NCBI RefSeq assembly: GCF_011290685.1
Contig: NZ_JAANYN010000002.1
Coordinates: 861,347 to 925,346, forward strand
Length of the DNA: 64,000 bases
Source of the DNA: Cyclobacterium plantarum
GTDB taxonomy: Bacteria; Bacteroidota; Bacteroidia; Cytophagales; Cyclobacteriaceae
Reading direction: 5' to 3'
Below, piece after piece: positions 1 to 64,000 of this stretch; the first letter of the stretch is position 1, and each line of letters begins with the position of its first letter. Below the pieces are notes generated by a model that was not told the origin of the DNA, searched no databases, and was given only the letters and a program-made list of their open reading frames with translations. The translations under genes and the position numbers were made by a program.

Positions 1-765
1 TACTGTTTTCACCACAATATGCTGCAAGTCCTCAAGACTTCTGGCAAGTCCTTCCCCACGGATAAAGTTTGCGTAGTGATCTTTTTCTATGTAGGCACCA
101 CCAGTGTTCTGGTTATTCAGCTGCAGGGCTTCAAATACATCGGTAATAGTCAGGTCAATCGCCCGAAGCTCATCGGGATCTACTGCCACCTCGTATTGCT
201 TGATCTTTCCACCAAAGCCATTCACTTCCACAACGCCCGACACCATGGCCATTTGTCTGCGCACAATCCAATCCTGCATGGTACGTAAATCGGTAGCAGA
301 ATATTGACCTTCATAAGACTCATCTACCTGAAGGGTGTACTGGTAGATTTCTCCGAGACCGGTGGAAATTGGACCCATGGAAGGATCGCCAAAGCCTTCC
401 GGTATTTCCCCTTCTATCTCCTGTAGTTTTTCGTTTACAAGCTGCCGTGGCAGATAGGTGCCCATATCGTCTTCAAAAACAATTGTGACTACAGATAGGC
501 CAAAGCGCGAAACCGAACGAATCTCTGTTACTCCCGGCAGGTTGGACATAGCAACCTCCACCGGATAGGTTACAAATTGCTCGATGTCCTCTGTACCGAG
601 ATTAGGTGCCTGGGTGATTACCTGAACCTGATTGTTGGTAATATCCGGTACGGCATCAATAGGTACTTTGGTCATGCTCCAAATCCCTGCAACAATAAGA
701 ACCAGGGTGAGCAGACCGATAATGAACTTGTTCCTTACGGAAAAAGCAATGATTTTATCTATCAT
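1..765 (-). CDS. czcA: CzcA/CusA-type heavy-metal efflux RND pump, N-terminal part (runs off the window)
   Basis: Inner-membrane proton-driven pump that exports divalent or monovalent heavy metals through a CzcCBA-type tripartite complex. Only the first 255 codons are present; the gene continues past base 1 with no stop. The start is the ATG at 763-765. Residues 8-31 form the first membrane helix, followed by the family signature VPIDAVPDITNNQVQ (about 34-48), which is typical of the heavy-metal RND subfamily. The remainder (for example TYPVEVAMSNLPGV and SVSRFGLSVVTIVF) matches the porter domain. It lies 65 bp downstream of a DUF6660 gene on the same strand, an arrangement common in metal-efflux operons of Bacteroidota. 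Which metal it exports cannot be told from this half. Confidence 0.93.
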   Translation of the reverse strand, partial: MIDKIIAFSVRNKFIIGLLTLVLIVAGIWSMTKVPIDAVPDITNNQVQVITQAPNLGTEDIEQFVTYPVEVAMSNLPGVTEIRSVSRFGLSVVTIVFEDDMGTYLPRQLVNEKLQEIEGEIPEGFGDPSMGPISTGLGEIYQYTLQVDESYEGQYSATDLRTMQDWIVRRQMAMVSGVVEVNGFGGKIKQYEVAVDPDELRAIDLTITDVFEALQLNNQNTGGAYIEKDHYANFIRGEGLARSLEDLQHIVVKTV

Positions 766-776
766 GAAATTAAGTC

Positions 777-833
777 TAATTCAACAATAAAATGGTTGCT
801 GAGGACGGGCGTCCTCTATATTTTGTTGAATTA
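777..833. repeat. Nested palindrome between the DUF6660 gene and czcA
   Basis: The arms TAATTCAACAA (777-787) and TTGTTGAATTA (823-833) are perfect 11-bp inverted repeats. Inside them is a second perfect hairpin, GAGGAC-GGGC-GTCCTC (801-816). The right outer arm contains the stop codon of the DUF6660 gene. There is no U-run, so it is not a standard terminator. It could be an operator, an mRNA processing or stabilising hairpin between the two genes, or a small palindromic insertion. Confidence 0.6.
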
Positions 834-1181
834 AACCTGGGGAGGGTCTAGCAGCGAAGCCGGATATGAAGAGGAAGGAAGTTCTGAATAGCGGGATGAA
901 AGTGGTGTGTGCATTTTTGGGGTCTCACTCAAAACAAAAATGACACTTATGGTAATACTGGTATGGCAACATTGGCAAGCACAAAAAGGAGCGCAAAGAT
1001 CCTGCCCGGCATGGCGCTCGTGGGCAGAATGATCATATTCAGTCAGCATTTTCTGATGTACCTGTAACTCCACACAGTCAACGCCATCAGCACAAGGTAC
1101 AAAAGATAGCGACAAGAAGTAAATAGATAATATGGCCAATAGGACCCTACGCACGGGTGCAAAATTAATAAAAAAGAGCAT
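831..1181 (-). CDS. DUF6660-type Cys/His-rich small protein of a metal-efflux operon
   Basis: A 116-residue protein with a hydrophobic N-terminus (residues 10-29, signal peptide or anchor) followed by a dense set of possible metal ligands: Cys30, Cys36, His42, His51, His54, His57, Cys63, Cys67, Cys69, Cys71, Cys72, His73. Short proteins of this kind (DUF6660) occur in Bacteroidota directly before CzcCBA/Cus genes. The position here, 65 bp before czcA on the same strand, fits. A periplasmic metal-binding or sensing role is an inference. The start is the ATG at 1179-1181. Confidence 0.75.
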   Translation of the reverse strand: MLFFINFAPVRRVLLAILSIYFLSLSFVPCADGVDCVELQVHQKMLTEYDHSAHERHAGQDLCAPFCACQCCHTSITISVIFVLSETPKMHTPLSSRYSELPSSSYPASLLDPPQV

Positions 1182-1559
1182 TTTTAAAAACCAGAACGAA
1201 ATTAAGCTGGCGGAATTTTAGCAGGTTAATAGGTGTTTGGTAAAATTGAATGGATTCCGCAAACTTTGGCTTTCAGCTTTGGATCCACGGGGTTTGGGAG
1301 ATGTTTGTAATTTGCGCAGGCAGTCCTGAATCCATTCGGGATCAATAAGGCGAAGCGGGGACCTTTTCTTTTTTTTTCGTAACCATTTGTCTTAGACTTT
1401 GTCCAGTTGCGCTGCCGATCAAGTCGTCTCGGTTTGGCAATTAAGTCGGACTGTGTCATTTTATGTCTGATTGATTTATTTAAATATTTATTTGACTTCT
1501 AAGATAAATCAGCTGTGTTTAAGTTGGTATTTTGTATCCTCATTCTAACCCTATGCCAG
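1182..1559. other. Intergenic, nothing recognised
   Basis: 378 bp between the metal operon and the S41 peptidase operon. The part around 1470-1510 is AT-rich and probably carries the promoter of the metal operon. One open frame on the minus strand (1226-1459) has an unnatural basic composition and no recognised domain, so it is not called. Confidence 0.4.
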
Positions 1560-2570
1560 TTAGCTTCCGGTTTTAATGTACTCAATCGCTCTTTCCAAAA
1601 TTGGATCTTTTCCTTCAGCCACATCATCAGGGGTCATTTGCACCCGGATATCCACCGGCACTCCAGCCTCAAAATTAAGGCCATTCACGGTGTAACCGAT
1701 GGTGGAACTGTAATTGAAATACCAACCGTTGGGCAGTTCATATCCTGCTGGAACTCCAGAACCGCCTCCCGTATCATCTCCCATTAGGATTGCCCCTTCA
1801 ATAGCTTTGATATAAGCTGAAAAGTACGAACCTGCACTGTACACTTTCCGATTGGTTAAGACGACCACCCTTCCTTCGAAATGCGGGGATTCGGTATTTG
1901 GATTTAAAAAGACCTCCTTTTGTGGTGAATAATCATTCGGGCCAGGGCCATTTTTCGTTTGGTAGGAATATATTTTCGTGCGTTCTTCAATCAACCGGGC
2001 GGCAATTTTCAATCCATTTTCAGGATTACCTCCTTCGTTATTTCTGATGTCGATGATGACTCCGGGCAAGCTTTTAAACCGCTCTACTACAAGGTCCAGC
2101 TCACTTTCCAGAATAGTTGAGGTAAAACTTCGGTAATGAATGTAGCCGACGCCGTTGATCTCCTGGTTGAGAAGATATCCTGTAATTCGATAATCCCCCA
2201 GATAATTACGCTCCAAAATGTCGAAACTATAGTTGGATGGAGCTTCCAGATAGGGTAAATAACGGCTGATGTCAAAAGGTGTCCTAAGATTTACATGACC
2301 ATCCCTCAGGGTATTTAGCATCGCAGCCATTACATCATAAAGCATTGTCTCATTTTGCGCCTGAAGCGCGATGGGTCGGTAAACGTTTTTTACACTATCC
2401 CAGTCTATTTTTTTGTAATCAAAAAACGAATAGCGTTCATTCATAACCTGCCAAAGAATATCAAAATTTTCTGCATTGGTATTTTCTGGTGGTGAATCCA
2501 AAAGAATCTGCTCGCAGGAGAGACAAAATAGCATCGTTAATAAAGTCATTATTCCAGTCAGCTTTTTCAT
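1560..2570 (-). CDS. S41 family (C-terminal processing/tricorn-type) peptidase, lipoprotein
   Basis: A serine peptidase of family S41 that probably acts at the periplasmic face of a membrane. The start is the ATG at 2568-2570 (336 residues); a longer frame using TTG would add an unnatural leader. The N-terminus is a lipoprotein signal ending in LSC, with Cys19 as the lipidated residue. The core contains the expected elements: GVIIDIRNNEGGN (about 170-182), then the catalytic Ser245 in VYSAGSYF, then MGDDTGGGSG. There is no clear PDZ domain, so this is the short tricorn-core-like class found widely in Bacteroidota. Its ATG overlaps the stop of the upstream outer-membrane-type gene by 4 bp (ATGA), so the two are probably translationally coupled. 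Confidence 0.85.
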   Translation of the reverse strand: MKKLTGIMTLLTMLFCLSCEQILLDSPPENTNAENFDILWQVMNERYSFFDYKKIDWDSVKNVYRPIALQAQNETMLYDVMAAMLNTLRDGHVNLRTPFDISRYLPYLEAPSNYSFDILERNYLGDYRITGYLLNQEINGVGYIHYRSFTSTILESELDLVVERFKSLPGVIIDIRNNEGGNPENGLKIAARLIEERTKIYSYQTKNGPGPNDYSPQKEVFLNPNTESPHFEGRVVVLTNRKVYSAGSYFSAYIKAIEGAILMGDDTGGGSGVPAGYELPNGWYFNYSSTIGYTVNGLNFEAGVPVDIRVQMTPDDVAEGKDPILERAIEYIKTGS

Positions 2571-3373
2571 CTTGTTCGCATTAGAAAGTTGATGCCTAAA
2601 GTATGGGCAGCAGTTTGTACCAGGCTGGGGTTTTGGAAAGAATAATACTCCCAATTGTAGATCAACTGGATTTTATTGCCTCCATATATAGGAAACTCCA
2701 CAAAATTATCGAATTGAAAACGGGGAAAATTTCCCACCCAACTTATGCTGGTATTATCAAACAACTGACTTTCAAAGCTCCTTTCCTGATCCAAAAACTC
2801 TGGCACACCAGCAAAAACCGGCCGGGTCATGAATCCAATTAGAGGGAGTTTAAAACCGATATTCCCCTTCATCTCCTTGCCAAAAAGTTGGAAATTACGG
2901 CGATAGCTAAGTTCAGCCTGGAAATTTCCACTGAAATCATAATTGATTGAGCTATTGTCCCAGCGTGCAGAAAAGCGGACATGGATCAGACTAGAAATGG
3001 AGGGACCAAACCACCAATTTCCCTTTTCAGACTCCCGGATCAAAAAAAGGGAACCGTAGCTGATTTCATTCCAATAGGAAGTAACTTTCGGCTGCTGGTA
3101 CCGGCCCAAAGATTTTCCAAGTTCAAATTCCCGGGTCTTAAGCGAACCAATACTTCCTTCAAATTGGAAATGGCTTAGTTTTTGGGTTTTTCGGCGCTGA
3201 TGATCAATCATGAAATAGACTGGCCCACCACTGTAGCGACTTCGGGTAATCAATTGATCCTGTACGGTTTGTGACCTAATCCCTACCGCCAGGCCCCAGT
3301 ATCCTTCCTGCCCTTGCGCATTGCCCGATTGCCAGCAAAGAAAGATCACGAAAAGAATGGCAAGTTTTTTCAA
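2567..3373 (-). CDS. Secreted/outer-membrane-type protein of unknown function, TTG start
   Basis: A 268-residue protein not assigned to a named family. It has a clear signal peptide (KKLAILFVIFLCWQSGNAQ) and then many alternating aromatic/polar stretches such as YGSLFLIRESEKGNWWFGPS and QLIYNWEYYSFQNP, with a C-terminus ending in alternating hydrophobic residues. This looks like a small outer-membrane beta barrel. The signal peptide begins at TTG (3371-3373). An in-frame stop lies upstream with no ATG between, and the next ATG would remove the signal, so TTG is the likely start. It overlaps the S41 gene by 4 bp, implying a shared job. Confidence 0.65.
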   Translation of the reverse strand: MKKLAILFVIFLCWQSGNAQGQEGYWGLAVGIRSQTVQDQLITRSRYSGGPVYFMIDHQRRKTQKLSHFQFEGSIGSLKTREFELGKSLGRYQQPKVTSYWNEISYGSLFLIRESEKGNWWFGPSISSLIHVRFSARWDNSSINYDFSGNFQAELSYRRNFQLFGKEMKGNIGFKLPLIGFMTRPVFAGVPEFLDQERSFESQLFDNTSISWVGNFPRFQFDNFVEFPIYGGNKIQLIYNWEYYSFQNPSLVQTAAHTLGINFLMRTR

Positions 3374-3747
3374 GATGAAGTAATTTAGTTGACCTGAAAA
3401 TGGTTTCTATAAATTGATAAATGATCCAATCCAAAGGAGGTGCGAAAGCTTACCCATTTCAAGTTCAAATGTATGGATTAATCCAAAAATAAAAATTAAA
3501 TTATTGAAAAAGAGCACATTACTCCTCCCCTTTTTATTGCTCCCCAGCAAAAACTACGCAGTTTCGCGAAATGGCTGCATTCAGACGCGCAGGAGGCAGC
3601 CATATAGGCATGCCGCCATTTTCAAACCATGGGGTCAACCTGGGTTTTCAAAGTCCTTCTTTATCCACCGAGACAAAAGCTAATACGGAGACTGAATACA
3701 GTATAAAGCACCCCACTGCAAAATATTGTGTGTCGTGGCTTCGAGGT
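3374..3747. other. Intergenic, nothing recognised
   Basis: 374 bp between the start of the minus-strand S41 operon and the end of the DUF4160/DUF2442 pair. It should hold the promoter of the former, but no TAnnTTTG motif stands out. Two overlapping plus-strand frames here (3414-3774) have no family resemblance and are not called. Confidence 0.4.
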
Positions 3748-4038
3748 TTATGCCCCTATGTGTCCATTATATAAATCAGAAAGAGGAAAAATCAAGTCGT
3801 AATCGTTCCAGTTTAAATTTCCATCTGTCAATGAAAAATCAGAGAACTTATTTTCGTCAAAATATTTCTTAATCGAGGGATGAAGAGAATTTGATAAAAA
3901 TGGCTTGAAATCAATAATATTCTCTTTTCCATCACTAAACCTTATTCGAATAGTATAGTCCGACAAATATTTTGCAGAATCAATTTTCAATTCATTAAAT
4001 CCAGATTTTGAATCCTTATAATCAACAATTATTTTCAT
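3748..4038 (-). CDS. DUF2442 domain protein
   Basis: A 96-residue protein with the DUF2442 pattern: an N-terminal strand region, then YTIRIRFSDGKENIIDFKPF (about 29-48) and a C-terminal region that reads like the usual NWNDYDLIFPLSDLY. DUF2442 proteins are commonly encoded beside DUF4160 proteins in toxin-antitoxin-like pairs, and that partner is present here with a 4-bp overlap (4035-4038). The biochemical role is not established. The ATG start is at 4036-4038. Confidence 0.75.
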   Translation of the reverse strand: MKIIVDYKDSKSGFNELKIDSAKYLSDYTIRIRFSDGKENIIDFKPFLSNSLHPSIKKYFDENKFSDFSLTDGNLNWNDYDLIFPLSDLYNGHIGA

Positions 4039-4340
4039 TTCAATCTTTTTGTAATTTTCTCAAACTCAACATCCTTATGATAAATAAAATAGCTAATCCA
4101 TTTTTCCACTATCTTATCAGCAAATTTTTCAAGAAAAATCTTAAAATCTTTAAGGTCCTTTCCTTTCAGGGGACGGGCTCCTAAAATATTCGTAATCTTT
4201 ATCTGCGAAATATCTCCATCTATGATATAGAATTCAGCTTTGCTTTCAAACTCACCTTTTTTTGCATGAACATGTATTGGTTCGTGCTCATTCGAGTAAA
4301 AGAATATCAGAATCCCTAAATATTCAAATATCTTTGGCAT
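4035..4340 (-). CDS. DUF4160 domain protein
   Basis: A 101-residue protein. The segment IFFYSNEHEPIHVHAKKGE (about 12-30) carries the family hallmark EHxPxHxH, followed by a short beta-rich part and a helical C-terminus. This is the first gene of a two-gene unit with the DUF2442 gene, overlapping it by 4 bp. Such DUF4160/DUF2442 pairs behave as accessory genes and are suspected toxin-antitoxin modules. That role is inferred from genome context rather than shown by the sequence. Confidence 0.78.
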   Translation of the reverse strand: MPKIFEYLGILIFFYSNEHEPIHVHAKKGEFESKAEFYIIDGDISQIKITNILGARPLKGKDLKDFKIFLEKFADKIVEKWISYFIYHKDVEFEKITKRLK

Positions 4341-4544
4341 TATCCAATCTTGTTAATTCTTAACCATTCCAAATTTACAAAATCTCAATCTGAACTGAAA
4401 ATCAATGTATCATTTAGGCCTCTCAGCATAAATCACTTCTATCAACTAACCGCAACCCTTGCACTTATTTCCCTTATGGCCCGATAGGTGCTTTACAAGA
4501 GACTAGGCGGGAAAATTATGCTATTCTGGTTGAAATTAATGCTT

Positions 4545-4577
4545 TTTGCAAATTAGTTGAAGTTTTTTTGTACTTTG
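4545..4577 (+). promoter_or_regulatory. Candidate promoter for the mscS-mgtE operon
   Basis: TTTG at 4545-4548 and TACTTTG at 4571-4577 lie 22 bp apart and resemble the Bacteroidota primary promoter (TTTG, then TAnnTTTG about 20 bp on), with one base missing in the downstream box. The site is 47 bp before the first ATG. Confidence 0.4.
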
Positions 4578-4623
4578 GAAAGGTACTAAAGATAAGTCTC
4601 TTTAATTCCGGCAAGTTTAAACA

Positions 4624-5445
4624 ATGAATTATAGTCAGCTAGTAGACGAGTTTCGTAAAATGGCATTTGGTTTCCGGGATAGTATGATCGCTATCCTTCC
4701 AAAACTAATCCTTGCCTTTGTTGTATTTGCAATAGGTTATTTGGTGGGGCGTCTCACTGAATGGGCGGTAAATCGTTTGTTGAATTACTTTAACAGCCTG
4801 ATCAACGACAGGTTCAGAGACAAGCTTCATCACATCAACTTCGGCCCTTCAGCCACATTTATCAGCAAGACTTTCTTCTGGATTATTTTTGTTTTCTTTC
4901 TTATTCTCGGTACGGAAGTACTCGATTTATCGATTATTACCACCTGGCTGGGAAGCGTACTGACCTATGCGCCGAGCATTTTAGCCGCCATTTTAATTGT
5001 TTTTGTGGGGATCATTGCTGGCAAGATGGTGGGAAGATTGATTGCCTCCGCCACGACCCGGGTCGCCATTTCTTATGGCCATATCCTCGGAAATATAGTG
5101 CAGTACACTATTCTCATCACTTCCATCATTATTGCCGTTAATCAGATAGGTATAGATATTGCTTTCCTTACACAACTGATAAGCATCCTTTTAGCGGCTC
5201 TTCTGTTCGGTGCGGCACTGGCATTTGGCCTGGGCGCTAAAACATCGGTCAGCAATATTCTCGCTTCCTATTACATACATAAACTGTACAAAGAGGGAGA
5301 TTATGTGAAGATCAGCGGTATAGAAGGCAGGATTATTAAGATCGGCAATACATCAGTTCTTTTGGAATCGGAAACCGGCCAGGTGACTATCCCTTCTAAA
5401 GAGTTTAATGAAGTAAAGTCTGTCTTGATCAAAAAAGAAAAGTAA
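4624..5445 (+). CDS. MscS-family mechanosensitive ion channel
   Basis: A small-conductance mechanosensitive channel of the inner membrane, 273 residues. It contains about four hydrophobic helices (near 22-42, 82-103, 113-137 and 160-200). The last is the pore-type helix with small-residue periodicity (LLAALLFGAALAFGLGAK, near 190-207), and the MscS beta domain follows (YKEGDYVKISGIEGRIIKIG, then LLESETGQVTIPSKEF). The usual large alpha/beta cytoplasmic end is short, as in the compact 'conserved TM helix' subclass. It is the first gene of an operon with two MgtE-type genes. The stop and the next start share one base (taATG), so osmotic release and magnesium handling may be linked in this organism. 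Confidence 0.85.
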   Translation: MNYSQLVDEFRKMAFGFRDSMIAILPKLILAFVVFAIGYLVGRLTEWAVNRLLNYFNSLINDRFRDKLHHINFGPSATFISKTFFWIIFVFFLILGTEVLDLSIITTWLGSVLTYAPSILAAILIVFVGIIAGKMVGRLIASATTRVAISYGHILGNIVQYTILITSIIIAVNQIGIDIAFLTQLISILLAALLFGAALAFGLGAKTSVSNILASYYIHKLYKEGDYVKISGIEGRIIKIGNTSVLLESETGQVTIPSKEFNEVKSVLIKKEK

Positions 5446-6251
5446 TGGGTACAGATGAAAAGATATTGGAGGCTTTTATTCATGAACACGGCCGGGCAGC
5501 CACGCAAATTCTCGAGAAGCTTGAGCCCGGAGAGGTGGCGAGCTTGTTACAGGAAATCTCCGTTGCTCTGGCAGCCAAAATTCTGGAGCCGATGTATGCC
5601 TACAAAGCTTCCCGAATTTTGGAAAACCTTGACCAAACCTGTGCTATCGAAATACTGGAAGATGTAGACTTGAAAACGGCTGAATTGATACTCAGACAGA
5701 TGGAGGGGCCGCTCCGCGATTCACTATTGGAAGGTCTGGCACCGGAAGTTTCAGGTCCTCTGCGCCTGAAGCTGAAAAGCCCTGAAAACACGGTAGGCGC
5801 CTTGATGGATCCAATCTTATTTACCTTGCGGAAATCCGTCAAGGTGGGCAAAGCTTTGACCCTCTTAAAGGAGCACAAACGGCTCGCCTCACCTTATGTA
5901 TTTGTAGTTAATAAGGACAAATCACTGCATGGGGTTGTAAATCTGCAAGACCTGCTGTCGGCCGATAGGGACGCCTCTCTTACTAATTTGGCGATTACTA
6001 ATGTGCCTAAGCTCTACGATGATGTTCATTTTGAATCGGTCATAAACTACGATAGCTGGCTTTACTATTATGCCTTGCCGGTAACAGATCGCTCAGGTGT
6101 TCTCGTCGGCTCATTAAGGCTGGAAGCCATTCGCCGGGGAAGTATGAAAAGCGAAGAAGTGCCTGGTAAAGAAGCTATCAAGGCGGGTGCCGCACTGGGA
6201 GAGCTTTACCGTGTCGGATTAATGGGTTTTTTGGGGAGCTCGGGAGAATAA
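5445..6251 (+). CDS. Soluble MgtE-like protein: MgtE N domain + CBS pair, no membrane domain
   Basis: A 268-residue protein that resembles the cytosolic half of an MgtE magnesium channel. Residues about 1-120 are the helical MgtE N superhelix (repeated pattern such as ILEKLEPGEVASLLQEI and AIEILEDVDLKTAELILRQM). Residues about 125-240 form two CBS motifs (GALMDPILFTLRKSVKVGKA, VNLQDLLSADRDASLTNLAI). The chain then stops, without the five helices of the channel. It sits between an MscS-like gene (1-bp overlap) and a full MgtE gene (39-bp gap). Possible roles are a regulatory subunit of the neighbouring MgtE or a magnesium/nucleotide-sensing partner of the MscS channel; both are inference. Confidence 0.8.
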   Translation: MGTDEKILEAFIHEHGRAATQILEKLEPGEVASLLQEISVALAAKILEPMYAYKASRILENLDQTCAIEILEDVDLKTAELILRQMEGPLRDSLLEGLAPEVSGPLRLKLKSPENTVGALMDPILFTLRKSVKVGKALTLLKEHKRLASPYVFVVNKDKSLHGVVNLQDLLSADRDASLTNLAITNVPKLYDDVHFESVINYDSWLYYYALPVTDRSGVLVGSLRLEAIRRGSMKSEEVPGKEAIKAGAALGELYRVGLMGFLGSSGE

Positions 6252-6290
6252 AATCCCAATATTCCATCAAAATAGGCTAAAATTTTTATC

Positions 6291-7610
6291 ATGTCACAAA
6301 TCTCTACCTCAGCTAAAGAAAATTTGATAAATGGCTTTTTCAGGCAATTTCCCGGAGATGCCGCTTCGGTGCTAAATGGCTTTTCCACTGAGGAAATCAT
6401 TGATTATCTCAAAAGACAGGATCAAAACGTTTCCAAACAGGTGTTTGCCCGCCTGAATCCCGATATTGCCACAGAGGTCATTGATCTAATGGATAATCAA
6501 TTGTTTGTTCACATTTTCTCCAACATCGATGCTTATTTGGGAGCGAGATTGCTTTCCCGTCTGGATAAGCAAACGGCTGAAGCCAAAACGGCTTTGTTAT
6601 CCCCCGCATTGGCCCGCGAAATAAAAGAGCTGATGAGCTATCCGCTGGATTCTGCGGGTCATTTAATGAACCCCATGACAACTACTTTCCATCCAGGAAA
6701 TACAGTGGAGGAGGTCCTGAAACGCCTGCGGGTACTGGGAGACCGCCAAATTGCCAATATTTATGTAATAGACGATGAAGGCACTTTTTTGGGCGTAGCG
6801 GCACTTCAAAGAATAGCCATTTCGGAGCCCAACGTGAAATTAAAGGATATCTTGCAAGCTCCTTTGGGCGTGATAAATGCCTTAGCACCCGTGGAAGATG
6901 TGGTGGAACTGCTGGAAGAAAAGAGAATTATTCATTTGCCGGTTATTGACATCAATAACAAGCTTCTGGGCGTAATTCGAAATGGCGACCTGGTAGCTGC
7001 CTCCAAGGAAGAGGCTACAGAAGACCTTCAAGCGATGTTTGGTGCGGGTAGAGAAGAACGAGCCCTGTCAAAAGTTTCCCTTGCGGTAAAGAACAGGCTA
7101 CCCTGGCTACATATCAATCTCCTTACTGCATTTATGGCTTCCCTTGTTGTGGGATTTTTTGAAGACACCATAGCCAGAATCACGGTACTGGCGGTATTCT
7201 TACCGGTTGTGGCAGGGCAGTCGGGCAATACAGGTTCACAAGCCCTGGCCGTGACCATGCGGGGTTTGGCACTCAGAGAAATCAGGATAGCGCAATGGTT
7301 CAAGGTGGCGAGAAAGGAGATTATGGTAGGATTGATTAATGGGCTTGCCGTAGCCTTAACCACTTCTGTCATCGTTTATTTCTGGGCTTCCTCCTTCGGC
7401 CTGTCTGTGGTCATTGGCATCTCAATGGTGGTATCTATGGTCATTGCTGGATTTTCGGGAGCGGTCATCCCGATAATATTGAAGTCTCTGGGACAGGATC
7501 CCGCCACCTCCTCTTCCATCGTGCTGACCACGGTGACTGACATTTTCGGATTTTTAAGTTTTTTGGGTTTGGCCACGTTACTGGCAGATGTGCTTAACAT
7601 TGTAGGATAA
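6291..7610 (+). CDS. mgtE: Magnesium transporter MgtE
   Basis: An inner-membrane magnesium channel gated by cytosolic Mg2+, 439 residues, the normal family length. The N domain covers about 10-125, the CBS pair about 126-250 (start MNPMTTTFHPGNTVEEVLKR), then the plug helix and five membrane helices from about 272 to 439. Family signatures are visible: GQSGNTGSQALAVTMRG (309-325) and, near the end, GQDPA (401-405) with TDIFGF (416-421); Asp417 corresponds to the pore magnesium site. The start is the ATG at 6291, 39 bp after the MgtE-like soluble gene. A hairpin follows at 7657-7673 but has no U-run. Confidence 0.95.
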   Translation: MSQISTSAKENLINGFFRQFPGDAASVLNGFSTEEIIDYLKRQDQNVSKQVFARLNPDIATEVIDLMDNQLFVHIFSNIDAYLGARLLSRLDKQTAEAKTALLSPALAREIKELMSYPLDSAGHLMNPMTTTFHPGNTVEEVLKRLRVLGDRQIANIYVIDDEGTFLGVAALQRIAISEPNVKLKDILQAPLGVINALAPVEDVVELLEEKRIIHLPVIDINNKLLGVIRNGDLVAASKEEATEDLQAMFGAGREERALSKVSLAVKNRLPWLHINLLTAFMASLVVGFFEDTIARITVLAVFLPVVAGQSGNTGSQALAVTMRGLALREIRIAQWFKVARKEIMVGLINGLAVALTTSVIVYFWASSFGLSVVIGISMVVSMVIAGFSGAVIPIILKSLGQDPATSSSIVLTTVTDIFGFLSFLGLATLLADVLNIVG

Positions 7611-7808
7611 GGTTTCATATGTTTATAATTGTCTTTAAGTTGCCACATAGCCATGTCCCGATCCTAAATCGGGAGAATCTCGCATGCTTTATAATCATCC
7701 CACTGTGTGACGTTCTGAAATCACTTTATTTTAAGCAGTTAACTGAGCACAATATTTAATGCCAGTACAAACAACGTATCGTGAACATTGATTATCTAAA
7801 CGAATTGG

Positions 7809-8378
7809 TCAAGCATTCCACTTTCCTTGCATTAGAGCTAAAACTCTCGCAGTTTCGGGAAGATCACATTTTACCAAAGTACCCAACACATCTGCTTTGG
7901 ACTGGGGCGGATTTTTCAATCTTGATACCAGTTTTTCAAAGCTTCCAAATACAGCAATAGGATTAAGAGAAATAAGTTTAATGACGAATGCGTCCGGATG
8001 GATAACTTTGACGCTATCAATTTGAAAATTAGGCAATTTAAAATCCATTAGATTTGCTGTTACGAGATAATTGGCATTGGCTTCCATAGCCGCTGCAAGG
8101 ACATGTCTATCATCAGAATCCTTTAGGGACAGTTGCTCTATCCGGGATTCATAGCCTTCAATTAGAGCATCAGGGAAGGCCTGATTCATCAAATAAATAG
8201 TCCTGTCAATTCGGCTTGGATCTAAGTCAGGTCTGTTTTTCAGGAGGTTTCTCTTCCACTCCTGATGAATTTCATTGCTCCAAAACGGTTTGAACAAATC
8301 ATCTTCGGCCAAGCTCAACAACAAATCCCGGATAGGTGCCGGATAAAGTACATTGGCGTCAAGCAGTGCTGAAATCAT
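7809..8378 (-). CDS. PIN-domain toxin (module 1)
   Basis: A probable Mg2+-dependent ribonuclease toxin of the PIN superfamily, 189 residues. Acidic residues are in the expected places: Asp7 (LLDANVLYPAP), Glu40 (HQEW), Asp89/Asp90 (DSDDRHVLAAA) and Asp112 (NLMDF). The start is the ATG at 8376-8378, 9 bp after the stop of the helix-turn-helix antitoxin gene, so the two form one operon. It belongs to the same family as the toxin at 12230-12751 (shared VLYPAP, RDLLLS, DDRHV, the long KNPPQSKADVL-type tail). A decayed copy of its N-terminal half lies at 13243-13450. The target RNA is unknown. Confidence 0.85.
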   Translation of the reverse strand: MISALLDANVLYPAPIRDLLLSLAEDDLFKPFWSNEIHQEWKRNLLKNRPDLDPSRIDRTIYLMNQAFPDALIEGYESRIEQLSLKDSDDRHVLAAAMEANANYLVTANLMDFKLPNFQIDSVKVIHPDAFVIKLISLNPIAVFGSFEKLVSRLKNPPQSKADVLGTLVKCDLPETARVLALMQGKWNA

Positions 8379-8387
8379 GCTGTCCGA

Positions 8388-8834
8388 TTAATAGCCTAAG
8401 CCCATTTCCTGTGCCTCCCTGGCCAATTTATCCAAAGTTTTTCTTCTGGTTTTCCGTAGCGTTATATCATATTTCCTGACATCTTCAAGTAATACCCTGC
8501 GGTGTGCACCGACTTTTTTATACGGAATTTTACCCGTTTCCAAAAGTTTGACCAAGTGAGGGCGAGAAACCATCAACAAGTCAGCCGCTTCCTGCGTGCT
8601 CATTTCCTTGGAAAAGGATGTGATTTGAACCGTTCTCCCATCGGCCATTTCATCCAGGACTTTTTCCAGAAGCAAAACAGCCTTTCTTGGGACTGAAATG
8701 GAATTCCCCTCCACCTGAAAAATCACCGGGGCTTGGGTTTTGGTGCCTGTGGTAATACTTTTCAAGGTACCTACAGCATCCTTAGCAAATTTTTGATCTT
8801 TTTCTGTTAATTTTTTTGGGATGGATATTACCAT
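8388..8834 (-). CDS. Helix-turn-helix (excisionase-type) antitoxin (module 1)
   Basis: A 148-residue antitoxin and likely autorepressor. Residues 79-115 (STQEAADLLMVSRPHLVKLL, then IPYKKVGAHRRV) form an excisionase/MerR-like winged helix-turn-helix. The N-terminal half (about 1-75) is variable. A longer frame starting at 9032 runs through IS-like repeats; the ATG at 8832-8834 is preferred because the module-2 antitoxin and the decayed copy align from about there. Upstream at 8871-8886 is AACGAAACAAACGAAA, which is conserved before all three copies of the module and is a candidate operator. It is followed by the PIN toxin gene after a 9-bp gap. Confidence 0.85.
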   Translation of the reverse strand: MVISIPKKLTEKDQKFAKDAVGTLKSITTGTKTQAPVIFQVEGNSISVPRKAVLLLEKVLDEMADGRTVQITSFSKEMSTQEAADLLMVSRPHLVKLLETGKIPYKKVGAHRRVLLEDVRKYDITLRKTRRKTLDKLAREAQEMGLGY

Positions 8835-8870
8835 GATGAAGGAAATTATGTTGTTACTGTGAAGGTACTT

Positions 8871-8886
8871 AACGAAACAAACGAAA
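8871..8886 (-). promoter_or_regulatory. Candidate operator/promoter element of TA module 1
   Basis: On the minus strand this reads TTTCGTTTGTTTCGTT, a tandem repeat of TTCGTT. The same element occurs 37-47 bp before the antitoxin start of module 2 (11731-11746) and of the decayed copy (13943-13959). Conservation before modules whose coding regions have otherwise diverged suggests a binding site for the antitoxin. Confidence 0.5.
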
Positions 8887-8931
8887 GCAAAGTTTGAATG
8901 AAAAGTCTTTGGACCTTTTCCAAATGGATAT

Positions 8932-9045
8932 ACCGGACTAAGCTGACCCCCCGATCCGGAAACTAAAACACATCGAAAAAGTACCCGCAAATCCGGCACA
9001 TGCTGACCTTTTTTTTGAATATTCCGGAGCATACGGACCCCTTAA
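8932..9045 (-). repeat. Degenerate IS21-end-like repeat cluster
   Basis: On the minus strand, repeats of the form GGTCAGCATGNTCCGGAATA occur three times: GGTCCGTATGCTCCGGAATA, GGTCAGCATGTGCCGGATTT and GGTCAGCTTAGTCCGGTATA. Multiple short end repeats of this style are seen at the termini of IS21-family elements in Bacteroidota. No istA or istB gene remains, so this is read as a footprint of a lost element. The family assignment rests on pattern memory only. Confidence 0.4.
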
Positions 9046-9120
9046 GGACACATCCCTCCGTTTTTCGATCCGGCTGTTCCAGATTTTTTTTTCTACGAAC
9101 ACATTGACGGTCGCCTAAAT

Positions 9121-9228
9121 GTATTTTCATCTCAAATGCAAAGTTAACAGCTGGCCTGAACCCGTCATAACGTCCTGCTGCAGGCGCAACACAGGCCGCC
9201 CTCGACCGAACCTGTCCAACATGTTGGA
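9121..9228 (-). repeat. Structured intergenic element, copy 1
   Basis: About 108 bp that align along their whole length, in inverted orientation, with 12963-13073. Shared blocks include GACAGGTTC, AGGGCGGC, GCGCCTGC, CGTTATGACGGGTTC, GCTGTTA and CTTTGCAT. The centre can fold into a hairpin (CCTG with CAGG). In copy 2 both arms of that stem are changed together (CATG with CATG), which suggests the fold is selected. Neither copy carries a plausible coding frame. Confidence 0.55.
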
Positions 9229-9482
9229 TGGCATTTAATTTAGTCAAATAGCAGTGGTCCTACTGCTTTTCCTAAAATCTTCCCTTAAATGAAGTAGGAT
9301 ACAAATGAATGAGAACCATGGATATTCAGGTTCCCGCATACCTTGCTCAAACGTCCTCCCAGCCACAAAATTATGTTTACAATTCACTTTACCAACTTGG
9401 CAAATTATCATTTATCGTGGTGGATAATAATGATCATTTGAAATTGGAAGGAGGTGCATAGCACTTTGATTTACGACAATAA

Positions 9483-10385
9483 TTACAAATACTTCATGCC
9501 CACCAATTCTTCTGCTACTTCCCATAATCGTTTTGCCACATCTTTATTTTTTGCTAATGTAGTAGCTGAAGCTTTGCCCGGGTTTCCCTTGAACTCTTGA
9601 AATCCTGTAGGTCCGAAATAGTCACCACCCTCCGCATCACCAATGGCTGCTACAATGGTGGGTTTTGCACCTTCCTTTGGAGGATGCGTTAGCATAGGAG
9701 CGAGGGTGTATTTTAAAATAGTGTAGACTAACCTGGGCATATGCCTGGCTAACTCTGTAGTGGAAATACCAGGATGTGCTGCAGTGGAGATCGTTTGATT
9801 ATGTCCCTGTTTATCTAACCTCCTTTGTAATTCAAAGGCAAATAGTAAACAAGCCAACTTTGACTGACCATACGCTGTTGATGCAGAATACTTTTTCTCA
9901 CTTTGCAGGTCTTCAAAATTGATCTTGGCATTTTTATGCGCTATGGAGCTTAAGGTGACTATCCTGGAATCAGGCGTTTTTAAGATAGTATTCATTAATA
10001 AGCCCGTTAGAAGGAAATGCCCCAGATAATTGGCTTCAAGCTGTAACTCAAAGCCATCTTCTGTCTTGGTATAAGGTGGCATCATCACACCGGCATTATT
10101 AATCAAGACATCTAAGCGGTCATATTTTGATTGATACGATTTGGCAAATTTCCGCACAGAATTCAAATTGCTCAGGTCGATTTCCATAACTTCCAAATCC
10201 GCGTTTGGCACTTCTTCTTTTATGCTGTCTTTAGCGGCATTGGCTTTTTCCAAGTTCCGACAAGCCATGATCACTTTCGCCCCTTTTTTTGCCAATGTCA
10301 AGCTATTTTCATAACCTAAACCTGTATTTGCTCCTGTCACTATAAAGATGCGCCCGGCTTGTTCCTGTAGATTATTATCGTCCAT
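9483..10385 (-). CDS. Short-chain dehydrogenase/reductase (retinol-dehydrogenase-like)
   Basis: An NAD(P)-dependent oxidoreductase of the classical SDR family, 300 residues from the ATG at 10383-10385. Cofactor motif TGANTGLG at 17-24, the NNAG motif at 96-99, catalytic Ser146/147 (TLSSIAH) and Tyr172-x-x-x-Lys176 (YGQSK) are all present. The substrate is not predictable; the closest overall pattern is to the retinol dehydrogenase/WW-oxidoreductase-like group (VITSSIAH-like strand, long AHPGISTTELAR segment). It is a single gene without operon partners, placed between two toxin-antitoxin systems. Confidence 0.88.
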   Translation of the reverse strand: MDDNNLQEQAGRIFIVTGANTGLGYENSLTLAKKGAKVIMACRNLEKANAAKDSIKEEVPNADLEVMEIDLSNLNSVRKFAKSYQSKYDRLDVLINNAGVMMPPYTKTEDGFELQLEANYLGHFLLTGLLMNTILKTPDSRIVTLSSIAHKNAKINFEDLQSEKKYSASTAYGQSKLACLLFAFELQRRLDKQGHNQTISTAAHPGISTTELARHMPRLVYTILKYTLAPMLTHPPKEGAKPTIVAAIGDAEGGDYFGPTGFQEFKGNPGKASATTLAKNKDVAKRLWEVAEELVGMKYL

Positions 10386-10784
10386 GTTTTGTGGTTTTTT
10401 CCAAAGGTAAACAATCAATTTCCCCTACAGCCCAAATTGATTAAAATTTAGAAAGTAGCGGGTTGATGGCTTTATCAAAAAGTGAATGCACCTTAAAAAC
10501 AATGGTGCAGTGCATCTCATATTCTATATTAGTGAATGTCAGCATGGCCGGAATGGCTTGATCAACATCACTGGAAAAAGGCCCAGGGAATCTTGAATAT
10601 CCCCTGATTAGCGCCTGGAAGATGGGTTATATCAGGCGGATTCGGTCATTTCGCATGTTAACCATCTCAGTCCTTTTCGGAATGGTAAAAAATAAGTCGT
10701 CAATTACTATTTTGTGTTTCCTTCCGTTTTACGTTTCCATTTCGTCTTTTAATTAGCAGCTAATCCAGTAGCAATTAACTCAAT
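10386..10784. other. Intergenic with further IS21-end-like repeats
   Basis: 399 bp. Around 10538-10580 the plus strand reads GTCAGCATGGCCGGAATGGC and then GATCAACATCACTGGAAAAA, the same style of repeat as at 8932-9045 but in the opposite orientation. A weaker one follows near 10668-10683 (CAGTCCTTTTCGGAATGG). Otherwise there are no genes or recognisable sites. Confidence 0.35.
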
Positions 10785-11120
10785 TTATTCATTTAGTTTT
10801 CCTTCCACCTCATCTTTCAATGGTTTCAAATATTTTCTTACAATTGCCCAAATAATTGATGCGTCAATCGCATCATAAGCATGAATCAAGCGATTCCTGA
10901 ATCCAACTATTTTCCTGGCATTTTCAAGGGTCGAATCGGGGAATAACTTATCGAACTTGTTAACGGCCTCACCAATGATGCCTAGTTGCCGCTCCACTGC
11001 ACTTTGTGTTTTTGGATCAGCCGTATAATCATTATAATCGGAGATCGACGAAAGAAATTCCTCGATCAGTTCAATGGAATACAGCATATCAGATAAGTAC
11101 TTTTTGCCCTGATCCGTCAT
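10785..11120 (-). CDS. hepT: HepT-like ribonuclease toxin (DUF86)
   Basis: A 111-residue all-helical protein of the HEPN superfamily. The catalytic Rx4HxY motif is intact (RNRLIHAY, Arg75, His80, Tyr82). It pairs with the MntA nucleotidyltransferase encoded just upstream; the genes overlap by 32 bp. The start is the ATG at 11118-11120, which gives the normal N-terminus for the family. An internal ATG at 11085-11087, one base after the MntA stop, would shorten the first helix. In studied MntA/HepT pairs the toxin is blocked by AMPylation of the Tyr of this motif; the same is expected here. Confidence 0.88.
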   Translation of the reverse strand: MTDQGKKYLSDMLYSIELIEEFLSSISDYNDYTADPKTQSAVERQLGIIGEAVNKFDKLFPDSTLENARKIVGFRNRLIHAYDAIDASIIWAIVRKYLKPLKDEVEGKLNE

Positions 11121-11424
11121 ATATCAAAACCTTTGTGGAGTCAATACTTTTGCGTAAAAAAGGATTTCTAACCGATGAATCTGTCAGCAGATCCACCTTG
11201 CTATGGAAAAAATCCTCAAACGTATCCCAAAGCGAAATTAATTTTTCTCCACGTTCGACCGGATTGTTAGCGTCAATCTCAACCAATAAATCTATATCAC
11301 TTTTATCCGGATCGAAACGATCCGTAATCGATGACCCAAAAGCATAAAGGAATTTTACCTTGTGATCTGCGCACAGTTTTTCAAAAATCTCTTTCCGTTT
11401 TGCTATTTCATCTATCAATATCAT
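11089..11424 (-). CDS. mntA: MntA-like minimal nucleotidyltransferase antitoxin
   Basis: A 111-residue minimal nucleotidyltransferase. The active-site pattern is GSSITDRFDPDKSDIDL: Gly30-Ser31, then Asp43 and Asp45, with Asp78 (KVDLL) as the third acidic residue. The ATG at 11422-11424 is used; a longer frame adds five residues from a poor start. As in other MntA/HepT modules it should transfer AMP to the HepT toxin and so neutralise it. It is first in the operon and overlaps hepT by 32 bp. Confidence 0.88.
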   Translation of the reverse strand: MILIDEIAKRKEIFEKLCADHKVKFLYAFGSSITDRFDPDKSDIDLLVEIDANNPVERGEKLISLWDTFEDFFHSKVDLLTDSSVRNPFLRKSIDSTKVLIYDGSGQKVLI

Positions 11425-11777
11425 ATTTCGAATATACAACTTTTTAATTGATGATTCTACTTGGGTTTAATTGGCTTTTTATTGACGGAAAGTGTTTTAT
11501 TTCCCTCATTAAACGACCCTTGAATCAAGGATTATGGTTATCGGGAATTTGAACTTGGTTTGGAGGTAGTCAGGGAGCTGCTCCAACATTCCAGTACTGT
11601 TCAAACCTTGGGGTATATAGGGGCGAGTGTAAGGAGTCCAAAAATCGGCGGGCTATTCAAATAGCCAACTCCTTGCTCAAAGGCCATACAGGTCCACTCA
11701 GGAAATAGCATTTTCACTTATTTCACTTGATTCGTTTATTTCGTTAGCGTATATTTATCAGATCAAATACAAGACAA
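11425..11777. other. Intergenic between divergent toxin-antitoxin operons
   Basis: 353 bp between mntA (minus) and the module-2 antitoxin (plus). Apart from the shared TTCGTTTATTTCGTTA element at 11731-11746, nothing is recognised. Confidence 0.4.
11731..11746 (+). promoter_or_regulatory. Candidate operator/promoter element of TA module 2
   Basis: TTCGTTTATTTCGTTA, 31 bp before the antitoxin ATG. It is nearly identical to the elements before module 1 (8871-8886) and the decayed copy (13943-13959), although the flanking sequence differs. Confidence 0.5.
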
Positions 11778-12233
11778 ATGGACACCATACAGAAAAGAAC
11801 ATCAGGAGACGATCAGAGAATAGCTTTACGCTCAATGACAAGGCTAAAAGAGGTTTTAAGCAAACTGCATGCTGCTTCTCCCGTCGTTAAGATAAAAATT
11901 CAGGAATCTGATGAGTCCATTACCATTCCCAAAAAGGCACTTTCTCTGCTCATGACGATTTTATCCAATATGTCAGAGGGAAAGTCAATTACCATCATTC
12001 CCACTGATTCTGAAGTGAGCACCCAGCAAGCAGCAGATATGCTGAATGTATCCAGGCCGCATTTGATTAAATTACTGGAAAACAATACCATTCCTTTCAA
12101 GAAAGTAGGGAGCCATCGAAGAGTCCTGTTACGGGATTTGGTCAGCTATGAGAAAAGCCTTCAAAGGACCAGAGAAGAGAAATTAAAATTTCTTTCAGCG
12201 CAAGCCCAGGAATTGAACCTTGGGTACGAATGA
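11778..12233 (+). CDS. Helix-turn-helix (excisionase-type) antitoxin (module 2)
   Basis: A 151-residue paralogue of the antitoxin at 8388-8834. The DNA-binding region (STQQAADMLNVSRPHLIKLL followed by IPFKKVGSHRRVLL, about 82-121) is strongly conserved between the two, while the N-terminal halves share only the pattern around SITIPKKAL/SISVPRKAV. The C-terminus ends in LGYE, as in module 1 (LGY). Its stop overlaps the toxin start by 4 bp (ATGA). It is expected to bind the toxin and repress its own operon. Confidence 0.85.
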   Translation: MDTIQKRTSGDDQRIALRSMTRLKEVLSKLHAASPVVKIKIQESDESITIPKKALSLLMTILSNMSEGKSITIIPTDSEVSTQQAADMLNVSRPHLIKLLENNTIPFKKVGSHRRVLLRDLVSYEKSLQRTREEKLKFLSAQAQELNLGYE

Positions 12234-12751
12234 TATATTCGTCCCACTTCATAGCTGTCCTTGACGCTTGTGTGCTTTACCCTGCTCCATTAAGGGACTT
12301 ACTTCTCTCTTTCGCTGATTGTGGCCAGTATAAGCCTAAGTGGTCGGCCGAAATTCAAGAGGAATGGTCCCGAAACTTATTATTGAATCGCCCTGACCTG
12401 AAAAAGCAACAACTTCAATTGACAGTTGAATCCATGAATCTGGCGTTCCCGGATTCCAATGTAGAGAAGTACGGTTCTTTTATTTCCGGTATAATACTTC
12501 CTGATCCTGATGATCGTCATGTAATTGCGGCAGCCATTGGTTCAAAGGCAAATGTGATCGTCACGTTTAATCTAAAAGATTTTCCCGGATCCATAGAAGA
12601 CGAATACGGTATTGAGATTCAACATCCCGATGACTTTTTAACGAATGTTTATGAGCTTCATCCGGTAAAAGCGAAGGAAGCCTTCCGGAAAATGGTCAAA
12701 CGACTCAAGAACCCTCCCAAGACCTACACAGAAGTTCTTGATACCCTTTGA
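12230..12751 (+). CDS. PIN-domain toxin (module 2)
   Basis: A 173-residue PIN-superfamily ribonuclease paralogous to the module-1 toxin. The catalytic acidic residues are retained: Asp in VLDACVLYPAP, Glu in QEEW, Asp-Asp in DPDDRHV and Asp in NLKDF. The start ATG (12230-12232) overlaps the antitoxin stop by 4 bp. The C-terminal tail (RLKNPPKTYTEVLDTL) is shared with module 1 (RLKNPPQSKADVLGTL), so this tail is a family feature and not random extension. Confidence 0.85.
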   Translation: MIYSSHFIAVLDACVLYPAPLRDLLLSFADCGQYKPKWSAEIQEEWSRNLLLNRPDLKKQQLQLTVESMNLAFPDSNVEKYGSFISGIILPDPDDRHVIAAAIGSKANVIVTFNLKDFPGSIEDEYGIEIQHPDDFLTNVYELHPVKAKEAFRKMVKRLKNPPKTYTEVLDTL

Positions 12752-13242
12752 AAATTTGACCTTAAAGTAATCATTGAAAAATTAAAAGACGTGCGCTAAG
12801 GACTGCTGTGAAAGCAGAGGAAGAGCGGGAATCAGGTTCAACCCATTTCCTTCTAAATCACGTAGCCCACAATAGTAAAAGAACTGACTTTCCCCTCCTA
12901 ACAGATCACTTGCAAAGTATCCGTTATTGAATACTTTTCTCGTTTTATCAGCTCTTAAATGCAGACCAACAAGTCAGACAGGTTCAGTCAAGGGCGGCAT
13001 GTGTAGCGCCTGCGGCCATGCCGTTATGACGGGTTCTGGCTGGCTGTTACCTTTGCATGGGAGATGAAAAAACTATGCCACATCAGTGTTTACGGTTACA
13101 TTTACTTTTCATGCTGGTACAGCAACCTTAAAAATCCCGGTCGATTCCATGGTTGGAAAATGACGGCTGGGCTTATATGCGAGCCGCCTGCGAGTCCGAA
13201 TGGAGCCGTTGAAAAGATGGTTTAAATTCTCTATTTAATCAC
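12752..13242. other. Intergenic holding the second structured element
   Basis: 491 bp between the module-2 toxin and the broken edge of the decayed module. The only recognised content is the structured repeat at 12963-13073. No coding frame is convincing. Confidence 0.4.
12963..13073 (+). repeat. Structured intergenic element, copy 2
   Basis: The inverted partner of 9121-9228. The two copies share long identical blocks (for example CGTTATGACGGGTTC) and differ mainly by substitutions. Here the central hairpin is GGCATG...CATGCC around a GCGCCTGC-containing loop, the position where copy 1 has CCTG...CAGG. It lies about 170 bp before the truncated end of the decayed toxin copy. Confidence 0.55.
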
Positions 13243-13450
13243 CAGGGAAGGCCTGATTCATCAAATAAATAGTCCTGTCAATTCGGATTGGATCTAAGTC
13301 AGGTCTGTTTTTCAGGAGGTTTCTCTTCTACTCCTGATGAATTTCATTGCTCCAAAACGGCTTGAGCAAATCATCTTCTTCCAAGCACAATAACAAATCC
13401 CGGATGTGTGCCGGATAAAGTACATTGGCGTCAAGCAATGCTCAAATCAA
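13243..13450 (-). pseudogene. Decayed copy of the module-1 PIN toxin (N-terminal half only)
   Basis: This matches 8171-8378 base for base in register (constant offset of 5072) with scattered substitutions. The start ATG has become TTG and the third codon is now TGA, so no protein can be made. The copy stops abruptly at 13243, inside the toxin gene, which marks the edge of the duplicated segment. Confidence 0.9.
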
Positions 13451-13459
13451 GCTGTACGA

Positions 13460-13906
13460 TTAATAGCCTAAGCCTATTTCCTGCGCCTCCCTGGACAATT
13501 TATCCAAAGTTTTTTTTCTGATTTTCCGTAGTGTTATTTCATATTTCCTGACATCTTCCAGAAGTACCCTACGGTGTGCGCCGACTTTTCTATAGGGAAT
13601 TTTACCCATTTCCAAAAGTTTGACCAAATGAGAGCGGGAAACCACCAACAATTCAGCCGCTTCCTGCGTGCTCATTTCCTTGGAAAAGGAGGTGATTTGA
13701 ACCGTTCTCCCATCGGCCATTTCATCCAGCACTTTTTCCAGAAGCTAAACAGCCTTCCTTGGGACTGAAATGGAATTCCCCTCCACCTGAAAAATCACCG
13801 GGGCTTGGGTTTTGGTGCCTGTGGTGATACTTTTCAAGGTACCTCCAGCATACTTAGCAAATTTTTGATCTTTTTCTGCTATTTTTTATGGGATGGATAT
13901 TGCCAT
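13460..13906 (-). pseudogene. Decayed copy of the module-1 antitoxin
   Basis: Same length as the intact gene at 8388-8834 and in register with it, without insertions or deletions. Codon 7 is TAA (after ATG GCA ATA TCC ATC CCA) and a second stop (TAG) lies at the position of an original leucine codon near 13746. The last 90 codons (13460-13732), which include the helix-turn-helix, are still open. Re-initiation could in theory give a DNA-binding fragment, but the simplest reading is a dead gene. Confidence 0.88.
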
Positions 13907-13942
13907 GATAAAGGAAATTATGTTGTTACTGTGAAGTTACTC

Positions 13943-13959
13943 AACGAAACAAACGAAAC
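13943..13959 (-). promoter_or_regulatory. Third copy of the TA operator-like element
   Basis: AACGAAACAAACGAAAC, kept before the dead antitoxin copy. It is part of the duplicated segment, which ends near 13981. Confidence 0.45.
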
Positions 13960-14086
13960 CAAAATTGGAATGAAAAGTCTTTTCAAGAATTGAAACTTTA
14001 GAAAAGACTTGGGACAGGAAGTCAAATAAACTGGAGGATAAGAAAATCAGGAATGTCTTCTCGCTTTAACTATCTTACCTACAAAA

Positions 14087-14122
14087 TAAAAAAGCCCCTC
14101 TACGGTCTGTAAAGAGGCTTTT
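14087..14122 (-). terminator. Rho-independent terminator after the tRNA
   Basis: On the minus strand AAAAGCCTCTTT and AGAGGGGCTTTTTT form a stem with an A-run before and a U-run after, directly downstream of the tRNA gene. Confidence 0.8.
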
Positions 14123-14124
14123 AG

Positions 14125-14198
14125 TGGGCCCACCTGGGCTCGAACCAGGGACTTTCTGATTATGAGTCAGATACTCTAACCAACTGAGTTATAGGCCC
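14125..14198 (-). tRNA. tRNA with CAU anticodon (elongator Met, or Ile2)
   Basis: A complete cloverleaf on the minus strand. The acceptor stem GGGCCTA pairs with TGGGCCC. The anticodon arm is TCTGA-CTCATAA-TCAGA, with the anticodon CAT at 14162-14164. The T-arm is CCTGG-TTCGAGC-CCAGG. The 3' CCA is not encoded. A CAU anticodon can mean elongator Met or, if modified to lysidine, Ile2. The overall sequence looks more like the Met form but this is not decisive. Initiator Met is excluded because the acceptor end is fully paired. Confidence 0.92.
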
Positions 14199-14332
14199 GA
14201 ATTGTAAAACGTTTTCAGCTATTTCTTTCAGAAACGCAATCACTGCGCTTACATCGCCATTTCGCCCGTTTTACCTTGCTTTTGGGACTGCAATGTTACA
14301 TATTTGATTTTAATTTCACAACTTAAATCTCT

Positions 14333-14962
14333 ATGAAAAAGCATCCGGAAATCCAACTTTTGATCTTTGATCTGGGAAACGTCATCTATGATATTGATTA
14401 CCAACGGACTTTTGATAAGTTGTATGCCAAATTGCCCACCGAAAAGCATGCCATGGTCAAGGAGTTTATGGTCTCCCCCATCCATATGGACCTGGAAACG
14501 GGAACGATAGATGAAGCCGGATTTAGAAATGGCGTACGGGAATATTTCTCAGCGGATTGGGAAGATGACTGGATCGATGAGGTGTGGAACAGCCTGCTGG
14601 TGGATATCCCCCAGGAAAGGCTGGACCTGCTGCTCAAACTCAAAGAAAAGTACCCCTTGTACATGCTCAGCAATACCAATTCCATCCACTTTAAAATCGT
14701 GGAACAGGTTTTCAAACAAAAACTTCCTGCCGGTGCCTGGCCGCAACTTTTTGACCATCTGTTTTTAAGCCATGAAATGGGCCTGAGAAAACCAGGGGAA
14801 GCCATCTACCGGGAGGTAGTCAAGACCATAGGGGCCAAACCCGAATCCTGCCTGTTTTTTGATGACCTGAAAGCAAACCTTTTGGGTGCAGAAAAGGTTG
14901 GCATAAAAACCTTTCATATTGACCACCCTAAAGCCCTGATCAACTTTTTCGGTAATGTATAG
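14333..14962 (+). CDS. HAD-superfamily phosphatase (YihX-like)
   Basis: A cytosolic haloacid-dehalogenase-type phosphatase, 209 residues. Motif I is FDLGNVIYDID with the nucleophile Asp13; as in the YihX group, the second Asp of the usual DxD is replaced by Gly. Motif II is Ser113-Asn114 (MLSNTN), motif III Lys153 (GLRKPG) and motif IV Asp177-Asp178 (CLFFDDLKANL). A four-helix cap lies between about 20 and 95. YihX enzymes dephosphorylate sugar phosphates such as glucose-1-phosphate; the substrate here is not known. The last 8 bp overlap the start of the M50 protease gene, so the two are co-translated. Confidence 0.85.
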   Translation: MKKHPEIQLLIFDLGNVIYDIDYQRTFDKLYAKLPTEKHAMVKEFMVSPIHMDLETGTIDEAGFRNGVREYFSADWEDDWIDEVWNSLLVDIPQERLDLLLKLKEKYPLYMLSNTNSIHFKIVEQVFKQKLPAGAWPQLFDHLFLSHEMGLRKPGEAIYREVVKTIGAKPESCLFFDDLKANLLGAEKVGIKTFHIDHPKALINFFGNV

Positions 14963-16064
14963 CGCAAAGGATTATCTCAAGCATGGCATTTTATTTCTAC
15001 TCACACTGATTGCCACCACCCTGGCCGGAGGGGAATGGCTCTACGGGAGAAGTGTGCTATCGGATGAAAGACCCCTTACCTGGGAGTATTTCTTCCTTTC
15101 CATGCAATTTTCCATCCCCTTTATCGGGATACTTTTGGTACACGAACTAGGCCACCTTTTCACCTCCCTCTACCATAAGGTAAGGTCTTCCCTGCCCTTT
15201 TTTATCCCTGCCTGGCTGGGGTTTATTGGTGCCCCTTCTATAGGTACCTTTGGTGCGGTAATACAAATGAAAAGCCTGGTCAGCAGCCGGAAGAAATTCT
15301 TTGATATCGGCGTTGCCGGGCCGCTGGCAGGTTTTGTGCTTGCACTGGCCGTGTTGACCTATGGCTTTACCAACCTGCCGGAGGCCTCCTACATTTATGA
15401 AATCCACCCAGAATATGCTGATCCGGGCTATGAACAGGAAGCGGATGAAAATGTAATGGATGTGCAATTGGGATATAACCTGTTATTCTGGCTGATGGAA
15501 AAGTCTCTGGCAGATCCAGAAAGAATGCCCAATATGGCGGAAGTTATCCACTACCCCTACCTCTTTGCCGGTTACCTGGCCCTTTTCTTTACGGCCTTAA
15601 ATTTATTGCCCATAGGGCAGCTGGATGGGGGTCATGTGGTATTTGGCATACTTCCCAAACAGCACGAAAAATTATCCCTGATCGCCTATACCCTTTTTCT
15701 GTTTTTTGCCGGGCTTGGTGTGGTCAACCCCTTTGAGGATTTGAATTACCTGATGTTTGCCTTGCCGCTGTATGTCGGTTTTCTGTATATCTGTTTCAGA
15801 AAATCCCCCCTCTCCAATGTCAACAAATGGATCATGGCCCTGGGAATCGCGGCTGTTCAATACAGCCTGTCCGGCATTTATCCGGGCATAGAAGGCTACT
15901 CCGGCTGGCTCTTGTTTGCCTTTTTGGTGGGCAGGGTGCTCGGGATCAGGCATCCTGAGGTGCTGGACGGCAGACCATTGGACCAAAAAAGAAAAATCCT
16001 GGGATGGATAGCGATTGTGATTTTCATCCTCTGCTTTATCCCCAAACCCTTTGTAATTGAGTAA
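14955..16064 (+). CDS. Site-2-protease family (M50) membrane metalloprotease
   Basis: An intramembrane zinc metalloprotease, 369 residues with about seven hydrophobic segments. The zinc motif is HELGH (His63, Glu64, His67) inside a membrane helix, and the third ligand is Asp224 in the LLPIGQLDGGH signature. No PDZ domain is present between them; the insert at about 140-195 is acidic and extramembrane. This is the compact class related to Arabidopsis EGY/archaeal S2P rather than RseP. The ATG at 14955 overlaps the HAD gene by 8 bp. Substrates are unknown. Confidence 0.85.
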   Translation: MYSAKDYLKHGILFLLTLIATTLAGGEWLYGRSVLSDERPLTWEYFFLSMQFSIPFIGILLVHELGHLFTSLYHKVRSSLPFFIPAWLGFIGAPSIGTFGAVIQMKSLVSSRKKFFDIGVAGPLAGFVLALAVLTYGFTNLPEASYIYEIHPEYADPGYEQEADENVMDVQLGYNLLFWLMEKSLADPERMPNMAEVIHYPYLFAGYLALFFTALNLLPIGQLDGGHVVFGILPKQHEKLSLIAYTLFLFFAGLGVVNPFEDLNYLMFALPLYVGFLYICFRKSPLSNVNKWIMALGIAAVQYSLSGIYPGIEGYSGWLLFAFLVGRVLGIRHPEVLDGRPLDQKRKILGWIAIVIFILCFIPKPFVIE

Positions 16065-16477
16065 TTCTTATACATTTGAAATCCTCGAAAAAATCCCTCC
16101 CGACTCTTCTGGTCGGGACAGGCTCTGCCCTCCGCCGCGGCGGAGGGATTTGTTTAAATTGGGATTCACTGCGGAATTCAGGCCATGTGATCGGGTTGGG
16201 GAATGGAAAGGCTTTTGATTTACGACCATGCCTACGCATAAGACTCCCCCTTACTAATGGAGCAAGGGGGATTTACTTACGTAACTATCAATAGATCAAA
16301 GTTTTAAATATTTGAAACCTACGAAAAAATCCCCCAGCCCCCTTAAAAAGGGGGATTTCATTTTCGTTGGGATTTCTAGGTACGATTCTACCTTTACAAT
16401 TTGTTTCCGGACCTTATTCCAACCAATGCTGAAGCGTAGCTGCCCCGGACTATCTTGGAATGCGACCTTTTGAAATT
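16065..16477. repeat. Intergenic repeat region with several palindromes
   Basis: 413 bp. TCCCGAC...GTCGGGA (16098-16118) is a hairpin. It is followed by the perfect 20-bp palindrome CCCTCCGCCGCGGCGGAGGG (16128-16147). Two direct repeats of the form ATTTGAAAnCCTnCGAAAAAATCCC begin at 16074 and 16310, and TCCCCC...GGGGGA hairpins occur near 16244-16272 and 16331-16358. These look like dispersed intergenic repeats after the convergent ends of two operons. No gene is recognised. Confidence 0.55.
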
Positions 16478-16786
16478 TCAGTCTTCTTCTTCCAGCTCCC
16501 TGTAAGCCAAAATGCCTCCCAACACATTCCTGACTTTCGGAAAGCCTTTGCTCTCCAAAAACTGCTTGGCATTGCCACTTCTAGCACCGGAACGGCAGTG
16601 GATAATGATTTCTTCTTCTTTGTGGGCTTCTAATTCAGCCAGTTTGTGTGGCAGCTGGGCCAGGGGTATGAGCCATGCTCCGAGGTTATCATCTTCGTAT
16701 TCGTAAACTTCCCTCACATCTATGAAAACAAATTTCTCCTTCTTTTCCAGACGTTCTTTCAGCTCGTCTACTTCTATATCTTCCAT
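16478..16786 (-). CDS. Rhodanese-like domain protein
   Basis: A single-domain rhodanese of 102 residues. It has the typical FIDVREVYEYED start (Asp23, Arg25) and the active-site loop HCRSGARSGNA, with Cys64 as the sulfur-carrying residue. Such proteins take up and pass on sulfane sulfur; the partner is unknown. There is no signal peptide, so it is cytosolic. It is the last gene of a tight three-gene run (3-bp gap to the T9SS protein gene), but this linkage may be positional only. Confidence 0.9.
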   Translation of the reverse strand: MEDIEVDELKERLEKKEKFVFIDVREVYEYEDDNLGAWLIPLAQLPHKLAELEAHKEEEIIIHCRSGARSGNAKQFLESKGFPKVRNVLGGILAYRELEEED

Positions 16787-16789
16787 GCT

Positions 16790-18628
16790 TTAATTGACTA
16801 TTATTCTTTTCGTGACCGGATGTCCGTTTTTCATCATTTTGATCAGGTACATCCCCTTTTGACTTCCCGTAAAATTAAGGATTTTACTGCTTTTTTCTCC
16901 CTCAACGGGGATTTTTATCTGCCTGCCCTGGAAATCAAATACCTCAATTTCGCTGACCTCTCCACTTATATAAAGCAGGTCCTGTACCGGATTGGGGTAA
17001 AGCCGCATATCGGTTGCTGTCTCTTCCGGGACCTCTACGGGCGGAGAAGGACTCAGGTGGGGCCGGATCATCAGGTTGCCAGCCACTTCTTCATTTTGTT
17101 GCCAGGAACCCAGCACATTAAAAAATATTTTATCTCCTGTGTCCCCACTCTTGTCCAATCCTACATGGATGTAATCATTCGAAAACTGGGTAAATCCAAC
17201 ATGAAATGTTTCCTGAACCATGATATTGGTATCTAAGGGAAAATAAGCAAAAGCGCTAAGTGCCGTATCCGGTGGAATAATCACCTCTTTTTGAAACAAA
17301 GGCGCATGATCCAGTGAATCCCAAACCATCAATTCAATGGCATTGCCTCTTTGGGAAAAGTTGGTAAAATTGATACTTACCCCGGAAATGTAGGCGGGAT
17401 TCAAGGCCTCGTATTGCAGGGCCAGCATGCCTCCTCTCTGGTTGATGCCGGCCGCATAATCCGGTGAACCATTGTCATAGGCATAAAAATCCCTGAAAGG
17501 GATCACTATTCTGCTGGTATCATTGACCCTGAAGTCGACATTTTCATGGTACAGGGTATCCTGCCCGGTAATGCTTTGCACCAGATAGGTATCCCCCGCA
17601 CTCAAGGTGGTCAGCACCTCAAGGTCAAAGGGATTGTCTGCCATGATATCCAGGGCTTCCGGCATGTTACTGCTGAATCCCCTTCGCTCCAAAGCCTGGG
17701 GAACAGGATTGAATGGCGTCCTCTGGTTTGGTGATGCGATCAGCCTTCCCGTAGCCGCATCCAGGAATTCTATGGTGTACTCCATGGCCCGAAAGCGGTT
17801 GTTCAGGTTTTTAAACTCTCCATCAACAGTACCGCTGAGCTGCTCAGGTACAAACTCAAAATGAGGTATGGCCTGGTATGGGGCAAAAGGACTGCCTGGC
17901 AACCTGGTCAGGGCCCTGTCTTCGGTGAAGGTGTCCGCTACATCCCTCCCGCTGTTTAAAAAAACATAATCAATGATCCAGGTATCAAAAGGTCCTGACA
18001 AGCGCCCGCTATGCGCAAATTTAAAACGAAAATTTTCATGATGGAAATCAGGGGGAACAGGCAGAATGACCTGTTCAAAGTTTTGACTGCCTGGCTCCTC
18101 TCCGCCTTGCTGCCTCCATGCTTCCTGCCAATTGTCCTCCCTATCCAAGAAATACAGCCCTAGTGCATCGTTATCATCAGGTAATTCTCCCTGACCACCT
18201 GCCTGCCAGAAAAAACTGATAAACAGGGAAGCAGCCGTTTCCTGATCCAAATCCGCTAAATTAAAGGGCATAGAAACCAGTTCATCCCCCTCTCCATTTT
18301 GCAAGCGGCTTTGGGAATAGGGGTTACCATTCTCATCTACCCCATCCAAAAACACCACTCCCAGTGATGGAGGATTGATACCTATGGTGAAAGAGCTTAT
18401 CGCTCCCCGGCCTTCCCACTTGTTTTCCGATATCTGCCCAGAAGAAAAATCCTCCCAAAACGGGAGTTGTACATGTTCTTCATTTACCCGAAGATTGGAA
18501 ATAGATGCTTTCTTTTTGTTCGGCGATTGAGGAGCCGGTAGTTGCCTGAATTGCCCATATCCGTTCTGATGAAAACAAAAGACGGAACACAGTAAAATGG
18601 TAATGACCGATAAGCCTCTTTTTGACAT
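16790..18628 (-). CDS. Secreted protein with type IX sorting domain, unknown function
   Basis: A 612-residue exported protein. The N-terminus has a signal peptide ending near YGQFRQLPAPQ. The body is beta-rich and contains a segment like a jelly-roll/MAM-type fold (LPFWEDFSSGQISENKWEGR, then FDTWIIDYVFLNSGRD). The last ~75 residues are a T9SS type A sorting domain (MRLYPNPVQDLLYISGEVS to a final VTKRIIVN). It is therefore expected to be secreted through the type IX system and attached to or released from the cell surface. The start shares one base with the stop of the PASTA gene. Confidence 0.8.
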   Translation of the reverse strand: MSKRGLSVITILLCSVFCFHQNGYGQFRQLPAPQSPNKKKASISNLRVNEEHVQLPFWEDFSSGQISENKWEGRGAISSFTIGINPPSLGVVFLDGVDENGNPYSQSRLQNGEGDELVSMPFNLADLDQETAASLFISFFWQAGGQGELPDDNDALGLYFLDREDNWQEAWRQQGGEEPGSQNFEQVILPVPPDFHHENFRFKFAHSGRLSGPFDTWIIDYVFLNSGRDVADTFTEDRALTRLPGSPFAPYQAIPHFEFVPEQLSGTVDGEFKNLNNRFRAMEYTIEFLDAATGRLIASPNQRTPFNPVPQALERRGFSSNMPEALDIMADNPFDLEVLTTLSAGDTYLVQSITGQDTLYHENVDFRVNDTSRIVIPFRDFYAYDNGSPDYAAGINQRGGMLALQYEALNPAYISGVSINFTNFSQRGNAIELMVWDSLDHAPLFQKEVIIPPDTALSAFAYFPLDTNIMVQETFHVGFTQFSNDYIHVGLDKSGDTGDKIFFNVLGSWQQNEEVAGNLMIRPHLSPSPPVEVPEETATDMRLYPNPVQDLLYISGEVSEIEVFDFQGRQIKIPVEGEKSSKILNFTGSQKGMYLIKMMKNGHPVTKRIIVN

Positions 18629-19401
18629 TAAAAGTTAATTTCTTCGGATAGTTCAGATACCCAGACATCCACCCGCTCTCCGGTTTTCATATCCAAACCT
18701 GCAGGCGGCAATTGTTTGACTACCGTTCCTTTTGGCACGGTGTCCGTTTCTACATAGTTGATATTACCCATGGTCAAACCGGAGCCCAAGATTAAAAATT
18801 CAGCCTCCACATCATCCATTCCGATAATGTTGGGCATTTCAAGGATTTGATTGCCCAGGCCATCACCTACCACCAGGTCAATCTGTGAGCCTTTTGGAAT
18901 TTCAAATCCCTCTTTGATTTCTCTTCCCCTGTACTTTTGTTCTAAAACCGCATTCAGCCCAATATCCGGAACATACACGATATCCCCTCTTACCAGTCCG
19001 AAATTTTGCAAAATCTCCTGTGCATTTTTGAGCGGGGTATTGACCAGGTTGGGCATGCGGACCAGCGGTGCATTTTCAGCATTGAGGGTCACATAAATTT
19101 TTCTGTCTTGCTTTACTTTCGCCCCGGGTTTGGGATTTTGCTTCAATACCTCCAGGGGTTTGGCCTCGGCAACAAACCCACTGTCCGGTGTAATCTCCAA
19201 AACAAGACCTCTTTCATTCAGGTAGTTCCGGGCTTCCTCATGATCAAATCCCTCCAAATCTGGCACCGAAACCGATTCCCCGTGGTGGGTATAACCCGGT
19301 AAATAAATTTTGAAAAAAATCAATAAAATCGCAAATAAGACACCCAAAATAATCAACAAATGGATCCCGATTTTTTTCAGTCCTGTTTTTAAATCATTCA
19401 T
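18628..19401 (-). CDS. PASTA-domain membrane protein
   Basis: A 257-residue protein with one membrane helix (about 11-31) and three PASTA domains outside it (about 43-107, 113-178 and 184-253). Examples of the repeated pattern are SVPDLEGFDHEEARNYLNE, RMPNLVNTPLKNAQEILQN and EMPNIIGMDDVEAEFLILG. PASTA domains bind peptidoglycan or muropeptides. In Bacteroidota stand-alone PASTA proteins of this type are found near cell-wall and T9SS genes. No kinase or transpeptidase domain is fused. It is the first gene of the run with the T9SS protein (1-bp overlap) and rhodanese. Confidence 0.88.
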   Translation of the reverse strand: MNDLKTGLKKIGIHLLIILGVLFAILLIFFKIYLPGYTHHGESVSVPDLEGFDHEEARNYLNERGLVLEITPDSGFVAEAKPLEVLKQNPKPGAKVKQDRKIYVTLNAENAPLVRMPNLVNTPLKNAQEILQNFGLVRGDIVYVPDIGLNAVLEQKYRGREIKEGFEIPKGSQIDLVVGDGLGNQILEMPNIIGMDDVEAEFLILGSGLTMGNINYVETDTVPKGTVVKQLPPAGLDMKTGERVDVWVSELSEEINF

Positions 19402-19554
19402 ATTTTAACAAATGCAAAGCTCACGGATAAAAGGGCAACTGGTAAATGGAATTTTACTCCATCTAAAATTTACCGCAAATTACAGCTATATTTCCAGAAG
19501 GAGAATGACATGTCGTATTTTTTCTGTTTTAACGTCCATCCCCTAATTTTGGTA

Positions 19555-22500
19555 TTACTGAATAATCAATTTTTTAGTAGTAAAAATGCGGCTCCCTGAA
19601 ATTTCTACAATAAACAGGCCAGAACCCAGTAGATCTTTACTAAAAGAATAAGTTTGGTTCAGGGTGTTCGGGAAATCAACATCATAGGCCAAATTTCCCG
19701 TAGCACTGTAAAACCTGATCCTTACATCATCATAGTCTTCCAGGTTAAACGCGATATTGAAAATATCTGCTGTGGGATTCGGATAAACCAACAGTTCATC
19801 AATCTCAGGTTCTACCGGATTGGGATTGTCTGATAAAAACACTTCAATATCATCCAGATACAATACTGACTCCGGATCATCCACGCCATCTACTTTAAAA
19901 TAGATCCTGACATTCTCTCTGCCGGCAAATTGATTCAGATTGATATAGGTTTTTTCGAATTGATTTTTGTTATCCGGGAAAAAGCCGGGAGGACCGGTTA
20001 GTTTTTCCAGCTCATTGCCCCTGCTTTCCCAAAGCTGCAACCCACTGTAACCTCCATTTGTACTTGCCCATACAGAAAATGAAGCATTGCTTTCAGGATC
20101 AAAGCCTATACCGGCCCAGTTAAAGAACATACTTGCACGTGAGGTCCCTTCCAGTGAAAATTCGGGAGAAGCCAGCCAATAGGAATTACCTGCCTGCATT
20201 CTTGTTAGTCTCAGCAGGTTACTTTCCCGGTTGATCTCGCCAATGAAATTCCAGGCGGACAAATTCTCCTCAGGGTTGATACTTACCCAGGATTCCAACT
20301 GATTGGTGTTGCTATCAAAATCAGCCCGCCAGGGGCTTCTGATCCTCGAACTGTCCAATCGGAAATAGAAATCCAGTTCATCGGCCTGTGGCTGATTCTG
20401 GTCAAAATTAGGATCTCTGAGGATAAAATTCAACCTGTTCAGCCCATACCGCAAAGCATTGTCATTGGGTACGGTAAGGTTGACAGATTCGCCAGCATTC
20501 AATTGCTCTTCAATGTTCAAAGTATCTAAAAGCAAAACATTACTGGACCTGATTATTCTAAACCGCTGAATATCCAGGTTTCCTTCATTGGTTAAACTTA
20601 ATCTTTCCTGCTGTGGTAACCTGCTGACCACAGGCAAAGGATTTTCAATCCCGGTCAGGGAAAAATCGTATTTGAATATTTCTTCTTCCGCAATGGCGAT
20701 ATCCTTAATGAATAAATTATTTCCAAAACCATTGATGGAAACAAAGGCTATCCGAACATCCGGATTACCGGCATAGGGGGAAAGATTGAGAATTTCCTTT
20801 CTGAACTGATTTTGAGCATTGGGAAAAAACTCATTTTGGGTTACAGGTTGGGTGGCAAGGCTCTCCTCAGTTTTATTATAAGGGGCAGATAGCAAATCAA
20901 AGGTGTTGCCACAATCTGTAGAAATGGCTACCAAAAGATTTTCCTGCAGAATGGGATTATTGTAAGGCGCGTAAGCCATTTCGAAGGAAAGCTGTGGAGA
21001 AGGAATGTCAGTCAGATCGAATCTTGGACTAATCAGATAATCCAATTCCCCACTCCCATTGTAATTAAAACTATTGACATAAAACAAATCTTCCTGCTCG
21101 CCATCGATCAATCTGCTGATGCTTTGCCAGGTAACTGCATTATCCTCGTTGACAATATCCCAAGCCATATTCGCATCATGTCCGGGATAAACATAGGGCA
21201 GGTTATCTTCCTGAACAAAATCAGGCGAAGTTACCAGGCTGTTGTTAAAAGGATTCATATCCTGGGTTCCATTCACCTCCAGAATCTCCACTTCCAGTAC
21301 ATTTTCCCCGGCTTCAAACATGACCGGATCAAAAGTCAAAACTGCAGATTCTTCAGTGGCGAGTTCCACCTCAAAAAGCTGGTTATTTTGAATTTCCCCA
21401 TTCAACACTACTGCTAACCTTACTTCAGAAATTCCCGATCTGCCTGTATTGATTACCCGTACCTGGGTATGGACTTCCAGGTCACAATTGAAACCCACCG
21501 GAGAAAGAAATTTTTCCAGGGCCAGATCCAGCTCCTGCATCTCAGGCTCCTGCAAAGCCCTGCTGGTCAAAAGGGAATTTCTCCTGGGACTAAATTCCAG
21601 GATCACGTTCATCCTTTCCACCTGACCTGCGGTGAACAAGCTCATGCATTGATCCGGCGTATAATCCATGTAATTTTCCACCATGTCCCTGGAACCACAA
21701 GATTCCCGAGGGGGAATATTTATCCGGCAGGAAGCATTTGGGGAATCTTGCAATGGGGTGTCTGCCACAAAATCATCCACCTCACAACCTCCATCTCCCC
21801 AGATGTGTCTTAAACCCAGAAAATGGCCCAACTCATGCGTTGCAGTCCTCCCTAAGGAAGTTTCTTCCACATTGCCTATACTGCCGAAATGGTAGGTATC
21901 TATGCCCACACCATCCAGATTCCGGAATGTGGGCGGATTGTCTAGCCCTTCCAATTCATCTGATACCGGAAAGCTGGCGTAACCCAATTGTATGTCAACC
22001 AGGGGAAGTACCCAGATATTCAGGTATTCCTCGGGAGTCCAGGATACCAAATCCGCTACCAATGCGGCATCCCGTGAACTGTACATGCTCTTGGGACCTT
22101 GCACCCGGTTGATTCCATTGGTCGGTAAACCGTCCGGTCTTTGTTTGGCCAAAACGAACTCAATGTCTGCACTGGCTGCAACCCCTAAAAACTCATCAGG
22201 GGTAATGGAAAAATTTTCATTTCTTTGTTGGAAATCCTCATTGAGAATTCGCATTTGATCGAGAACCTGCGCTTCGGAAATGTTGGCACCCTCACCTACG
22301 GGCTCTCCCTGGTGAATGATATGAACGACTACCGGAATTTGTCTGATCCCTTCATTAAGTATCCTTCTGCCGGAGTTTTGTTTTCTCAGCTGGGCTCTTT
22401 TGTCCTCAAACCAGCTTTCGAAATAGGTTTTTGACCCAAAGTACCCCAGCTGGCTGGCTTGCTTTTCTTCTAAAAATACAGCACCACACTGTTCGGTGTG

Positions 22501-22611
22501 CACATGCTGTGGCGTAGGATTAACCTGACTGTAGGAAAATGAGGAAATGCCTGTAAAAAAGAACAGCACCGGGACAAATAAACGTACCAGTGCTTGCTTG
22601 AAATTTACCAT
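19555..22611 (-). CDS. Secreted M43 (pappalysin-type) zinc metalloprotease with T9SS domain
   Basis: A large exported protease of 1018 residues. The ATG at 22609-22611 starts a signal peptide (VRLFVPVLFFFTGISSFSYSQ); a TTG nine bases upstream is less likely. The catalytic domain (about 85-345) holds HELGHFLGLRH with His259, Glu260, His263 and His269, followed by the Met-turn region NYMDYTPDQCMSLF. After it come an Ig-like CARDB-type domain and two MAM/jelly-roll-like domains (about 450-620 and 730-900). A T9SS sorting domain follows (LLVYPNPTADIFNIAF to the end). It likely degrades extracellular protein. Confidence 0.92.
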   Translation of the reverse strand: MVNFKQALVRLFVPVLFFFTGISSFSYSQVNPTPQHVHTEQCGAVFLEEKQASQLGYFGSKTYFESWFEDKRAQLRKQNSGRRILNEGIRQIPVVVHIIHQGEPVGEGANISEAQVLDQMRILNEDFQQRNENFSITPDEFLGVAASADIEFVLAKQRPDGLPTNGINRVQGPKSMYSSRDAALVADLVSWTPEEYLNIWVLPLVDIQLGYASFPVSDELEGLDNPPTFRNLDGVGIDTYHFGSIGNVEETSLGRTATHELGHFLGLRHIWGDGGCEVDDFVADTPLQDSPNASCRINIPPRESCGSRDMVENYMDYTPDQCMSLFTAGQVERMNVILEFSPRRNSLLTSRALQEPEMQELDLALEKFLSPVGFNCDLEVHTQVRVINTGRSGISEVRLAVVLNGEIQNNQLFEVELATEESAVLTFDPVMFEAGENVLEVEILEVNGTQDMNPFNNSLVTSPDFVQEDNLPYVYPGHDANMAWDIVNEDNAVTWQSISRLIDGEQEDLFYVNSFNYNGSGELDYLISPRFDLTDIPSPQLSFEMAYAPYNNPILQENLLVAISTDCGNTFDLLSAPYNKTEESLATQPVTQNEFFPNAQNQFRKEILNLSPYAGNPDVRIAFVSINGFGNNLFIKDIAIAEEEIFKYDFSLTGIENPLPVVSRLPQQERLSLTNEGNLDIQRFRIIRSSNVLLLDTLNIEEQLNAGESVNLTVPNDNALRYGLNRLNFILRDPNFDQNQPQADELDFYFRLDSSRIRSPWRADFDSNTNQLESWVSINPEENLSAWNFIGEINRESNLLRLTRMQAGNSYWLASPEFSLEGTSRASMFFNWAGIGFDPESNASFSVWASTNGGYSGLQLWESRGNELEKLTGPPGFFPDNKNQFEKTYINLNQFAGRENVRIYFKVDGVDDPESVLYLDDIEVFLSDNPNPVEPEIDELLVYPNPTADIFNIAFNLEDYDDVRIRFYSATGNLAYDVDFPNTLNQTYSFSKDLLGSGLFIVEISGSRIFTTKKLIIQ

Positions 22612-22629
22612 ATGATTCAAAAAGATGGT

Positions 22630-22878
22630 TCAGGCAACTTCAACATTCACTGCTTCTACCCTATTGATTTCAGGGATTGCTTTTTTGATCGCTTCCTCCA
22701 CACCTGCCTTAAGGGTCATGGTCGACATGGGACAGGAACTGCAAGTTCCTGTCAGTTCCAATTGCAATACCATATCTCCGGTAAGACCGATCACTTTGAC
22801 ATTCCCCCCATCTGCTTCCAAATATGGCCTGATGGTGTCCAGAGCCGTTTCGATTTTTTCTTTATATTGATCCAACAT
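22630..22878 (-). CDS. NifU-like Fe-S scaffold domain protein
   Basis: An 82-residue protein that is just the NifU C-terminal (Nfu) domain. It has the usual RPYLEADGGNVKVI start and the cluster-binding TGTCSSCPMST (Cys46, Cys49). Nfu proteins carry and deliver [4Fe-4S] or [2Fe-2S] clusters to apo-enzymes. The gene lies 2 bp after the Mrp/ApbC ATPase gene, another Fe-S carrier, so the two probably act in one cluster-delivery step. This coupling is common in Bacteroidota. Confidence 0.92.
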   Translation of the reverse strand: MLDQYKEKIETALDTIRPYLEADGGNVKVIGLTGDMVLQLELTGTCSSCPMSTMTLKAGVEEAIKKAIPEINRVEAVNVEVA

Positions 22879-22880
22879 GT

Positions 22881-23978
22881 TTATACTTTTACCTGTACTA
22901 CCTCTGTTTTAGTCATTTCGGCATTTCTGATGGCTACCTGCCTGGCAACATTCTCTGCAAACAAGGCAAAAGCTTCTGCAATTACTCCTTCTTTCAATAC
23001 GGCCGGATAACCGCTATCACCACTCTCCCTAATCCCCTGTACCAGTGGAATCTCTCCCAGGAAGGGTGTCTTGTATTTCTCAGAAAGCTTTCTCCCGCCT
23101 CCCTGGCCAAAAATATAATATTTATTATCCGGCAACTCAGCAGGTGTAAAGTAAGCCATATTTTCCACAACTCCTAAAACAGGCACATTGATTTGTGCTT
23201 GCTTGAACATGGTCAATGCCTTTGTGGCATCCGCCAAAGCTACTTTTTGCGGGGTGGTTACGATAACTGCCCCGGTTACCGGCAGGGTTTGCACCATGGT
23301 CAGGTGAATATCAGAAGTTCCGGGAGGCAAGTCAATCAACAAATAATCCAGCTCCCCCCATTCTACATCTCCAATAAACTGCTTAAGGGCAGAACTGGCC
23401 ATGGGACCTCTCCATACCACCGCGCTTTCTGCGGGAGTCAGGAATCCGATAGACATTAATTTAACGCCGTATTGTTCTATGGGTTGTATGATATTTTTAC
23501 CATTTTCCTGTTTAACAGCGGGCTGCTCTCCTTCCACGTTGAACATGGTAGGTACCGAGGGGCCGAAAATATCCGCATCGATCAAGCCTACCTTGGCTCC
23601 TGACCGGGCCAAAGAAACCGCCAGGTTGGAAGCACAGGTACTCTTTCCCACTCCCCCTTTTCCGGAGGCTACCGCAATGATATTTTTCACTTCTGGCAAA
23701 AGTGGGGAATCGTTACGAATGGTCGTTACATTGGAAGTCATGGTGATCTCCATCTGAACATCCGGGCCAAAGGCTTTTTTCAGTGCCTCCTCACAGTTCA
23801 TCCGGATCAATTCCTTTAAAGGACAGGCAGGGGTAGTCAAAACGACTTTAAACTTAATCGTTTGGTCTTCTCCAATTTGCAAATCCTGAATCATTCCCAA
23901 AGTGACCAGATCTTTTTTCAAATCCGGATCTTCAACGGTGGCAAGTGCCTTTAGTATTTTCTCCTTCGAAATATCCAT
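22881..23978 (-). CDS. apbC: Mrp/ApbC family Fe-S carrier P-loop ATPase
   Basis: A 365-residue ATPase for Fe-S cluster carriage. Residues about 5-80 are a MIP18/DUF59 domain (VTLGMIQDLQI, LTTPACPLKELI). The deviant Walker A, ASGKGGVGKST, is at about 105-114; then DADIFGPSVPTMF and LIDLPPGTSDIH follow as in all Mrp proteins. The usual CxxC that binds the cluster after ENM(S/A)YF is replaced here by TPAELPDNKYYIFG. The adjacent NifU protein has CxxC and may supply it. The ATG start is at 23976-23978. Confidence 0.92.
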   Translation of the reverse strand: MDISKEKILKALATVEDPDLKKDLVTLGMIQDLQIGEDQTIKFKVVLTTPACPLKELIRMNCEEALKKAFGPDVQMEITMTSNVTTIRNDSPLLPEVKNIIAVASGKGGVGKSTCASNLAVSLARSGAKVGLIDADIFGPSVPTMFNVEGEQPAVKQENGKNIIQPIEQYGVKLMSIGFLTPAESAVVWRGPMASSALKQFIGDVEWGELDYLLIDLPPGTSDIHLTMVQTLPVTGAVIVTTPQKVALADATKALTMFKQAQINVPVLGVVENMAYFTPAELPDNKYYIFGQGGGRKLSEKYKTPFLGEIPLVQGIRESGDSGYPAVLKEGVIAEAFALFAENVARQVAIRNAEMTKTEVVQVKV

Positions 23979-24135
23979 TCCTACGCTTTAAATTTCCCTG
24001 CAATTTAGGCTTATTATGCCATTTAATAAAATTTCAACCGGCTTAAAGTAAAATCGTTCATTCCAACCATTCCAATTGTCAAATAGTTTATTCAATACAA
24101 CGCAACAGGCTTTACCATGTTTCAGTGATTAAGCT

Positions 24136-24143
24136 TATCTTTG
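24136..24143 (+). promoter_or_regulatory. dnaG promoter, -7 element
   Basis: TATCTTTG matches the TAnnTTTG consensus exactly and lies 17 bp before the dnaG ATG. No clear TTG is seen at the -33 position. It argues against the GTG at 24125 as the start because that codon is upstream of the element. Confidence 0.5.
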
Positions 24144-24160
24144 AGAGTTCAAGTAAAGTT

Positions 24161-26086
24161 ATGGCCTTATCCCCTCAGACCACAGATAAAGTAAAGGAAC
24201 GCGTAGATATCGAAGAGGTAGTCAACGATTATGTATCCTTAAAAAAGAAAGGACAAAACCTATGGGCCTGTTGTCCCTTTCATCAGGAGAAAACGCCCTC
24301 TTTTTCCGTATCACCTGCCAAGCAAATATATAAGTGCTTCGGATGCGGCAAGGCGGGGGATCCCATCCAATTTATCATGGATATCGAGGGGATAGGGTTT
24401 ACCGAAGCCATCCGGCACCTGGCCCAGAAATATGGGATTGAAGTTGAGGAGGAAACCAGTCAGGACCCGGTCGATATTCAGGCTTACAATGAAAGGGAAA
24501 GCCTTTTTATTGCGGTGAATTTTGCCAAAGAGTTCTTTCAGCAAAACCTGAAAACAGAGGAAGGCCAATCCATCGGCCTGAGTTATTTTAAAGAAAGAGG
24601 TTTTGATCCCGTCACCATTGAAAAATTCGATTTGGGTTATGCCCTTGACAGCTGGGATCAATTGCTGGTTCAGGCCAAAAAATCGGGTTTTGAGGTGGAA
24701 AACCTGCTGAAAGCCGGGTTGGTTCTTGAGAGGGAAAACAATAAGGGCAATTATTACGACCGTTTTAGGGGAAGGGTCGTTTTTCCCATCCACAACCTGA
24801 GCGGAAAACCCATCGCATTTGGTGCCAGAATACTGACCCAGGATAAAAAACAGCCCAAATACATCAATTCTCCGGAAACGGCGATCTATCACAAGAGCGA
24901 TGTGCTATATGGCATCTACCAAGCCAAAAAAGCCATCAGGCAGGAAGAAAACTGCTACCTGGTAGAAGGGTATACGGATGTGATTTCCATGCATATGGCA
25001 GGAATAGAAAATGTGGTGGCCTCCTCGGGTACTTCATTGACAGCTTCCCAGATCAAACTGATCAAACGGTTTTCCGATCAGGTTACCGTTCTGTACGATG
25101 GAGATGATGCCGGAATAAAGGCCTCCCTGAGGGGCATAGACATGCTTTTGGAGGGCGGGCTGAATGTGAAGGCTGTGGTTTTTCCTCCGGGAGAAGATCC
25201 CGACAGTTTTGCCAGAAAGTCCGGGAAAAGCGGTTTTCAAAATTTCCTGAAGACTGAGGAAAAAGATTTTATCCATTTTAAAATTGATCTATTCGCCAGT
25301 GAAGCGGCCAATGACCCCATAAAAAAAGCTGAGGCCATCCGGCAGGTGGTCCTGAGTATATCCAAAATCCCTGACCCCATCGTACGCTCGGTCTATGCCA
25401 AAGAATCGGCCAGGTTGTTGGCAATGGAAGAAGATATCCTTCTGACAGAGCTCAACCGGCAGATCCTGAAACAACAACAAAGACCTGGCGGCCAGGCAGA
25501 AGAAGCTCCCCCCGTGGAACAAATGCTGCCCACTTCGCCTGAGGAGGAGAAAGACAAGCTCCAGCCCAAAAATATCAAAGAAGAGCGGGAATTGATCCGC
25601 ATTTTGATCAATTATGGGTTCGAAAAGGTATCAGAGGAAATGCATGTTTGCGAATACCTGCTGGAAGAAATCAAGGAACTGGAATTTGACACACCGGTTT
25701 TCCAAAAGCTTCTGTTGCATTATAAAAAAGCTCTTTTGCAGGGAATATTACCCAAGTTTGATTACTTCCTGGATACGCAGGACGGTGAACTCAAAAAGGA
25801 GGTGATCAACATGATTGCCCAGAGCAGGGAAATATCGCTCAATTGGGAGATCAAACACCAAATATTTACCAAAAAAGAATCGGATGATTTATCAGATACC
25901 TCCTACCGCATCTCATTGAAACTCAAAAGTGCCTATTTGAAAAAAATGAGATTGGAAGTTCAGGAAAAAATAAAAGAGGCCTCCGAATCCGAATTGAATG
26001 AACTCTTGCCGGTATACATGGAAATCAACCAGTTAAAAACAAAAATTGATCAGGAATTGGGCAATGTAATCCCTTCCAGGAATTAA
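24161..26086 (+). CDS. dnaG: DNA primase DnaG
   Basis: The primase that makes RNA primers at the replication fork, 641 residues. The CHC2 zinc-binding module has Cys38, His41, Cys59 and Cys62 (CPFHQEKTPSF, KCFGCGKAGD). The catalytic core has the RNA-polymerase-basic region (YDRFRGRVVFPI) and the TOPRIM acidic residues (EGYTDVI with Glu269; DGDDAG at about 310). The C-terminal region from about 470 is a helical DnaB-binding domain with a proline-rich linker (residues about 455-480). The ATG at 24161 is chosen over the upstream GTG (24125). Confidence 0.97.
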   Translation: MALSPQTTDKVKERVDIEEVVNDYVSLKKKGQNLWACCPFHQEKTPSFSVSPAKQIYKCFGCGKAGDPIQFIMDIEGIGFTEAIRHLAQKYGIEVEEETSQDPVDIQAYNERESLFIAVNFAKEFFQQNLKTEEGQSIGLSYFKERGFDPVTIEKFDLGYALDSWDQLLVQAKKSGFEVENLLKAGLVLERENNKGNYYDRFRGRVVFPIHNLSGKPIAFGARILTQDKKQPKYINSPETAIYHKSDVLYGIYQAKKAIRQEENCYLVEGYTDVISMHMAGIENVVASSGTSLTASQIKLIKRFSDQVTVLYDGDDAGIKASLRGIDMLLEGGLNVKAVVFPPGEDPDSFARKSGKSGFQNFLKTEEKDFIHFKIDLFASEAANDPIKKAEAIRQVVLSISKIPDPIVRSVYAKESARLLAMEEDILLTELNRQILKQQQRPGGQAEEAPPVEQMLPTSPEEEKDKLQPKNIKEERELIRILINYGFEKVSEEMHVCEYLLEEIKELEFDTPVFQKLLLHYKKALLQGILPKFDYFLDTQDGELKKEVINMIAQSREISLNWEIKHQIFTKKESDDLSDTSYRISLKLKSAYLKKMRLEVQEKIKEASESELNELLPVYMEINQLKTKIDQELGNVIPSRN

Positions 26087-26126
26087 ACTAATATTTCGAA
26101 AAAACGGTTAAGCAAATAAATAATCG

Positions 26127-26134
26127 TAATTTTG
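26127..26134 (+). promoter_or_regulatory. ribBA promoter, -7 element
   Basis: TAATTTTG matches TAnnTTTG exactly, 31 bp before the ATG at 26165. Transcription would begin around 26141, which leaves almost no leader for the ATG at 26147 and favours 26165 as the start. No FMN riboswitch could fit in this short gap. Confidence 0.5.
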
Positions 26135-26164
26135 CGACTTTATTGAATGAGATCAACAAATATA

Positions 26165-27382
26165 ATGGAAGATACTTTTCACCTCAATACCATCGAAGAA
26201 GCCATAGAAGCCACCAGAAAAGGAGAAATCATTATCGTGGTGGACGATGAAGACCGTGAAAATGAAGGGGATTTTGTTTGCGCCGCTGAAAAAGTGACTC
26301 CGGAAATCATCAATTTCATGGCCACCCATGGCAGGGGACTGATATGTGCGCCGCTAATTGAGGACAGATGTGAAGAGCTGGGGCTTGAGTTGATGGTGGG
26401 TACCAATACGGCGGCTTTCGAAACACCTTTCACTGTATCTGTGGATCTTATAGGCCATGGCTGTACTACAGGGATTTCTGCCAGCGACCGGTCCAAAACC
26501 ATCAAAGCCCTGATCGATCCGGAAATACGTCCGGAAGAACTGGGAAAGCCGGGACATATTTTCCCGTTGAAAGCCAAAAGAGGTGGGGTATTGAGGAGGA
26601 CGGGCCATACAGAGGCCGCCATTGACCTTGCCCGCCTGGCGGGATTACAACCTGCAGGTGTGTTGGTTGAAATCATGAATGAAGATGGCACCATGGCCAG
26701 GTTACCGGATCTGGTGCAGGTGGCCAAAAGATTTGACCTTAAACTGATTTCCATCAAAGACCTGATTGCCTACAGGTTAAAAAACGAAAGCCTCATCAAG
26801 AGAGAAATTGGTGTGGATATGCCTACGGAATGGGGTAATTTTGACCTGATTGCTTACAGGCAAACCAATACGGATGAAATTCATATGGCCCTGATCAAAG
26901 GCAAATGGGAAGAGGGTGATACTGTGATGGTAAGGGTACATTCCTCCTGCATCACAGGGGATATTTTTGGCTCTTGCCGGTGTGATTGCGGGCCACAACT
27001 TCACCAGGCTATGAAAATGGTTGAAGCGCACGGTAAGGGGCTGGTGCTTTACATGAACCAGGAAGGCCGTGGCATTGGACTGATCAATAAACTGAAAGCC
27101 TATAAATTACAGGAAGAAGGTATGGACACGGTTCAGGCCAATCTTGCCCTGGGTTTTCCCATGGACAAAAGGGATTACGGGGTAGGTGCACAGATTCTTC
27201 GCGACCTGAATGTGACCAAAATCAAGTTGATCACCAATAATCCCACCAAAAGGATAGGTCTTTCCGGATATGGATTGGAAATAGTGGATACTGTCCCCCT
27301 GGAGATCAATTCCAATCCACATAACGAGAGATACCTTCAAACCAAAAGGGATAAAATGGGCCACCAAATCATGCGCAAGTAG
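26165..27382 (+). CDS. ribBA: RibBA: 3,4-dihydroxy-2-butanone-4-phosphate synthase / GTP cyclohydrolase II
   Basis: A bifunctional enzyme of 405 residues that starts both branches of riboflavin synthesis, from ribulose-5-phosphate and from GTP. The N-terminal DHBP synthase half has [16 protein letters not shown] (about 26-41) and the [12 protein letters not shown] loop. The C-terminal GTP cyclohydrolase II half has the zinc ligands Cys262, Cys273 and Cys275 ([16 protein letters not shown]) and the QEGRGIGL loop, both active-site regions being intact. The ATG at 26165 ([14 protein letters not shown]) is preferred over 26147 because of the promoter position. Confidence 0.97.
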
Positions 27383-27421
27383 CCTTCAGCCAATGTTTAC
27401 CCCGGCATACTTCAACATAAT

Positions 27422-27441
27422 CTGATAATTTTACGTATCAG
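27422..27441. promoter_or_regulatory. Palindrome before the Met-rich protein gene
   Basis: CTGATA-N8-TATCAG, a perfect 6-bp inverted repeat, 27 bp before the ATG at 27469. The middle contains TAATTTTA, one base from the promoter consensus, so this may be an operator over a -7 box or a short hairpin. Confidence 0.35.
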
Positions 27442-27468
27442 GGGGTAGAAGCAAAAAGCAATTAAGTC

Positions 27469-28122
27469 ATGAGAAAATACCTGTTTATCCTATCTTGTTT
27501 ATTCATGCTTGTCACCGTTGCCGGGGCGCAGGAATTTCCTTCCCAGATTTGGCACGATGGAAAAGTATATCTAAGTTCAGGGGAAATACATGAAGGCAAG
27601 GTGAAATATGACCTGGAAGCCAATATTGTCCAGGTTCAGTCCAATACCGTAGAAACTTTCAGTTCTGCCTCTATCAGCCATTTTGAAATTTTCGATGAAA
27701 TTTATGGTGGCATCAGAATTTTCTATAGCCTCCCCTATGCCTTGAACTCAGATTACAAAACACCCATATTTTTTGAATTGCTTACAGAAGGGCAGGAAAT
27801 TACCTTGTTGTGCCGGGAATTTATTACCGTAGACAACAGGAATTTCAACACCATGGGTATGCGGGGCATGTACATGAATCCCATGTGGGGCATGCCCATG
27901 ATGGGAAGAGGCTTTAACCGGCTTGATTTTGATTTTTATTTTCTTCAGGATCAAAAAATTTATAAATACAGCCAGAAAAAAAGAGAACTGCTCAATGATT
28001 TTATGGACGATAAGTCTTCAGAAATGAAACTTTACATGAGAAAAAACAGACTTTCTCATGATAAAAGGGGAGATTTGCTGAGGATTACCGCCTATTACAA
28101 TCAAATAAAAAGAAATTCTTAA
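27469..28122 (+). CDS. Exported protein of unknown function with a methionine-rich loop
   Basis: A 217-residue protein that does not match a family I can name. It has a signal peptide (cleavage after AGA, about residue 20), a beta-rich body with repeating pattern GKVYLSSGEIHEGKVKYD, and a Met-rich segment at 129-145 (MGMRGMYMNPMWGMPMM) that holds eight methionines in 17 residues. Such segments often bind copper(I)/silver or interact with membranes; either is a guess here. The stop shares one base with the surE start (taATG), so the genes are in one operon. Confidence 0.75.
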   Translation: MRKYLFILSCLFMLVTVAGAQEFPSQIWHDGKVYLSSGEIHEGKVKYDLEANIVQVQSNTVETFSSASISHFEIFDEIYGGIRIFYSLPYALNSDYKTPIFFELLTEGQEITLLCREFITVDNRNFNTMGMRGMYMNPMWGMPMMGRGFNRLDFDFYFLQDQKIYKYSQKKRELLNDFMDDKSSEMKLYMRKNRLSHDKRGDLLRITAYYNQIKRNS

Positions 28123-28913
28123 TGTCAAAACCTTTAATTTTAGTATCCAATGATGACGGGATTACTTCCCGGGGAATCCGTGTACTGGTAGATGTAATGA
28201 AAAAATTGGGGGACGTGGTCGTGGTAGCACCCGACAGCCCCCAATCCGGTATGGGACATGCCATCACCATTGGAAATACCCTTCGCCTTTATGAGGAGGA
28301 GATTTTTCAAGACGTAAAAGCGTTTAAATCCAGCGGGACACCGGCTGACTGCGTAAAGCTGGCCAAACACTATGTATTGAAAGACAGGAGGCCAGACCTT
28401 ATCGTTAGCGGAATCAATCATGGAAGCAACACCTCCATCAGTGTGTTGTACTCAGGCACCATGTCCGCTGCCATAGAAGGTGCCATAGAAGGCTATCCTT
28501 CCATAGGTTTCAGCCTTTGTGATTACAGTTCAGATGCAGATTTTTCCCATGTAGAGGCCCATGTGTACCAGATTGCCAAACAGGTATTGGAATTTGGAAT
28601 TCCAAAGGGAGTGGCGCTCAATGTTAATTTTCCTCCCAAGAGAAATGAAGCCCTGAAAGGGATTAAAATTTGCAGGCAGGCCCGGGCCAAGTGGCAGGAG
28701 GATTTTGAGGAGAGATATGACCCCAATGGGAGGAAATATTTTTGGATGGCAGGTAATTTTGTCAATTTTGATAAAGGAGAAGACAATGATGAATGGGCCA
28801 TTGCCAATAATTATGCTGCAGTGGTGCCTTGTCAGTTTGATATGACAGCACACCATGCCATCCCCCAAATCAATAATGATTGGGATTGGGAAAGTATCAA
28901 ATCTGGTTTTTAA
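28122..28913 (+). CDS. surE: 5'/3'-nucleotidase SurE
   Basis: A metal-dependent nucleotidase that removes phosphate from nucleoside monophosphates, also linked to stationary-phase survival. At 263 residues it is of the usual size. The metal site is Asn10-Asp11-Asp12 in LVSNDDGI; then SPQSGMGHA (about 44-52) and SGINHGSN (about 95-102) complete the active site. The ATG overlaps the previous gene by one base. It faces a heparinase-like gene 7 bp away, convergently. Confidence 0.96.
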   Translation: MSKPLILVSNDDGITSRGIRVLVDVMKKLGDVVVVAPDSPQSGMGHAITIGNTLRLYEEEIFQDVKAFKSSGTPADCVKLAKHYVLKDRRPDLIVSGINHGSNTSISVLYSGTMSAAIEGAIEGYPSIGFSLCDYSSDADFSHVEAHVYQIAKQVLEFGIPKGVALNVNFPPKRNEALKGIKICRQARAKWQEDFEERYDPNGRKYFWMAGNFVNFDKGEDNDEWAIANNYAAVVPCQFDMTAHHAIPQINNDWDWESIKSGF

Positions 28914-28920
28914 TTCAGAT

Positions 28921-30873
28921 TTATTCTCTTTTTAGTACAAAGGTGCTTTTACCTTTGGCTGGGATGGATTGGTATTCCAAGTTGATCCTGTAAATGGTAT
29001 CGCCCCATTTCTGACCTATTCCTTTGTCTTCGGGCTCAGTAAGGGCTATTTTCTCAACGCTGGCCACCATGCTTTTGGCATCATAACTGAGTTCAAACGG
29101 AAGGATATTCCCCTGTGCATCTTCGAATGGAATAGACAATACACCGGGTTCCACTACTTTGGCGGGATAAATGGTCATGAGATGTTGCACCAGGCTGTTG
29201 GATTGGGTCAATTGAAAAGCATCATTTATCGTCACTTTTTTACCCCTATCCAGCTTTAAAACCCGCTCCCAGAATACTATCCCCGCATTTTCCGGATAAG
29301 CCTGCGCAATGTTCAGTGTCATGCCACTGCTGTTTTTCCCGGCTTCATGACTGACTTCCGTTGCCCGGTATTGACTCCCTGGCAATTGGGTAGTTTCATT
29401 GATGGTGGGCAGGTTGTGGTAATCCGAACGGTTGTACCAAATGCTGTAACGCTCCTCACTGAACGTTTTCCTGGTATAGGTGCCCCGGCCTACATCAATC
29501 AAAAGAGGTAAGCCATTGTAATACACTACATAATTGCCAATATCATTGTGGTTATGGCTCTCATCATTATGGCCTCCTTTGCCGGCAAGAAAAAAACCAT
29601 CCGTGCTTCCCTCGCTGTCTCTGGCGACCATTACCTGTATATCAGGAAGCCAGACATCCTTGGGAAGCGGCAGCCCTTTTTCGGCTTTTTGGAATTCTTC
29701 CTGCATGAATACCTCAAAAAAGTTTCTGAAATAATGGAAGCGGGGTAGGGTAAAATCATTTTCCCTGCGGTAATAGGCTCCAAATTTCATCATGTCAGGA
29801 TCCTGAATGGCTTTTCCATAGCGGTAAATCATGGAGGCAGCCATGGTAGGTTGGGGATCTGCATCTGCGAAATTCAGGAAATAATCTTCACTGATCTGAG
29901 CCCGGTAGATAAACTTCCCCATGTTTTTTACCTTTTCATCTTCATACACATACTGGAAGGCACCATTTGTGGCCAGGTCAAGCAGGGAAATATTGTCAAA
30001 CAAGGAGGCTGCAGCAGCTCCCCAATAGCTGGGCCCTTCATCACAGCCACCATCCTCCGGATAGGGAGTCAGAAATTCATCCAAAACCTCCATGGCTTTG
30101 TAAACCTGAGCAGCTCGTTTTTCTTCATCGTCCGCCAGTAGCAGGGCAGTATTGATCCAGTTGGAACAAATCCAGGGATTCCAGTTATTGGGTGGTCTGC
30201 CATTGGCATTGGCAGCCATCCAGCCATGGTGCTGGTTCATCAAAGGTTCGAATATGCGGGTTTGCGTTTCATGGCGTATTCTTTTCCGGATTTGGGGAGA
30301 AATTTCATCAAACCTATCGCCAAAAAAATAATCGGCCCATGCCAGGTAAGTAGCTGTTTCAGCGGCAAATAAATCCACAAATGGCCGGGTTACATCCATC
30401 AATCCGGAATATTCTTTGGTCTTAGGAAGATGAGCAGGCACTCCCCAAAAAGATTCTTCGCAAATAGACCAGATTCCATTGATAATGGGATCTATAAACC
30501 TGCCTTCATTTTCGTAAAGTTCTGCCAAAATCATGGTGCCCAACATCCTGCGCTTTTCGAAGGTGATGGCCTGGTATTCGTCCCTGTCCCCTGTTCGGTC
30601 TATTAATAAAGATTTGGTAGCTGGTATATAAGGCCAATCGTAGTCCATGTTTTCATTGGCATACCTGAGGTACTCCTTCATCATTTCCTGATCGGCATTT
30701 TGCCAGGCTGCCCTGTCATCCAAAACAGGAAATGGTTTCCATTCATCCAAAGGGGTCAGTAATTGAAAAAGCTCTTCTTCGGAGTATTTTCCACTGATGA
30801 GGTTTTGGGCTGCTGCATTATAAACAGCGAAAAAAAACAGCAGCAAGAAAGTCAAATTTTTCTTTAGGCTCAT
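28921..30873 (-). CDS. Heparinase II/III-like polysaccharide lyase (PUL)
   Basis: An exported polysaccharide lyase-type protein, 650 residues. A signal peptide (to AAA at about 22) is followed by an (alpha/alpha) toroid domain (about 40-390; note NPWICSNWINTALLLADD and GGCDEGPSYWGAAAASLFD). The C-terminal beta-sheet domain (about 400-650) carries the heparinase II/III signature SHNHNDIGNYVVYYNGLPLL. Enzymes of this fold cleave uronic-acid-containing polysaccharides by beta-elimination; the substrate cannot be read here. It is on the same strand as the SusC/SusD locus, but the cytochrome and porin operon lies between. Confidence 0.85.
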   Translation of the reverse strand: MSLKKNLTFLLLFFFAVYNAAAQNLISGKYSEEELFQLLTPLDEWKPFPVLDDRAAWQNADQEMMKEYLRYANENMDYDWPYIPATKSLLIDRTGDRDEYQAITFEKRRMLGTMILAELYENEGRFIDPIINGIWSICEESFWGVPAHLPKTKEYSGLMDVTRPFVDLFAAETATYLAWADYFFGDRFDEISPQIRKRIRHETQTRIFEPLMNQHHGWMAANANGRPPNNWNPWICSNWINTALLLADDEEKRAAQVYKAMEVLDEFLTPYPEDGGCDEGPSYWGAAAASLFDNISLLDLATNGAFQYVYEDEKVKNMGKFIYRAQISEDYFLNFADADPQPTMAASMIYRYGKAIQDPDMMKFGAYYRRENDFTLPRFHYFRNFFEVFMQEEFQKAEKGLPLPKDVWLPDIQVMVARDSEGSTDGFFLAGKGGHNDESHNHNDIGNYVVYYNGLPLLIDVGRGTYTRKTFSEERYSIWYNRSDYHNLPTINETTQLPGSQYRATEVSHEAGKNSSGMTLNIAQAYPENAGIVFWERVLKLDRGKKVTINDAFQLTQSNSLVQHLMTIYPAKVVEPGVLSIPFEDAQGNILPFELSYDAKSMVASVEKIALTEPEDKGIGQKWGDTIYRINLEYQSIPAKGKSTFVLKRE

Positions 30874-31049
30874 TTAAATTTTGGGTTATTGTAAAAAACG
30901 GAATTTGAATGACCTTTTTTAAATTTCCATTGCCATGCTGCCTTATTTTAACAACTATGGTTTAAATTTTTCTCGGTAATCCTGTCAATGAGATCGGAGT
31001 CATTCCAAAGGTCAATTTACAAAAAAATTTATTCCGGGAAAGCATGCTG

Positions 31050-31065
31050 TGTGATAGAGATCACT
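31050..31065 (+). promoter_or_regulatory. Crp/Fnr-family binding site upstream of the cytochrome operon
   Basis: TGTGATAGAGATCACT holds a perfect 5-bp inverted repeat (GTGAT-AGAG-ATCAC) and matches TGTGA-N6-TCACA at 9 of 10 positions. It is 51 bp before the ATG, a place typical for activation. It suggests oxygen- or redox-related control of the cytochrome. Confidence 0.6.
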
Positions 31066-31116
31066 TCTTACAGAATTAATTGCAGGTAATATTGTAATTA
31101 TTAAAGAAGTAATCTT

Positions 31117-32178
31117 ATGAAAAAATCTGCTCAATCTTTGCTTTTGTTGATCAAAGGGCTGTTGGGTCTGCTTTTGGTAATTTTTATGTTGAGTTTGTTT
31201 GTTCTTGCATTGGTGATCACTCAATTTGGAACAGATAGTACCGCCAAAGTACCTGTTGTGGCTGACGCAAAAAATGTCCCGCAACCAAGTGTAAAAAAAG
31301 ACCAGGGCCTGATTTCCAGGGATGACCTCTGGCAAGCACCTGACTGGAATACTGTAACGGCCGAGCCCAATGCCAAACAAATTCAATATGGCAAAGAATT
31401 ACTGGTACATACGGCGGAATACCTCGGTCCTGAAGGAAAAGTAAAAAAAATATCCAACGGACTGAACTGCCAAAACTGCCATCTGGAGGCAGGCACACTT
31501 CCCCTGGGAAATAACTTCGGGGCTGTTGCCTCCGGCTATCCCAAAATAAGGGCCCGATCAGGTCAAATGGAGGATATTCCAAAAAGAATCAATGATTGCT
31601 TTGAAAGAAGCCTCAATGGTAAGGCCCTGGAAAGGGACAGCGAAGAAATGAAAGCCATGGTTGCCTACATGCTTTGGCTGGGTAAGGCTGTTCCCAAAGG
31701 CACCCGGCCCCAAGGTAGCGGTATATATGCCGTTCCTCTGATGGAAAGGGCAGCGGATCCCATTTTGGGAAAAACCGTCTATGACCAACAATGCGCCAGT
31801 TGTCATGGTTCTGAAGGACAGGGGTTGGCCCAAGCCTCTGGTAAAGGGTATATTTATCCTCCACTCTGGGGCTCCAACAGCTACAATGACGGTGCCGGAT
31901 TGTACCGGCTTTCCCGCTTTGCAGGGTTTGTCAAAGCCAATATGCCTTTAGGAGCCCGCTATGAACGGCCCTTGCTCAGTGATGAAGAAGCCTGGGATGT
32001 TGCTGCCTATGTCAACTCTATGGAAAGACCGTCGAAAGATAAATCTGTCGACTGGCCGGATATATCCAAAAAACCCATGGACCATCCTTTTGGACCATTT
32101 GCAGATCCTTATTCAGAGACACAGCATAAATATGGCCCGTTTCAACCCATATTGACTGCAAAAGCTGAAGTGAAATGA
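31117..32178 (+). CDS. Dihaem cytochrome c, thiosulfate dehydrogenase (TsdA)-like
   Basis: A membrane-anchored (helix about 12-36) periplasmic cytochrome of 353 residues. It has two haem motifs, CQNCH (118-122) and CASCH (226-230), with Met276 as the probable second-haem ligand. Family features of TsdA are present: PLGNNFGAVASGYPKIRARSG around 129-149, Cys161 in RINDCFERS (in TsdA a Cys at this place is the unusual axial ligand of haem 1), and PPLWGSNSYNDGAG (248-261). TsdA joins two thiosulfates to tetrathionate, or the reverse. It overlaps the porin gene by 4 bp and lies behind a Crp/Fnr-like site. Confidence 0.8.
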   Translation: MKKSAQSLLLLIKGLLGLLLVIFMLSLFVLALVITQFGTDSTAKVPVVADAKNVPQPSVKKDQGLISRDDLWQAPDWNTVTAEPNAKQIQYGKELLVHTAEYLGPEGKVKKISNGLNCQNCHLEAGTLPLGNNFGAVASGYPKIRARSGQMEDIPKRINDCFERSLNGKALERDSEEMKAMVAYMLWLGKAVPKGTRPQGSGIYAVPLMERAADPILGKTVYDQQCASCHGSEGQGLAQASGKGYIYPPLWGSNSYNDGAGLYRLSRFAGFVKANMPLGARYERPLLSDEEAWDVAAYVNSMERPSKDKSVDWPDISKKPMDHPFGPFADPYSETQHKYGPFQPILTAKAEVK

Positions 32179-33536
32179 AAAAATTCCAGATTATCATTTA
32201 TTTGTCTTTTCTTTGGCTTCCTCTGAGCGCCCAGCAAGATTCCACCGTCTGGAAAACAGCAATTGAATTGGGACTTCGCTCCTATTTTATGAGCACCAGC
32301 TACACGGGAGATTTTAAAAATGACCATGCCTGGGGTCAAATGGCAAAGGTAGAAACTAGCACAAGTCTTCCCTTTGGATTTAAAGTGAATGGGGAATACC
32401 TGGGCTTTCTACGGATTTTGAGTTCAGACCTTAGGGCATTGGACCCCCGCGTGCCAAACCTTAATCGTTATGAGGTGGGCCTTTTTGATGTGAATCATTT
32501 GGACCGCAGGCTGTTTGGGAAAATAGGCAAACTGAACCTGGCTTTCGAAAAGGGGAAATTCCAGGCTATTTTGGGCAGGATGGAAATCAACACGCCTTTC
32601 ATCAACCAGCAGGATGGCAGGCTGAGTCCCACCTTTGTAGAAGGATTAAGGGTAGGATTACTACCCAACCCCAATGTACACATCAAGAGTAATCTGATAT
32701 GGGCAGTCTCACCTCGATCTACCGGGAATTGGTTTGCCTTGGATGAAAGCATGGGCATGTACCCGGTAGGAAGGGATGAATTTGGTAATCCTTCCAGCTA
32801 TTTTGGCAATACCAATGTTGATTTTATCCACGTTTTAGATATTGATTTCACCTTAAAAGACAATACCAATCTTCAGCTCAATCATACCTTTGTGGAAAAT
32901 ATTTACAGCAGCTTTCTGGCTCAATGGGACAAAAGCTGGAACATCCCTGATTCCAACCTTAAGGCAATTACAGGAATACAAGCCAGCATTCAACATGGGA
33001 TTGGAAACGGGGGAAATGAGGAAGTTGATCTCCGGTACAAAAATCCGGAGGATTTCAATTGGATAGTGAGTGGAAGAATGGGCCTTCAGTCCAGGCGAAA
33101 TCTATGGCACCTGAACTATACCAAAATTCAGGGAAAGGGACGCTACCTCAGCCCCAGGGAGTGGGGAAGAGATCCTTTCTATACCTTTATTCCCAGGGAA
33201 AGAAATGAAGGATTGGGACATGCAGATGCCATCAGTACCTACTTCCAGCATTCCCTGGCACAAAAACCGCTTCAAGTGTATACCTTTATGGGACTATATT
33301 TTCTTCCTGATGCGGCCGATGCCAGCCGTAATAAGTACGCTGTTCCCAGTTATGCCCAGCTCAATTTGGGCATGCGGTACAATTTGAAGGAATGGGTAGA
33401 GGGGCTTAACCTGCATTTGATATTAATGGGTAAAGCGGCATTAGATCAGCAAAACCTCAAACCGGCATGGGTTTACAATAAAGTCAACCTTTTTCATGTC
33501 AATACCATTCTAAATTATACTATTCCATGGAAATAA
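32175..33536 (+). CDS. Outer-membrane porin-like protein (OprD-like pattern)
   Basis: A 453-residue protein with a signal peptide (LSAQQ at about 20) and long runs of alternating beta-strand pattern that end in an aromatic-rich C-terminus (LNYTIPWK). The segment GRMEINTPFINQQDGRLSPT (about 136-155) resembles the strand of OprD-type porins. The ATG overlaps the cytochrome stop by 4 bp (ATGA), so it is co-translated with it. A role in letting the cytochrome's substrate through the outer membrane is inferred. Confidence 0.7.
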   Translation: MKKFQIIIYLSFLWLPLSAQQDSTVWKTAIELGLRSYFMSTSYTGDFKNDHAWGQMAKVETSTSLPFGFKVNGEYLGFLRILSSDLRALDPRVPNLNRYEVGLFDVNHLDRRLFGKIGKLNLAFEKGKFQAILGRMEINTPFINQQDGRLSPTFVEGLRVGLLPNPNVHIKSNLIWAVSPRSTGNWFALDESMGMYPVGRDEFGNPSSYFGNTNVDFIHVLDIDFTLKDNTNLQLNHTFVENIYSSFLAQWDKSWNIPDSNLKAITGIQASIQHGIGNGGNEEVDLRYKNPEDFNWIVSGRMGLQSRRNLWHLNYTKIQGKGRYLSPREWGRDPFYTFIPRERNEGLGHADAISTYFQHSLAQKPLQVYTFMGLYFLPDAADASRNKYAVPSYAQLNLGMRYNLKEWVEGLNLHLILMGKAALDQQNLKPAWVYNKVNLFHVNTILNYTIPWK

Positions 33537-33548
33537 CTTTGCACCGCT

Positions 33549-33693
33549 CCGCGGAATTTGTAATCCCCGGACGCACGCGAAAGCAGGATTACAAATCCTG
33601 TTTATCTGTCGTCCGACATTACAAATGTCGGACAGCGCAGCTCTGCGGAATTTGCAATTCCGTGGAACTGATGAGGGGGATTTGCAATCCCCA
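33549..33693. repeat. Palindrome array A (RAYT-associated)
   Basis: Five palindromes between the porin stop and the transposase gene. Cores are at 33556, 33588, 33618, 33650 and 33680, spaced 32, 30, 32 and 30. The first is a fusion of type H1 (left arm GCGGAATT) and type H2 (right arm AATCCCC). Exactly 30 bp are missing, which equals the normal H1-to-H2 core distance, so recombination between cores is likely. The later four are types H3, H4, H1 and H2. Confidence 0.9.
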
Positions 33694-33797
33694 CTTAAAC
33701 TCGAAAAATAAAATTACCAAATCAGATATTGATTTTTAACTCCCTGAACAGTAAATTGATAGGGTTAAAACAACTGTTCATTTTAAATTTTTTACAC

Positions 33798-34325
33798 ATG
33801 CCCTCTTCATATACCATCAAAGACCAGGAAGCCCTTCATTTTGTAACCTTCACTGTTCACCAATGGGTAGATGTCTTTACAAGGAATGATTATGTTGAGA
33901 TCATTATTGAAAGTATGAACTACTGCCAAAAAGCCAAAGGATTAAAGGTGCATGCCTGGGTTATCATGAGCAATCATTGTCACTTTATTTTGAGCAGTGC
34001 CAAGGAACCACTAAGTGATATCATCAGGGATTTCAAGAAATTCACGGCCAAAAAAATCGTTGAAGAGATTCAGAATAATGAAAGAGAAAGCAGAAAAAAG
34101 TGGCTTTTATGGTTATTCCAAAAAAATGGACAGATATGGTTTTGGGAAAAGGGATACCATGGGATCGAGATTTTCTCTCAAAAGTTATTCGCATCAAAAG
34201 TAAATTACATTCACTTCAACCCTGTAAAAGCCGGCATTGTTGAAAAAGAAGAAGAATACCTAAACAGCAGTTGTGGAGAATATTATGGTGTAAGAAAAAG
34301 TAAAATCATTCTGGCTACGGATTGA
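33798..34325 (+). CDS. REP-associated tyrosine transposase (RAYT, Y1_Tnp family)
   Basis: A 175-residue transposase-like HUH nuclease. The HUH motif is in VHAWVIMSNHCHFIL (His60-Cys-His62), and the helix with the likely nucleophile is FASKVNYIHFNPVKAGIV (Tyr137). The ATG at 33798 gives the usual N-terminus (MPSSYTIKDQEALHFVTFT); a longer reading frame from 33729 has no support. There is one copy, apparently intact. It lies between palindrome arrays A and B, with a third array (C) 2.3 kb away, as RAYTs do with the REP sequences they mobilise in other bacteria. Confidence 0.9.
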   Translation: MPSSYTIKDQEALHFVTFTVHQWVDVFTRNDYVEIIIESMNYCQKAKGLKVHAWVIMSNHCHFILSSAKEPLSDIIRDFKKFTAKKIVEEIQNNERESRKKWLLWLFQKNGQIWFWEKGYHGIEIFSQKLFASKVNYIHFNPVKAGIVEKEEEYLNSSCGEYYGVRKSKIILATD

Positions 34326-34348
34326 AAATACTATTTTAGTAGTAGGAA

Positions 34349-34683
34349 CGTGCGCGAAAACAGGATTGCAAATCCTGTTTATCTATCGTCCGACATTGCA
34401 AATGTCGGACAGCACGGCAGCACCGCTCCGCGGAATTTGTAATTCCGTGGTACAGATGAGGGAGATTTGTAATCCCCGGACGCGCACGAAAGCAGGATTG
34501 CAAATCCTGTTTATCTATCGTCCGACATTACAAATGTCGGACAGCGCGGCAGCACGGCTATGCGGAATTTGCAATTCTGTGGTACAGATGACGGGGGATT
34601 TGTAATCCCCGAATGGTCACGAAAGCAGGATTGCAAATCCTGAGTATCTGCCGTCCGACATTGCAAATGTCGGACAGCGCGGC
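34349..34683. repeat. Palindrome array B (RAYT-associated)
   Basis: Ten palindromes between the transposase stop and the stop of the BNR-4 gene. Cores start at 34365, 34395, 34435, 34465, 34497, 34527, 34567, 34598, 34630 and 34660. Steps are 30-32 bp except for two of 40, where an 8-bp insert (GCAGCACG-like) lies between H4 and H1. The order is H3-H4, then two full H1-H2-H3-H4 units. The array ends a few bases before the stop codon of the gene coming from the other side. Confidence 0.9.
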
Positions 34684-34691
34684 TAGGGTGG

Positions 34692-36092
34692 CTATTCCAG
34701 CTCCAACAGATAAAGCTGGCTTGGGCCGGGATGGGGTTCGGGATGGGGACGGTCCCTGTTTCGGGGCAGGGTCTCCCATTTAAGAAGGTATGTTTTGCCG
34801 TTTTCGGCATGGCCCATATCAGAAGCAGAACGGACCGCTAATCCAGGAAAATCACCTTCTGGTTCCAAACCTGAAATATACGTTTCGGGTTTCAGCACTT
34901 CTCCTATGGGATTCAGGTCCTTGTCCAGCAAAATGGTGCCCTCGCCATATTCCACATGATGGTATCCCAGTTCATAATTTCCATCCTCCCGCCTTTCAAA
35001 GGCTCCTACACGGACTTCAAAATCAATGCTTCCCCGACCTGAAAATTCCCAGCGGTAATTCCAATCGGTCACCTGCTTGTAAGTCCATTCTCCATCTTTG
35101 GCCCTGGCCACATAAAATTGAAGGTTGCCAGCTTCATCGTATTTGTGGTAAGCCATCAAAGCATGCTGATTTTCATCCAGGCAAAGTTTAGCGGCAAGGT
35201 TGATGATACCACCACCCGGAGGGATGGGGTCAACGATCACCGATTCCTGGTCAATGGTTACCGGAATGCTAACCGCCTGGCCGAAAGCATTGTACCAATT
35301 AATCATATCCGGACTTTTGATATAGGATAAATCATGGTTGGTTTCGCAGTCAGGCGTATCCCGCCATACCCAATACATGTGGTACCAATTATCTTCATGG
35401 AGGGACGGCTGGGAAGCATAGGCATTCATTTCCCCTTTTCCATCTGTTAAGGGTGCATCCAGAAGTCTGGACCATTTTCCCGATTCAGTGTCGTAAATAT
35501 TATAAATTTCATTCCCATTACCGCTTCCCCCATCGCGGTAATGAAAAATCAATTCCCCTTCCCTGGTGGTCATGAATTTGGGATAGGTACAACGCTTCTC
35601 GTCCCTGCCTACCATTTCCATTTCCTGTTCCAGCGAGCTGATATCATTTGGTCTGCTGGATTTAAAATAGGTAATGGGATGCACATGCATGTTTCCCGAT
35701 AGGTGGATATAGCCTTCCTTGTCTATACCAAAGGTAACGGAGTTGTGGCTGTCCCAATTGAGGATGGTGCTGGTACCTTCCCCTTCCTCCCTGTCAAATA
35801 CAGGTAGGGTATACAACTCAAAGCTTGCTTCATCAAGGTTACGCTGGCCGACGGTCATGTGCCGGTCTTCGTTATAATAGGCAATGTATTGCCTGTCTCC
35901 ATGGGTCATCAGGGAAAATCCCACGGGATGTCCTGACCAAACACGATCTATGGGTATGCTTTTTTGCAAGGCCTTTCCCTGATCTCTTTCATCAATGATG
36001 ATGGGACCTTCTTCTTGACCCCCAGAACAGGAGAACAGTACATTGGATAACAGGGCAAGGCAGGCAAAAAGTAAGTTGGAATACTTCATCAT
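34692..36092 (-). CDS. BNR-4 family secreted protein, possible polysaccharide lyase (PUL)
   Basis: A lipoprotein of 466 residues (lipobox LFSCSG, Cys near 22). The ATG at 36090-36092 is preferred; a TTG precedes it. The body looks like a seven-bladed propeller of the BNR_4 type. It has motifs such as NWDSHNSVTFGIDKEGYIHLSGNMH and YPKFMTTREGELIFHYRDGGSGNG with conserved His, Tyr and Arg, as seen in ulvan/rhamnogalacturonan lyase families PL24/PL25/PL40. Whether it is a lyase here is unproven. The last ~15 residues contain an unusual RPHPEPHPGPSQ stretch. Confidence 0.75.
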   Translation of the reverse strand: MMKYSNLLFACLALLSNVLFSCSGGQEEGPIIIDERDQGKALQKSIPIDRVWSGHPVGFSLMTHGDRQYIAYYNEDRHMTVGQRNLDEASFELYTLPVFDREEGEGTSTILNWDSHNSVTFGIDKEGYIHLSGNMHVHPITYFKSSRPNDISSLEQEMEMVGRDEKRCTYPKFMTTREGELIFHYRDGGSGNGNEIYNIYDTESGKWSRLLDAPLTDGKGEMNAYASQPSLHEDNWYHMYWVWRDTPDCETNHDLSYIKSPDMINWYNAFGQAVSIPVTIDQESVIVDPIPPGGGIINLAAKLCLDENQHALMAYHKYDEAGNLQFYVARAKDGEWTYKQVTDWNYRWEFSGRGSIDFEVRVGAFERREDGNYELGYHHVEYGEGTILLDKDLNPIGEVLKPETYISGLEPEGDFPGLAVRSASDMGHAENGKTYLLKWETLPRNRDRPHPEPHPGPSQLYLLELE

Positions 36093-36117
36093 CAAGTCAT
36101 TTTTTTATTTGAGCAAA

Positions 36118-36588
36118 CTACTTCCATTCTGCTAAATCATAACCAATGGCCAGAGCCATGGTCATTTCCGCCACGTCTAAAAAGTGACTTGGATTCCAAT
36201 CACTAAAACCCGAAATATTTACCATTTCCCGCTCTGCCCTTTGGGCAAACCTGGACTCTCCGGTCAATCTGTAGGCATAGCTCAGGTGAAAAATCCTTCT
36301 CAATGCCTCCCTGGAAACAGAAAGCAACCTTCTGCCTATTTGTTTTCTTTCCAACAGGTCTTCACCAATGATTTGATCGGATTCCTGAACAATGGCCTGA
36401 TGCAAGTCATTCCATCGCTGGTCATTCTCTATTAACCCTTTAATTTCAACTTCTCCCTCCTCCATCAACAAAATCCTGGGATGACTGGTAACCGGCAGTT
36501 CCTTTGGAACCAGCTGAGCCCTTACCGGTGAAAAGGCAAGCATCATTCCTAAAAGGAAAAATTTACAGGCCAGTAATTCGAATTTCAT
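36118..36588 (-). pseudogene. Truncated heparinase II/III-like lyase (N-terminal fragment)
   Basis: 156 codons with a normal start and signal peptide (SPVRAQ). The sequence IGRRLLSVSREALRRIFHLS to DWNPSHFLDVAEMTMALAIG matches the N-terminal part of the 632-residue lyase at 37013-38911 (IGRRLLSTSRDMLHRV, DWNPSHFLDVAEMSTAVALA). It then ends at a TAG, 25 bp before the BNR-4 gene start. About three quarters of a lyase is missing, so it is a remnant. The repeat array C lies just before it. Confidence 0.85.
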
Positions 36589-36618
36589 GTTTGTTATCGT
36601 TTGTTTTTAATTAAAACG

Positions 36619-36990
36619 CTCCGCGGAATTTGTAATTCCGTGGTGCAGATGAGGGGGATTTGTAATCCCCGGACGCACACGAAAGCAGGATTACAAATCC
36701 TGAGTATCTATCGTACGACATTACAAATGTCGCACAGCGCGGCTCCGCGGAATTTGTAATTCCGTGGTACAGATGAAGGGGATTTGTAATCCCCGGATGG
36801 ACACGAAAGCAGGATTGCAAATCCTGTTTATCTGTCTTCCAACATTACAAATGTCGGACAGCAGGGCTCTGCGGAATTTGTAATTCCGTGGTGCAGATGA
36901 GGGGGATTTGTAATCCCCGAATGGACACGAAAGCAGGATTACAAATCCTGCTTATCTGTCGTCCGACATTGCAAATGTCGGACAGCACGG
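36619..36990. repeat. Palindrome array C: three exact 124-bp units (RAYT-associated)
   Basis: Twelve palindromes in three head-to-tail units with starts at 36621, 36745 and 36869, each exactly 124 bp. Core starts are 36628, 36658, 36690, 36720, 36752, 36782, 36814, 36844, 36876, 36906, 36938 and 36968, so the steps are 30, 32, 30, 32 throughout. Per unit: H1 GGAATTTGTAATTCC, H2 GGGATTTGTAATCCC, H3 AGGATTACAAATCCT, H4 CCGACATTACAAATGTCGG. The arms vary between units with some paired changes, and loops are TGT/TGC or ACA/GCA. Linkers (for example GGACGCACACGAAAG) are also conserved. Confidence 0.95.
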
Positions 36991-37012
36991 AAATGTCGCA
37001 CAACACGTCTTT

Positions 37013-38911
37013 TTACATCTCTGAAAGCCTGACCTCAATTGTTCCTTCTCCGTTTTCCAGGGTCCAGGCCGGAATCCTGATTTCCAGGCGCTTCAACCCT
37101 TCGATCTGCCGGTCCAGTTCCAAGGGGGCCGGGTCCAGTGAGATCACGGATATCCTCAAGTCCGGGTGCGATAGGTTTTCCAGTTTTACGGATTTTCCGT
37201 CCTGTTTTAAAATGGCTCCTCCATCCACAATTTCCACTTCAGCCTGGGTCATCAGTTGCCAGGTGATGGATTTGGTATTCTCGTTGGTTTTGATCTGGTC
37301 TTCAATAATGATGGATTGATTGTCCGGTTTGATGAATTTCCTGGTGGCTGCGGTTAAATTATCTCCAAAGACTGCTCCCATATCAAAAGTAGCAGTTGGC
37401 TGAGGACCATCCTCAAAATTAGTAAGGCTTGCAAAGCCTTCATTGACGTGCAATTCATCATTTACGGTCAAGGTGCTGTGACCATAATTGTTTTTGGTCA
37501 ACAGCGTCCAGCGTTCACAATCCTGGCACCTGCCCCAAAGGTCAAAACCAGTAATCTCAAGTTCGTTGTAGGATTGGTTTCCGGGATCAATGACCCACCT
37601 TACCCCATTCAATTCCCATATAAAAGAACCGGCATCCATATTGCCATGGCTGATGGTGGCTTTCCCCCCTTTACCCCCAAAATAATAACTGTTTGGACCT
37701 TCATTGCCATCCCTGAGGATAACGATGGGATTAGCACCATCTCCTTTCCAGGCCAGTGGCAATTCTTCCTTTTCCTCCGCCTCAAACTGCGATAGCCAAA
37801 CCAGGCCGGCTCCGGCCAGGCGGTTGAGTTTGCCCATGTCCTCCACAGGCTGGGTGAATTTATCCTTTTCGATATACAATGGATTCCCTGTTTTGGTACC
37901 AAACCAGGCCATAATGATATCTCCACCGGTTCCATGTTTGTCCCCACAATCGGCATAGTTATAATACCAGCCCGATGGAGCAATACTCAATTTTCTGAAT
38001 TTGGCACTTTCTTTAAAGGAAGGGTATTCGGCTATTCCAAAATCAGTTCCAAAGGCAGTTTCCAACATAGCAGAAGTCAGGACCGAAAAACTGGTACCAT
38101 AACTCCAGTAGGTAGATCCTTCCGGGTAAACCCCATCCGGGCCGTATTCTGCCAGGGCATGGGGCATGCCCTCCAGCGAACGGGAAATGGTTTTGGCAGC
38201 TAACTCGGGGTCCTTTTCGGCAATCATAATGGAAGCAGCGATCATTCCTGCATTACAGACCTGGTTCCAATTGTTGGTACCGTCAATCCATCCACGATTG
38301 CCTTCCCAACTGGGCTTGATGCCCTTTTCAATCAGGGCTGTTTTTGCCATTTCTACTGTGGATTTGGGCAGGTCCTCTCCCACCCAGTCAATGGCCAGGG
38401 CCACGGCAGTAGACATTTCGGCCACATCCAGAAAATGAGAGGGGTTCCAGTCTGTGAAATTGCAGACGGCAATTAATTCTTCATTGATTTTTTCCAGCAT
38501 CCTATCGTCTTTCTCCAACCGGTAGGCAATACCCAACACATTGACCCGGTGCAGCATGTCCCTGGAGGTACTCAGCAACCGGCGACCGATCATGTTCCTG
38601 GTCAGGGCAGGTTGTTCCATCACCTCCATGGCATTGGCTTTTATTGCCGCATAATAATTACCCACCACCTCATCATTCCGGATTTTTCTTTTGAGGTTCC
38701 TTTCCAGGGCCGGGCTGAGGCCCAGTTTGGGACTGGATTTCCGCAGGTTGCGCTTGATGTAGTTTACTGTAATTGGATTCTCCAGCTTGTGTCGATCCTG
38801 TTTAAATGGTGTATTGACATTATTTGTAGACGGTATTGCGGATAACTGTGCAGGTCCCACAAAAATCCCTGCAATCAGGAAGAGAAACAAGATTAATTTT
38901 GGGTTTTTCAT
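37013..38911 (-). CDS. Heparinase II/III-like polysaccharide lyase (PUL)
   Basis: An exported protein of 632 residues. The signal peptide (to about AQLSA) is followed by an alpha/alpha toroid (about 60-350; NWNQVCNAGMIAASIMIAEK, EGSTYWSYGTSFSVLTSAML) and a heparinase-type beta-sheet domain (about 370-630) with ISHGNMDAGSFIWELNGVRW. Conserved Asn, His and Tyr of the lyase fold are visible in these segments. It belongs to a different branch from the lyase at 28921-30873. It is downstream of susD; a strong terminator lies in between at 39032-39063, so it may have its own promoter or be attenuated. Confidence 0.88.
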   Translation of the reverse strand: MKNPKLILFLFLIAGIFVGPAQLSAIPSTNNVNTPFKQDRHKLENPITVNYIKRNLRKSSPKLGLSPALERNLKRKIRNDEVVGNYYAAIKANAMEVMEQPALTRNMIGRRLLSTSRDMLHRVNVLGIAYRLEKDDRMLEKINEELIAVCNFTDWNPSHFLDVAEMSTAVALAIDWVGEDLPKSTVEMAKTALIEKGIKPSWEGNRGWIDGTNNWNQVCNAGMIAASIMIAEKDPELAAKTISRSLEGMPHALAEYGPDGVYPEGSTYWSYGTSFSVLTSAMLETAFGTDFGIAEYPSFKESAKFRKLSIAPSGWYYNYADCGDKHGTGGDIIMAWFGTKTGNPLYIEKDKFTQPVEDMGKLNRLAGAGLVWLSQFEAEEKEELPLAWKGDGANPIVILRDGNEGPNSYYFGGKGGKATISHGNMDAGSFIWELNGVRWVIDPGNQSYNELEITGFDLWGRCQDCERWTLLTKNNYGHSTLTVNDELHVNEGFASLTNFEDGPQPTATFDMGAVFGDNLTAATRKFIKPDNQSIIIEDQIKTNENTKSITWQLMTQAEVEIVDGGAILKQDGKSVKLENLSHPDLRISVISLDPAPLELDRQIEGLKRLEIRIPAWTLENGEGTIEVRLSEM

Positions 38912-39031
38912 GTTTTTTAAAGGTTATTCAATATTTCATGTTTTTTTTATTGTTTTTTTTCTGTTTCCTTAAATATAATCATTGTTTACATTTTTGACCC
39001 TCCTATACCTATCCACTCATGTAAAATAATT

Positions 39032-39063
39032 AAAAAACCTGCCCTTAAAAGGACAGGTTTTTT
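39032..39063 (-). terminator. Terminator or attenuator after susD
   Basis: AAAAAACCTG and CAGGTTTTTT form a perfect 10-bp stem around CCCTTAAAAGGA. The A- and T-runs make it work in either direction. It separates susCD from the lyase gene, which suggests more transporter than lyase transcript. Confidence 0.8.
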
Positions 39064-39104
39064 GAAAATTCATTTATTCTGAAATTCTTTATACCTTATG
39101 ATTA

Positions 39105-40895
39105 TTATTCCCATCCGGGATTTTGCTGTAGGTTGGGGTTCTGTGCCAAATCATCCAGTGGAATCGGCCATAAATAATCCTTACTTTCGTCAAAAACGGG
39201 GTCTGCCCAATCTGTATTTTTATACACATCGATATAGGTTTTTCCATTGTCAGGATCCACACTGGTTTGAATGATCGCATTCTCGTACCTGGCTTCGGCT
39301 TCTGCATTCCACTGTATACCCATATCCGGCTTCTCGAGTTTTTTGCCCTGCTTCCACCTCCTCAGATCATCATACCGGAATCCTTCCATAAACAATTCAA
39401 TCCTTCTCTCTCTCCTGATTTCTACCAATAAAGGAGAAATTCCATCATTCGCATACCTAGGATCCATAGGAGGATTCATATCAAGGTGAGGCATGGCTAC
39501 TCTGTCACGTAATAAATTGATACTCATGTCCAGGTCGGCTTGGGTGATCTCACCCAATTCTGCTTTTGCTTCCGCAAAATTCAACAAGGCCTCTGCAAAA
39601 CGCAAAATGATAGCAGGAGTTTCGGCAGTATTATAAGCCTTTCCGATCATGTCATTTGCATTGTAATGCTTGATCTGGTGGTAACCTGTAGATGAAGTTC
39701 TGCCTCCCTGCTGACCTTGTATCCTAGGGTAATCCCTTCCGTCTGCGTTGTGGTACATGTAAAACTCAGAATCATCCGGGTGCAGAATGGTCTGCCTTAA
39801 CCTGGGGTCCCTATTTTCAAAAACATCCTCTATGGAATCATCTCCCTGATAAAGTGGGGACAAGGTAATTGGCAAACCATCTTCACAAAGGTAGTCCTCA
39901 ACAAAATTACGGGTGGCTCCTCCGGAATAGTTAAAATAACTCTGCACATGATTGGTCAATATCCCTAATTGGTACCGCCTCCAGACCATGACTTCGGGAT
40001 TTCCGGAAACATCCAATACACGATGATAGGCATTATAGTCGTGAAGCGGATCACCAGTGGTGTATAGCATATAAGGACCATTGTCCATCAACTCTTTGGC
40101 TGCATCTGCTGCTTCCCTCAACCACATTTCGGGGTTTGAACCACCATGGTATTTTCTCCAGGTACCTTCAAAAAGGCATACCCTGGATTTTACCAAAAGC
40201 GCTGCCCATCGATTGAGCCTTCCCGGCTCATTGCCGTCTCCCCAGTCATCCGGAATATGGGTAGTCGCAAAATTCAGGTCTTCCAGCACATTGTCCATCA
40301 CTTGTTCACGAGGCATCCTTTCTGCAAAAAGCTCTTCAGAATCCACATTTAGTTCCCTTTCTACCCAAGGGGCATCGCCAAACATTTTGACAATATGGTG
40401 ATAAAACCAACCGCGAAATAGTCGGGCTTCTCCAACATATTTGTTGCGAACCTCATCAGAAATAGCTGCCTTGGGGTAATTTTCCAGTCCAATGTTAATG
40501 GCTCGGACAAAGTTCCACCCCCTATAGCCATACCATTGATTGGCTATCCCTGAGGAAGTGGTGGGGACAACCTGTCGGCCAGCCCTTACCTGTTGAAAAG
40601 GACGATGTCTTTCATGGTTTGGCGCCAGGTTGTCTGCAAAACCATCCACATGGTAATAACTGGCCAATTGGCTGTCAAACCCATCATCATGTCCCAGCAT
40701 AATGGGAATATTCACATCGTCTTGGGACATGTGGTAAAAGGTATTGTTATACGTTGCCAGGTCATTTTCCGTATTCCAGAACGTTTCGTTACTGACCTGG
40801 TCCAAAGGAAGCCGTTCCAGGAATTCATCATTACAGGCCCCGAGCATCAAAAAACTCAGCAGTACAAGCCTGAAATATATTTTGTAATTTTTCAT
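39105..40895 (-). CDS. susD: SusD/RagB-family nutrient-binding outer-membrane lipoprotein
   Basis: The glycan-binding partner of the SusC transporter, on the cell surface. It is 596 residues with a lipobox LGAC (Cys21) followed by the usual NDEFLERLPLDQVSNETFW. Helical TPR-type repeats cover the middle, with the family motif LPLDQVSNETFW at about 29-40 and, near the end, ERRIELFMEGFRYDDLRRWK and LWPIPLDDLAQNPNLQQNPGW. It lies 20 bp after the susC stop. Binding specificity cannot be deduced. Confidence 0.95.
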   Translation of the reverse strand: MKNYKIYFRLVLLSFLMLGACNDEFLERLPLDQVSNETFWNTENDLATYNNTFYHMSQDDVNIPIMLGHDDGFDSQLASYYHVDGFADNLAPNHERHRPFQQVRAGRQVVPTTSSGIANQWYGYRGWNFVRAINIGLENYPKAAISDEVRNKYVGEARLFRGWFYHHIVKMFGDAPWVERELNVDSEELFAERMPREQVMDNVLEDLNFATTHIPDDWGDGNEPGRLNRWAALLVKSRVCLFEGTWRKYHGGSNPEMWLREAADAAKELMDNGPYMLYTTGDPLHDYNAYHRVLDVSGNPEVMVWRRYQLGILTNHVQSYFNYSGGATRNFVEDYLCEDGLPITLSPLYQGDDSIEDVFENRDPRLRQTILHPDDSEFYMYHNADGRDYPRIQGQQGGRTSSTGYHQIKHYNANDMIGKAYNTAETPAIILRFAEALLNFAEAKAELGEITQADLDMSINLLRDRVAMPHLDMNPPMDPRYANDGISPLLVEIRRERRIELFMEGFRYDDLRRWKQGKKLEKPDMGIQWNAEAEARYENAIIQTSVDPDNGKTYIDVYKNTDWADPVFDESKDYLWPIPLDDLAQNPNLQQNPGWE

Positions 40896-40915
40896 TATTT
40901 CTTGCTTTTAAATGT

Positions 40916-43900
40916 TTAGAAAGTAATCCTAGCACCTATGGTATAAATACGTTGCATCGGGTACTCTATAGCCCCTTCCCATATGGTTTCAGGATCCAAT
41001 GGTGGTCTGATGGGAGAATATTCCCAAAGGTTCATGCCTGCAAAGTAAATATTCGCACTTTGGAAACCGATGGTTTCCATCCAGCTGTAGGGTAGGTTGT
41101 ACCCTAAATTCACATTCTTCAAACGAATATAGCCGGCATTTTGCAGGAATCTGGTCTGCGGCTGAATGTTTTTCTTGTCATTGGTGGAGATATGGGGATG
41201 GGGAAAATAGGCATCCCTGTTGTCCTCAGACCAGGAATCTTCTATGAAATACCGTTCCACATGACCTGCATTGAATGGGAAAAACCAGGTCCAGTTTCCC
41301 GAAGTAGGCCAGTGGTCCCTGCTCCAAACTCCCTGGAAAAACAGGTTCAAGGTGAAGTTTCTCCATTGCAGGTTATTGTTGATACCGAAACTGTACCTAG
41401 GCGTGGAGTTGCCTATGATCCTCCTGTCGCCAGGATTTTCTAAAGTATTGTTCCCGGGTGTGATCTCACCATCGTTATTTAGATCTGCATACTGTATATC
41501 TCCCTCTCTCCAGTTGGCTCCCAGAAATGTTTGGTCCGGCGCGTTATCCACTTCCTCCTGGGTTTGAAAAATACCCACCGTTTCATAGCCCCAAATCTCA
41601 TTTAGCATTTGGCCTTCATAATATTGGTTTCCTGAGGGAAGGGCTCCCGCTGGATTATCAAATCGGGTAATCTTAGCTTGCCAATCGGACAAGGCCAGGG
41701 TCACATCATAATTTAGATCTGATGACACCTGATTCCTGTAAGTCAATGCCATTTCCCATCCGTAAGTCCTCAAATCAGCCGCATTGGATTGGGGTGCACC
41801 TGTTCCCAAAATGGATGGATATCGCTGCGCCATCAACATGTCTTTGGTATCCCTGGTATATACATCAATGGAACCATCCAGCTTACCCCCGAACATGGTA
41901 AAGTCCAGCCCAATATTCTGAGAGATTACGGTTTCCCAGGTTAAGGTGGGACTCACGAGGCCTGCAGGAGAAACGTAAGGCGTACGTTGTCCAGCCGACA
42001 TCATAAAGGGTGATTGTCCTATACCCATAGTTGGAATGTAAGGATACCATATAGGGTTATCGTTTTGATCCACCAATAATTGGTTACCTAATTGTCCATA
42101 GGAAGCCCTAATTTTCAACTCATCCAACCAGTTGGAAGATCCTGCCATCCAGTTTTCATTGCTAATCCTCCACCCTACTGATAAGGAAGGGAAAAAACCG
42201 AATCGGTCATCGGTCGGGAACCTTGATGTTCCATCATAACGGCCGTTAGATTCGATCAGGTACCGGTCATCAAAGATATAATTGACCCTGTAAAATGCGC
42301 CTCTCAGGCCCATGTGGTTTTGTCCACCAAAGGTTTGTTGCAAACCAATGGTCGCATTAAGGTCCTGGATCAATGGAGTAATCAGGGTGTTGTTTTGGGC
42401 CCTCACGTATTTATTTTGGCCCCATTCCTGATTATAACCCACCATGGTGTTCAGTTTGTGCTTTTCAGGTAAATCAAACACGTAATCTGCCACCGCATTG
42501 ATTACATAATACTGATTCATGTCGTTGCGCTCATTGATAAAATCATTACCACTGAACCCATTACTGATCATGTCATTGGGATTCCTCAGGTCATTGTTGA
42601 CAATTTCCACCTTGCTGGCCACATCCTGCCGTGTCCTGTTGTAGAAATTATAGGCAAAATTGGCCCTGACGGACAAGCCTTTTACCGGAGTAAGTTCTAT
42701 TCCCTGATCCAACCAGATGTCGTTGGATCTCCACTGCGACCTGCCGCCATCCTCCAGGTAAGGCCAGAAATTGGTGCCACCAAAATACATGCCTATGTAT
42801 TGCTCATATTGCCCCCTATCTCCCGCTTCCAGGTATTGGGGCAAATCAGGGAATTGAATGGGCATAATGGGGTTTACCCTTGCCAGTGAATTGATATTGA
42901 CATCCCAGTTGTAGAAATACGGTTTGTCGCTTTTCTGGGTATTGACAATCACTTTTTCGGTCAGCTTCAACCAATCGGTAACCTGAAAATCACCTTTCAT
43001 GAGCACATTGTACCTCTTGAAATTTTCATTGCGGTCAGAATTCAAATAGCCATCCTTACTCAAATGACCGAAGGATACAAAAAAGCTGGAAGTTTCAGAC
43101 CCCCCAGAAATCGTCAGGTCATGCTGTTGGGTGGGGGCAAAATCGGTCATGATATTGTCCTGGTAATTGTTGAAACCATAAAACCTCAACGCTCCGTCGA
43201 CAACTCGCCATTCGTTTTCGGGTATTGGATTTTCAGACCACCTTCTGGTTCCTTCCACCCAGTCCGGATCATAGGAAGGCACCCCATTGGTACGGATATT
43301 GGCAATGTTTCTGGCATTGACAAAATCATGGGGATCGGTGATAGGATCCATATTGAATATGGGCTTGGCCAGGGAAAACTGACTGTTAAGGCTCACATTT
43401 ACTTTTCCTGCTTTACCACTTTTTGTGGTTACCAATATCACCCCAAAAGCTGCCCTGGCACCATATACCGCAGCCGCTGAGGCATCTTTCAACACAGAAA
43501 CACTTTCTATATCGTTCGGATTGAGCTGGTTGAGATCCATGGGCACATTGTCCACAAGTACCAGTGGTTGACCTCCATTAATAGAAGTAAAACCTCTGAT
43601 ATTAAAAGAAGGGCTTTGAGAAGGATCACCATTTTGTGGCTCTATATTCAAGTTAGGAATTACTCCTTGCAACCCTTCAGCCACATTGGCTACAGGCCGG
43701 TTCACCAATCGGTCAGATCCGGCTACACCAACCGCTCCGGTCAGGTTAACTTTCTGCTGGGTACCATAACCGACCACCACCACTTCATCCAGCGCCTGTG
43801 CACTTTCTGTCAGGGTAATATCAATGGTGGACCTGTTATTTACTGGTACCGTCTGGCTTTCAAAGCCGATAAAGGAGAAAACCAGAGAAGCACCATCCGG

Positions 43901-44221
43901 AACGGTAATGGAATATTTTCCATCCAGATCCGTAGCGGTACCTGTAGATGTGCCGGGTACCGATACAGTGGCACCTGGAATGGGTTGACCATTTTCGTCG
44001 GTCACCGTTCCTGTGACGGTCACATCAAATGCATTTTGCAATTTCACCTCCTCCAGCACCTGATCGGAAGCCAGGGCGGGTAAGGCAGGTTCAATGTTTT
44101 TCAGATTCCTGTCCAGAACCGTCCCCTGGGCCATAAGCCCTCCGGAAACCAGACAAAACAGGATTGCCACCAGAGGTGATATCGGTTTCACCAGGCAGCA
44201 ATAAAGTAAATTTCTTTTCAT
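40916..44221 (-). CDS. susC: SusC/RagA-family TonB-dependent outer-membrane transporter
   Basis: Energised by TonB, it imports oligosaccharides across the outer membrane. It has 1101 residues. A signal region is followed by a CarboxypepD_reg-like domain (VTVTGTVTDENGQPIPGATV, about 68-87), the TonB-box-like DEVVVVGYG (about 145), the plug (ESVSVLKDASAAAVYGARAA) and a 22-strand barrel ending in RIYTIGARITF. It is the first gene of susCD. It faces the Nudix-type regulator gene across about 900 bp. Substrate probably comes from the lyases encoded in the same locus. Confidence 0.96.
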   Translation of the reverse strand: MKRNLLYCCLVKPISPLVAILFCLVSGGLMAQGTVLDRNLKNIEPALPALASDQVLEEVKLQNAFDVTVTGTVTDENGQPIPGATVSVPGTSTGTATDLDGKYSITVPDGASLVFSFIGFESQTVPVNNRSTIDITLTESAQALDEVVVVGYGTQQKVNLTGAVGVAGSDRLVNRPVANVAEGLQGVIPNLNIEPQNGDPSQSPSFNIRGFTSINGGQPLVLVDNVPMDLNQLNPNDIESVSVLKDASAAAVYGARAAFGVILVTTKSGKAGKVNVSLNSQFSLAKPIFNMDPITDPHDFVNARNIANIRTNGVPSYDPDWVEGTRRWSENPIPENEWRVVDGALRFYGFNNYQDNIMTDFAPTQQHDLTISGGSETSSFFVSFGHLSKDGYLNSDRNENFKRYNVLMKGDFQVTDWLKLTEKVIVNTQKSDKPYFYNWDVNINSLARVNPIMPIQFPDLPQYLEAGDRGQYEQYIGMYFGGTNFWPYLEDGGRSQWRSNDIWLDQGIELTPVKGLSVRANFAYNFYNRTRQDVASKVEIVNNDLRNPNDMISNGFSGNDFINERNDMNQYYVINAVADYVFDLPEKHKLNTMVGYNQEWGQNKYVRAQNNTLITPLIQDLNATIGLQQTFGGQNHMGLRGAFYRVNYIFDDRYLIESNGRYDGTSRFPTDDRFGFFPSLSVGWRISNENWMAGSSNWLDELKIRASYGQLGNQLLVDQNDNPIWYPYIPTMGIGQSPFMMSAGQRTPYVSPAGLVSPTLTWETVISQNIGLDFTMFGGKLDGSIDVYTRDTKDMLMAQRYPSILGTGAPQSNAADLRTYGWEMALTYRNQVSSDLNYDVTLALSDWQAKITRFDNPAGALPSGNQYYEGQMLNEIWGYETVGIFQTQEEVDNAPDQTFLGANWREGDIQYADLNNDGEITPGNNTLENPGDRRIIGNSTPRYSFGINNNLQWRNFTLNLFFQGVWSRDHWPTSGNWTWFFPFNAGHVERYFIEDSWSEDNRDAYFPHPHISTNDKKNIQPQTRFLQNAGYIRLKNVNLGYNLPYSWMETIGFQSANIYFAGMNLWEYSPIRPPLDPETIWEGAIEYPMQRIYTIGARITF

Positions 44222-44637
44222 AATGGATTGTTGTTAATTGTTTGTTGATGATAGAGGTCAGTTTTTACCGATCTCGAGTTACTTTGACGGGATTATTTCT
44301 CCATAGGCTGTAATAATTTTGGATGAGCGGTTTATTTGAAATTTTTAATAAAGTTACTTTATATCGTTTTCATTTACCAGTGCAGATAATTCAGTATAAT
44401 ATTCTGTATTACTTCAAATTTTTAACTTTTTTAACTGATATCATGAGGTCTTTCTTAGAATTAGTCTTATTTTACGGGTTCATATTAAATATTTTAAAAA
44501 CAAGAAAAAAATATTAGCTGACAAAAATCTCCAAAAATAAAAACTAAAAAGCTTTTTCATTGGGACATAATACAAAAAAAGGAAGCCTGGGCCCCCTCTT
44601 CATTTACTTGTTTCTTATAATAGAAATGTTTGTTATT
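44222..44637. other. AT-rich leader/promoter region of susC
   Basis: 416 bp before susC with very high A+T between 44330 and 44560. A TAACTTTA (minus strand, near 44351-44358) is one base off TAnnTTTG. No gene is seen. Confidence 0.35.
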
Positions 44638-44840
44638 TTAATAATCGGGGTTATGTACCAGCTCAGCATTTACATCTATCTCTCTCAGGGGAATCGGGAA
44701 TAGCAAGTTCTTCTAGGCAAAGATACCGTTAAAGGCATTGGTAGTGCCTACAAAATCTTCGCAGGCACCGGGCAGGTAATTCCTGAGGTTTCTGGTTCTC
44801 AACATATCAAACCATTTGTTTATATAATATCCTCTAAATG
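44638..44840 (-). pseudogene. Relic of a second SusD gene (C-terminal end only)
   Basis: In a single frame on the minus strand there is GYYINKWFDMLRTRNL, then one stop (TAG, 44713-44715), then LLFPIPLREIDVNAELVHNPDY and a stop at 44638. The last 22 residues are the typical SusD C-terminus. The rest of the gene is gone; homology fades above about 44840. It shows that a second susCD pair once lay beside the present one. Confidence 0.85.
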
Positions 44841-45148
44841 TTTCCCCAATGTATCCGGTAAAATGGCAGAACCTATTAATAAACCCCTTCTTAAAAAACT
44901 GCCCTGTTTTCCCAGATTGAATATTTTCAAGGTAAATGAAAAATTCCAGACTTTTTTTTAAATGTACCATTGACATTTGAAAAAAAATAAGTAAACTTAA
45001 ATGCAGGATAAAAGGCATGATCCTGGAAATAAAAATAACTTATTAGATTCAGCCTTTGAATTCTGGCCTTTTTCGATAAAAAACAGTATTGATTAGGTCA
45101 GCATAAAGCAGGAAATATTCATTCACCCAACTTAATAATAGATTATAG
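44841..45148. other. Intergenic before the Nudix regulator
   Basis: 308 bp with no recognised gene. It should contain the regulator's promoter; no exact TAnnTTTG is apparent. Confidence 0.3.
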
Positions 45149-45862
45149 ATGATTAAATATTCCAGTCAAACCAGGGTTTTGGTAGCCGTGGATTGTATAA
45201 TTTTCGGGTTTGATGGTAAAGACTACAAATTGCTTATGGTTCAAAGAGGCTTTGCCCCTGAAAAGGAAAAGTGGAGCCTTATGGGCGGATTTTTACAGCC
45301 AAAGGAGACCCTGGATGAGGCGGCCAACAGGATTTTAAAACAGTTGACCGGTTTGGAACAGGTTTACCTGGAACAAATGCATACCTTTAGCCAACCTGAC
45401 CGGGACCCTGTTGAAAGAGTAGTAGGCGTGGTTTATATGGCCTTGATCGACATAGAAAAGTACGAAAAGCAAATCAACGAAGATTTTCACGTACGTTGGT
45501 TTCTGATGAATGATTTGCCTCAATTAATATTTGATCATGAGGAAATGGTACAGATGGCACTTTGCAGACTTAGGTACAAAGCTTCCATGCACCCAATTCT
45601 CTTTGAGCTGCTTCCGGAAAAATTCACCTTGCCGCAACTTCAGGCCTTGTACGAGGGTCTATTTGACATGAAAATTGACAAGAGAAACTTTACCCGTAAA
45701 TTATTATCCAGTAATATTCTGAAAAAGAAAAATGAAAAAGATAAATCCTCTTCCAAAAAAGGGGCTTATTTCTATTCCCTAAACCAGGAAACCTACAAGG
45801 ACAACGGCCAACATATCCTTAACCTGATCCCCAAAAATGAAATGCCTGCCGCCACAGAATAA
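45149..45862 (+). CDS. Nudix-fold + winged-helix transcriptional regulator (NrtR/AraR type)
   Basis: A 237-residue DNA-binding regulator. Residues about 8-140 form a Nudix domain, but the box (46-69, GGFLQPKETLDEAANRILKQ) lacks the Glu residues of the REUXEE motif that hold the metal, so it probably no longer hydrolyses substrate and instead senses a ligand. The C-terminal half (about 155-225) has the winged helix (FTLPQLQALYEGLFDMKID, then RNFTRKLLSSNIL). Such regulators in Bacteroidota control sugar-use loci such as arabinose or NAD-linked pathways. It is divergent from susC and so is the likely regulator of this PUL. Confidence 0.85.
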   Translation: MIKYSSQTRVLVAVDCIIFGFDGKDYKLLMVQRGFAPEKEKWSLMGGFLQPKETLDEAANRILKQLTGLEQVYLEQMHTFSQPDRDPVERVVGVVYMALIDIEKYEKQINEDFHVRWFLMNDLPQLIFDHEEMVQMALCRLRYKASMHPILFELLPEKFTLPQLQALYEGLFDMKIDKRNFTRKLLSSNILKKKNEKDKSSSKKGAYFYSLNQETYKDNGQHILNLIPKNEMPAATE

Positions 45863-46139
45863 ATAGACAGACAAGGCGATAAAAGTCAGGCGTTGCCCCA
45901 AACAGATCAAAAAATCAATCATGAATCGGCATGCAGCCTATTTGCGCGTCTATTGACCAACATACTCTCTATTGTCGACCAAACAGTTGAATGAGAGATA
46001 TTATTTAAGTTGCCCCAAAAAACAAGTATTTCAGCAATTGAATAATCTATTTCACAACTCCGAAATATTACGAAAATCACCTTGGATAATCCGAATGTTC
46101 AGGCTTGCAATGACCATAGTAGCGTCCGCATTGTCAGGA

Positions 46140-48314
46140 TCAACTGATCAGGCTATTCAATAAAACCCTGACTTCTTTGGGGTTTTTGATGTTGTAATTG
46201 GCCTGGGTATAGGTATATCCTACCCTTATGGTATAAGCACTTTTAGGCATGGCTTTAAAAGTGTCCTCATCTGTCCAATCGTCACCCAATGCCATTACAA
46301 AATCGTAATCCTCTCCACGCATCATGGCCAGCGCTGCCCTGCCCTTATTGATGTCCGGCCGCTTAATTTCCAATACCATGTTTCCCTCCAATACCTGAAG
46401 ATTATGGCCCCGGGCCATGTATTTCAGGTGACTGAACAGCTCCCTCATCCTGAGGTCACCTAGTCCACTTTCCACTTTCCGGTAATGCCATACAAGCGAA
46501 TGGTGCTTTTCTTCTATAAACGCACCGGGGGTTCGCAGCACGTAGTACTCCATGACTTTTCTGATATCGTCCTTCCAGCTATCGTCCACATCAGCATACA
46601 ACACCCAGTCCTCTTTTTGGTCCTTCTTTTTAAGCCAGACACCATGCTCTGCGATCATGTCAACTTTTTGCCCCTTGAACCATTTGCCCAGGGTTTCTTT
46701 GTCGCGCCCGCTGATGATAACTACCTGACAGGACTCGGACAAGGTTTTTACCAGGGATTTTAATTCCTCATCCGGAAAAGCATCCTGGGGACGGCTTTTA
46801 AAACCCACAAGCGTACCATCATAATCCAGGAAAACTATAGGTCTGCTGGCAGATTTAAAAGCCTGTACCATCTGTTCCCTGATCTTATTGTCCATGGCCT
46901 TGGACTCCAGGTCGGTCTGTCTTTCCTTCACATGCTTGAGCCTGTCCATAAAAACCTTGACCCACTGGAAGATATCATATTTTTTCAGACTGGATTGCAT
47001 GGAACTGATGCGCAATTCCTGCTCCTCCTCGTCCATGGACAAGGCCTCCACAATGGCATTTTTAACACCTTCCTGGTCATTTGGGTTTACCAGAATGGCA
47101 TCTACCAATTCCTTGCTGGCACCCGCCATTTCTGAAAGGATCAATACGCCTTGCTTTTGGGATTTACTGGCCACAAACTCCTTGCATACCAAATTCATCC
47201 CATCCCTGAGGGGGGTAACCAAAGCAATGTCGGACATGGTATAGAAGGCACTCAGTTCATTGAAAGGAAAACTCCGGTAAAAATAATGGACCGGAACCCA
47301 GTTGAGGGTTGAAAATTTACTATTGATGCTACCTACCAGGGTATCTATCTCTTCTTTCAATGCCTGATACGACTTAACCCTATCCCTGGAAGGAACCACT
47401 ACCATGATCATGGAAACCTTGCCATGGTATTCCGGATGGTCCTCCAAAAGCTGATCGAAGGCTTTGACCCGCTGAGGTATTCCTTTGGAATAATCCAGCC
47501 GATCGATGGTGATCAATAACTTTTGATCACCCAGCATTTCCTTGAATTTTTTTACGTGATTCAGTGTCTTTTTACTGGCTGCAGCACTGGCAAATTTGTC
47601 ATAGTCAATCCCCATGGGGAAAGCATCCACATTGATCAGCCTATTGTCCGCCTGAATAAACCCGCTTTCATTGGAGTGGCCCAGGATACGCCCGACGGCA
47701 CTGAGAAAGTGCCGCATGTCATCATAAGTATGGAACCCAATTAAATCTGAACCTACCATTCCTTCAAGCATCTCCTTTCGCCAGGGCAGCATGCGGATGA
47801 TTTCATAGGAAGGAAAAGGAATATGCTGAAAAAAGGCAATGGTGGCTTTGGGAAGCTTATTTCTAAGCATCATGGGCAATAACAATAACTGGTAATCGTG
47901 CACCCAAATGGTATCGTCGTCATTGGCACTTTCCAAAATGGCATCACAAAACTTTTGATTTACCCGGCAATAGGCTTCCCAATAATCATTTTCATAATTG
48001 ATATACTGGGTAAAATAGTGAAAAGCAGGCCAGATGGTTTCATTGCTGAAGCCTTCGTAATAAAGCTCCACATCGCTTTTGGTCAAAAAAACCGGAGCCA
48101 TCTTTAATTTCCTCAATTCCTCAACGATTTCCATACGTTGATTTTCATCTGCCACGTCATTTCCCGGCCAGCCGATCCAGATATTTTCACCCTCTTTGTA
48201 AATCGACCCCAATCCGGTAGCTAGTCCTCCCGCACTGGGTTTGAATTCAAACTTTCCATTTTTATGCTGTAAACTAACGGGCAATCTGTTGGAAACTATG
48301 ATGGTTTTTGACAT
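46140..48314 (-). CDS. otsAB: Trehalose-6-phosphate synthase/phosphatase fusion (OtsA-OtsB)
   Basis: Makes trehalose, an osmolyte and stress protectant, in two steps in one protein of 724 residues. The N-terminal GT20 synthase (about 1-460) shows IVSNRLPVSL, WIGWPG, VWVHDYQLLLLPMMLR, FLHIPFPSYEI-type (here FFQHIPFPSYEI) and DRLDYSKGI. The C-terminal HAD phosphatase starts with IVFLDYDGTL (nucleophile Asp near 495) and includes the late ALGDDWTDEDTF motif. The fusion is common in Bacteroidota. The ATG start is at 48312-48314. Confidence 0.96.
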   Translation of the reverse strand: MSKTIIVSNRLPVSLQHKNGKFEFKPSAGGLATGLGSIYKEGENIWIGWPGNDVADENQRMEIVEELRKLKMAPVFLTKSDVELYYEGFSNETIWPAFHYFTQYINYENDYWEAYCRVNQKFCDAILESANDDDTIWVHDYQLLLLPMMLRNKLPKATIAFFQHIPFPSYEIIRMLPWRKEMLEGMVGSDLIGFHTYDDMRHFLSAVGRILGHSNESGFIQADNRLINVDAFPMGIDYDKFASAAASKKTLNHVKKFKEMLGDQKLLITIDRLDYSKGIPQRVKAFDQLLEDHPEYHGKVSMIMVVVPSRDRVKSYQALKEEIDTLVGSINSKFSTLNWVPVHYFYRSFPFNELSAFYTMSDIALVTPLRDGMNLVCKEFVASKSQKQGVLILSEMAGASKELVDAILVNPNDQEGVKNAIVEALSMDEEEQELRISSMQSSLKKYDIFQWVKVFMDRLKHVKERQTDLESKAMDNKIREQMVQAFKSASRPIVFLDYDGTLVGFKSRPQDAFPDEELKSLVKTLSESCQVVIISGRDKETLGKWFKGQKVDMIAEHGVWLKKKDQKEDWVLYADVDDSWKDDIRKVMEYYVLRTPGAFIEEKHHSLVWHYRKVESGLGDLRMRELFSHLKYMARGHNLQVLEGNMVLEIKRPDINKGRAALAMMRGEDYDFVMALGDDWTDEDTFKAMPKSAYTIRVGYTYTQANYNIKNPKEVRVLLNSLIS

Positions 48315-48452
48315 ATCCGGTTGTTGGTTAATGATAAAAAGAGTACACTGTAGGTTATATGTAGGTCTTAAAATTATTCTAATTTAGGTAAAAAGCATAG
48401 AAAAAAAACCAAAAATGGCTTTAGACTATTTCTATTCAACAATTTATTGAAT

Positions 48453-48812
48453 TTAATAAATATGGTTTTTCGAAAACAATTTACCCAATAGATTGCCTGT
48501 CAAGGCACTTGACCCCCCTATCAAAAAACCCATTAGGGCAGTAATGCCGACCAGCAGTGAACTGTTGGATATGTCAAGTATTTGGGCAAATTTTTCGGGA
48601 AGAACCGAGCCGGAAACAGACCAGATCAGCAGGGGCATGATCAGCCAAACCAGGGCAACGCCCAGTGCCCCCGCAAAAAAGGCGAGAAAAGCAGGCCCTT
48701 TTACCCAAATGGCAAGCAACGCGATGACGATCATCAACATCCAATAGGGTAGATAAGGCCCAAGAATATAGGCTAAAATGGCATTGATCAAGAGGTGGAA
48801 AAAAAACTTCAT
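48453..48812 (-). CDS. Small integral membrane protein, unknown function
   Basis: 119 residues with four predicted hydrophobic helices (about 4-20, 24-40, 43-67, 87-113) and short polar loops. It matches no family I recognise. The last helix is Gly-rich (LVGITALMGFLIGGSSALTG). It is only 1 bp after the penicillin-acylase gene stop and on the same strand, so it is in that operon. Confidence 0.65.
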   Translation of the reverse strand: MKFFFHLLINAILAYILGPYLPYWMLMIVIALLAIWVKGPAFLAFFAGALGVALVWLIMPLLIWSVSGSVLPEKFAQILDISNSSLLVGITALMGFLIGGSSALTGNLLGKLFSKNHIY

Positions 48813-48813
48813 T

Positions 48814-51222
48814 TCAGTCTGGATTAAAGATGGTTTTAAAAAGTACCCGGTCCAAATCAGATCGATTCCTCAAGTCTATGGATATATAGGCTCCACTTTC
48901 CCATTCATCTATCAGGTTGTCGTAAAATTTACTTCCCGGATTTCCTGATTGACCACCCGGATAAATCCCAAAGGCCTCGATTTCTGGACCCAATGCAACC
49001 ACCATTCTCCAACCCGGCCCCCAGTCGGCACTGCTGGCATTTACAATATTTTTACCTCCCCCTACCAGTGCTTTCCTGCCAAAAGGCTTAAGGTTTGGGA
49101 TAAGGTGGTCAATATGAGTACTTTTATATTCCGCCCATGTAAGAGAATCATTTGAATCCATATAGGTATCTATTTCCACTACCATATCCTCAAAACCCTT
49201 GTTTATCCAATGTCTGGCGGTTTCCTTTTCTGTGGTTAGCAAGTCATCGAACCAGATGCCAGTAGGTTCATTTTTCAATAATAGAGAGAGGGTATATTTG
49301 GAAGGATAAGCAATGGGCAGACCATTGTCCTGCCAGGATCCAAACAGTTTTTGTTGAAGGTGTCGCCACCAGGACTGAAAAAGGGCCGGTGCAGGCTCAT
49401 TTGCTTCCGCAAAATAATCCCAATCTTCCAAAATCCTGATCCATTTACCAGCTGCTCCCGCTTGAGCAATGCTGTCTAAATTATCCAGCATATAGGGCAG
49501 ATTTTCAGCGGCATGCAGGTCATAATTATCCAGTTGCAGCTTCATCATGTCCGCAATAGTGATCCCCTGCATTTCAGATAGCTGCTGATTGATTCTCCTG
49601 TTTCGGTAATATTCATATTGATCTGAAAATACATAATAGGGATAATTGGGGGAAACAGGATGTTGATTGGCAGAAGAAACAAATCCTTTCCCGGGATTGA
49701 CCTCCTTTGCATGGTGTTCTACAGGGATATACCCCTGCCATTCGAATGCGGATTGACTGCCGTCCATCAGGTATTTTCCCTGTCCGGACCATTTGAGGGG
49801 GAATTTTCCCTGAACGGTCATTGCAATATCCCCATCAAGGGAGGCGAAAGCAAAATTTTGAGCAGGCGCGGCAAAATGAGAGATGGCTTCCAGGTACTCC
49901 TGGTAATTACCGGCCCGGTTTAATGCCAAAAAGGTACGCTGCTCATTGGAAGGAGCATGCGCTGTCCATTTCAGGGCAAAGTTAAGCGGTTTTCCTTCCA
50001 GCATAAAATTTTTGTCATAGACAACGGGACCGTAGTGGGTATAGACAACGGTATCAATAAAATCATTTTGGCCTTTTACCTTGATGGTATCCAATTGGAA
50101 AGTACTTTTTATCCACTGTCCATTGTAGAGGTATTCGGACCTGCTATCATCTTTAAAAGTTATTTTATACCAATCCCTTACATCCCGGTCTGCATTGGTA
50201 ATGCCCCAGGCAATGTTTTCATTGAAACCGGAAATCACACCTAAAGCCCCTGGCAAACTTGCTCCCTTCACCGTATTTTGGGGCGTACTCAGCTGAATGG
50301 CATACCAAAGGGAAGGCAGATTGAGTGCCAAATGGGGATCGTTGGCCAATATCGGATAACCGCTTTCGGTTTTTTCTCCTGCCACTGCCCAATTATTGGA
50401 CCCATAACCGGGCTCTTTCCCTGGGAAAACTTTCTCAAAAAACCCCGAATCGGGGTAGCTTACCTCAGGCATAATCACCTCTTCTGGCTCAAAGCCCCAG
50501 CTTTCCCTGGAAATCACCGGAACGATGCCTTCAGGGGTTTCCGGAAACAAATGTTCCATCCAGGAATCCCCAAAAAGATTCCTGGTATTGGTATAGGTGA
50601 AATCCTGATCCCCGGATAATATCTCCGCCATGTTCATCAAAAAAATCAGGGATTTATAGGGACTCCAGGGCTCAGGTCGATAATCCAGCAGCTTGTATTC
50701 GATTGGAAGTTGTCCTATTGAAAGTTGGCGAATATAGGCATTCACGCCATCGGCATAAGCCTGCATCATGGACAAGGTCTCCGGATCTTCCTCCTGCAAA
50801 TGTTTTAATTTGTTCCGGGCACCAAAGCGAAGCCCTTTTCTTCTCATTTCCCTGTCCCTTGGCAAGGCCATCTCCCCAACAATCTCGGATAGCCTTCCCT
50901 CTGCCGCCAATACCTGAAACTCCATTTGCCAAAGCCTGTGGGCCGCGGTGACATAACCCTGGGTCATATAAAGATCCTTTTCAGATCCGGCAAAAATATG
51001 GGGAACCAACTGCTCATCAAAGATTACCTCAACAGGTTCTGAAAGCCCTTCCAGAAATAAGGATTCAGCAGGATTATGGTCTTCGCTGTAAGCATTTTGC
51101 CAGAACCCCTTAAACGGATCAAATATACTGGCCAAAGGGGGAAGACTAGCCAAATTAATGGACAGCCCCACCGCGACAAGAAGGGAAAAAGTCAATGAAA
51201 AAAAGAAGGCTATATATTTCAT
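48814..51222 (-). CDS. Penicillin acylase family (S45) amidohydrolase
   Basis: An N-terminal-nucleophile hydrolase of 802 residues that is made as a precursor, exported and self-cleaved. The signal anchor is at 1-20. The autoproteolysis site is GYGSNNWAVAG with Ser275 as the new N-terminal nucleophile; conserved downstream parts include ANDPHLALNLPSLWY and the Asn-containing ITNADRDVRDWYK. Substrates of family members are beta-lactams or acyl-homoserine lactones; here unknown. It overlaps the DUF2911 lipoprotein gene by 4 bp. Confidence 0.93.
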   Translation of the reverse strand: MKYIAFFFSLTFSLLVAVGLSINLASLPPLASIFDPFKGFWQNAYSEDHNPAESLFLEGLSEPVEVIFDEQLVPHIFAGSEKDLYMTQGYVTAAHRLWQMEFQVLAAEGRLSEIVGEMALPRDREMRRKGLRFGARNKLKHLQEEDPETLSMMQAYADGVNAYIRQLSIGQLPIEYKLLDYRPEPWSPYKSLIFLMNMAEILSGDQDFTYTNTRNLFGDSWMEHLFPETPEGIVPVISRESWGFEPEEVIMPEVSYPDSGFFEKVFPGKEPGYGSNNWAVAGEKTESGYPILANDPHLALNLPSLWYAIQLSTPQNTVKGASLPGALGVISGFNENIAWGITNADRDVRDWYKITFKDDSRSEYLYNGQWIKSTFQLDTIKVKGQNDFIDTVVYTHYGPVVYDKNFMLEGKPLNFALKWTAHAPSNEQRTFLALNRAGNYQEYLEAISHFAAPAQNFAFASLDGDIAMTVQGKFPLKWSGQGKYLMDGSQSAFEWQGYIPVEHHAKEVNPGKGFVSSANQHPVSPNYPYYVFSDQYEYYRNRRINQQLSEMQGITIADMMKLQLDNYDLHAAENLPYMLDNLDSIAQAGAAGKWIRILEDWDYFAEANEPAPALFQSWWRHLQQKLFGSWQDNGLPIAYPSKYTLSLLLKNEPTGIWFDDLLTTEKETARHWINKGFEDMVVEIDTYMDSNDSLTWAEYKSTHIDHLIPNLKPFGRKALVGGGKNIVNASSADWGPGWRMVVALGPEIEAFGIYPGGQSGNPGSKFYDNLIDEWESGAYISIDLRNRSDLDRVLFKTIFNPD

Positions 51223-51794
51223 TCAATTGAGATGGGTAATACTAATTTTTCCCATTTTACTTCCAGACCATCAGGTACTATGGCAATGGAAAGCCATTCC
51301 TGATCTGTGTCCACCCATTCCGGATTTGCAGTAACCCTTAATACATCGTTTTCTTCCTTGTACTGAAAATGTCCATGTTCCAAATCCCACTCTGAATTGA
51401 AAATGAGGGTCCAGGGTTCATTTTCCCTGGGTATGGTAAAAAGAGAATATTTACCTGCTTTTAACGGTTTACCGGCTACCAAAACATCCTCCTCCAGGGT
51501 GACATAGGTTGCTTCATTTGCTCCTGTTCTCCACACCTCCCCATAAGGTACCAGATCACCCCAAATCTGCCTCCCTTTTATTCCAGGAGAACCATATTGA
51601 ACCGAAATGCTTTTATCTCCGATATTACCTGAAATTGTTTTTAATGGACTTGCCCGCTCTTCTTCAGCTGCAACTTCCTCGGTATCTTCCTGTTCTGAAA
51701 CGGAAGAATCCGAATTATTTCCGGAACAAGACCAATTGATGATGATCAATGAAAGGACGAAAATGCTATAAAAATTTCTGGCAATTCTGTGCAT
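51219..51794 (-). CDS. DUF2911 lipoprotein
   Basis: 191 residues with a lipobox INWSC (Cys23), then an acidic low-complexity linker (about 25-48) and the DUF2911 domain (about 55-190). Family hallmarks are SVQYGSPGIKGRQIWGDLVP, EVWRTGANEATYVTLEEDV and KAGKYSLFTIP. The role of DUF2911 is not established. It overlaps the S45 peptidase by 4 bp, which suggests the two act together at the membrane. Confidence 0.9.
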   Translation of the reverse strand: MHRIARNFYSIFVLSLIIINWSCSGNNSDSSVSEQEDTEEVAAEEERASPLKTISGNIGDKSISVQYGSPGIKGRQIWGDLVPYGEVWRTGANEATYVTLEEDVLVAGKPLKAGKYSLFTIPRENEPWTLIFNSEWDLEHGHFQYKEENDVLRVTANPEWVDTDQEWLSIAIVPDGLEVKWEKLVLPISIE

Positions 51795-52313
51795 GGTCTT
51801 CAGATTTAAATTAAACCCTAATTTATATATTTTTTCTTACCCGCCCAGCTGCATTTCACATTATTAATCCATTAAATCTTTATTGGATGTGAAATTTTTT
51901 ATTGATTCCCCTGATAACGCCTGCTTTTTTCAACGTTTTATATCAAAGCCCCGGGTCAGATTGCTCCCTTCGACTCCGCTCAGGGACCAATATTATACCA
52001 TTGACGATTTCTTTCCTTACACCAGTGGGCGTTTTTTTGACTAGGGTAATCTTTTGAGAACATTACTTGCACCCGTGCCAGTCTGTTGGTACCCCTGCAC
52101 CTCCGGCGTATTGAAGTGTAATTCATCTGTTTCCGGACATAGTCGCTTCGATAAAAATTGGTTTGCAGGACCAGTGGAGAAGGTAGGAATTGTTAAAACC
52201 CCCGGGAGAGTATTCAATTTTGGGATAATTTAGTAGAAATGGCCGCCAAAAAAAATATCTTTGTGCGCTAACGGTTCTTTTTTTTTAATTTGCAAAACAC
52301 AGACAGCAAGCAT
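51795..52313. other. Intergenic with a short dispersed repeat
   Basis: 519 bp. A TCCCTTCGACTCCGCTCAGGGA motif (51966-51987) is of the kind seen as a dispersed repeat in many genomes; it is weakly palindromic at its ends (TCCCT/AGGGA). Otherwise nothing is recognised. Confidence 0.4.
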
Positions 52314-53360
52314 ATGCGTTTTATCATCATTTCAATCTTTTTTATTTCCGTTTTACTTTTTTTCAGCGTACATATTTCCCCTGAAAACTGGGATTATACA
52401 GGATTGTTGTCACTGTTAATACCCATTTTTGTTTTATTGAATCTTTTTTTGGTTGTTCTCCTATTATTTGGCAGGATTAAATTGATCATCTTCCCCATTT
52501 TAGCCCTAATTATAGGCTGGAAATTCTTTATAGTCACCATCCAATGGAATTTCCCGGATCAGGAGACCGAGGGTTTCTCCCTTCTGAGCTACAATGTCAT
52601 GCTTTTTAACAATACCTGGGGACCTAACAAGGAAGAATTGATCCTGAACTCCATCCAATGGGCGAAAGAAAATCCCTCAGACATCAAATGCTTTCAGGAA
52701 TTTTACCAGGATTTTACTACACCTTCAAGAAATGCGCTGAAGATTATCGGCAATGAAGGGGAATATGAACATGCCTTTATAGCCGTAGACGGAAACCCCA
52801 AAAAGAAATCTTATGGTATGGCCATTTTCAGCAGGTTCCCCATCATCCATAGTGGGAAGGTTTTTGACAATAAAAAAAACAATGGAGCCATGTTTGCCGA
52901 TGTCATTATCCGAAAGGATACCATCCGAATTTACAATACCCATTTGGAATCCATGAATATCCGTGCGGCAGAACTGGATAACCTGGAAGGCATCAAAAGC
53001 CAATACCGAAGTACCATTAGAAAATTAAAACAGGGTATTCAAATGCGGGCAACTCAAACCGGGATACTTAGAGAACACATAAAAAACAGTCCCCACCCTG
53101 TGATTTTGGCAGGAGATTTTAATGACTTGCCCTATAGCTACACTTATTTCAGTCTAAGGGAAATTTTAGAAAATGGTTTCGAGCAAATGGGCAGGGGATT
53201 TGGCTTCACTTACAATAAAGTGTTATTTTTTTTGCGCATCGATAATATTTTTTTTAATGATGGTATAGATATTTTACAATTCAATACCCACAGGGAAGTG
53301 GATTATTCCGACCACTATCCTATTTCTGCAGTTTTTGCTTTTCCGGAAGAGCCCCAATAA
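52314..53360 (+). CDS. Membrane-anchored endonuclease/exonuclease/phosphatase family protein
   Basis: 348 residues from the ATG at 52314 (an upstream TTG at 52290 is weaker). Three hydrophobic helices lie in the first ~85 residues, followed by an EEP domain. EEP motifs are seen: LLSYNVMLFN, CFQEFYQDF (Glu), YNTHLESMNIR, LAGDFNDLPYSYTYF and DHYPISAVF (catalytic His). This fold hydrolyses phosphodiesters in nucleic acids, lipids or nucleotides; the exact target is open. Its 3' end overlaps the RND gene's 3' end by 41 bp in opposite orientation. Confidence 0.88.
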   Translation: MRFIIISIFFISVLLFFSVHISPENWDYTGLLSLLIPIFVLLNLFLVVLLLFGRIKLIIFPILALIIGWKFFIVTIQWNFPDQETEGFSLLSYNVMLFNNTWGPNKEELILNSIQWAKENPSDIKCFQEFYQDFTTPSRNALKIIGNEGEYEHAFIAVDGNPKKKSYGMAIFSRFPIIHSGKVFDNKKNNGAMFADVIIRKDTIRIYNTHLESMNIRAAELDNLEGIKSQYRSTIRKLKQGIQMRATQTGILREHIKNSPHPVILAGDFNDLPYSYTYFSLREILENGFEQMGRGFGFTYNKVLFFLRIDNIFFNDGIDILQFNTHREVDYSDHYPISAVFAFPEEPQ

Positions 53361-55611
53361 CTTTAGCGTTCAGGAGCTTTTTAATGGATAGCAACAATAC
53401 CGGTAGCCAGAATAAATCTGCCAACAAGGCAAAAAACAAGGAAAGGCTAACCAAAAACCCGGCAAACCAGGGAATCTCCAGGTCACTGAACATCAAGACC
53501 AAAAAACCAGATGATAAGATAAAAGTAGTCAGGACAATGGCCTTGCCAGTGGTCATGAAAGTCAGGCGCATGGCATGATCCAATAAATTCCCCTTTGCCA
53601 TTTGTAAGCGGAGGTTGGTCATAAAATGAATGCTGTCATCTACCGCTATACCGAAGGCGATCGCAAAAACAATTGATGTCGAAAGCTTGAAATCAATACC
53701 AAACCAATACATGCCCCCCCCTATCCATAGCAGTGGAACAATATTGGGCAGCAAGACCAGAAAAGCTATCCGCCAGGATTTGTAGAGCAGGCCGACAATA
53801 AAAACCACCAGGAAAAAAGCGAAACCCAAACCCTCAAAAACATTTTGGGTTACCTGTTCATGGCTTTTGTCTATCAAAAAGGAAGTACCGGTGATCCTTA
53901 CCTGAAGCAGCTCTTTGTCTACGTTGTTCTCCACAAACCTGTTTAAATTTTGATGCAGGCGCTGCCCTTCAAAACTACCCAGATCCTCCATCCTGGCACT
54001 CATTCTTCCTGATTTAAGGTCTTCCGACCAGACACCCAAATCACGCCTTTCCATAAATTGATCACGGATGCGGTCCATGCCTTGATAGGCCAATTCGGAC
54101 GGCAACCGAAAAGCTTTTGGGTTGCCCCCGTTTCTTGCTTTATTGATACTTTTGATCAGGGTGAGCGGAGAAAGCACATTATCAGTTTTGTAGTTTTCCT
54201 TGATAAATGCGGCTAACTTATCCATTTCACTGAGCACCTGGTAATCAAAAATAGTAAGGTCATCATTTTCAACGGATACAAAAATTTCCAACGGTTTGGA
54301 GCCGGAAAATCGTTCGTCAAAAAACCGAAAATCAGCCATTAATGGATGATCTTCAGGCAGATTGTCCAAAATATACCCGTCGGTTTTGACCTGGGACATG
54401 AAAATCCCCGCCAAAAGACTAATACTTACAAAAAGTACCGCAATCAGGCTTTTTTTGGCTAAAATCCATTGGTACAATTTCCCCATTGAATTTTCCCATC
54501 TTGCCTCCCATACCTTATTTTGAGAAGAGCCGAGTGGTGCAAACGTAAACAAGGCCACTGGCAAGAGGCTCATCAAGGATGTAAACATGAACAATACTCC
54601 CAAGCCCGTATAGAGGCCAAACCATTTTAAGCTATATACATCCGTGAAGTAGAGCGAAATGAATCCCAATGCAGTGGTAAGTGCTGTCAGGAAAATCGGC
54701 AAGGCCAATTCTCCAAAAACAAGGGCCACCGCCTTCTCCTTCGGTACATTTTTCCTGATCAACCCCTGATAATGACTCAAAATATGCACCATACCGCTCA
54801 GCCCAATTACCATCAATATAGGGGGTTGCATCACCAGCATGATATCCAGTTCACCTCCCGTTAGCAATAGAAAAGCGATGGTCCAAAAAATCCCAATTAA
54901 AATAATGATTAGCGGTAGCACTATCGCCCACCAAACCCGGTACAACAACCACAGCAAGAGGAGTACGCATATGATAGCCAGAAGAAAGAAAAAAGCGAAC
55001 TCTTCTTGCAGCAAACTGACAAAAGCACCTTGTGCTTTTATTTTTCCAGCCGCTTTATAATCGGTTATCTCAGATTGCCTCAGCAATCCTTCTATAGCCA
55101 TGTACAACCTGTCTCCCTCCTCCTTGGCGATACGTTGTTTGTTTTTGACCAAAAGCAGCAGGTAACGGGCATTTTCGTCCATGAGACTACCTTTCCAAAG
55201 ATCATCTTCTGAAAGCCTTTGTGCAGTTTTTTTAAGGTTTTCGGAGGAAGACCAATCCAGGAGGAGCCGGAAATTCACCCCAAACGGGCCTATAAGGGCT
55301 TCTTCCTGGTCCAATAGGGAAACTACCTCCAAAACGCCTTCCAGCCCGCAGATCTCCTTTTTCAATTGAAGGGATTGCTCCAGAAAAAGGCTGTCATAAA
55401 TATCAGGTTTATGACCTAATGCAATCAGGAGATAATCATTGTCATTTTCGAATTTTTCCCTGTATTCCCGATAAAAATCCAGGTCAGGATCATTCTCCTG
55501 GAAAAAGTTTTCAAAATCATAATTAAAAGTAAGACCCTGCCAGGTAAGTATAAAAAAAAGAGTGGTGAGCCCTGCAATTGCCAAACCTGAAAAAGCCTTG
55601 TTTTTATTCAT
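53320..55611 (-). CDS. RND-superfamily (MMPL/HpnN-like) transporter
   Basis: An inner-membrane exporter of 763 residues. It has a helix at about 9-28, then a large periplasmic domain (about 35-205), a bundle of six helices to about 385, a second periplasmic domain and another helix bundle (about 600-755). This duplicated layout with GIAVDDSIHFM and LPLIIILIGIFW is that of the RND/SSD class. The final ~16 residues overlap the convergent EEP gene. It could export lipid or hydrophobic compounds; no adaptor or outer-membrane partner is adjacent. Confidence 0.88.
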   Translation of the reverse strand: MNKNKAFSGLAIAGLTTLFFILTWQGLTFNYDFENFFQENDPDLDFYREYREKFENDNDYLLIALGHKPDIYDSLFLEQSLQLKKEICGLEGVLEVVSLLDQEEALIGPFGVNFRLLLDWSSSENLKKTAQRLSEDDLWKGSLMDENARYLLLLVKNKQRIAKEEGDRLYMAIEGLLRQSEITDYKAAGKIKAQGAFVSLLQEEFAFFFLLAIICVLLLLWLLYRVWWAIVLPLIIILIGIFWTIAFLLLTGGELDIMLVMQPPILMVIGLSGMVHILSHYQGLIRKNVPKEKAVALVFGELALPIFLTALTTALGFISLYFTDVYSLKWFGLYTGLGVLFMFTSLMSLLPVALFTFAPLGSSQNKVWEARWENSMGKLYQWILAKKSLIAVLFVSISLLAGIFMSQVKTDGYILDNLPEDHPLMADFRFFDERFSGSKPLEIFVSVENDDLTIFDYQVLSEMDKLAAFIKENYKTDNVLSPLTLIKSINKARNGGNPKAFRLPSELAYQGMDRIRDQFMERRDLGVWSEDLKSGRMSARMEDLGSFEGQRLHQNLNRFVENNVDKELLQVRITGTSFLIDKSHEQVTQNVFEGLGFAFFLVVFIVGLLYKSWRIAFLVLLPNIVPLLWIGGGMYWFGIDFKLSTSIVFAIAFGIAVDDSIHFMTNLRLQMAKGNLLDHAMRLTFMTTGKAIVLTTFILSSGFLVLMFSDLEIPWFAGFLVSLSLFFALLADLFWLPVLLLSIKKLLNAKVIGALPEKQKLQK

Positions 55612-55956
55612 TTAATAACCTGTAAACATGCCCATGAAAATAGTCACCTCCCAAAAGCAACTCAATTTCCTATGCGCTGGTTCAGATCGGGTCCCAGGTA
55701 ATACCTAAAATCCACAAACCTGTCAGGTATTTGTTGATATTCAACCAACAACATAATTGAGTCAATGAAACCTGACAGGTTTTACCCTTTCTTAATCCGT
55801 TTTATATGGGATAATGATGCTTGTTCAGGATAATCATAAAAATGACTGAAAGTTTAATCAAAACAAAATCAAATTTCATCCAAAACAACCTGTGGGGGAA
55901 AACGGTTTGTCTGCTAGCTTTATTTGCTTTATTTTAGGGCCAAAACGAAACAAAAG
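55612..55956. other. Intergenic between RND and M1 peptidase genes
   Basis: 345 bp that contain the divergent promoters of the two genes and the inverted repeat at 55716-55782. No exact TAnnTTTG was found. Confidence 0.35.
55716..55782. repeat. Inverted repeat with palindromic arms
   Basis: AAACCTGTCAGGT (55716-55728) and ACCTGACAGGTTT (55770-55782) are perfect 13-bp reverse complements around a 41-bp loop. Each arm is itself nearly a palindrome (ACCTG-N-CAGGT). Such 'CCTGWCAGG' units recur as dispersed intergenic repeats in Bacteroidota; a regulatory role in the divergent promoters is possible. Confidence 0.6.
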
Positions 55957-57804
55957 ATGAAAAAAACCACCTTCTTTTTTATTTGGACACTGATACTTAC
56001 TGGCTTTGGTCCTTTATCCCATGCACAAAGCAACCGATGGCAGCAATCCATCAACTATCAAATAGAAGTGGATATGGATGTATCTTCCAATCGGTACCAG
56101 GGCAGGCAGACCATCGCCTATTCCAACCATTCTCCGGATACTTTGACCAAAGTTTTTTTTCACTTGTTTTACAATGCTTTTCAGCCCAACAGCATGATGG
56201 ATGAACGGTCCAGGACCATCGCGGATCCTGACAGAAGGGTTGGTGATAGAATCGTAAATTTAGGACCTGAGGAAATCGGATATATGAGGGTAAAAAGTCT
56301 GCTCATGAATGGTAAAAAGGTAGTTATGGAAGAGGTAGGCACCGTGCTCGAAGTAACCTTACCCGAACCAATTCTTCCGAACAGCACGGCAATTTTCAAC
56401 TCTGAGTTTGAGGCTCAGGTACCGCTGCAGGTAAGAAGGGCTGGCCGGGACAATGCCGAAGGGGTCAGGTATTCCATGGCACAATGGTATCCCAAGATGG
56501 CAAATTATGATGAGCAGGGATGGCATGCCAACCCTTACATAGGCAGGGAATTTTATGGTACCTGGGGCAATTTTGATGTTAAAATAACCATTGACAGGGA
56601 ATATGTGCTGGGGGGGACCGGATACCTACAGAATGCTGATGAAATAGGGCATGGCTACCAGGAGGATGGAAAAAATACGAGCCCATCTAAAGCAGCCAAA
56701 CTTACCTGGCACTTTTATGCACCGCAGGTACATGATTTCATGTGGGCTGCCGACCCTGATTTCACCCATGACAAAATAACCATGGAAAATGGCATCACCA
56801 TACACCACCTGTATATCAAAAATTCCAAAACAGAAAACAATTGGTCCAAACTGAAAGAGTTTACACCCAGGGCGATGGAATATTTTAGTGAAAACTATGG
56901 CCAATACCCCTACCAGCAATTTTCGGTCATCCAGGGAGGTGACGGAGGAATGGAATACCCCATGTCTACGCTTATTACCGGTCAGAGGTCTCTCGGCAGC
57001 CTGGTGGGTGTAATGGTACATGAATTGGCCCACAGTTGGTTTCAAGGCGTTCTGGGCTCCAATGAATCTCTCTATCCCTGGATGGATGAAGGATTTACCA
57101 CCTTTGCCAGTAACTGGTGCATGGCGGCTATTTTTACAGAAGAACCGTCCGGATTTCCACAAAGAGGTGCCTATGTGAGCTATGAAAGACTGGCAAAATC
57201 CGGATTGGAAGAGCCGATGGCCACGCATGCGGATCATTTTCATACCAATACAGCTTATGGTGCCGCCGCCTATTCCAAAGGAGCCCTCTTTTTATCCCAA
57301 ATGGGCTATATCATAGGTGAAGATATCAGGGATCAGGCCATGTTGAGGTATTGGGAAGAGTGGAAATTCAAGCATCCCAATGCCAACGATATTACCAGGG
57401 TAATGGAAAAGGCAAGTGGTTTGGAACTCGATTGGTTCAAGGAATATTGGGTATATACCACCAAAACAATTGATTATGCGATAGCTGGGGTAGAAGAAAC
57501 AAATGGCAAAACAAAAATAACCCTCCAAAGAAAGGGACTGATGCCCATGCCCATCGATTTATTGATCAAGTATGCGGATGGAAATCAGGAAAGCGTTTAC
57601 CTGCCCCTGACCATTATGCGGGGTATAAAGGCCGAAGAAGAAGGTTTTGCGAAAAGAATCCTTACCCAAAGATGGCCCTGGACACATACGAATGCAGAAA
57701 TCCTGCTCGATCAGCCCATTTCAGCGATCCAAAGCATCATTATAGACCCCTCACAAAGATTGGCAGATATCAATCGAGAAGACAATGAGTGGGTAAAAGA
57801 ATAG
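55957..57804 (+). CDS. M1-family zinc aminopeptidase, exported
   Basis: A 615-residue peptidase that trims N-terminal amino acids from peptides. The start is the ATG at 55957 with a signal peptide (GFGPLSHAQ). The exopeptidase-type motif is GGMEYPMSTL (usual form GAMEN). The zinc site is HELAHSW with His355, Glu356 and His359, and Glu378 in WMDEGFTTFA as third ligand. This is the short M1 form common in Bacteroidota. It is expressed alone; a strong hairpin follows it. Confidence 0.93.
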   Translation: MKKTTFFFIWTLILTGFGPLSHAQSNRWQQSINYQIEVDMDVSSNRYQGRQTIAYSNHSPDTLTKVFFHLFYNAFQPNSMMDERSRTIADPDRRVGDRIVNLGPEEIGYMRVKSLLMNGKKVVMEEVGTVLEVTLPEPILPNSTAIFNSEFEAQVPLQVRRAGRDNAEGVRYSMAQWYPKMANYDEQGWHANPYIGREFYGTWGNFDVKITIDREYVLGGTGYLQNADEIGHGYQEDGKNTSPSKAAKLTWHFYAPQVHDFMWAADPDFTHDKITMENGITIHHLYIKNSKTENNWSKLKEFTPRAMEYFSENYGQYPYQQFSVIQGGDGGMEYPMSTLITGQRSLGSLVGVMVHELAHSWFQGVLGSNESLYPWMDEGFTTFASNWCMAAIFTEEPSGFPQRGAYVSYERLAKSGLEEPMATHADHFHTNTAYGAAAYSKGALFLSQMGYIIGEDIRDQAMLRYWEEWKFKHPNANDITRVMEKASGLELDWFKEYWVYTTKTIDYAIAGVEETNGKTKITLQRKGLMPMPIDLLIKYADGNQESVYLPLTIMRGIKAEEEGFAKRILTQRWPWTHTNAEILLDQPISAIQSIIIDPSQRLADINREDNEWVKE

Positions 57805-57808
57805 ATTC

Positions 57809-57850
57809 CAAAACTGAAGGCTGGGTCAAATTACCCGGCCTTTAGTTTTG
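57809..57850. terminator. Bidirectional terminator between the M1 and porin genes
   Basis: CAAAACTGAAGGCTGGGT (57809-57826) pairs with ACCCGGCCTTTAGTTTTG (57833-57850) over 18 bp, with only two G-U type pairs. It lies between convergent stops. Confidence 0.85.
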
Positions 57851-57866
57851 CCTTTCGGAAAACCAG

Positions 57867-59189
57867 TTATTCTATCCGCAACTGGTATTGCAGGACAAAA
57901 GCGTTTCTTCTTGTGGTTTCGATCAGCTTACCTTCTCCTGAAAAATCAAAAACCGGCCTGTTCTGAAAGGCCAGGGTTATTTTTGAAGCCTGCCCATTCA
58001 ACAAAAAATTAACCCCACCTTCAAAATAAGATACAGGATCGTCCAATCGCTGGTATTGTGAATATTGTCCTGAGATAAAAGGCTGGATTTTTTCCTTTCT
58101 CTCAGGAATTTTCCACAAAAATCCCCCCTGAAAATACACCGTGTGCCCGGTACCGATGGCAGGCCAGGAATTGCCTGATCCATTGAATGTCCCCTTTTCA
58201 TTTACTCCCCTGCCCACATTGTTAAACCCTATCAACCGCAGGTAATCGGGACCAAAATCATAGTAAAAATAACCTGTATAAAAAGTCAATGCCTTATTCT
58301 TTGGTAAAGGCAATTCCCCAAAAAGATCAATCGCCATCAGGTTTATAAAAGTCGTTATTGTATCGGCTTTCGTATTGAGGTGCCACATGGCATCATTTTG
58401 CCTTTCAAAACCCATTCCCAAAGCTAAAAGCTTCCTTTCACCATCATAGGTTCCGGAATGAAAAGGAGAATGATTACTTTCCTTTTCAAAAAATTGGTGT
58501 TTCAGATAAAAAGCGGTTTGCATGCCTGGTTTAACATTGGCAAAAGTAGAAATTGCCGAAATCCCTGTATTTTCAACCGGAGCATAGGGCCTGCTGAATA
58601 CCCACCTGTAATCCCATTTACCCACCTGCCCTTTAAGGTAGGCACTTAATTTCCGTAGAATATTATCGGTTTGATTGACGGTTGGTATCATGAATGGGGA
58701 AACATCCAGTGTCAACATTTTACTCGTTAGGGGTGCGGCATACCTGGAAGTACCATTCCAACCCGACTGCCCTCCTCCTACCGTAAGAAATTGGTGCAGG
58801 CGGTGATCTACATAAAAATCAAGAAGCCGGATTTCACCGGATCGCGCAGTCAGGTAATTGATGTTATTTTGCCCAAGGGTCATGGTAATGTTGGTTTTTT
58901 CCCTGATCCTGGCATAGGTCTGAAAACGAATCCTTCTTACAGAGATATCGAAAAAGGACGAGGAAGCCTGTCCATTGATCAAGGTGCCCGGATTATTCTC
59001 GTTCAGTCGCATCCAGAGCTGTCCTGTAAGCCTCAGTCCGGCATAGGAACTGCTGTCGGTTTCCAAATACACGCGCAAGGCTTGTTGTTGGGCCCCGGAA
59101 GCCATTGGAAAGCCTAATAAAAACAGAAAAAGTAAGAAAACACCGACAAAGATATTTTCAGACAGTTTATGGGATTCAAAAAAATGCAT
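57867..59189 (-). CDS. Porin O/P-like outer-membrane protein
   Basis: 440 residues with a signal peptide (FPMASGAQQ) and beta-barrel pattern throughout. The start resembles OprP-type porins: LRLTGQLWMRLNENNPG, then SFFDISVRRIRFQTYARI. The barrel ends in the aromatic-terminated NAFVLQYQLRIE. This group forms small anion-selective pores in some bacteria. No neighbour indicates the solute. Confidence 0.7.
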   Translation of the reverse strand: MHFFESHKLSENIFVGVFLLFLFLLGFPMASGAQQQALRVYLETDSSSYAGLRLTGQLWMRLNENNPGTLINGQASSSFFDISVRRIRFQTYARIREKTNITMTLGQNNINYLTARSGEIRLLDFYVDHRLHQFLTVGGGQSGWNGTSRYAAPLTSKMLTLDVSPFMIPTVNQTDNILRKLSAYLKGQVGKWDYRWVFSRPYAPVENTGISAISTFANVKPGMQTAFYLKHQFFEKESNHSPFHSGTYDGERKLLALGMGFERQNDAMWHLNTKADTITTFINLMAIDLFGELPLPKNKALTFYTGYFYYDFGPDYLRLIGFNNVGRGVNEKGTFNGSGNSWPAIGTGHTVYFQGGFLWKIPERKEKIQPFISGQYSQYQRLDDPVSYFEGGVNFLLNGQASKITLAFQNRPVFDFSGEGKLIETTRRNAFVLQYQLRIE

Positions 59190-59672
59190 TTTATTGTTTT
59201 CCGTTACACAGGTTCATGCTTAAAATTAAGGAATTATACTTAATTTTAAACATGATATTGTGTAAAGTCCAAAGGAACAAGTTGAATCAAACCGAACTGC
59301 TGAATGTGTCTGATGGAGAAGCACTGAGCAAGCCAAATCCACCATGTACCTGACCCTATGAACAATCCCTGGATAAAATGGCTTGCCACTTTAGTGTGGT
59401 TTGCAGTTGTCGCTCAGTTTTTTCTCATTACAGGAAAATATTTGGTCAAAACCAAATCTTATTAATCTTGTATTTTCAGCCAGTTTAATTCCCTGTACTG
59501 ACAATTCCATTATTTACCAGCATGCCCTCCCATTTATGTTTTTTTTATACCATCCAACCGTTTAAAAAACCAGTCAATGAAAAATAAATTGCCAAGTTTT
59601 GTTTAAAATTTTGGGAATTGATCATAATCCTGATTAAATTAAACCACCATTATAACCAAAACCAATACAGAT
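59190..59672. other. Intergenic with one possible small ORF
   Basis: 483 bp, mostly AT-rich. It contains the 35-codon frame at 59358-59465, listed separately, and the leader of the 59673 gene. No other site is recognised. Confidence 0.35.
59358..59465 (+). CDS. Possible 35-residue membrane peptide
   Basis: ATG at 59358, stop TAA at 59463-59465. The peptide has one hydrophobic helix (WLATLVWFAVVAQFFLITGK) and a basic tail. The pattern WFAVVAQFFLI resembles the first helix of Pr6Pr-like membrane proteins, so it may be a truncated gene rather than a real small protein. Confidence 0.3.
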   Translation: MNNPWIKWLATLVWFAVVAQFFLITGKYLVKTKSY

Positions 59673-60023
59673 ATGAAGTTGATGATTTTACTATGCGGTC
59701 TTGCTTTTATTTCTATTCATGTACAGGCACAATCTGATTTGGAACTGGAGAAGCGTACAACGGATAAAGATTATCACTTCCAGGAATATGATGCCCTGCA
59801 ATTTGAAGCAATTAATTCTGACATTTCTACCACTACTTTTCTGGCCAAAGATTTGCCCTATGAGAAATCTCCCAGTCCTCGGGCACCAATGGGGAACTAC
59901 AAAGATTTTAAAATCATTAAAATAAAGCTACCGGTAGATATTGATCTGAATTCACTGGAAGTGGGTACTCTTCCCAAAAAGGACATCAAAGAATATTTGG
60001 TAAAAAGGGACATCAAACCCTAG
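59673..60023 (+). CDS. Short exported protein, unknown function
   Basis: 116 residues. A clear signal peptide (HVQAQ, about residue 20) precedes a hydrophilic, charged mature part without Cys and without a recognised domain. The C-terminal 35 residues (FKIIKIKLPVDIDLNSLEVG) are basic and beta-like. Followed by a terminator, so it is a single-gene unit. Confidence 0.65.
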   Translation: MKLMILLCGLAFISIHVQAQSDLELEKRTTDKDYHFQEYDALQFEAINSDISTTTFLAKDLPYEKSPSPRAPMGNYKDFKIIKIKLPVDIDLNSLEVGTLPKKDIKEYLVKRDIKP

Positions 60024-60067
60024 GTTCAAACCTGTGCCAGATAAACGGGTAATCCGGTAGGATTTTT

Positions 60068-60107
60068 GACTGACCCGGCTATTTGTAAAGCCCGGTCAGC
60101 CATTTTT
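60068..60107 (+). terminator. Rho-independent terminator after the short exported protein gene
   Basis: TGACCCGGC (60071-60079) and GCCCGGTCA (60090-60098) form a stem with one mismatch, followed by GCCATTTTTT. Confidence 0.75.
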
Positions 60108-60478
60108 TATTGCATTTTCACCTGTTAACACCGGGGGATAATTTATTTATCGGCCATGCATAAAAATGCCCTCTCCCAATTTAGAATTAGAATGACCCGA
60201 ATCATGGATTTGGAATTCTATTGCAAACCAATCCCCAGGCCTCAACAATAAATCAGCCATTGTATTGGGCTTGTCGACCTCAGCATTGCTTTGTGCTGCA
60301 TCAGTCTCCAAACCTCCTAATTTTTTTAATTACAGCCTTTCCCGATACACGACAAGCGATTGCGAAACATGGTCCGGGATACTGGAATAAACCTTTTACC
60401 GATACACCCTGTACCATCCCGTTTTTCGCTTTTGAATATTGGATTTCCTGGTTAAATTGAAAAAAAATAGCCAAAAAA
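60108..60478. other. Intergenic before the GH31 gene, nothing recognised
   Basis: 371 bp with no gene or clear promoter motif. It probably contains the promoter of the alpha-glucosidase. Confidence 0.35.
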
Positions 60479-62890
60479 ATGCAAAAGAACGAAGCTTATC
60501 CGAAAGTGCCTGGCAAACTAAAAAACTACCGCCTGACGCCCACAGGTATTTCAGGACAAACGGAGAACAGTATATTTCAGATTCAGGTTTATGCGGACAA
60601 TACTTTCAGGATTCAGGTTAGTTTAAAAAAAACTTTTCAACCCAACCCCTATTCTGTGGTAGCCGAAGCGAATGAGAATGCATATTCTTTTGAGGATCAG
60701 GATAAATTCCTTTTTTTAAAAACCACCAAAATCCATTTGTCCGTCAGCAAGGAAAATTTTTCGCTTACTTTTAAAAATCCTTCAGGTCAGGTAATCAGCG
60801 AAGACGACCCCAATTATGGGATTCATTGGTTGGGTACAGAGGTCAGTAATTATAAAAAGCTACAGGAATGGGAAAAATTCATCGGCCTTGGCGAAAAAAC
60901 AGGAGGTTTAAACAGATATGGGCAAACCTATACTCACTGGAACACAGACCATTTTGCCTATGGCACAGGGGATGATCCTTTATACCTTTCCATACCTTTT
61001 TTTATGGGGTTGCATCACGGGCTCAGTTATGGAATATTTTTTGACAACACCCACAAAACAACTTTTAATTTTGGTGCCGGGAACAACCGTTACGCTTACT
61101 ATTCAGCAGAAGATGGGGATTTGGATTACTACTTTTTTCACGATCAAAACATTGCCGACATCATTACTGCCTTCTCTTATTTGACAGGAAAGCCGGAACT
61201 TCCCCAGAAATGGGCCCTGGGGTACCAGCAATGCCGGTATTCCTATTACCCTGACAAAGATGTGATTCGACTGGCACAAACCTTCAGGGATAAAGGCATC
61301 CCAGCAGATGTGATTTATCTGGACATACACCATATGGAGAAGTACAAGGTTTTTACCTTCGATGGAAATAATTTTCCCGACCCCTCATCCATGATCAGCT
61401 ACCTCAAAAAATCAGGATTTAAGGTAGTAGTAATACTTGACCCGGGAATAAAAGTCGATGAAGACTATACTCCTTATCTGGAAGGAAAATCTAAAAACCT
61501 ATTTTTAAAGTATCCGGATGGAGAGATTTACCAGGGTCAGGTATGGCCAGGCTGGTGCGCCTTCCCTGACTTTACGCTTGCCCAAACGAGAGATTGGTGG
61601 GCGGAAAAATTAAAATTTTATACTGATTTGGGGGTAGATGGGTTCTGGACAGATATGAACGAACCTGCCACCTGGGGCCAAACCATACCCAATTTGGTAC
61701 AATTCGACTTTGAGGGTGTGGGGGGAAACCATAAAAAAAGCCGAAATGTGTATGGGCTTCAGATGGCGAGAAGCACCTCAGAGGGACAACAAAAGCAACA
61801 CCCTGAATCCAGACCTTTTGTCCTGACCCGATCGGGATTTGCCGGAGTTCAGCGACATGCTGCGGTGTGGACAGGGGATAATGTATCTAATGATGAACAC
61901 ATGCTGGCCGGCATCAGACTGGTAAACAGTCTTGGATTAAGCGGCGTACCATTTTCCGGGTATGATATCGGTGGCTTTGTAGGAAACTGTTCACCGGAAC
62001 TATTTGCCAGATGGATCAGTATTGCGGCATTTTGTCCCTTTTTCCGCGCCCATACCATGATCAACAGCCATGCTTCCGAGCCCTGGTCTTTTGGCGAGGA
62101 GGTAGAGGGCATTGCCAGAAATTATATCCGCTTGCGATACAAGTTGATGCCATTAATTTACACTGCGTTTTATCAATCCAGCCAAAACGGATTGCCTGTG
62201 GCAAAAAGTCTTGCCCTGGTTTATCCCTTTGATGACAAAGTATACCATGGAGCTTATGAAAACCAATACCTGTTTTGCGATTCCCTGTTGATAGCCCCGG
62301 TAGAAAGTTATAAAATCATCACCAAAATCTATCTGCCAGAGGGTGACTGGTACCATTTTTTCTCGGACAAAAAGACCAGGGGAGGTCAGGAAGTCTTCTG
62401 GGATTGCCCGCTTGATTACTTACCGGTATTTGTAGCAGCAGGTTCCATTCTGCTCATGCAATCTGCCATTCAATATGTTGATGACATGCATGATGGAAGA
62501 TTAAAAATACATGTATATAAAGGAAAAGGCTTACAAAGCCAAGACCTGTATGAAGATGATGGAAAAAGCCGCCAATACCTGAACGGAAAATTCTCCAAAA
62601 GAACCATTCGGATGGACCATGACCATGGAGTCCTCACGATAGGAGCAGCAACAGGAGAATTTACAAGCTCCTTTAAGAAAACTAAAATTTACTTTCATGG
62701 CTTTTCTGAACAGGTTGCAATCGTCCGGGGTCAGGAGCAAAAAATGCAAGCTAACAACATCGCATTCCTGGATGAGATTTCGGAATTTGACCCTCTGCCT
62801 GTGGGAGAACATGCCTTTCAGATCTGTAAATCCGTTCCTGCAATAACAATTGACCTCGATACCCAAGAACAGCTGATACAACTCAGGTAA
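60479..62890 (+). CDS. Glycoside hydrolase family 31 (alpha-glucosidase type)
   Basis: 803 residues without a signal peptide, so probably cytosolic. The N-terminal galactose-mutarotase-like domain (about 1-215) leads to a (beta/alpha)8 barrel. The catalytic nucleophile is Asp392 in GFWTDMNEPA, the acid/base Asp467 in AVWTGDNVSN, and the sugar-binding region GGFVGNCSPELFARW and FCPFFRAHTMINS are seen. Family members cleave alpha-1,4 or related alpha-glucosides, or alpha-xylosides. It is not linked to the SusC locus; the trehalose gene 12 kb away is not an obvious partner. Confidence 0.94.
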   Translation: MQKNEAYPKVPGKLKNYRLTPTGISGQTENSIFQIQVYADNTFRIQVSLKKTFQPNPYSVVAEANENAYSFEDQDKFLFLKTTKIHLSVSKENFSLTFKNPSGQVISEDDPNYGIHWLGTEVSNYKKLQEWEKFIGLGEKTGGLNRYGQTYTHWNTDHFAYGTGDDPLYLSIPFFMGLHHGLSYGIFFDNTHKTTFNFGAGNNRYAYYSAEDGDLDYYFFHDQNIADIITAFSYLTGKPELPQKWALGYQQCRYSYYPDKDVIRLAQTFRDKGIPADVIYLDIHHMEKYKVFTFDGNNFPDPSSMISYLKKSGFKVVVILDPGIKVDEDYTPYLEGKSKNLFLKYPDGEIYQGQVWPGWCAFPDFTLAQTRDWWAEKLKFYTDLGVDGFWTDMNEPATWGQTIPNLVQFDFEGVGGNHKKSRNVYGLQMARSTSEGQQKQHPESRPFVLTRSGFAGVQRHAAVWTGDNVSNDEHMLAGIRLVNSLGLSGVPFSGYDIGGFVGNCSPELFARWISIAAFCPFFRAHTMINSHASEPWSFGEEVEGIARNYIRLRYKLMPLIYTAFYQSSQNGLPVAKSLALVYPFDDKVYHGAYENQYLFCDSLLIAPVESYKIITKIYLPEGDWYHFFSDKKTRGGQEVFWDCPLDYLPVFVAAGSILLMQSAIQYVDDMHDGRLKIHVYKGKGLQSQDLYEDDGKSRQYLNGKFSKRTIRMDHDHGVLTIGAATGEFTSSFKKTKIYFHGFSEQVAIVRGQEQKMQANNIAFLDEISEFDPLPVGEHAFQICKSVPAITIDLDTQEQLIQLR

Positions 62891-62904
62891 GCCGGATCGA
62901 AAAC

Positions 62905-63702
62905 TTAATTACTATTGTAGTACTTCAGGGCATCGTCCATTTGCTCATTCAACTTGTCAATTCTCCTTTCTGGACCAGGGTGGGTTGAAAGAAATTCCGG
63001 AGGTCTTTCTCCACCAGATTGTTCATTCATCCTTTGCCAGAAAGCCGGCGCTTCCCTGGGATCAAACCCTGCCATGGCCATGAAAATAAGTCCCAATTGA
63101 TCTGCTTCTAGTTCCTGATCCCTTGAGAATTTCAACATTCCCACCTGACCACCTACACCAACGGCTTGTAAAAAAATGGTTTGGGTTAAACTGGGGTTTT
63201 CTCCCATGGCCGCCTGAAGGCCTCCCATAAGACCATTGGCTACCATCCCCTGAGACATTCTTTCCCGGGCATGATTGGCTATGGCATGGGCTACTTCATG
63301 GCCCATTACTACTGCAATTCCGGTTTCATCCTGACAAATGGGCAATATTCCTGTGTAGAAAGCCACTTTCCCTCCTGGCATACACCAGGCGTTGACCTGA
63401 TCACTTTCCAATAAATTAAACTCCCAGGCGAAACCTTCTGTAATTTCGGGGTGCCCATTCTCATCCAGGTATTTTTCTACTGCTTCGGCAATCCGCCTTC
63501 CCACATTGACTACCTGTTTGCCCTTTGTTGTATTCGTCAACACCTTGCTTTCTTCCAACACTTGTCCATACTGGTCATAAGATAAAGGCAATACCTCCGC
63601 ATTGCTCACAATGCTCAATTGCCTTCTGCCACTTAAAGGCACTGTAGCACAGCTATAGACAATAAGCCCAAGAAAGATAAACGCAGCTATTTTTTTATAC
63701 AT
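62905..63702 (-). CDS. M48-family lipoprotein metallopeptidase
   Basis: 265 residues from the ATG at 63700-63702, with a lipobox VYSC (Cys18). The zinc motif is HEVAH (His135, His139) in VVMGHEVAHAIANH, with the third ligand in the SRDQELEADQLGL helix. It is the short BepA/LoiP-type group that checks or degrades misfolded outer-membrane proteins. A longer reading from 63735 is less likely. Confidence 0.92.
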   Translation of the reverse strand: MYKKIAAFIFLGLIVYSCATVPLSGRRQLSIVSNAEVLPLSYDQYGQVLEESKVLTNTTKGKQVVNVGRRIAEAVEKYLDENGHPEITEGFAWEFNLLESDQVNAWCMPGGKVAFYTGILPICQDETGIAVVMGHEVAHAIANHARERMSQGMVANGLMGGLQAAMGENPSLTQTIFLQAVGVGGQVGMLKFSRDQELEADQLGLIFMAMAGFDPREAPAFWQRMNEQSGGERPPEFLSTHPGPERRIDKLNEQMDDALKYYNSN

Positions 63703-63887
63703 AATTATCGAGTCTAATAAGTTTTGTTGGTTCAAAAAAGATGCCAGATTAATTGTTTTTTTTTTAAAAAACCAATGTTTAAATATTGGGTATCAATCAA
63801 AATTATTCACAAATATAAAACATCTTACCAGCCAAACAGTTTACTTATTTAAGAAATTTCTAATTTAAACAATACCCTTAAAAGCTT

Positions 63888-64000
63888 ATGAAAAAGTACT
63901 ATCAATTGTTGTTTTTAATGATAGGCATTGCAGGCACTATGTTTTTGCAATCCTGTGTAGACGAACAAAGTCCGGCAGATGCGCTGGAACTTTTAGGTAA
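63888..64000 (+). CDS. Start of a lipoprotein gene (runs off the window)
   Basis: Only 37 codons are seen. It begins MKKYYQLLFLMIGIAGTMFL and has the lipobox LQSC (Cys23). The mature start VDEQSPADALELLG gives no family. The length and function are unknown. Confidence 0.7.
   Translation, partial: MKKYYQLLFLMIGIAGTMFLQSCVDEQSPADALELLG

What the first reader, a model, noticed from the sequence alone, without database searches (positions are those of the whole stretch)
33541..36995. Palindrome arrays with cores every 30/32 bp around a RAYT transposase
27 palindromes in three arrays share the core ATTACAAAT/ATTGCAAAT (or its complement). Within each 124-bp unit the four cores sit at steps of 30, 32, 30 and 32 bp, in the order minus, minus, plus, plus. 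In array C this holds without exception over 12 cores. A step of about 31 bp is close to three turns of B-DNA, so all cores face the same side of the helix. The palindrome arms (GGAATT, GGGATT, AGGATT, CCGACATT) differ and are kept as pairs, while the core is shared. A RAYT (HUH nuclease) sits between arrays A and B. That RAYTs copy REP-like hairpins is known from other bacteria; a four-hairpin unit with helical phasing is not something I know described.
Basis: partly seen in the sequence, partly recalled or inferred. Interest (0 to 1): 0.8.

Follow-up and report, generated by a model that had tools for sequence, protein, structure and literature searches.

The report
Double-hairpin repeats of a RAYT nuclease
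In Cyclobacterium and many related bacteria, small scattered DNA repeats are built from a tagged pair of hairpins and sit at both ends of a single-strand-DNA nuclease gene that probably copies them, a two-hairpin version of the known REP repeats.

Summary
The arrays are real: 27 cores (26 palindromes, one chimera), with many copies elsewhere in the genome. The unit is not a helically phased quartet but an inverted pair of one 53-nt module: tag GCT, 10-bp triloop hairpin, linker (CAGAT here), second triloop hairpin. The 30-bp step is loop 3 + stem 10 + linker 10 + stem 7. Outer steps in this genome are 32, 39, 40 or 42 and relatives often use 28, so B-DNA phasing is not general.

Modules flank the RAYT in 44 of 64 loci with at least 55% identity, across Bacteroidota. 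Arms covary, the tag is G[CT]T in 138 of 153 modules, and left and right ends usually differ. Linker length changes once on the RAYT tree (shuffles: 8 or more). A covariance model finds modules in 68 of 146 genomes, own included: 18 of 21 with a close RAYT have 5 or more, against 21 of 125 others. Some genomes keep many modules without any RAYT match.

Best reading: REP-like substrates of a Bacteroidota RAYT, expanded in tandem. 'Atypical structures' at such RAYTs were reported in 2018; the tagged two-hairpin architecture is the new part. Mobility is inferred.

The parts
33546..33692 (.). array A: chimeric hairpin, one B module (-), one A module (+)
33546..33570 (+). chimera: GCT tag and 5' arm of hairpin 1 joined at the core to the 3' arm of hairpin 2 (about 30 bp lost)
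   Evidence: sequence
33584..33636 (-). B module: GCT + hairpin H4 + GACAGATAAA + hairpin H3
33640..33692 (+). A module upstream of the RAYT: GCT + H1 + AACTGATGAG + H2
33798..34325 (+). RAYT (REP-associated tyrosine transposase, HUH/Y1), 175 aa, NHCH and YIHFNP motifs
34361..34413 (-). B module downstream of the RAYT (array B)
34425..34477 (+). A module, array B
34493..34545 (-). B module, array B
34557..34610 (+). A module, array B (step 31)
34626..34678 (-). B module, array B
36618..36670 (+). A module, array C unit 1
36686..36738 (-). B module, array C unit 1
36742..36794 (+). A module, array C unit 2
36810..36862 (-). B module, array C unit 2
36866..36918 (+). A module, array C unit 3
36934..36986 (-). 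B module, array C unit 3

Best explanation
The arrays are REP-like, non-autonomous elements of a Bacteroidota RAYT. The recognition module is bipartite: 5'-GCT, a 10-bp triloop hairpin (inner ATT-TGY-AAT), a linker of about 10 nt (10-13 nt when hairpin 2 is counted as 5 bp), then a second, shorter triloop hairpin. Two slightly different modules, A (left end) and B (right end), stand inverted on either side of the RAYT gene (A> RAYT <B) and, without the gene, as A-B pairs and single modules elsewhere in the genome. Proposed working: when the DNA is single-stranded, the RAYT binds a module through its hairpins and tag, cuts near the tag or linker and transfers the strand, which copies or moves the pair to new sites. 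Once in place, a pair grows into tandem arrays of 123-132 bp by slippage or unequal recombination, and decays by deletion between cores. Shown by sequence: module anatomy, pairing of arms, tag, two end types, association and co-inheritance with the RAYT, spread, array growth and loss. Inferred: binding, cleavage, mobilisation, and slippage as the cause of tandem growth.
For: Tag GCT in 13 of 13 window modules selected on cores and spacing alone, and G[CT]T in 138 of 153 RAYT-flanking modules selected on hairpins and spacing, not on the tag. Modules within 600 nt of the RAYT in 44 of 64 loci at 55% identity or more, 237 module hits near against 47 in 450,109 nt of far flank; 2 of 16 loci below 55%. 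Core-only selection: 3.43 of 4 adjoining arm positions pair near RAYTs, 1.84 when 3' arms are swapped between cores, maximum of 200 swaps 2.01. On 81 aligned modules the covariation score is 0.403 against 0.131 shuffled (pairing was a selection criterion). Linker-length class changes once on the RAYT tree, minimum of 200 shuffles 8. Modules left and right of the RAYT differ in hairpin-1 arms in 23 of 30 loci, same-side copies in 0 of 37 pairs. Covariance model: 68 of 146 genomes; 18 of 21 close-RAYT genomes have 5 or more modules, 21 of 125 others. The best solved-structure match of the RAYT model is TnpA-REP bound to a REP hairpin, 4er8.
Against: No insertion was caught: orthologous sites in relatives are too diverged to fix exact ends or a target. 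Modules persist with no RAYT match at E 1e-3 in G042, G083 and G104, and with only remote RAYT matches in G001 and G004, so array growth need not depend on this enzyme; G135, G070 and G119 have a close RAYT but 0, 3 and 1 modules. 20 of 64 RAYT loci showed no module by the criteria. The association test is not corrected for relatedness. Far cores also pair above the swapped level (2.58 of 4). The left/right difference could be drift of two old copies, and 7 of 30 loci do not show it.
Confidence: 0.8

Rival explanations
1. Helically phased array: cores face one side of B-DNA and are bound side by side by a double-strand DNA-binding (nucleoid) protein.
For: Steps of 30 and 32 in arrays A and C; 42, the commonest outer step, is also close to four turns.
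Against: Outer steps of 39 and 40, inner steps 29 to 31; step 28 in 64 of 153 modules of relatives. Arms pair and covary, which double-strand binding does not need. Array B breaks the rule.
Confidence: 0.05
2. Arrays serve the host (transcript ends, mRNA protection or supercoiling sites) and the RAYT is a domesticated enzyme that maintains them.
For: 128 of 142 paired hairpins in the fetched regions lie outside open frames of 200 aa or more, and modules persist in genomes without a close RAYT. PMC8266576 (section 29 read) refers to documented host functions of REPs.
Against: Copy number varies strongly within one genus: at least about 40 modules in six relatives (count saturated), 6 in G005, 0-1 in G002, G007, G009, G010. 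No expression data here.
Confidence: 0.2
3. Arrays are passive tandem repeats that spread by recombination and merely sit beside a RAYT by chance.
For: G001 has an 11-copy 123-bp array with no close RAYT.
Against: Modules are concentrated at RAYT genes in many genera with a co-inherited linker class.
Confidence: 0.05

Closest known systems
TnpA-REP/RAYT subclass 2.6 (Bertels group 5) with 'atypical secondary structures' (Quentin et al. 2018, PMC6006769; passages seen)
   Same: Bacteroidetes, no GT[AG]G tag, gene flanked by hairpin structures with copies elsewhere in the genome, about 180 aa, SS motif in the tail.
   Different: Window motifs are NHCH and YIHFNP rather than NH[LIV]H and YIH[QN]NP; the passages that I saw do not describe a tag, two hairpins per end or left/right types. 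Its supplementary Table S1 could not be read here.
REP/BIME and REPIN of Proteobacteria (GTAG-tagged REPs; PMC3733652 and PMC8266576 passages; PMC3116915 seen only as a search listing)
   Same: Tag 5' of a short hairpin, inverted pairs, clusters, RAYT flanked by the repeats.
   Different: Tag is GCT, and each 'REP' is a pair of hairpins joined by a conserved linker; A and B ends differ.
IS200/IS605 elements (IS608, ISDra2)
   Same: Gene between left and right ends that carry subterminal hairpins; Y1 HUH fold.
   Different: Two hairpins at each end, ends inverted, and one copy of this gene in the genome.

Membership tests
RAYT / TnpA-REP | Y1 HUH nuclease with REP-transposase profile | tested here: met
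   NF047646 108 bits over cut-off 80; PF01797; AlphaFold model pLDDT 92.3, best match 4er8 E 3.3e-8, TM 0.70
RAYT / TnpA-REP | gene flanked by REP-like hairpins that recur in the genome | tested here: met
REP (canonical) | GTAG or GTGG tetranucleotide at the 5' foot of the hairpin | tested here: not met
   tag is GCT in 13 of 13 window modules and 121 of 153 modules at RAYTs of relatives; GTAG stands before hairpin 2 in 16 of 64 short-linker modules
REP (canonical) | single short hairpin as the unit | tested here: not met
   two-hairpin module with narrow spacing
REPIN/BIME | two repeats in inverted orientation, clusters | tested here: met
   inverted A-B pairs and tandem clusters
RAYT subclass 2.6 / group 5 | HuH motif NH[LIV]H, Y motif YIH[QN]NP, HuH-Y distance about 82, insertion before beta4, SS motif | tested here: inconclusive
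   NHCH, YIHFNP, distance 75, SS present; among the 79 tree rows NHCH 35, NHIH 30, YIHLNP 26, YIHQNP 21; no subclass 2.6 sequence was at hand
IS200/IS605 | active transposon with several near-identical copies of the transposase gene | tested here: not met
   one match of this protein in the genome
REP (canonical) | cleavage of single-stranded REP by the cognate enzyme | not testable with these tools
   needs purified protein

The most novel reading that the evidence does not exclude
The RAYT locus is a true single-strand transposon whose two ends are each a two-hairpin module with a private left or right identity, and the gene-less A> <B pairs are its MITE-like derivatives. The enzyme reads tag, hairpin 1, a linker of set length and hairpin 2 together, so linker length acts as a specificity ruler that changed once among the RAYTs examined. 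By the guide rule tested in one GTAG system (last tag bases pair with the cut dinucleotide), a GCT tag predicts cutting at A|G, which lies inside the CAGAT linker (48 of 86 long-linker modules, 3 of 64 short-linker ones).
Probability: 0.3. Interest if true: 0.7.

Novelty: new variant of a known kind. Interest (0 to 1): 0.52.

Why it matters
The REP-copying enzymes whose biochemistry I found described (E. coli, Stenotrophomonas, Marinomonas; PMC8266576) use single GTAG-tagged hairpins. The Bacteroidota branch was left as 'atypical'. A tagged two-hairpin module with distinct ends and a linker ruler gives that branch a defined substrate, makes its enzymes assayable with 53-nt oligonucleotides, and offers a natural set (28-, 29-, 30-nt spacings, GCT and GTT tags) to test how such enzymes choose where to cut. 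It also yields a covariance model that can annotate these repeats in many genomes.

Tried and rejected
Helical phasing: rejected as a general property. Exact insertion ends by empty sites: four isolated own-genome elements were compared with six relatives; at the L110 element G008, G004, G006, G003 and G001 lack it, but flanks are too diverged to place the ends; at L091 G011 has an A+B pair where this genome keeps mainly B, so single modules can be remnants. Strand bias of insertion was not tested: inverted pairs put one module on each strand. Sequence search of solved structures gave only a weak 4er8 hit (E 0.048), so fold comparison was used. The five further RAYT-profile matches of this genome, all below the cut-off, have other hairpins or none near them. 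Tag-linker covariation (GTT tags with TGTT-like linkers) was seen in a few Algoriphagus loci but contradicted there too (L151, L155 upstream); too few independent cases, left as a lead.

Literature: eight searches; passages seen of PMC6006769, PMC3733652, PMC8266576 (plus its section 29), PMC12306157 (a REP-finding tool; lists three Bacteroidota genomes, no RAYT) and PMC11194056 (RayT genes beside a Chryseobacterium gene, no repeats). None of these passages describes a GCT-tagged two-hairpin repeat; subscription papers (for example Bertels et al. 2017, recalled) and all supplements were out of reach.

Rows dropped: one search kept the best 80 of 248 loci; one search used 61 of 64 loci (identity 55-83%); one search took one module per strand and side of each locus plus some own-genome ones (125 distinct), of which 81 were aligned, chosen by hand to avoid near-copies; trees left out L140 and L149 (long, interrupted matches) and, L170 (long branch), and two loci with mixed spacing (L116, L139) had no state; one search counted steps up to 50 only.
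Full report
WHAT IS THERE. The window lies in a 6.17-Mb, 37-contig genome whose nearest named relatives by its RAYT are Cyclobacterium species. Thirteen intact two-hairpin modules account for 26 of them and one chimera for the last. The chimera at 33546-33570 starts as hairpin 1 and ends as hairpin 2, as if by a deletion between two cores. Arrays A and C keep 30/32 steps; array B has steps of 40 and 31.

ANATOMY. H1-H2 read on the plus strand and H4-H3 read on the minus strand are the same thing: GCT, a 10-bp stem closed by ATT-TGY-AAT, a linker that mostly contains CAGAT, and a 7-bp stem with the same triloop core. I call the first type A (GCT-CCGCGGAATT..., GGGGATT hairpin) and the second type B (GCT-GTTCGACATT... 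or GCT-GTCCGACATT..., CAGGATT hairpin). The 30-bp step is 3 (loop) + 10 (stem) + 10 (linker) + 7 (stem). The 124-bp unit is A> <B. Upstream of the RAYT stands an A module, downstream an inverted B module, so the gene occupies the place of the short A-B spacer. Single-strand folding of one unit gives -30.4 kcal/mol, z = -6.0.

GENOME-WIDE. A 384-base query from array C has 41 matches. GGATTTGYAATCC occurs 77 times on the two strands (0 for the reversed control). There are 62 same-direction core pairs on 9 contigs and 23 inverted pairs (control 0). In 20 fetched regions, counting steps up to 50, same-direction steps are 29-31 in 66 of 68, converging inner steps 31-33 in 19 of 20, and outer steps 32 (4), 39 (2), 40 (4), 42 (9). 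Of 142 hairpins in pairs, 128 lie outside open frames of 200 aa or more. This protein has one match in the genome. The RAYT profile finds six, one above its cut-off.

RELATIVES. A scan of one genome per species returned 80 RAYT loci (the best 80 of 248). With criteria that demand hairpins and spacing but no tag, 44 of 64 loci at 55% identity or more have modules within 600 nt, 237 hits against 47 in 450,109 nt of far flank; 2 of 16 loci below 55% do. The 237 include pairs that straddle two modules. 153 modules in the forward sense remain, of which 121 have GCT and 138 G[CT]T immediately 5' of the stem, with spacings 28 (64), 29 (49), 30 (32), 31 (5) and three single others. Eighty-one of 125 distinct modules were aligned: covariation score 0.403 against 0.131 in shuffles, 11 of 16 pairs with changes on both sides. 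Because pairing was required in that selection, I repeated the test with cores alone: 210 cores near RAYTs in 47 of 61 loci pair at 3.43 of 4 adjoining positions, 1.84 after swapping arms; 53 far cores pair at 2.58, some of them probably further copies. At some loci below 55% identity the hairpins have other cores such as AAGTT-TGC-AACTT.

CO-INHERITANCE AND ENDS. Loci with linkers of 28 spacing (25) and of 29 or more (17) are separated by one change on the RAYT tree; 200 shuffles gave 8 to 17. In 30 loci with modules on both sides, hairpin-1 arms differ at 2 or more of 7 positions between sides in 23, and in none of 37 same-side pairs. The same-side copies are likely recent duplicates, so this shows separate left and right types, not their function.

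DISTRIBUTION. The covariance model R1, built partly from species of this group, finds modules in 68 of 146 genomes, own included; counts saturate near 40 because only 40 candidates per genome are scored. Taking RAYT matches with E below 1e-65 as close, 18 of 21 such genomes (own included) hold 5 or more modules against 21 of 125 others (Fisher 1e-9, relatedness not corrected). Exceptions in both directions matter: G135, G070 and G119 have a close RAYT but 0, 3 and 1 modules; G001 and G004 have 40 modules and only remote RAYT matches; G042 (30), G083 (21) and G104 (14) have no RAYT match at E 1e-3.

HISTORY OF THE LOCUS. At the same gene neighbourhood G011, G006 and G003 carry arrays and RAYT (G003 on two contigs). 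G001 has 36 hairpins (123-bp unit, 11.1 copies) and G004 eight, both without RAYT there. G008 has three hairpins at the A/B site and six at the C site, its RAYT lying on another contig. In the stretches fetched from G002, G005, G009 and G010 there are none, in that from G007 one. So arrays and RAYT come and go separately within one genus. Comparisons of four isolated elements showed presence and absence but no clean insertion edges.

PROTEIN. The AlphaFold model (pLDDT 92.3) matches TnpA-REP 4er8 best (E 3.3e-8, TM 0.70), then ISDra2 and other IS200-type transposases. The alignment has an invariant ESR..W segment (residues 97-102) between the long helix after HuH and the helix that carries the Tyr, roughly where Quentin et al. 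place the subclass 2.6 insertion that may read unusual REPs.

COMPARISON. Quentin et al. [quoted passage not shown] Corneloup et al. 2021 show that the tag can select the cut dinucleotide in one GTAG system (PMC8266576, passages and section 29). The present repeats look built to work like REPs but miss two defining features of the canonical REP (GTAG tag, single hairpin), so I file them as a new variant. Membership of the enzyme in subclass 2.6 is likely but untested.

MECHANISM, SHOWN AND INFERRED. Shown: structure, conservation, RAYT linkage, two end types, array growth and loss. Inferred from the family: single-strand binding, cutting and strand transfer. Inferred from array sequence: growth by slippage or unequal recombination.

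Noticed in passing
L246 (G000:C31:548309-548713) and L214 (G005): A second RAYT-like gene of this genome (72 bits, under the cut-off) is flanked by GAGGTCT-TTR-AGACCTC hairpins; similar GAGGTCT repeats stand beside the gene at the array C site in relative G005.
   Followed up: partly
L103 1660-2760; parts of it in L105, L108, L094: Another composite repeat with GTAGTT-TGC-AACTAC and GGCATT-TGY-AATGCC hairpins follows some A modules, with steps of 67-68, 76-83 and 119-120.
   Followed up: partly
window 33536-33546: Five relatives (G001, G003, G004, G006, G011) have a reading frame that looks thioredoxin-like by eye directly after the gene that ends at 33536; here array A starts at that point, so the gene seems lost.
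   Followed up: partly
L104 1728-1832: A single B module is bracketed by the inverted 7-mers GTATCGG and CCGATAC.
   Followed up: no
rows of G002, G012, G075: Core pairs with spacing 29-30 but linkers such as TTACACCTTTCTATC instead of CAGAT suggest a different repeat family with the same core.
   Followed up: no
L249 (G000:C32:151268): A RAYT-profile match lies among long perfect hairpins with AAAGTT/AACTTT stems.
   Followed up: no
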